From a virus, in the IMG/VR virus record IMGVR_UViG_3300021964_000571, positions 1 through 23,032 of that record: a stretch of DNA of 23,032 nt; one strand, 5' to 3'. A program made the translations under genes and the position numbers. How positions within the stretch are numbered: the first letter of the stretch is position 1; each line of letters opens with the position of its first letter. The notes below the pieces were generated by a model. The model was not told the DNA's origin and searched no databases. It was given only the letters and a program-made list of their open reading frames with translations. Shown one piece after another: positions 1 through 23,032 of the stretch.

Positions 1-5
1 ATCAT
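1..5 (-). CDS. Start of next gene, running off the window (partial)
   Basis: An ATG reads on the minus strand at bases 5-3, twelve bases after the stop of the 608-residue putative ejection protein. The intervening sequence is A/T-rich like the leaders of the other genes here. Only the start codon and two further bases are visible, so no product can be named. From its place in the operon it could be a further internal or ejection protein, but that is inference from gene order alone. Confidence 0.35.
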
Positions 6-16
6 AGTTTAATTAT

Positions 17-1843
17 TTAAAAAGCATCTTGTGCAAATTCCACAATAGCATCAAAAGCCTTTTCTGGCTTTTTGTACATTTCATTTCCAGCTTGATTTAC
101 CCATTTTGTAAAGGAAGGATAATTTTTTATTTGCTGATATAGTTTTGTAATTTGTTGACTTGATAAAGGTTGTGATATTGCATTAGAAATATTTACTGTA
201 GTTGTTTCTTCTTCAACATCCATGTCTCCTTCTCTTTTACCTTTTTTCTTAGATGCAGTAGCATTACCACTTAAGAATATTTGTGGATTACCATCCAAAC
301 CATCAACGACAATAATAGAATTTATAGAATCGTATTTTAAACCTTTAGAAGAAGTTACATTTAAATCATCATTTAATTTCTTTGCGCTTTTTTTGTCTTT
401 TGCAGGCACATTAAAACCATAAAATTCAGCTTTTGTATTTTTTATAATATTTGATAAATTTGTATCAATACCTGTTATACCATCTATATTAAAATCTAAA
501 GAACTATACCCTTTTGAAGCCACATCTTGATTAAATTGATCTTGTTTATCAGAAATAGGTTCTCCTTTTTCAAATGTTTTACTCCTAAAATATTCATTTA
601 AAACACTAGTTTTGAAAAAATCATTATCATAAGATACATCTTGAGGAAAACCACCCTGGAATTTTTTATAAACAGCTCCAGATAAATCATTGCCTCCAAC
701 AACTGGAACATCATCACCTTCTTTGAATCTTAAAATTTCTTGATTTATATCAAGACCTGAATAAACTTTTGCCCTATAATGAGCTTTTGCAAGCTTTAAT
801 GTTTCTTCTTTTAAGCTAATATCTCCCTTTTCATCAAATTTAAATCCTAAAACATCATCTTTTTCATTTACTTCGATCAAGTTTCCATCCTTGTCGTAAT
901 ACATTTTATTAAACATTCCATCAAGTTTTTCTTGTTTTAATGGACCTGAATAACCGCTTTGCCATGGAGCTCTTACTTGCATTTGCTCATAAGCATAAGC
1001 TTCCCAAAATTTTTCATCTTGAGAGTTTATGTGTGTTTCTACGGTGTTTTTAAATATATTTATATCTTCAATTCTAACACCTAAATAATCATCTTGCATT
1101 TTTTGCAATAAATTATATTGTATAGGTTTACCATCAGAACCAATAAATTGTCTTTTTCCAAGCATACTAGAAAAATTATTTATCTTTTTTACAGTATGTT
1201 CGTCGTTTATTTTTTCCCATTTAACATAATTTGGGTTTACAGCATCTTTTAAGGGCTTAACAACAGACTTTACTTCTGTTTTTTTTGTAGCAGGGTTGTA
1301 AATTTCATAATTAGCAACCATATATTTTTGACCACCTATCTGTTGAATATCCATGGTATGTTTGAGATCTTGTCTCATCCCACTACCATCAACATAAGAC
1401 CCTCTAGTGTTTACATCATTTAAATATACATTAGTAAGTTGATCTTTAGTTAAAGAAGAAAGGTTGTCATCTTTATCAACCTCCTCTATGTTTTTTTTCA
1501 TTATTTCAGGCATCTTACTTATGATAGAGGCCTCTGATGTTTCTCTTGCAAAAGCGGCAGTAAGTTCACTTCTAGAAATCTCACCTCTATCATTCATACC
1601 TATAAGTTCTTGCATTCTAGTTCTAGCCAACTGACCAGCTTTCATATACAAGTTATCTAGATCCTGAATACCAGTGACAACATAATCTGAAGCTTTAGCT
1701 AGGGCAGCAGTTTGCTCTCCTCTTTCTTTAAGAACACCTTCTCTAATTTCTTGAACTCTAGCCATACCTGCAGAGTAAATCTTAGCTACTGCTCCGTAAT
1801 CTACTTGTACTGGCTTTACTAATGCGCCTCCTCTGTATGCCAT
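17..1843 (-). CDS. Putative internal virion / DNA-ejection protein, 608 aa
   Basis: I do not recognise a named family with certainty. The protein is long, soluble-looking and rich in Lys, Asp and Asn, with no signal peptide or clear membrane segment. The first ~110 residues look helical (alternating Ala, Glu, Arg and Gln, for example IYSAGMARVQEIREGVLKER near residue 22). The rest looks mixed, with a lysine-rich stretch near residue 540 (ASKKKGKREG). It directly follows the glycine-rich 234-residue protein with a 10-base gap, downstream of the tail hub. That is where short-tailed phages often keep a set of internal proteins ejected with the DNA (compare T7 gp14-gp16 or P22 gp7/gp20/gp16). I see no lysozyme or transglycosylase motif. 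A non-ejected structural role is possible. Confidence 0.5.
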   Translation of the reverse strand: MAYRGGALVKPVQVDYGAVAKIYSAGMARVQEIREGVLKERGEQTAALAKASDYVVTGIQDLDNLYMKAGQLARTRMQELIGMNDRGEISRSELTAAFARETSEASIISKMPEIMKKNIEEVDKDDNLSSLTKDQLTNVYLNDVNTRGSYVDGSGMRQDLKHTMDIQQIGGQKYMVANYEIYNPATKKTEVKSVVKPLKDAVNPNYVKWEKINDEHTVKKINNFSSMLGKRQFIGSDGKPIQYNLLQKMQDDYLGVRIEDINIFKNTVETHINSQDEKFWEAYAYEQMQVRAPWQSGYSGPLKQEKLDGMFNKMYYDKDGNLIEVNEKDDVLGFKFDEKGDISLKEETLKLAKAHYRAKVYSGLDINQEILRFKEGDDVPVVGGNDLSGAVYKKFQGGFPQDVSYDNDFFKTSVLNEYFRSKTFEKGEPISDKQDQFNQDVASKGYSSLDFNIDGITGIDTNLSNIIKNTKAEFYGFNVPAKDKKSAKKLNDDLNVTSSKGLKYDSINSIIVVDGLDGNPQIFLSGNATASKKKGKREGDMDVEEETTTVNISNAISQPLSSQQITKLYQQIKNYPSFTKWVNQAGNEMYKKPEKAFDAIVEFAQDAF

Positions 1844-1853
1844 ATTATTTTAA

Positions 1854-2558
1854 TTATTTACCAAATATCCCTTTAATTAATCCAAACAAACCTCCACCAC
1901 CTTTTCCTAAAAGCCCTAATAAACCTCCAGCTCTTTTATTTAAAAGACCACCTTGTTTTTTTCCTAGTAAACTGTTTCCTAAAAATTCACCAACTTTTGT
2001 TTGACCAAATGGTTTTTTTAAATTAGTGTTTTCTCCTTCCAAAGCAGCTGCTGCAGTTTGTGCAGTGCCATATGCAGTGGCTATTTGACCAAGTCCTTGT
2101 ATAGCTTGAGCTTGTTGTGATTCTCCTGCCATAAGCTGTTGACTCAAAGTTTTTAATTCTTGCTGATCTCTAGCTTCCTGCATTTGCATTCTTTTTTGGA
2201 AATCTTGACCTCTCATTACATCAAACTGTGATTCTTTTTCAAGCATTTTATTTAAAAGATTTAACTCTTTCTGACCTATTTGCTCCTCACCTGCTCCCAA
2301 CATAGCCATAGCATCACTCGCAGATAGTCCAGCTGCTACGTCAACAAGACCTGATCTTTGTTGTCCTATCTGTTGTAATCCAAATTGTTCTTGTTTTAAA
2401 GAAGGTTTTAGTGTGTCAAAAGCGCCTTGGCTTAAATCTTGATATTCAAAGTTTTCAAGACCCTTTCTTGCGTCTGAAGACATTTGAGCTCCACCCATAA
2501 ATCCTTTTATTGCTCCTGCAGCTCCAGTTATAAGTCCTAGTGTTGTAAAAAATGCCAT
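1854..2558 (-). CDS. Putative ejection protein with glycine-rich hydrophobic ends, 234 aa
   Basis: The N-terminus (residues 3-25, including GLITGAAGAIKGFMGGAQ) is hydrophobic and glycine/alanine-rich. The middle, about residues 35-165, is Gln/Met/Glu-rich and probably helical. The C-terminus (about 205-234, ending GGLFGLIKGIFGK) is a glycine-leucine-lysine stretch that could form an amphipathic, membrane-active helix. Small ejection proteins that insert into the host envelope, such as T7 gp14 and P22 gp7, have comparable size and place, so I infer the same role; there is no sequence proof. The gene starts after a 35-base gap that holds a TATATTTGTA promoter-like box at 2580-2587, and it is closely followed by the 608-residue gene. 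A minor internal head protein is the alternative. Confidence 0.5.
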   Translation of the reverse strand: MAFFTTLGLITGAAGAIKGFMGGAQMSSDARKGLENFEYQDLSQGAFDTLKPSLKQEQFGLQQIGQQRSGLVDVAAGLSASDAMAMLGAGEEQIGQKELNLLNKMLEKESQFDVMRGQDFQKRMQMQEARDQQELKTLSQQLMAGESQQAQAIQGLGQIATAYGTAQTAAAALEGENTNLKKPFGQTKVGEFLGNSLLGKKQGGLLNKRAGGLLGLLGKGGGGLFGLIKGIFGK

Positions 2559-2577
2559 AGTCTTATTTTTTTAATTA

Positions 2578-2587
2578 TACAAATATA
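2578..2587 (-). promoter_or_regulatory. Candidate Bacteroidota -7 box (TATATTTGTA)
   Basis: On the minus strand TATATTTGTA lies about 20 bases before the ATG at 2558. It matches TAnnTTTG, the known -7 element of Bacteroidota promoters. I see no convincing -33 TTTG partner, so this is a half-site only. It sits in the 35-base gap before the putative ejection genes. Confidence 0.4.
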
Positions 2588-2593
2588 CAAAAT

Positions 2594-3355
2594 TTACATG
2601 TAGCTCTTTATAACTTCTGAATTAACAGCATAAAGCTCCACGAAACCTGTAGAGTTGTTTGTTAGTTTTATTTTAGCGTGATATCCTCTTAATCCAAAAG
2701 ATTCTGCCTCTGGATTTTTTACAACAAAACAAAAATCATTTACACTTGGTACGTTTGTAGACGATACTGTAGTAATAGTTTTGTCTGAAACAGTATCAAT
2801 AACTCCAACAAGTTTTGTTGCTCCATCATTAAAATACAAGCTGTCTCCTCCAGCATTTGTATCTGGATCGCTAAACTGTACTTGATTTGGTATAGCGTTT
2901 GAAAAAGTATAGTTGTTAGACGAAGGTATAGACTGTAAATTACCTAATCCTTGTATAGATAGTTCTGAAAAATTTAATGTATCTCCTGATAATCTTCTAA
3001 TATAAGAATACTTAATACCTTCTTTATCTTGAAACTTCAAGTCACTACTAGAACCTATAGCTCCTTGCTCTAATTCTGTATCTAAAGTAGCAAACCAACT
3101 TGTGTCGTTTGATTCTAATGAAACAGCTTTAAAAAGCTTTATATCAGAGGGTCCGTCGTTTGCAGAAAACTCTACATGACAACCATAACTTGTTCCATAA
3201 AAATTAGTTCTTGTGTCATTATCGTCATGCAAGTATAAGTTTCCGTTTTTAAATGAATAAAAACTATTACCTATTCTCTCCATCCATTCTGGTTCATAAG
3301 AATGAAATGATGTCCATGCATTGTTTATTTCGTCAAATGTTATTGTTGTTGCCAT
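2594..3355 (-). CDS. Tail hub-associated structural protein (WTSFHSY module), 253 aa
   Basis: Residues 14-25 read WTSFHSYEPEWM, followed by SFKNGNLYLHDD (34-45), an FYG turn near 52, then FKAVSLESNDTSW (75-87). From memory this order, W-S-F-H-S-Y, then 'phenylalanine-lysine-asparagine-glycine-x-leucine-tyr-x-his', then a 'K-A-V-S-L-E' strand, is a module in tail hub/nozzle proteins of crAss-like and marine Bacteroidota phages. I have not run a profile search. The remainder is beta-rich and Ser/Asn/Thr-rich, as in exposed virion proteins. It starts 2 bases after the stop of the 1568-residue hub, so the two are probably translated together and assemble together. There is no signal peptide or enzyme motif. 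It could be a detached part of the hub or a separate tail knob. Confidence 0.6.
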   Translation of the reverse strand: MATTITFDEINNAWTSFHSYEPEWMERIGNSFYSFKNGNLYLHDDNDTRTNFYGTSYGCHVEFSANDGPSDIKLFKAVSLESNDTSWFATLDTELEQGAIGSSSDLKFQDKEGIKYSYIRRLSGDTLNFSELSIQGLGNLQSIPSSNNYTFSNAIPNQVQFSDPDTNAGGDSLYFNDGATKLVGVIDTVSDKTITTVSSTNVPSVNDFCFVVKNPEAESFGLRGYHAKIKLTNNSTGFVELYAVNSEVIKSYM

Positions 3356-3357
3356 AA

Positions 3358-6300
3358 TTAACTACATCCTGTTGTTACACCTAAATCACCTTGTCCTGAT
3401 ACTGGTCTACAATCTGTTCCATCAGTATAAAAATACGCAGGAGCAGGATTATTACCAGCCGAATCAGTATATATCTTTGAAGATATTGCAAATACACCTC
3501 CAGATTCAGCACTACCTACATCTACATAAAACGTTCCTGATTGTCCTCCTGGATAGTTACTACAAACTGAAGCACAACTTATACTTCCGTACTCTAAAGT
3601 TACTGGATATGGCCCTGTGTCACCACCACCACCAGAAGCAAGTATACCTATTTCAACAGTAGCTATAGCAGAACAAGCTCCGTCTTTTGTAACCTTATAC
3701 TGAAACGAATCAAAGGTTGTTTCAGATCCATCATGATCATATGTTATAGTTTTATCAGCGTTCACAATCACTGACCCATAAGACGGATACGAGTGAATTG
3801 TAACTGTATGAGTACCTGAAACGGTATCATTAGATAAAACATTAATTGTAGTAGAAGCATCATTAGCTAATCCTGTAACAGTATCGTCAACTACCGTTGG
3901 TAATACGTCAATATAATCATATACTAAATATAAATTATCTGTAGATGAACTTTCAGTAAATGTAAACGTAATACTGTTATCTTCAGAATCAGTTAAATCA
4001 GTTTTTGTAACTGTAGGGAAAGTAGCAGCTGCTATTATATTATCCACAGTTAGATTAGAAGAAGACGAGACTAAATAGCCTAATCTATTACATGTGTTAA
4101 AATCTCCTGTATGATATCCTTTTTGTTTTAAAGAAGACATTGTTATTGATTCTCCATTATTGGGAACATATTCTGAACCCTTAGCTTCTGTAAAACTTTC
4201 GTTTCTAGTAACACCAGAAGAATCAAAGACATCCTCATCAAAGTAATATGATCTAGAACCTACTTTATATCTGTTAATAATAGATTCACTTTCTTCAGCC
4301 GGGTCGTTGACTACTATAATAGTAACTTTTCTTGTAGCCACTACTGGACAAGAATGTGTTAACTGAACATTTCCTGCAGATACAGAAGTTAAAACTACAG
4401 TGGCTTTTCTGTTTGCTGCAATATCTGAATCAGAAAAAGCAACAGTAAAGTTACCAGATCCTGTTAAAGAATTATTGCTTGTTGTTACTCCGTTTATTGT
4501 AACTACTGCATTAAAAGTTCCCCCAGCAACGTAAGCCACAGTAACATTTCCTGCAGATTCTGCATTTAATTCATATGTGTAAGTTTCTGAAGCTTCTGTA
4601 AAGTTTCTAGAAAGTATTGAATCACATTCAAACTGATCATTTACAACTCCAAATGGAGATTGATTCATTGATAATACATATTGATGATGCTTTGGATCGA
4701 AACCACCTATATTAAATGAATTTTTATATTCAAATAAATTGTTTTTAAAGTAAGACTTAAGTCCAAAATAAGATATAGGAGTTATTCCGTCTTGAGAAAG
4801 TCTTAATACTACCCCTCTAGAAGAATCTGCAAAATACATCCTTCCTGCATAGTAGCTAAAACTTTCTGGGTTTTGAGAAATACCATACTCTCCACTAAAA
4901 GGTACATCTTGCCCTAATACATCCTCTATTTTTTGTAGCGAAGCTTGACCGCTTGTGTTGTATAACAAAGCTTTTCCAAACAAAACTTTAGAAACTCTAT
5001 CCTCCTGAAAAACAATTAAATCTGTTTCTCTAGAAAAAAGTTTTTGTATAGACCCAAACTTACTGTCTAATGTTTTTTTAATACCTCTTGAAGAATTAAA
5101 TTCATTCAAGGAGTTATAACTTGTCTCAGCATTATATTTTTGTGAATATATTAAAGTGTTTTTCAAATAAACCCTTTTATATCCATCAAGTAACGCTAAA
5201 TTAGGTCTATAATCTAAATCATAAAAAGGAGATAATCTTTCGTCTCTAATTTGTATACTTTCTACACCATTTCCAAAAGAAAAACAATTACCAACAGTTA
5301 AATCACATATTCCAGGAACTGAAGAAGTTTGTGTTTGTGTGTTACCCACATGAAAACCATTAACAATATCAAAGGTTTGTTCTGTTTCATAGTAAACATC
5401 ACTATCTAAATCTTCAGGATCTGTTTCAAATATTGTAATACCTTCAACTAACATAAGGTTTATTTTAGCATCTAAAAACCCTGTTTCTGTTTGTCTAGTG
5501 TACTCAGTAGTTTGTACATTAACTCTGTGTCTAGTTGCAGACCCTGACCCTGTCTTACTAAATGTTAAATAAAACTGTTCATCTTTATCAGTATAGTAAG
5601 TTTCACCTACTGGTTTTTCCCAAGCCGTTTCTTCTATTAAAAACTTTTCAAATCCTGATGTAGTGGCGTCTCCTGTATAGTCACCCGAAACTATAAATTC
5701 TTTCTCATAATACTTAGAATCATCGCCTTCGGCATCTTGTCTTTCCCAAGCATCAAATTTAATATTGATAATACTACCTTTAGTTATGTTCAAATTAACA
5801 TAATTGGATCCATCTAAATACTGTGCTAATCCAAACTCATCTTTTTCAGGTAATGTTACGTTAGCAAACCCTTGATTAGCTGAACTAAAAAGACCCCAAG
5901 GAATTCTATCGCTTCCTTCGTACTCTGCATAATTATATGGGTTAAAATCCATAGAAAATCCAACAGGTTTTATTTTCATGTAAACGCCTGGTCTTTCTTT
6001 TATAGGATTATCAAAAGCATCTTTATTACCTTCAATCCAGCCCTCATCAGCATCATCTCCATCATATCTTTTAACCTCTTCATCTAATTTAGTTTTGTGT
6101 GAAACTTCTAAAACTTTTACTTTTACCTCTCTGTTTAATGGGCCATTGTCATCAGATTTAACAATCAAATTAGTGCCTTCCTCTACTTTACCAATATTAT
6201 TACCACTAAGTAAAATCCATCTATATAAACCATCTTCGTAGTAAAAAGTACTGTATATGTTATAGTGTAAATTTCTATTTGTTTTTATAAAAAATTTAAA

Positions 6301-8064
6301 TCTATCTGCCCAATACGGAGCTTTGTTATTTACAGTGAGTTTTGCAGAATTTATGTCTACAGCATTTTCAACAGGTACAAATATTTCAGAAGAATCGTTT
6401 CCTACAGTGCTTGTAGTTGGTATAATGGTTGAGTATCTACCATATTTATCTAAATAAACTAAGCCAAACTCATAGCTTCTATTACTTTTTAAAGATAAAT
6501 TATTAGTTGAAGGTCTTAATGTGTACAAAGATTCACTTTGAAACTCAAAGTTTTCTGTAAAAGATGTAGAACTTGTATCAACGTAAATTATAGATGGAGC
6601 TAGTAAGACTATACTCGTAGAAGTTGAAGAATCTACAGAAAACTCTCCATAACTTGTTGTAGAATTATTTGGTGGTGGAGTTGAACTTACATTTTGAACA
6701 AAGTTACCTGTAAGGTATGTAAGAAGCTCTACAAAATCATCAGAGCTTGCTAATTCACTCGCACTTGAATATGTTTTACTTAGTTGTATAGCGTTGTTTC
6801 CAGTAAAAGTTCCGTCAAAATATGTATTTGGGGAGCTTCCTGCCTCATCAGAAGCTAAATCTGCTCCGATCAAAAGATATGACCCTTTACTTAAAGACTT
6901 ATTTGTAAGGTCTAAAGTTAGTTTCCTTTCTGTATTATCAATACTTGTAGTACCTTCTGTTCCTTCTTGAGGAGATGATACTTTTTCTGCCTTATAATCA
7001 ATTCTAATTACATTTGTATCAGTTTCATTTTCTAGCAAATCATACTGACTGGTAATGTTTCCAAAAACTAATCTATTTTCTATAAACTCTTGAGCTTTTG
7101 CAGTAAGAGGTACATCATCAAATATTCTATTTATTTCATCTTTAGGTAATGCTCTATATATTTTTTTATTACTGAATGAAATTGTTTTTTCAACATTATC
7201 TACAAAATAATTTTCTTTTTTATTAATGTTATCTATAACATAAACAATACCCTCTTTTGGGTTTTTAAAACATATTTGAATATCTGTGACTCTTTTATCA
7301 CCCGTGTTATACTTGATTCTATATGCGTTAAACACATTAACCATGGCTTTATTTTCCATGGTGCTAAAATCTAGATCAAAATTACCAGGAATGAATTGAT
7401 AATTAGAAAAAGCAGATAATGCAGAATACTCTCCATCCAAATACTTATATCTATACGCAAATGAAAAAAACCTCTCTTTAACAGAGTTTTCGTCTATTTT
7501 AGGCGTATTATAAGGTGAAACTGTAGGTGCGTTTCTTGGTGGTTTTTTGTAAAGATTTATATCGTCTTCATCAAAATTATTTGTTCCATAACCTTTAGCT
7601 CTTTCAATACTTATACTTCTTGGGGGATTTATACCATCAGTAAACAATAATAAATTTTTATTAGATACTATATTGTAAATTACATCTATACCTGTAATCT
7701 TATTTAATTTATTAAAATTTAAAACTTGATCATCACCAGATCTTGTGTCAGCTAATACAACTGCACTAAATTTTTTTATAACATCATATTCATATATAAA
7801 AGAGTGTCCTGAATCATTAACAACAAACCAATATATTTTTTCATTAGCCTCATCAGAAACAGATCCAATACACATAGGATTGTCTGACTCTGAATTAAAA
7901 GTTAGTTTTGTGTTACCTTTTTCATTCTCTACAGCTCCAACATCGGAACCTTCAGAGTTTAAAACACGAATATTTAAGGCATCAGTATATTCCCCTTTTG
8001 GGACTAACCTTTCGTCAACATCTTTGTTGAGTTTTCCTTTTGAAAAATTACTACTTAATTTCAT
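3358..8064 (-). CDS. Giant tail hub / nozzle (muzzle-like) protein, 1568 aa
   Basis: Residues 11-25 (KLNKDVDERLVPKGE) followed by a DALN motif form an opening I associate with podoviral tail hub proteins (T7 gp12, P22 gp10 and crassvirus muzzle type). Beta-propeller-like strands follow, such as LLLFTDGINPPRSISI (138-153). A second recognisable part near 1010-1085 contains DLIVFQEDRVSKVLFG and NPESFSYYAGRMYFADSSRG, again typical of tail nozzles. A beta-sandwich-like stretch lies near 1150-1260. About residues 1390-1474 form a cadherin/Ig-like repeat (NVLSNDT, then GSVIVNADKTITY, then DSFQYKV) resembling Big_9. A glycine linker leads to an 84-residue cysteine-containing tip ending TTGCS. At 1568 residues it is about twice T7 gp12 and three times P22 gp10. 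It probably forms the tail tube exit and carries host-contacting appendages. Confidence 0.65.
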   Translation of the reverse strand: MKLSSNFSKGKLNKDVDERLVPKGEYTDALNIRVLNSEGSDVGAVENEKGNTKLTFNSESDNPMCIGSVSDEANEKIYWFVVNDSGHSFIYEYDVIKKFSAVVLADTRSGDDQVLNFNKLNKITGIDVIYNIVSNKNLLLFTDGINPPRSISIERAKGYGTNNFDEDDINLYKKPPRNAPTVSPYNTPKIDENSVKERFFSFAYRYKYLDGEYSALSAFSNYQFIPGNFDLDFSTMENKAMVNVFNAYRIKYNTGDKRVTDIQICFKNPKEGIVYVIDNINKKENYFVDNVEKTISFSNKKIYRALPKDEINRIFDDVPLTAKAQEFIENRLVFGNITSQYDLLENETDTNVIRIDYKAEKVSSPQEGTEGTTSIDNTERKLTLDLTNKSLSKGSYLLIGADLASDEAGSSPNTYFDGTFTGNNAIQLSKTYSSASELASSDDFVELLTYLTGNFVQNVSSTPPPNNSTTSYGEFSVDSSTSTSIVLLAPSIIYVDTSSTSFTENFEFQSESLYTLRPSTNNLSLKSNRSYEFGLVYLDKYGRYSTIIPTTSTVGNDSSEIFVPVENAVDINSAKLTVNNKAPYWADRFKFFIKTNRNLHYNIYSTFYYEDGLYRWILLSGNNIGKVEEGTNLIVKSDDNGPLNREVKVKVLEVSHKTKLDEEVKRYDGDDADEGWIEGNKDAFDNPIKERPGVYMKIKPVGFSMDFNPYNYAEYEGSDRIPWGLFSSANQGFANVTLPEKDEFGLAQYLDGSNYVNLNITKGSIINIKFDAWERQDAEGDDSKYYEKEFIVSGDYTGDATTSGFEKFLIEETAWEKPVGETYYTDKDEQFYLTFSKTGSGSATRHRVNVQTTEYTRQTETGFLDAKINLMLVEGITIFETDPEDLDSDVYYETEQTFDIVNGFHVGNTQTQTSSVPGICDLTVGNCFSFGNGVESIQIRDERLSPFYDLDYRPNLALLDGYKRVYLKNTLIYSQKYNAETSYNSLNEFNSSRGIKKTLDSKFGSIQKLFSRETDLIVFQEDRVSKVLFGKALLYNTSGQASLQKIEDVLGQDVPFSGEYGISQNPESFSYYAGRMYFADSSRGVVLRLSQDGITPISYFGLKSYFKNNLFEYKNSFNIGGFDPKHHQYVLSMNQSPFGVVNDQFECDSILSRNFTEASETYTYELNAESAGNVTVAYVAGGTFNAVVTINGVTTSNNSLTGSGNFTVAFSDSDIAANRKATVVLTSVSAGNVQLTHSCPVVATRKVTIIVVNDPAEESESIINRYKVGSRSYYFDEDVFDSSGVTRNESFTEAKGSEYVPNNGESITMSSLKQKGYHTGDFNTCNRLGYLVSSSSNLTVDNIIAAATFPTVTKTDLTDSEDNSITFTFTESSSTDNLYLVYDYIDVLPTVVDDTVTGLANDASTTINVLSNDTVSGTHTVTIHSYPSYGSVIVNADKTITYDHDGSETTFDSFQYKVTKDGACSAIATVEIGILASGGGGDTGPYPVTLEYGSISCASVCSNYPGGQSGTFYVDVGSAESGGVFAISSKIYTDSAGNNPAPAYFYTDGTDCRPVSGQGDLGVTTGCS

Positions 8065-8065
8065 A

Positions 8066-8953
8066 TTATTTAATCCACTTATCTCTTCCTTTTAATATCT
8101 GAGTTAGTTCGCTTAATTTTATAGTATTCAGTCTTATTTTTGCATTTCTTAAAGAAGCAGAAGATTGTTTTTGAGCTCTTCTAACAATATACTCCTGAAC
8201 ACCAAACTTAGATTTTAAAATAGTAGATTGCAAATAATCATACATAAAAGTCTCTGCAAGTTTGTGTACTTTTATTTCACTGTCAGCATAACCATATAAA
8301 CCATCAGAAACATACTCAATAATTATGTTTTTATCTTTTAAGTTTGAGCTGAATAATATATAACCCTTGTTTTTGTCTATCAGATAACTTCCATTATGAT
8401 TAGCAGAACCTGTATCTATACCAAATCTTTTCCCTAAAGCATAAGAGTCTGGTTCAGTTAACTTGTCATTTGTGTTAGCTTTCCAATTATCTTCAATTAT
8501 AGCAGTACCTTTTAAAGCATTACCATCATTGTCCATTAAAATATTTCTACTAGCAGAATTATCTTGTAAATATGAATCTGTAATTTTAGAATTGTAATTT
8601 TGTGGAATAGGGTGTGTCATTCCATCGTCTCCTACATAGGATATTTTTGCTGCACTAACAAAATCATGCGGCAAATGAACCTTAAGCGTTTCAGGCACTT
8701 GAATTTCAAATCCGACCACCTCTCTTAGAGCATCATAATTAAGCTCTTGTATAGCCCTTTTAGCGTGAAATACAACCTCGTTTCTATCTACTTTGTTAAT
8801 TACCTTGTCGTCTCCTACATAACTTAATAAAAAATTATTAATTACGTCTTCTAACAACAAATACTGATAAGTTCCCCAGTTTTCACTTGAAGGGTCGCTA
8901 CCATTATTTTGGTAATATTCTCTTTGCGTTATGCTTTGTCCTATTTTTGGCAT
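8066..8953 (-). CDS. Head-tail adaptor / tail ring protein, 295 aa
   Basis: Residues 31-50 (YLLLEDVINNFLLSYVGDDK) and 62-76 (FHAKRAIQELNYDAL) form a strongly patterned N-terminal helical domain. I recognise it as a conserved structural protein of marine and gut Bacteroidota podoviruses; crassvirus ring proteins and P22 gp4-like tail accessory factors occupy the same place. A beta-rich part follows (VPETLKVHLPHDFVSAAKIS at 86-105). A helical, positively charged C-terminus (FGVQEYIVRRAQKQSSASLR) could contact DNA or neighbouring subunits. It lies between another ring candidate (4-base gap) and the giant hub (1-base gap), the expected place for a protein joining the portal to the tail hub. Assignment is by pattern memory and gene order, without alignment. 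Confidence 0.6.
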   Translation of the reverse strand: MPKIGQSITQREYYQNNGSDPSSENWGTYQYLLLEDVINNFLLSYVGDDKVINKVDRNEVVFHAKRAIQELNYDALREVVGFEIQVPETLKVHLPHDFVSAAKISYVGDDGMTHPIPQNYNSKITDSYLQDNSASRNILMDNDGNALKGTAIIEDNWKANTNDKLTEPDSYALGKRFGIDTGSANHNGSYLIDKNKGYILFSSNLKDKNIIIEYVSDGLYGYADSEIKVHKLAETFMYDYLQSTILKSKFGVQEYIVRRAQKQSSASLRNAKIRLNTIKLSELTQILKGRDKWIK

Positions 8954-8957
8954 CTAA

Positions 8958-9701
8958 TTAAGTGTTTTGTTTTTGAAATTCTTGAGTTTCTATAGCATTG
9001 GTAACTTCTAATACTTCTTTTTCTCTTATACTCAGACCTGCAAACTTACATATCTTTATTACTAGCTCTGTCTCATCGGAGCTTGATATTTCAAAATCAA
9101 CAGAAGTATCACTGTTATAAACAGGATCTGATGAAATAGTATTATAACCCCAATGCGGATCTGATGGTTTTTTGATATAATTACATTTTAAAGCTATTTC
9201 AGAATTCTGTGGAGTTGAGGCTGTATAATAAATACTTAAAGGTCTTGCAAAAACCTTTACGCCTTCTCTTTTGAATACAGGATAAGTAACAGTTGGTGAG
9301 CTAAGATTGCTGTTCACAATCATATCAAATTTGTGTTTTGGTATCTCTTGTAATACCTTTCCATTATAAGTTAAATTAATAAGCTTGTATAAATTTGATG
9401 GAAAAGAAAAATAATCATCTTCACCACCAACACTTACAGAACCTACATCAGTATACTGTAAAGTTGCACTTGTTGCAAAAAGGTCTATTTTGTTTTGTAT
9501 TTGAACGACACTATCTCCATATCCCAAAGCTCTTTTTCTTTGATTTTGTAATAAAACAGCTCTAGAATAATCAGAAAAATAATTCTCAAATATTTCTAAC
9601 TGAGCTTGTTTTGCAAAATAATCAAATTCAGAAGGAGCAATGTATCCTCGATTGTCTTTATTCAACAGAAATAAAACTGTGTTTCTTACGCTATTTATCA
9701 T
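8958..9701 (-). CDS. Putative head-tail connector / ring protein, 247 aa
   Basis: The N-terminus is helical (SVRNTVLFLLNK at 4-15, then PSEFDYFAKQAQLEIFENYF at 23-42). A beta-rich centre follows (DDYFSFPSNLYKLINLTYNG; YPVFKREGVKVFARP), then a C-terminal helix with ETELVIKICKFAGLSIREKE. This helix-beta-helix layout, about 250 residues, and the slot between capsid genes and tail hub fit gp4/gp11-type connectors (P22 gp4, T7 gp11) and crassvirus ring proteins. I cannot name the family from motif alone. The gene starts just after an intrinsic terminator and a TACTTTTGTA promoter-like box, so it may open a tail transcription unit. Confidence 0.5.
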   Translation of the reverse strand: MINSVRNTVLFLLNKDNRGYIAPSEFDYFAKQAQLEIFENYFSDYSRAVLLQNQRKRALGYGDSVVQIQNKIDLFATSATLQYTDVGSVSVGGEDDYFSFPSNLYKLINLTYNGKVLQEIPKHKFDMIVNSNLSSPTVTYPVFKREGVKVFARPLSIYYTASTPQNSEIALKCNYIKKPSDPHWGYNTISSDPVYNSDTSVDFEISSSDETELVIKICKFAGLSIREKEVLEVTNAIETQEFQKQNT

Positions 9702-9714
9702 AGGATATATTTTT

Positions 9715-9724
9715 TACAAAAGTA
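9715..9724 (-). promoter_or_regulatory. Candidate Bacteroidota -7 box (TACTTTTGTA)
   Basis: TACTTTTGTA on the minus strand fits TAnnTTTG and lies between terminator 9727-9759 and the ATG at 9701. If used, the leader would be only about 7-10 bases. No -33 TTTG is evident; the terminator stem occupies that position. Position just after a terminator is the main argument for it. Confidence 0.35.
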
Positions 9725-9726
9725 AT

Positions 9727-9759
9727 AAAAAAAAAGAGGTCATATCTCAGGCCTCTTTT
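9727..9759 (-). terminator. Rho-independent terminator after the 258-aa gene
   Basis: Minus-strand transcripts form AAAAGAGG (9759-9752) and CCTCTTTT (9739-9732), an uninterrupted 8-base-pair stem with a 12-base loop, running into a T tract that ends at 9727. It lies about 27 bases past the stop of the 258-residue gene and before the tail genes. It should end or attenuate the capsid-side transcript. Confidence 0.75.
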
Positions 9760-9786
9760 CTTTGCATATAAAAATAACTAAGGATA

Positions 9787-10563
9787 TTACAATTTGTTTG
9801 TAATATTTTGTAATACATCAAGACCTTCATCAGTCTTAAAATACACTGCTAAAGCAGAATAAACGTTTTCACCATAAGGAACAACAATAATTTTTTCTTT
9901 CTTGTTATCTCCCCATACTACAGTTCTATTGTCTGATTTAATATGTAAAACATTCATTTCAACTGCTCTTACAGCTATATTTCTAAGCTTTAAGTTTTCA
10001 TCATTTAAAAGATCCATAAATTCAGATGAGTTATTTCTAGCCCATATAATCATGTCTCTTCTAAGTTCAGAAGAAGTCATTCTTGATATTAAGTTTTTAT
10101 TTTTTAAAACAACTCTAGCTATTGCTTCTAGGTCATTTATATCCATATCTTTTGCCGCAACTTGTGCATCTAATGATGAAACCATGTCTTGCACATCTTC
10201 TTGTGCGTCTTTTTCTGGGTCAAACTCATAATACCTTTTATTAAAATCAGGGTGAATTAATAAAAACTTTTGAAGATTAAGGTTATAATCTGGTACAATT
10301 AATTTACCGTCTTTAAATGTAATAGGTTCAATAGTAGCTATTCCGTCTTGTTCATCAACAAAAGGAGATATTTGGTTTGTAGCCCATCTCAAAGCTCTAT
10401 TAAGCTGTCCGTCAAAATATGTTAGGGGTTTAGAAGACGTATGTTTTACATTAATCATATGTCTTATAGGTGTCTTGTCACCTTTTAAAATAAATATTCT
10501 TTGTTTTCTTTCTAGTTTAGGTAGAATTACAGAATATCCTGTGTTTTTTGTTTGTATTGCCAT
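9787..10563 (-). CDS. Conserved unknown protein next to the capsid gene, 258 aa
   Basis: I do not recognise the family. The N-terminal half looks beta-rich: GYSVILPKLERKQRIFILKG, then FKDGKLIVPDYNLNLQKFLL. The middle is helical and acidic (DPEKDAQEDVQDMVSSLDAQ, near residues 114-133). The last ~40 residues include KEKIIVVPYGENVYSALAVY followed by a short helix. No enzyme motif, signal peptide or membrane segment is visible. The gene lies between two intrinsic terminators, 10586-10615 before it and 9727-9759 after it, so it is probably expressed by read-through from the capsid gene at a lower level. Its place between capsid and connectors suggests a minor head, head-completion or head-tail joining protein. 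That role is inferred from position only. Confidence 0.45.
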   Translation of the reverse strand: MAIQTKNTGYSVILPKLERKQRIFILKGDKTPIRHMINVKHTSSKPLTYFDGQLNRALRWATNQISPFVDEQDGIATIEPITFKDGKLIVPDYNLNLQKFLLIHPDFNKRYYEFDPEKDAQEDVQDMVSSLDAQVAAKDMDINDLEAIARVVLKNKNLISRMTSSELRRDMIIWARNNSSEFMDLLNDENLKLRNIAVRAVEMNVLHIKSDNRTVVWGDNKKEKIIVVPYGENVYSALAVYFKTDEGLDVLQNITNKL

Positions 10564-10585
10564 TTTATTAAAATTTAATTAGATT

Positions 10586-10615
10586 AAAAAAAGGGGAGAA
10601 GACAAGCCCCTCCCC
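10586..10615 (-). terminator. Rho-independent terminator after the major capsid gene
   Basis: On the minus strand GGGGAG (10615-10610) pairs perfectly with CTCCCC (10598-10593) around an 11-base loop, followed by seven T residues (10592-10586). It starts 8 bases past the capsid stop codon. This G/C-only stem stands out in AT-rich DNA. It should cap the capsid transcript and reduce expression of what follows. Confidence 0.85.
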
Positions 10616-10623
10616 ATTTGTTA

Positions 10624-12006
10624 TTATTGCATCAACATGAAGTTGTTAACTCCCATTGTACATAAAGCTCTTTCTGATAAGAAATGAACTTCCATATTGT
10701 CTTTATCTGATGTAGATGCACCACCAGCAGATCCAGTTACCCAAGACTTGTATTTTCTGTCTTCAGTAGGAGAGACTCTATATCTTACGTGTAAGAAAGG
10801 TCTTTTTGCATTTTCTCCTAATACTTGATCGTAAATAGTAGTTGTCCCAGCAGGAACTAAAATACCATCAACTCCACCAATATTACCTCTAGTAGTAGCG
10901 TCGTTTAAGTATTTCCAGTCAGACTTATAAAAGTCATATCCGATTCTAAATCCTGTAAATCCAAGATTTAAAGCCATATCTTCATCATTATCGAATAAAC
11001 CATAAGAAGAAGTAGATGCTCCACTATTGTTTTGAGCAGCTAATACTGTGTCGATTTTAAAAGATGTATCTCTGTTTACAAATAATACATTTTCTTGAAT
11101 TGCTCCTTCTTTATCAAGAACTTTAGCAATGTTTTCAAGATCAGTTCTGTCTCCGATATCTCCACTTGATGTGTTACCATTGTTTTCGATTTCGTAGAAA
11201 AGACCTTTTGTACCTTTGTAACCTGCAGTTAAAGCTCCAGATCCAGAAGCAGCTGGTTCACCTTCAACCATTGAAGTCTCTAGGTAATCCTCGAATCTTA
11301 ATCTAGTTTCATGCTCAGATTTTAAATACCATAAGTATCCGTTTGCTCCGTTTTCAGTGCTTACTTCTACCCACCCAACGTGTGCCATTTCAGATCCGCT
11401 TACTTCGTACTTATCTTTAATGATTATTGGATTGTTTTCTTTAGCTTCAAAATCAGCTTCAAGAGATCCGTCCATTCCGTTTGTTCCTTTTTTAAATTCA
11501 GAACCATAAACGAAAATTGTTACAGCATCTGCTGCATCAAAAGGTCCCGCTCCGTCTGTACCTGTAACGTGTAATAAATCTTTAGTTGCAAAAGTAGCTA
11601 CGTCAATAGAATCAGTTGCTACTGCTGTAATTAGAGCTTTAGCTTGAGATCCTGATTTAGAAATAATAATAGTTTGATTAACTCTAAAGCTATGTCCTGT
11701 TACAGCAATAGTATCTAAGTCTGTAATAGTACCAGAAGCTTGAACATGTAATCTTCCTTGCTCACTCCATTTAATTAAATCAGAGCTTGAAGGAATCTCA
11801 GCGCCTACCATTCTTAAGAAAGAAGCGATAGATCTGTTTCCATATCTTTCAAATTCTTTTTCATATAAATCTGGAAGATATTGTTGTGCGAATGTGTAAT
11901 CAGCATTACTAAGGTAGTTAGAGTTTCCTAACGCCTTACCAGGTGCTGGTGTTAATGATGTGCTACCGCCTATTGTGCCGTTAGCAAAATTAATCGATTG
12001 TGCCAT
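10624..12006 (-). CDS. Major capsid protein (HK97-type), 460 aa
   Basis: This is the shell subunit. It follows terminase, portal and scaffold in the usual order and is directly followed by a strong terminator, as expected for a highly expressed gene. The N-terminal 85 residues include a helical arm with YLPDLYEKEFERYGNRSIAS (43-62) and SSSDLIKWSEQGRLH (73-87), a pattern I recognise from capsid proteins of marine flavobacterial phages. Residues ~86-168 are a beta-rich insert (SFRVNQTIIISKSG; ALITAVATDSIDVATF), then the core resumes. Later core landmarks are HVGWVEVSTENGANGYLWYL and ENVLFVNRDTSFKIDTVLAA, and the C-terminus is RALCTMGVNNFMLMQ. At 460 residues it is longer than the ~380-residue HK97 precursor, partly because of the insert. 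HK97 fold is inferred from gene order and general pattern. Confidence 0.75.
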   Translation of the reverse strand: MAQSINFANGTIGGSTSLTPAPGKALGNSNYLSNADYTFAQQYLPDLYEKEFERYGNRSIASFLRMVGAEIPSSSDLIKWSEQGRLHVQASGTITDLDTIAVTGHSFRVNQTIIISKSGSQAKALITAVATDSIDVATFATKDLLHVTGTDGAGPFDAADAVTIFVYGSEFKKGTNGMDGSLEADFEAKENNPIIIKDKYEVSGSEMAHVGWVEVSTENGANGYLWYLKSEHETRLRFEDYLETSMVEGEPAASGSGALTAGYKGTKGLFYEIENNGNTSSGDIGDRTDLENIAKVLDKEGAIQENVLFVNRDTSFKIDTVLAAQNNSGASTSSYGLFDNDEDMALNLGFTGFRIGYDFYKSDWKYLNDATTRGNIGGVDGILVPAGTTTIYDQVLGENAKRPFLHVRYRVSPTEDRKYKSWVTGSAGGASTSDKDNMEVHFLSERALCTMGVNNFMLMQ

Positions 12007-12028
12007 TTTAAATAATTTTTTTTAATGT

Positions 12029-13183
12029 TTAACGTTTTTTAATTTTTAATCCAGAACTAAAACTCGCTGTATCTTGCAATACTTTGAATTGAGTTCCGCT
12101 TTTTGAAGAATCAACGTTATTTCTTACAGACATTTCTATGTTTTTTCCGTCTTTTACAACTTCATTAACCGCATCCGACTTACCTTGTTCATAAAAGAAC
12201 TTAGCATACTTTTCAGGGTTCATAGCCATAGAAAGAGCTGTATGATATTTACCAGCATCTTTAAGCAATCCGTTTTCGTCAACGTGTTTGTTTATAAAGT
12301 TTGTTAAATCACTGTTTTTATTTACAATTTCATTAACATCTTTAGGTTTATAAGTAAGCTTACTGTCTCCTAAATTAAATTCAAAACCTTTGAACTCATC
12401 ATTAAAAAACTTGTTAGTCTTTTCTTGAAAAACCTCACGTTGAGTTTGCGTTGCTTTTTCTTGCTTTGCTGACTCTTCTTTATAATTATTGAAAAACTTG
12501 AAAGCTTCTTTATAATTTTCTGGCACATTCTCGTCACTTGACTCAAGTGGAGTTTTGTATTTCTCCTTTAAATTATTAAAATACTCTTTAGCTTTAAATA
12601 ATTCTTGCTTTTTTGCTAGAGTTTTCTTCTTTATATCATATTCATTGTCACTGTCTTCTGTATAAGCAAACTTTTCGTTAATCAAAAAATCTACATCAGA
12701 ATCATCAAGACCAGGATTATTTTCCTTATAGTAATTTCTAAGTAAATTTTCCTCGTTTACATCATCTATGTTTTGCTGTAGCTTAACATAATCATCTAAA
12801 CCTCTTTTTGTTTCTTTCTTATACTCAAGATAGTTTTCTACTTCTTTCGGAAGCTCTTGCTTTTTTTCATTATTTTTAAGAACGTTATCTAAAGAATCTA
12901 AATCAATTTTATACTTATCAGATAAATACTGATTGATTACATCTTCTTTTGATATTTTTTCTTCTGTTTTTTTTTCTTCAGGTTCAGACTCCTGAGTTAT
13001 TTCTTCTTTAACCTCTTCTTTAGCTTCTGTTTCAGTTTCTTGAACTTCTTTTTGTTCTTGTTCAACAACTTCATCTTTCACTTTTTCTGCAGGTTTTTCC
13101 TTTTTTGCAGAAGGTAGATTTATCTTAAAATCTACGTCATTTGAATTATCTTCAATGACTTTTGCTTTGATTTCTTCACTCAT
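12029..13183 (-). CDS. Putative capsid scaffolding protein, 384 aa
   Basis: The protein is extremely charged. About residues 33-82 are almost only Glu, Lys, Gln, Val and Thr (for example KEVQETETEAKEEVKEEI). The rest is Lys/Glu/Asp/Asn-rich and predicted helical, as in FKAKEYFNNLKEKYKTPLES. The C-terminal ~120 residues are more varied, contain an aromatic YHTALSMAMNPEKYAKFFYE segment, and end in a basic SGLKIKKR tail. A small basic C-terminus that docks to the shell is common in scaffolds. Size, composition and a place between portal and major capsid protein all fit. No protease motif is visible, so it does not look like a fused maturation protease. The start follows a TATTTTTGTA promoter-like box. 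A general head protein is the alternative. Confidence 0.6.
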   Translation of the reverse strand: MSEEIKAKVIEDNSNDVDFKINLPSAKKEKPAEKVKDEVVEQEQKEVQETETEAKEEVKEEITQESEPEEKKTEEKISKEDVINQYLSDKYKIDLDSLDNVLKNNEKKQELPKEVENYLEYKKETKRGLDDYVKLQQNIDDVNEENLLRNYYKENNPGLDDSDVDFLINEKFAYTEDSDNEYDIKKKTLAKKQELFKAKEYFNNLKEKYKTPLESSDENVPENYKEAFKFFNNYKEESAKQEKATQTQREVFQEKTNKFFNDEFKGFEFNLGDSKLTYKPKDVNEIVNKNSDLTNFINKHVDENGLLKDAGKYHTALSMAMNPEKYAKFFYEQGKSDAVNEVVKDGKNIEMSVRNNVDSSKSGTQFKVLQDTASFSSGLKIKKR

Positions 13184-13205
13184 AATAAATTAAATTAAAT
13201 TTTTA

Positions 13206-13215
13206 TACAAAAATA
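13206..13215 (-). promoter_or_regulatory. Candidate Bacteroidota -7 box (TATTTTTGTA)
   Basis: TATTTTTGTA on the minus strand lies about 23 bases before the scaffold ATG at 13183, in a 38-base gap after the portal gene. It fits TAnnTTTG. A -33 element is not evident. It would give the scaffold-capsid pair its own promoter, which makes sense for genes needed in high amounts. Confidence 0.4.
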
Positions 13216-13221
13216 CTAAAT

Positions 13222-15669
13222 TTATAGTATGTTTTTTTGATCCATGTTTTGTAGCAAATTAGCCATAGGGTCTTGTGCTTCTTCCTCTTGTTCTTCAAAG
13301 TTTGTAGGAGGTAAATCTTGTTTTCTTTGAGCAATCATCTTACTTTGTTGTGTTGCTTGCTTTTCAGTTCTCTTGTCTTTCCTATCTTCTTTAAAAGATT
13401 CTTTATTTTTAAAATTCTCTGACTCCATTTGTTTTAACTGTAATTCAAACTGATATTTTAACTGAAGCATTTCTTTTTGTATTTCAGCTTCTTGTTTCAT
13501 TTTTTGTAAATCCAATTGACTTTTTAATTGTTCTAGCTGTGATTCACCTTGAAGCTTCATTTGTGACTCCTGCATTCTCGATTGAGAAGCGGCTTGTGTA
13601 GATTGAATATTAGATTGAGTTTGCATTTGCATGTTAGCTTGTTGCCTTTTCATATCTTCTTGTTCCTTTCTTTGTTTCTTTATTTTAAGAAGGGTATTAG
13701 CTAGTGTTAAATTATTAACCTGTCTAATATCTATAGCATCATCTAAATCTATTTTTTGTGCCTGTATAGATTGTTGTATGTTTTGCTCTAAAAGTTGTTT
13801 TTCTTCTTCATCTGGTTCTAACTCTATAAATATTCCAAAATCATGTAAATGTAAAGTTCTTATATCATTTAATATTTTAAAATTATTTTTACCAATCATT
13901 TTTGCAAAATCATCAGCAAAATTTGAATACTGTAAAATATCAGATAATCTATAAGATAAAGCTTGACATAATTTTCTTGTAATAAACAAACCTGACTGTA
14001 CAATATGTTTTGTAGCGGTATTGCTGTTTAATGCAGCCAGCTTTTGTATCCCTACTAGCGCGTATTGATCTGGTTTACTGCCATCTCTAGCCTCATTAAC
14101 TCCTGTCACAGCCCTAATCATTTGAAGCTGATAATTATACATATTAATCAAACTAGCTATTTTTGCATTAGAACCCGAACTTGTTAATTCTTGAATAGGC
14201 ACTCTAGCGTTGTTAAATTCACCGTCTTCTGTATAACTACGTCCAATTACAGAACCTGTTTGAAAATACATTGATAATGCTTCTGAAGGGTTGTATGAAG
14301 CGCCATTACCCAAATCAACACTGTTTAATCCATCTGCATCAATAAAGACACCGTCTGGTATCATTTTAGAAACAACTTGTTGTAGTTTTAAATGGACTAA
14401 TTGTATCTGATCTGCAAAAGGCATCATTCTTTTAACTAAAGAGTCTATTCTTCCTTTTGACATTTTTATTGCAGACGCAATATATGGAGGTATAGTTTTT
14501 TGAAAAGACGATTTAGGTCTAACCATGTTTTTCATCATCTCCCACTTTAACAAAGTATTTGTTCCTAAAACCATTACACCCTCATACCAAACATCTATTC
14601 TTCTTGCTACTTTTTTAAATCTAGCTTGTTCCGTTTTTGGTGGATTGAAAGAAGCATCCTTCTTTAATGCTTTTTTACCACCATTACTTCCATCTTTAAT
14701 TTTATATACAATCTCTTTATCAGTTTTATATGAAAAATATAATAAAGAAACGTTTGATTTATCTAATCCACTTTGTGATGTTAAATTTTGTGTACTTCTG
14801 TAACCATCATATCTTGAAGCTGTTTTAGCTATTTGCTCTAACTCTTCTTGCTCTAAATATGGATTTATCTTTTTTAATTCTGATACATGTACAGATTTAA
14901 CTTCTCCAAAATAATAACAATCTCTAAAATTTGGATCTTCAGTTTGTGAATAAACAAAATTTACAGGATCTACATACTCTACCTTAACTCCATCATGTAT
15001 GTCAAAATCGTGTTTAAGTACAGATAATCCTAAAACAACATTATCTTCATCTATTCTTCTTTTAGTTTCTTCATAGTCATTAATTTCTAAAATTGTCTTA
15101 AGTGCTGTCTCTTGAGCAACCTCTACACCTTGCTTGTATCTTAGGTTCATATAAAGATCAAGCTCTTCATCAGATTTAGGAATTACAGATTCTTCAAAGT
15201 TAAAAGCGTTTACACCTGTATTGTCTTTTATAATTTTCAATGGCTCATACGCCATCATGTCTGCTCTTAATTCATTTCTGAAATTATCTCTTTCAATAGT
15301 AGAAAACTGATCAACTGCTTCTGCTTTAATATCGTATAATCTATTAGATATACCATTAACTACAATATCTACAAATTTTGGAATAATTGGAACTGGAGTC
15401 CAGTCTAAATTCAAATATGAAAGATCTCCATTAATAGATAATTCATTTTTATACTTCTCAACAGGCTGTTCTCCTCTAGCATACAATCTCCTAGTTAAGA
15501 ACTCTGATCGTATCTCTCCATATAAAGAACTTCCGTAATCTCTTGAAAACCATTCAGACTCTATTGCTCTACCTACACGAAGGCCATATTCTAAACTAGC
15601 TTTTTCTTCATCTGGTGCAAATTGATTTGGAAATCCACTTCCAGAATTGAACTTTGGTTTGTTTATCAT
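13222..15669 (-). CDS. Portal protein, 815 aa
   Basis: The portal forms the dodecameric ring at one capsid vertex through which DNA enters and leaves. Assignment rests on place (2 bases after the large terminase, before scaffold and capsid), length, and layout. An N-terminal part (WTPVPIIPKFVDIVVNGIS, about residues 90-108) is typical of portals of this phage type. The central wing/stem region contains KGRIDSLVKRMMPFADQIQL. A conserved tract follows, PIQELTSSGSNAKIASLINM then QLQMIRAVTGVNEARDGSKP, which resembles the Gly-Asn/Arg-Asp segment of podoviral portals. Residues ~664-785 form a long Gln/Lys/Met-rich helical region (SQLEQLKSQLDLQKMKQEAE), comparable to the C-terminal barrel of P22 portal. 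The protein ends in an acidic tail (FEEQEEEAQD). Confidence 0.8.
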   Translation of the reverse strand: MINKPKFNSGSGFPNQFAPDEEKASLEYGLRVGRAIESEWFSRDYGSSLYGEIRSEFLTRRLYARGEQPVEKYKNELSINGDLSYLNLDWTPVPIIPKFVDIVVNGISNRLYDIKAEAVDQFSTIERDNFRNELRADMMAYEPLKIIKDNTGVNAFNFEESVIPKSDEELDLYMNLRYKQGVEVAQETALKTILEINDYEETKRRIDEDNVVLGLSVLKHDFDIHDGVKVEYVDPVNFVYSQTEDPNFRDCYYFGEVKSVHVSELKKINPYLEQEELEQIAKTASRYDGYRSTQNLTSQSGLDKSNVSLLYFSYKTDKEIVYKIKDGSNGGKKALKKDASFNPPKTEQARFKKVARRIDVWYEGVMVLGTNTLLKWEMMKNMVRPKSSFQKTIPPYIASAIKMSKGRIDSLVKRMMPFADQIQLVHLKLQQVVSKMIPDGVFIDADGLNSVDLGNGASYNPSEALSMYFQTGSVIGRSYTEDGEFNNARVPIQELTSSGSNAKIASLINMYNYQLQMIRAVTGVNEARDGSKPDQYALVGIQKLAALNSNTATKHIVQSGLFITRKLCQALSYRLSDILQYSNFADDFAKMIGKNNFKILNDIRTLHLHDFGIFIELEPDEEEKQLLEQNIQQSIQAQKIDLDDAIDIRQVNNLTLANTLLKIKKQRKEQEDMKRQQANMQMQTQSNIQSTQAASQSRMQESQMKLQGESQLEQLKSQLDLQKMKQEAEIQKEMLQLKYQFELQLKQMESENFKNKESFKEDRKDKRTEKQATQQSKMIAQRKQDLPPTNFEEQEEEAQDPMANLLQNMDQKNIL

Positions 15670-15671
15670 GT

Positions 15672-17888
15672 TTATTTTATAATTTCGCTAACAGAACCTT
15701 TGTTACTGTATTTTGCAAAGTTAACATTTATTTGATTATGTTTTTGTATGTTTGTCCGTTGCTTACTCTGGTTTGCCATTATAGCAAAGCCTGAACTAAC
15801 CGTAGCATCAAATCTAGTTCTATTATTGATATCATAATTAGCCCAATCAAGTAAAGTTCTATTAAAATACAAATTTCCACAAGAACCATAATCAAGATTT
15901 TCAATATCATTTATAACACCAACATGGTTTTCAATATAACCTTCTATAGCTTCAGCGTGTACAGATATTACAGCTTGAGAAGAGGGTATGCCTCCTAACT
16001 CTTTCTCTGATTTCGACAAGGCATTTCTGTGTTTATCAGGTCTGTTAAGGGAAAATCTTCTATATCCTCTTTCTTTTAAATAATACAATAATCTTGGTTT
16101 GTTGTTTTCTACCAATATAGGCATTCCGTAAAAGTGTAAAGCCATTAACACATCTTCATAAAAAATTTCTGCAGTAGGAGGTCTTGATATATACTCAAGA
16201 AAAAAACTATTTGTAGGGCCATCATCCATATGAAACTTAGTCATACCATGTAAAGCACCTTTAGAACCACCACCTCCCACAGTACCTGATATATCATAAG
16301 AGTCACACCCAAAAGCTCCCATATGTAAATTTCCTGGTAGTTTTAAGTTTCCTTTTTGTATTACATTGTTCATAATTTGACCTGAAGGTATCCATGAAAC
16401 AAAAAACCTACCCTTATTATCTGGAGCCCAAATAACTTCAGTGTCTCTTTGTCCATTTTTCCAATAAAAATTACCTCTATAAATATTGCTTTTAATTGCA
16501 AAAGAATCATTGTAATCTATCTGTTCATATATCTTACTAAGATTGAATATTGTATTTTTGGATTCATCTCTAAAAGCATGAGATTCTGTTTTAGGAAACT
16601 GTCTATAAAACTCATTTAAAGCATCTGAATCATTTTTCAAACCTTCTACTTCATTATCCCAACTATCTAAAACACCTGTATCAATTATATCTCCAGCATT
16701 ATCAAATACATCTTCTTCTGGAGTGTCAAATACAGGATATCCATATTCATCAATATAGCCCTCAAAATTCCATTCCATAGGAATAAATAAACTATATAAA
16801 CCAGATTGTGTTTGACCGTTTTTATTTCTTTCTAAAACATTAGAATTATTGTACAGTTTTTTGAAATTTTCCCCTCCCTTATCTAAAGAATTGGAGGTAG
16901 AGCCCATCATGCACTTACCTATTACTTTCGATCCAAGTCTAAGAGTGGTTTTCGTAACTCTCCAGTTATTGAGAATGTTTTCAGGTTTTTCCCATTTTCC
17001 TGCCTCATCATGAACGAGGAGTGAAAGTTTTTCTCCATCGTAGGAGTTGTTACCGGTGTTTTTCCAATCGATCGTTGTGTCAAGTCCGACCATTTCTTGA
17101 ACTTTAGTGTTAGACTCGAGTCTCTTTCGTGTAAATTTCGAAGCGGGTACTCTGTACGCGAGTTCTGTCTTGGGGCGATCCATACCGTCTTGGATGGGTC
17201 TGAAAAAGAATGGATAATTGATCGATATTGGTACCACCTTATCTGTGAACATCTTTTTAGCATCGGCTCCAGATTTGGACAGTATACCGTACCGTGCATC
17301 GGAAGATATGGTTGCCAAGTTAACTGTCTCTGCGGATGCCATAAACGAAAAACCGCTACGTCTGTTCTTGAGATAGCACATTCCATAACACCGCTGATCT
17401 GCTTTACACGCTTCCCAAAAAATAAAGAATAATCTGTTTGCTTCTCGAAAGTCTGGCTTCCCAACATCAATCTTGGTCCACTGCAAGTACATATAGTGAG
17501 AGCCAGTAATATAAGTAGGAATGCCTTTGTTAGTAAACCAATAACCTTCTTCACGCTTTTTAAACTCATTATCTATGTAATTGTGCCATTTATTTTTAAA
17601 ATCATCAGGTAAATCTCTCCAATCAAATATATTATTGATTCTTTTTAATTCTTTTGGGTACTCTTGCCTAGTCCATTTTTTTGTGTTAGCAACATCTTCT
17701 TCTTTAGGTAATGCAATAATTAAGCCTTGAATTGAATATACTTGTGCTATTTGACCTGTTTTGCTTATTATAATAATATCATACTCTTTATTATAACCAT
17801 ATTTCCATGACTTTGATTTGTTTTTTGATTTTAAAACCTTAGTAGGAATTACATCTTTTAATACAGAATATAAAGTTTGTTCATACAT
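15672..17888 (-). CDS. terL: Terminase large subunit, 738 aa
   Basis: This ATP-driven packaging motor and nuclease docks on the portal. In the ATPase domain, residues 174-182 read KNRRSGFSF. The canonical P-loop lysine position is Phe180, while Lys174 lies at the loop start, as in lambda gpA (KSARVGYSK, Lys76). Walker B is LLVHDEAG with Asp294-Glu295, and the coupling motif is GSTSN (329-333). The RNase H-like nuclease supplies Asp529 (GAFGCDSYD), Glu594 (ILVENN) and Asp694 (RFDATVSSGFA), so all key residues appear present. It has about 110 N-terminal residues before the ATPase core, including YDIIIISKTGQIAQVYSIQG (36-55), which make it longer than the usual 500-600. The start overlaps the preceding stop as TAATG. 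Bases ~16860-17505 are markedly richer in GC than the flanks. Confidence 0.93.
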   Translation of the reverse strand: MYEQTLYSVLKDVIPTKVLKSKNKSKSWKYGYNKEYDIIIISKTGQIAQVYSIQGLIIALPKEEDVANTKKWTRQEYPKELKRINNIFDWRDLPDDFKNKWHNYIDNEFKKREEGYWFTNKGIPTYITGSHYMYLQWTKIDVGKPDFREANRLFFIFWEACKADQRCYGMCYLKNRRSGFSFMASAETVNLATISSDARYGILSKSGADAKKMFTDKVVPISINYPFFFRPIQDGMDRPKTELAYRVPASKFTRKRLESNTKVQEMVGLDTTIDWKNTGNNSYDGEKLSLLVHDEAGKWEKPENILNNWRVTKTTLRLGSKVIGKCMMGSTSNSLDKGGENFKKLYNNSNVLERNKNGQTQSGLYSLFIPMEWNFEGYIDEYGYPVFDTPEEDVFDNAGDIIDTGVLDSWDNEVEGLKNDSDALNEFYRQFPKTESHAFRDESKNTIFNLSKIYEQIDYNDSFAIKSNIYRGNFYWKNGQRDTEVIWAPDNKGRFFVSWIPSGQIMNNVIQKGNLKLPGNLHMGAFGCDSYDISGTVGGGGSKGALHGMTKFHMDDGPTNSFFLEYISRPPTAEIFYEDVLMALHFYGMPILVENNKPRLLYYLKERGYRRFSLNRPDKHRNALSKSEKELGGIPSSQAVISVHAEAIEGYIENHVGVINDIENLDYGSCGNLYFNRTLLDWANYDINNRTRFDATVSSGFAIMANQSKQRTNIQKHNQINVNFAKYSNKGSVSEIIK
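16860..17505 (-). other. High-GC block with foreign codon use inside terL
   Basis: Hand counts over 60-base lines give about 35-50% GC (mostly 42-45%) for 16861-17520. The two lines just below (16741-16860) give 27%, and 17521-17700 give 23-33%. Codon choice changes too: CTC, CGT, CGA, CGG, CGC, TCG, GCG, ACG and CCC are common here, whereas flanking terminase sequence mostly uses TTA, AGA and A/T-ending codons. The reading frame is uninterrupted. The block encodes about residues 128-343, the P-loop, Walker B and coupling motif. It looks imported or chimeric. Confidence 0.7.
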
Positions 17889-18169
17889 TACTTCGATCTT
17901 CTTTCAGCAAAACCACTAAAAGTTTTGTTTTCTTTTTCTAATGGTTTATTCTCAATATAACTATTTTCTTCTTCTATTCTTGTAAGTATTTCAAAAGCAT
18001 CAAATATTGCTAACTTTTTGGTAGCCGCTGCATTTTTTAATCTATCTGCAGCTAATTCATCTTCAGGGTCTGGTTTTATAATTTCTTCTTCTGCAACTCT
18101 TATAAGTTGATTTACAGCTTCATAACCTGCTTTTATAATTCTTTTTTTAATATCATTTATATCTTTCAT
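17888..18169 (-). CDS. Putative terminase small subunit, 93 aa
   Basis: The predicted start is the ATG at 18169, giving MKDINDIKKRIIKAG. An upstream in-frame ATG at 18190 would add seven residues and overlap the previous gene, whereas 18169 leaves a 2-base gap. The protein looks all-helical and charged, with a conserved-looking core ADRLKNAAATKKLAIFDAFE (about 43-62). Its stop overlaps the large terminase start (TAATG), so the two are translationally coupled. Small terminase subunits recognise viral DNA and regulate the large subunit; place and helical make-up fit. I see no obvious helix-turn-helix, and at 93 residues it is short for the family, so the function is inferred mainly from position. 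Confidence 0.55.
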   Translation of the reverse strand: MKDINDIKKRIIKAGYEAVNQLIRVAEEEIIKPDPEDELAADRLKNAAATKKLAIFDAFEILTRIEEENSYIENKPLEKENKTFSGFAERRSK

Positions 18170-18171
18170 AA

Positions 18172-18732
18172 TCAATTTAGAACAGTACATATATCAATAG
18201 TCCTCATTCTATATAAAGTTTCATTGTTTATTTGAAACTCATATTCACTATCCTTTGTAAAATTAACTTTATCTCCTTTTTTTACACCTAATTTATCAAG
18301 AGTGTTGTTAGAGTATTTAATTATACCTGTGTGGTTTTCAGAACCTTCTTCATAAAGATAAGAATTTTCTTTTTCAATAGGTTTTACAAAACAATATTGA
18401 CCAACAGCATTCCACTGTTCACAATCATGATACAGGTAAAACTGATATGGGTCTATAAAATATATGTTATTTTTAAAATAATTTGGGGATTTTCTAGGTC
18501 TTCCCTTCATATCATAATAAATACGAAAAATATTATGATGAACAATTAATGTGTCTCCAGGTTTAATTTTACCTTTATAAGTATAAGGACATTGTATTAC
18601 TTCAGCAAACCTATTTACATTGATGTGGTTTTCTACAGTAGAGTTTATAATTATTTTTTCTCCTGCTAATTCTATCTCATTATTATAAGCTTCTCCTTTT
18701 GGTTTTATAAGGAAAAAAAATGGAGATTTCAT
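18172..18732 (-). CDS. Putative tandem GroES-like co-chaperonin, 186 aa
   Basis: Two stretches each resemble the GroES fold. In the second (residues ~108-186), FVKPIEK is followed by an acidic/polar loop, then HTGIIKYS, comparable to the GroES mobile loop (GGIVL) or T4 gp31. It continues GVKKGDKVNFTKDSEYEFQI and then ETLYRMRTIDICTVL, matching the GroES C-terminal pattern of 'V-x-x-G-D-x-V-x-F', 'E-x-x-I-x-G/N-x-E-Y-L', 'x-x-D-I-x-A-V'. In the first (~4-100), FFFLIKPKG, AGEKIIINS, NRFAEVIQCP and IKPGDTLIVHHNIFRI give the same series, ending in DPYQFYLYH. A double domain resembles plastid Cpn20 in layout only. It probably works with host GroEL to fold virion proteins. It shares a TAATG junction with the upstream gene. 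Confidence 0.55.
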   Translation of the reverse strand: MKSPFFFLIKPKGEAYNNEIELAGEKIIINSTVENHINVNRFAEVIQCPYTYKGKIKPGDTLIVHHNIFRIYYDMKGRPRKSPNYFKNNIYFIDPYQFYLYHDCEQWNAVGQYCFVKPIEKENSYLYEEGSENHTGIIKYSNNTLDKLGVKKGDKVNFTKDSEYEFQINNETLYRMRTIDICTVLN

Positions 18733-18956
18733 TAAAAATTTATATTATACTCAATAGAGACAGGTATGTTTTTATTGAACTCTTTCCATGCAAAAACCTC
18801 GTCTCCTTTTTGTATCCATACAACAAAAGACTCAGTTTCTTTTTTGTAATCTATTAAGTGTATTGTATGAGTTCCGTTAAGAATATATTGGCCTACTATA
18901 TAGTGCATAGCACTAGACTTATAGTCTGCCCCTATAGAAATCTTACGGATTTCCAT
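18732..18956 (-). CDS. Small conserved unknown protein, 74 aa
   Basis: I recognise the general pattern (ISIGADYKSSAMHYIVGQYI at 6-25, WKEFNKN and EYNINF at the end) as one that recurs in marine flavobacterial phages near the terminase genes, but know no function for it. It looks beta-rich and soluble, with no signal peptide, membrane segment or metal-binding motif. It starts 2 bases after the stop of the 84-residue gene and overlaps the GroES-like gene by one base, so it is certainly in the same operon. The shared unit with terminase and a co-chaperonin suggests a role in particle assembly; this is position only. Confidence 0.55.
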   Translation of the reverse strand: MEIRKISIGADYKSSAMHYIVGQYILNGTHTIHLIDYKKETESFVVWIQKGDEVFAWKEFNKNIPVSIEYNINF

Positions 18957-18958
18957 AA

Positions 18959-19213
18959 TTATTTTTCTGTAACTTCTTGTTTGTCTTCTATAGGCTCGTA
19001 AGTTCCGTCTTGAATGTTTACAGATACCTTGCCATATTTTTCTTCTAGTTTAGCTTGGAATTTACTAAGGTCACTTTGTAGTTCTAACCCTTGGTGTAAA
19101 AGTCCGTGCTTTTGTAACTCCATGTTACCTATTTGTAACGCTACTTGATTAATTTTTGAAACACCTGATTGTAATTCCTCTAAGTGCTCTTCAGAGATTT
19201 TGTTTTCTGCCAT
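18959..19213 (-). CDS. Small coiled-coil protein of unknown function, 84 aa
   Basis: The protein is almost entirely helical. Residues 5-60 carry a heptad-like pattern (EEHLEELQSGVSKINQVALQ, then MELQKHGLLHQGLELQSDLS, then KLEEKYGK), and a short beta-like tail follows (VSVNIQDGTYEPIED). This layout, ending in 'EKYGxVxVNIxDGxY', recurs in marine Bacteroidota phages as far as I remember; function unknown. A partial, decayed-looking copy of its N-terminal half lies about 430 bases upstream (19639-19707). The start has an A/T-rich leader and no Shine-Dalgarno sequence. It may be a chaperone-like or scaffolding assembly factor; inference only. Confidence 0.6.
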   Translation of the reverse strand: MAENKISEEHLEELQSGVSKINQVALQIGNMELQKHGLLHQGLELQSDLSKFQAKLEEKYGKVSVNIQDGTYEPIEDKQEVTEK

Positions 19214-19241
19214 TTTATTTAATTTAATTATTATTTATTTT

Positions 19242-19613
19242 TTATACGTCTGTATACCCGTCGTATTTATCTAAAGTTTTTAGATGCGTATAAGCTTGTA
19301 TCACAGCATTATCGGCATCAGCACTAACATCCCCAGTAAAACTAAAAACTTCAGATTGAATAAATTCATATGGGTTTGCTGTTTTAGCAGCGGCGTCCTT
19401 GTATATTTTTACTTGACCACTACAATTTATTACAGAACTATAAACAGTTTCATATACAGCTTCTTGATCTATAGTACCGTCAGAATTATAAGTAGCTGAT
19501 GAAACTAAGTTTTGTGATGAATTAATAGATTTTCTTGTTTGAACATCTGAAACCATAACATATGCTTCCGATAAAACTATTCCTTTAAATGTATAACTGC
19601 CTTGTAATGCCAT
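19242..19613 (-). CDS. Small unknown virion-cluster protein, 123 aa
   Basis: I do not know its function. The N-terminal half looks beta-stranded (QGSYTFKGIVLSEAYVMVSD, residues 4-23). A helical/acidic part follows (DQEAVYETVYSSVINCSG), then FIQSEVFSFTGDVSADADNA and a C-terminal helix with AYTHLKTLDKYDGYTDV. A beta-first, short-helix-last layout of ~120 residues could suit a small head or tail protein, but nothing in it is diagnostic. There is no signal peptide. The gene has a TATATTTGTA promoter-like box 15-25 bases before its start and precedes the operon that leads into terminase. Confidence 0.5.
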   Translation of the reverse strand: MALQGSYTFKGIVLSEAYVMVSDVQTRKSINSSQNLVSSATYNSDGTIDQEAVYETVYSSVINCSGQVKIYKDAAAKTANPYEFIQSEVFSFTGDVSADADNAVIQAYTHLKTLDKYDGYTDV

Positions 19614-19626
19614 AACTAATATTTTT

Positions 19627-19636
19627 TACAAATATA
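19627..19636 (-). promoter_or_regulatory. Candidate Bacteroidota -7 box (TATATTTGTA)
   Basis: TATATTTGTA on the minus strand fits TAnnTTTG and lies 14-23 bases before the ATG at 19613. It overlaps the 3' end of the putative decayed gene, so decay of that gene may have released it as a promoter for the small-gene/terminase operon. No clear -33 TTTG is seen. Confidence 0.45.
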
Positions 19637-19638
19637 CT

Positions 19639-19707
19639 AATAATTTTGTTTAATTTTCCTTGATTTTCTTGTAAAGATTTTAATTCTTTTTCTTCTAGTT
19701 TGCTTAT
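19639..19707 (-). pseudogene. Decayed partial copy of the 84-aa coiled-coil gene
   Basis: From an ATA at 19707 the minus strand reads I-SKLEEKELKSLQENQGKL-NKII. It aligns with residues ~7-25 of the intact 84-residue protein: EKELKSLQENQGKLNKI against EEHLEELQSGVSKINQV, sharing the L-x-x-L-Q core and K-x-N. The ATA stands where an ATG would be expected, after an A-rich leader like those of real genes here. The similarity ends before the QKHGLLH region; the frame stays open to a TAA inside the next gene. This is best read as a remnant with a lost start and lost 3' half. Confidence 0.45.
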
Positions 19708-19726
19708 TTTTATTTATTTAATTAAT

Positions 19727-19736
19727 TACAAATTTA
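19727..19736 (-). promoter_or_regulatory. Candidate -7 box (TAAATTTGTA) before the decayed gene
   Basis: TAAATTTGTA on the minus strand fits TAnnTTTG and lies about 20 bases before the ATA of the putative remnant, the same spacing as in other gaps of this window. It also lies just past the stop of the 174-residue gene. Confidence 0.35.
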
Positions 19737-19744
19737 GTAAAATT

Positions 19745-20269
19745 TTAACAACTTCCAGTTGCAATTATTAATCCATTGTTGCCAACTTGCATCCATGATC
19801 CACTTGGCGATCCGCCAGTAGTGTATATAGCATAGTAACCAGCCGCTGCTACTGTTGTTCCAGTTTGTGTCGTATATGCTGTATAAATATTTACATTACT
19901 AGGCACTAAATTATTAGCATCATCATGATAATATGTATCAAAAGGTATAGCAAAAGCACAAGCATTACTACTAGATGAACTGTTATAATTAAACATAAAT
20001 GCAGTTCTAGGAGGGTTTTGATCGTATAAGCTAAATTCAGACATCTGCAAAGGATTCGCACCATCTGGTCGGTTGTTTATTGGATTTGCCAAAGCAACTG
20101 CTGGATAAGAATTACCAGAACCACTTGTATTGCCGCCAGATAATCTTTGTATATCACTCATATAAATTGGCGATGTTATGCTATAACTTGATGTATAACC
20201 AGCTCCAGTTCTTTCCCTAGCTGTCTTTAACATTGATATTTCATCATTTGCAATATTCGGACAAGGCAT
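19745..20269 (-). CDS. Putative fibre-associated / tip protein, 174 aa
   Basis: Family unknown to me. The sequence is Ser/Gly/Asn/Tyr-rich and low in charge, typical of exposed virion or receptor-contacting proteins. Residues ~10-45 contain MLKTARERTGAGYTSSYSIT, then YMSDIQRLSGGN. LQMSEFSLYDQNPP follows near 74-87. The C-terminal ~50 residues (VNIYTAYTTQTG, then YYAIYTTGG, SWMQVGNNGLIIATGSC) look like a small beta module ending in a near-terminal cysteine. That end resembles the last ~30 residues of the giant hub in layout. It starts 3 bases after the tail fibre stop, so the two are probably co-translated and may form a fibre tip, knob or adaptor. Confidence 0.5.
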   Translation of the reverse strand: MPCPNIANDEISMLKTARERTGAGYTSSYSITSPIYMSDIQRLSGGNTSGSGNSYPAVALANPINNRPDGANPLQMSEFSLYDQNPPRTAFMFNYNSSSSSNACAFAIPFDTYYHDDANNLVPSNVNIYTAYTTQTGTTVAAAGYYAIYTTGGSPSGSWMQVGNNGLIIATGSC

Positions 20270-20272
20270 ATT

Positions 20273-23032
20273 TTATTTTTTTAATTGTTTTATTTCTTGT
20301 TTTAAACTATCAACTTCAGCTTTTAAATCTTTAATGGCTTCAATAAATACACCAGCCATTTTACCATAATCAACTCCATATTTATCATCATCTTCATTAT
20401 ATAAAACAACCTCTGGCAACACTTCATTAACCTCTTGTGCTATAACACCAATTTTATTTGACTTGTCATCAATATCAGTTCTATTGTAGCTAACACCTCT
20501 TAATTTAGATATTTTTTCTAAACCATTGTCAATGGTTTTTATATTTGTTTTAACTCTTTTATCTGAAAATGCAATTACATCACCAGCCGCAGTCATTGAA
20601 CCGACAACACTTAAATCACCGCCAGCATTTAAAGTCATTTTAGTTGATAAACCAGCGCCATTGTTTCTAACTTGAAATTTTAAACCAGATGAATAATTAC
20701 CAACAGTTGAATTTGTTTTATACATTCTAATAATAGCACCCTCTGTGTAACTAGTGCTAGAATATCTATAACCTAAAACTAACTGACCACCAACACCAGC
20801 ACCATTGCCAGTTGTGCTATCATAATGAGCCAAACCACTACGAACATTATCACTTGATCCAATAGCAGAAATTGTCACAGATGTACCAGCAACATAAAAT
20901 TTAGGAGTTGGTACACAACATTCGGGTGCTGTTGTCGTTCCACACATTACCATCCCATTTGAATTTAAATATATCCCTTTTGCTGAATCATTATTTACAA
21001 AGATTGCTAAATTACTAGCTGTTGTTGTTCTTATAGAGTTTGAATCTAATCTAAGTTTTTGGTTATTACTACTATGTAATAAAATATCAGCATCACCGCT
21101 AGTGCTTCTAATATGTAGCATTTCAGATTGTGTTGATCCAACACCAATAGTAACTTTGCCACCACTAGGATTTATCCAAGTATTACCAGTTGCTCTATCT
21201 AATTGAACATGCTGAGTTTGTGTGCCATCTAATAAAGAATACAATGATGTTATATTAGATGCCTCATCATACCACATACCACCACCATAAGTAGTTGTGC
21301 CACTATCATAAAAACCAACATATTTTTTTGTGGCAGATGGTACGTTTATGCCAATGCCACTATAACCCTCAACAAAAGCATCAACACCCATATTTAAAGT
21401 AAGTGAGCCATTGCTTCTGAATTTAGCATTTGTGACACCACCAGACATTATATCTAAATCAGCAGTCGCTAAACAAACCATATTTGTCGATGCTGTACCA
21501 ATTCCCCATTGTTTTAAACCAAAACCACCTCTAAAAGTTGAGCCATTATAGAATCTTAAAGCCGATGCAGTTACATTTGTTATATCAATAAATCCATTTA
21601 CTTGTAATGCTTGACCTGTTTGATTGCCAGAGCTGTTTATTAATAAAAAACCATTTGGATCAAATTTAGCTCTATAAGTTCCGTTAGTATGAAACTCAAT
21701 ACTTCTACTAGTACCATAGCTAATTAAACCTAATCTTGCATCTCTGCCATCAATACGAGCAAATAAACTTGTATCTGCATTGTTAGCAAAATTTATTTCA
21801 GAAATGTTATCAGATGAACGCCCTCTAATACCAATAGCATGAGCTGAGGAATTTGCTGTAATATTTAAAGGATAGCCAGTTCTTAAAGTACCACCACTAA
21901 GTAAGGATAATTGACCAGATGCGGTTAAAACCATTTTATAACCATCCGACTCACCACTTGTACCAACATTTGTTAAGTGCCACCCTAAATTATTATCATT
22001 AGCACCACCACTAGTGCCTTGAGCAATTGTACTCCATTGAACACCAGTGCTTACACTAAATAAAGTAATTCCTGAGCCAGTATTGCTATCAGATATAAAA
22101 GCTGATGTGTTCCAAGTTGAATCATCTCTAACTTGAAACTTATAACCACTACTACTTGTTTGACCAATTGCTACTGGACCGCTATTAAAATAACTTATAT
22201 CATTAGCTCTAAATTGTATTGTTTTCGTACCAGCATAATACATTCCCTGATAACCTTCGTTAGAAAACCATTGTTCAGCTTCCCATAATTTGCCACCAGT
22301 TGTAATAATATCAATACCAGCTATTCCCATACTTGAACTACCTACTGTTAATGTTTTATCTGGTGCTGAATTATTGCCAATACCAACTTTGCCATCATTT
22401 AATATTGTTAATACATTCTGTCCCGCTGTCCAACTATATATATCAAATCTATCAGCACCAGAACCATTGCCAACTCTTGTTTGCCATTTTACAGAACCAT
22501 TTAAACTATATCTGTAATGTGATTGACCAACAGCATCAACATTTACACCAGTAAAATAATTACCACTAGAGCTAGTATTTTTTATTGTTAATGCGGAAAA
22601 TGGCTCAGCACTTAAATTAGTATGTTGTATATGTAATGGTGATACTGGTGATGCCAAACCTATGCCCACAAAACCAGCTTCATCAATAGTTAATTTTGCA
22701 TTAGCCGCTGTTACTGATGTGTTATTTGCACTACCATTGACTGCTAAATGTAATTTACCCACTCCAAATAATGCAGTTCGTTGAAAAAAGATACCTCCTT
22801 TTGCTCTTAAATCTGAATTTGGCTCACCATCTTCGGCTCTTAATAATATACCAGCTGTATCACCAACAGTATCAGATGCACCAGTAATTAAAACTTGACT
22901 TCCAGTTGCACCCTCAATATGCAATGGTTTTTGTGGTGTGGTTGTTGCCAATCCTAAAAATCCACTTGGATTTAATGTCATTTTAGTTGATAAATCATCG
23001 CCAGTATTACGAACTTGAAATTTTAATCCTGA
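20273..23032 (-). CDS. Tail fibre with C-terminal S74 self-cleaving chaperone (5' end outside window)
   Basis: The frame is open to base 23032, 17 codons upstream of the first ATG (22981), and those codons read as real fibre sequence. The gene is therefore truncated at its 5' end; 919 residues are visible. Repeats of the 'VGIGxxxPxxxLHI' type common in S74 fibres occur at about residues 25-39 (FLGLATTTPQKPLHI), 121-135 (FVGIGLASPVSPLHI), 215-230 and near 625. They suit a trimeric beta shaft. At the C-terminus SDKRVKTNIKTIDNGLEKIS (from Ser823) opens the peptidase S74 intramolecular chaperone. Ser823 and Lys828 have the spacing of the known Ser/Lys dyad, and IGVIAQEVNEVLPEVV follows. The end is a coiled coil (LKAEVDSLKQEIKQLKK). 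The chaperone should cleave itself off just before Ser823 after trimerisation. The fibre probably binds the host surface. Confidence 0.85.
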   Translation of the reverse strand, partial: SGLKFQVRNTGDDLSTKMTLNPSGFLGLATTTPQKPLHIEGATGSQVLITGASDTVGDTAGILLRAEDGEPNSDLRAKGGIFFQRTALFGVGKLHLAVNGSANNTSVTAANAKLTIDEAGFVGIGLASPVSPLHIQHTNLSAEPFSALTIKNTSSSGNYFTGVNVDAVGQSHYRYSLNGSVKWQTRVGNGSGADRFDIYSWTAGQNVLTILNDGKVGIGNNSAPDKTLTVGSSSMGIAGIDIITTGGKLWEAEQWFSNEGYQGMYYAGTKTIQFRANDISYFNSGPVAIGQTSSSGYKFQVRDDSTWNTSAFISDSNTGSGITLFSVSTGVQWSTIAQGTSGGANDNNLGWHLTNVGTSGESDGYKMVLTASGQLSLLSGGTLRTGYPLNITANSSAHAIGIRGRSSDNISEINFANNADTSLFARIDGRDARLGLISYGTSRSIEFHTNGTYRAKFDPNGFLLINSSGNQTGQALQVNGFIDITNVTASALRFYNGSTFRGGFGLKQWGIGTASTNMVCLATADLDIMSGGVTNAKFRSNGSLTLNMGVDAFVEGYSGIGINVPSATKKYVGFYDSGTTTYGGGMWYDEASNITSLYSLLDGTQTQHVQLDRATGNTWINPSGGKVTIGVGSTQSEMLHIRSTSGDADILLHSSNNQKLRLDSNSIRTTTASNLAIFVNNDSAKGIYLNSNGMVMCGTTTAPECCVPTPKFYVAGTSVTISAIGSSDNVRSGLAHYDSTTGNGAGVGGQLVLGYRYSSTSYTEGAIIRMYKTNSTVGNYSSGLKFQVRNNGAGLSTKMTLNAGGDLSVVGSMTAAGDVIAFSDKRVKTNIKTIDNGLEKISKLRGVSYNRTDIDDKSNKIGVIAQEVNEVLPEVVLYNEDDDKYGVDYGKMAGVFIEAIKDLKAEVDSLKQEIKQLKK
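20618..20689 (-). repeat. Internal fibre repeat, C-terminal copy
   Basis: Encodes SGLKFQVRNNGAGLSTKMTL plus NAGG, just before the S74 domain. It matches the segment at the window edge (22961-23032), SGLKFQVRNTGDDLSTKMTL plus NPSG, with five amino-acid differences and many synonymous changes. Confidence 0.8.
22961..23032 (-). repeat. Internal fibre repeat, N-terminal copy (window edge)
   Basis: Encodes SGLKFQVRNTGDDLSTKMTL plus NPSG, the partner of 20618-20689. It shows that codons upstream of the ATG at 22981 are coding, so that ATG is not the true start. More copies may lie outside the window. Confidence 0.8.

Follow-up and report, generated by a model that had tools for sequence, protein, structure and literature searches.

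Gene organization of the locus

The window, the whole stretch of 23,032 nucleotides analysed here, is a 23-kb virus fragment from IMG/VR. At 18172–18732 its minus strand carries an intact open reading frame with an ATG start, and the plus strand across the same positions is packed with stops. The encoded protein of 186 residues, referred to below as the tandem GroES, lies in an operon with the order tail fibre, small genes, a 74-residue gene, the tandem GroES gene, a 100-residue gene, terminase, portal, an acidic 384-residue protein (scaffold-like by position only) and a capsid-type structural protein that matches PHROG 13704 (Table 1). An earlier note, made from these letters alone, had placed a GroES-fold gene in a phage assembly operon, and the adjoining packaging genes agree with this: terminase comes after the tandem GroES gene in every one of the 102 loci with room for it. 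The order up74, tandem GroES, (TerS), TerL is likewise conserved across related loci, where the loci counted were chosen by the tandem GroES gene alone and all come from related phages. The distance from the tandem GroES gene to terminase varies among loci (L038, L044, L053 and similar ones, and L077), being about 250 b, 590–1090 b or, in L077, 2.9 kb, which suggests inserted genes.

Table 1. Features at and around the tandem GroES gene, in window coordinates
Feature	Position	Strand	Evidence
Conserved 74-aa gene, immediately before the tandem GroES gene, 1-base overlap	18732..18956	-	adjacent homologue in 106/109 loci with room
Tandem GroES-type co-chaperonin (predicted), 186 aa	18172..18732	-	ORF; PHROG 13932 E 3e-23; AlphaFold2 pLDDT 83, pTM 0.74; Foldseek best match 7ekq_R E 2.3e-5
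N-terminal GroES-type domain (predicted), residues 1-105	18418..18732	-	own model pLDDT 83; GroES = top PDB matches; profile above 299/300 column shuffles; relatives' N-halves match PHROG 3188
N-domain mobile-loop position, residues 12-41, GEKIII; in relatives GGI-D/E-F/L-I or SGL-V/I-L	18610..18699	-	between strands 7-11 and 42-47; confidence 67-71 at 11-40
N-domain conserved insert, residues 65-87, HHNxF-R/K ... KGRxxxGxS, absent from the C-domain	18472..18540	-	invariant H65, H66, N67, G77
C-terminal GroES-type domain, residues 106-186 plus stop	18172..18417	-	hhalign against GroES profile P 6.6e-12, 82 columns; Pfam Cpn10 above cut-off in C-halves of three relatives
C-domain mobile-loop position, residues 119-134, short in the window protein; canonical ETKMIGSIIVPN in L111	18331..18378	-	lowest model confidence, pLDDT<50 at 128-130
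HTGIIKYS, residues 134-141, strand after the loop	18310..18333	-	DSSP strand 135-140; hhalign register
100-aa gene separating the tandem GroES gene from terminase; position alone suggests a small terminase	17888..18190	-	homologue in 75/102 loci
Terminase large subunit	15672..17888	-	PHROG 6681 E 1.7e-167; downstream in 102/102 loci
Portal protein	13222..15669	-	PHROG 6547 E 3e-158

The two small genes that flank the tandem GroES gene have no assigned family. The 74-residue protein follows the pattern M-x-IRKIS-x-G-x-DYK...AMHY-x-VGQ...LWKEF...EYNINF and finds no confident family, its phi38:1 version reaching PHROG 467 only at E 0.006; an assignment to the PHROG 904 excisionases was discarded since the match was not significant. 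We regard its product as a candidate partner for the tandem GroES. The 100-residue gene overlaps the tandem GroES gene by 19 bases, and Pfam and PHROG profile searches gave it no significant family match. Elsewhere in the window, the tail-fibre gene (20273–23032, minus strand) is cut by the window end and matches many phage tail-fibre families in its C-terminal part, and a 1568-residue protein (3358–8064, minus strand) matches the virion structural proteins of PHROG 14478 at E 3e-286. PADLOC found zero defence proteins.

Predicted fold of the two halves

The AlphaFold2 model, built on an alignment of 93 relatives with rows from the window and IMG/VR loci only, has its weak stretches at residues 11–40 and 121–130. 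Searched against the PDB with Foldseek, the whole protein matched chains R and Q of 7ekq (CrClpP-S2c) best, 7ekq_R over 205 columns at a query TM of 0.58, followed by single GroES chains and then, weakly, by T4 gp31 (1g31, E 0.12). We take 7ekq to be the Chlamydomonas ClpP complex with plastid co-chaperonins, whose chains of ~200 residues fit tandem Cpn20/23; read in this way, the match upholds Cpn20 as the analogue that the earlier note had named. The model shows two GroES-type domains in tandem, as had been proposed for an AlphaFold check, with the N-terminal half weak by sequence. The 'GD' strand motifs claimed for both halves are present, in IKPGD (59–60) and VKKGD (153–154), and G59, D60 and G153 are nearly invariant among the aligned relatives. 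A 304-residue viral protein, BFVD A0A516L046, also matches the fold (TMq 0.77) and is possibly a longer GroES-type fusion.

Judged by profile comparison, the C-terminal half is a clear Cpn10 homologue: its hhalign score against the GroES profile was reached by no shuffle. Positions 49–92 of Pfam Cpn10 (PF00166) align with residues 141–184 at 17.4 bits, under the curated cut-off of 21.1, in keeping with the near-standard C-terminal strand set described earlier; the C-halves of phi38:1, L111 and phi19:3 exceed this cut-off. Foldseek matches to GroES support the barrel. Hints of a MazE/AbrB or double-psi barrel for this half were dropped, as the fold search gives GroES.

For the N-terminal half, Pfam has zero matches, single N-halves score near background against the GroES profile, and the comparison of N and C profiles as an internal repeat fails to reach significance, with 16 of 300 shuffles doing as well. 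The first and last of these results would suit a protein in which only the C-half is GroES-like and the N-half is some other beta-barrel. However, when the N-half is modelled alone, GroES chains lead the PDB matches with probabilities of 1.00–0.80 (best 8wuw_a, probability 1.00, E 0.015), and non-GroES folds stay at or below 0.20 among the matches listed. The N-half profile also aligns with the GroES profile in the right register (P 0.005), a score equalled by one of 300 column shuffles. Four Elemovirus-like N-halves match PHROG 3188, the single-domain phage GroES, at marginal values (best E 6e-4, others 0.012–0.033) and in a shared register, which places N-half residues 14/18–65 on positions 14/18–70. 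Finally, the whole protein fits a tandem-length chain across the 205 columns noted above. We therefore take the N-half as GroES-type, because the predicted fold and the weak sequence signals combine, and consider a different barrel very unlikely.

Family and distribution

The protein matches PHROG 13932, 'co-chaperonin GroES', over its full length (residues 13–184 of 186, E 3.4e-23). This profile has 200 positions and already bears the GroES label, so the implication in the earlier note that phage co-chaperonins are single-domain only does not stand. Relatives are known in Callevirus (phi38:1), Elemovirus, Maribacter phage Panino and Manatee Spring podovirus and, more distantly, in Baltivirus; in RefSeq the genes of phi38:1, Elemovirus and Baltivirus bear the name 'co-chaperonin GroES'. 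In IMG/VR a relative is encoded by at least 588 candidate stretches, and the carriers are a family of Bacteroidetes phages. Used as a query against viral contigs, the Panino protein retrieved zero relatives, and a PDB sequence search with the window protein returned chance matches only. In the literature searched, the coverage of which left most subscription journals outside, we found the tandem layout of phage GroES described nowhere, nor any text on the tandem layout of PHROG 13932 or on its occurrence alongside a second GroES. The family is already annotated in databases as GroES; its tandem architecture and gene set seem undescribed.

Mobile loops, insert and missing roof

The N-domain loop reads GG-I/V-D/E-F/L-I in most relatives and GEKIII in the window protein, unlike GGIVL. 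It is GroES-like in Elemovirus-like phages (NGLIL, SGLVL; SGLVLNTS in L125) and in phi19:3 (ESGLELHAD). The C-domain loop of the window lineage is short and has no G-hydrophobic motif; that of L111 is GroES-like (IGSIIVPNSGETHKG), and its ETKMIGSIIVPNSGETHKG resembles EEKTIGGIIIPDTAKEK, the loop of Bacteroidetes GroES. The segment HTGIIKYS, earlier read as a mobile loop, is instead a strand in the model and aligns with the GroES strand that follows the loop. The hydrophobic GroEL-contact motif is clear in other branches and altered in the window lineage, where the loops are low-confidence in the model and occupy the sites at which GroES has the mobile loops that bind GroEL. Since each domain has a GroES-like loop in some branch, the sequences suggest an ancestor with two such loops and later specialisation of the lineages.

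Neither domain has a roof hairpin. The most invariant residues of the protein, H65, H66, N67 and G77, sit in an N-domain insert that GroES lacks, hinting at an additional role.

Chaperonin partners

Over 6.5 kb, another contig shares 96.4% identity with the window. At its end, ~20 kb from the tandem gene on the upstream side, it carries GroEL as an open frame of 487 codons and, beside that, a single-domain GroES of 92 residues with the loop ELGLIIS. The window ends 4.3 kb upstream of the tandem gene, so that the absence of GroEL there may reflect truncation. The remark in the earlier note that no GroEL is encoded here thus holds for the window fragment and fails for its close relatives; the need for host GroEL that it drew from this is not borne out, as related phages encode GroEL and a second, single-domain GroES. 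Of 21 long contigs that carry the tandem gene, GroEL is found in 17 and a separate single-domain GroES in 18. A first set of 11 records, which includes short fragments and two records (phi38:1, Calle_1) that recur among the 21 under IMG/VR names, has both genes in seven. All of these come from one broad phage lineage, and their co-occurrence is therefore not independent evidence.

GroEL was not detected in four of the 21 long contigs; three of these are without any Cpn10 match, and the fourth, G021, carries both types of GroES. In Baltivirus phi19:3, too, both types are present and GroEL was not found. These two exceptions argue that the tandem protein has no strict need for a phage GroEL. W06 (NC_021789) and G021, with both GroES types and GroEL not detected, may use host GroEL, or their GroEL may be too divergent or absent from the contig.

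In Elemovirus, Callevirus and window-like phages (L019/L107, L108, L106), a divergent phage GroEL of ~520–540 residues has a single-domain GroES adjacent to it. The GroEL/GroES pair of phi38:1 is on the opposite strand, close to replication genes, a separate location that could mean separate rings at different times as an alternative to a mixed ring. The phi38:1 GroEL has been reported from infected cells and from virions (PMC13288928). Taken together, these gene sets suggest that the carrier phages possess a chaperonin of their own, closed by an unusual lid.

Function of the tandem protein

We think it probable that the window protein is a double-domain GroES-type co-chaperonin with a layout like that of plastid Cpn20, a late product of the packaging operon that caps a GroEL ring during the folding of virion proteins. 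Made late from this operon, it would cap the phage's own GroEL, or the host's where the phage lacks one, and the clients enclosed under the cap would be virion proteins, for example the capsid protein of ~50 kDa, the portal or the terminase. In the window lineage, the N-domain loop would probably make most of the GroEL contacts, leaving the C-domain mainly a barrel. Less surely, three tandem subunits together with a single-domain one could occupy the seven positions of the ring.

In phi40:1 and phi18:3, the depositors' note of detection in virions by MS/MS stands on the portal and other structural proteins and is absent from the tandem GroES (phi40:1 gp089, phi18:3 gp096) and the terminase-position gene, which fits an assembly factor. 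Such a factor could also be a GroES-fold protein outside the chaperonin cycle, acting on terminase or portal through the N-domain insert while the single GroES serves GroEL. The invariant HHN...G insert unlike anything in GroES, the strict linkage to TerL, the degenerate C-loop of the window lineage and a normal GroES beside GroEL that makes a second seem superfluous would all suit this alternative. However, the loop positions are still flexible with hydrophobic motifs kept, and canonical loops survive in either domain in other branches, where a non-chaperonin role would not maintain them; we hold it to be fairly unlikely. That the protein is a virion structural component with a borrowed GroES barrel is most improbable, for although its gene lies among late structural genes, both isolate proteins are without the MS/MS note that many of their neighbours bear.

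Returning to the co-chaperonin reading, the gene set resembles that of the plastid in pairing a tandem with a single-domain protein, which makes a ring of three tandem subunits and one single subunit a natural idea. Such a hetero-heptameric lid on the phage GroEL, evolved in parallel with that of plastid Cpn10/Cpn20, might create a cage whose asymmetry suits capsid, portal or terminase; we put it forward tentatively, as an unlikely elaboration.

Comparison with known systems

The closest known proteins are the PHROG 13932 members (phi38:1 gp089, phi18:3 gp096, Elemovirus gp30), full-length homologues of the same length and in the same position before terminase, which differ from the window protein solely by divergence, its identity to the isolates being 25–41%. 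Bacterial GroES and Pfam Cpn10 share the C-domain homology and the barrel fold, whereas the window protein is tandem, falls under the Pfam cut-off and has no roof hairpin. T4 gp31 is a phage co-chaperonin for virion assembly, like the role proposed here, and is without a roof loop (PMC6318259), as are both domains of the phage tandem. It differs in being single-domain and a user of host GroEL, and is a weak fold match here.

Why GroES domains fuse despite a ring of seven positions is still debated, a discussion that has until now concerned plastids and apicoplasts. The culturable phages phi38:1, Elemovirus and phi18:3, with tandem GroES, single GroES and often GroEL, offer a small, deletable system for it, and could show which of the virion proteins rely on a dedicated chaperonin. 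Plastid Cpn20/Cpn21/Cpn23 likewise consist of two Cpn10-type domains head to tail; the tandem Cpn20 coexists with a single-domain Cpn10, and the two probably form hetero-oligomers of seven domains (PMC5780408). The plastid proteins are only ~15% identical to the phage protein, and the extra conserved N-domain insert belongs to the phage. The phage tandem is probably a fusion independent of that in plastids.
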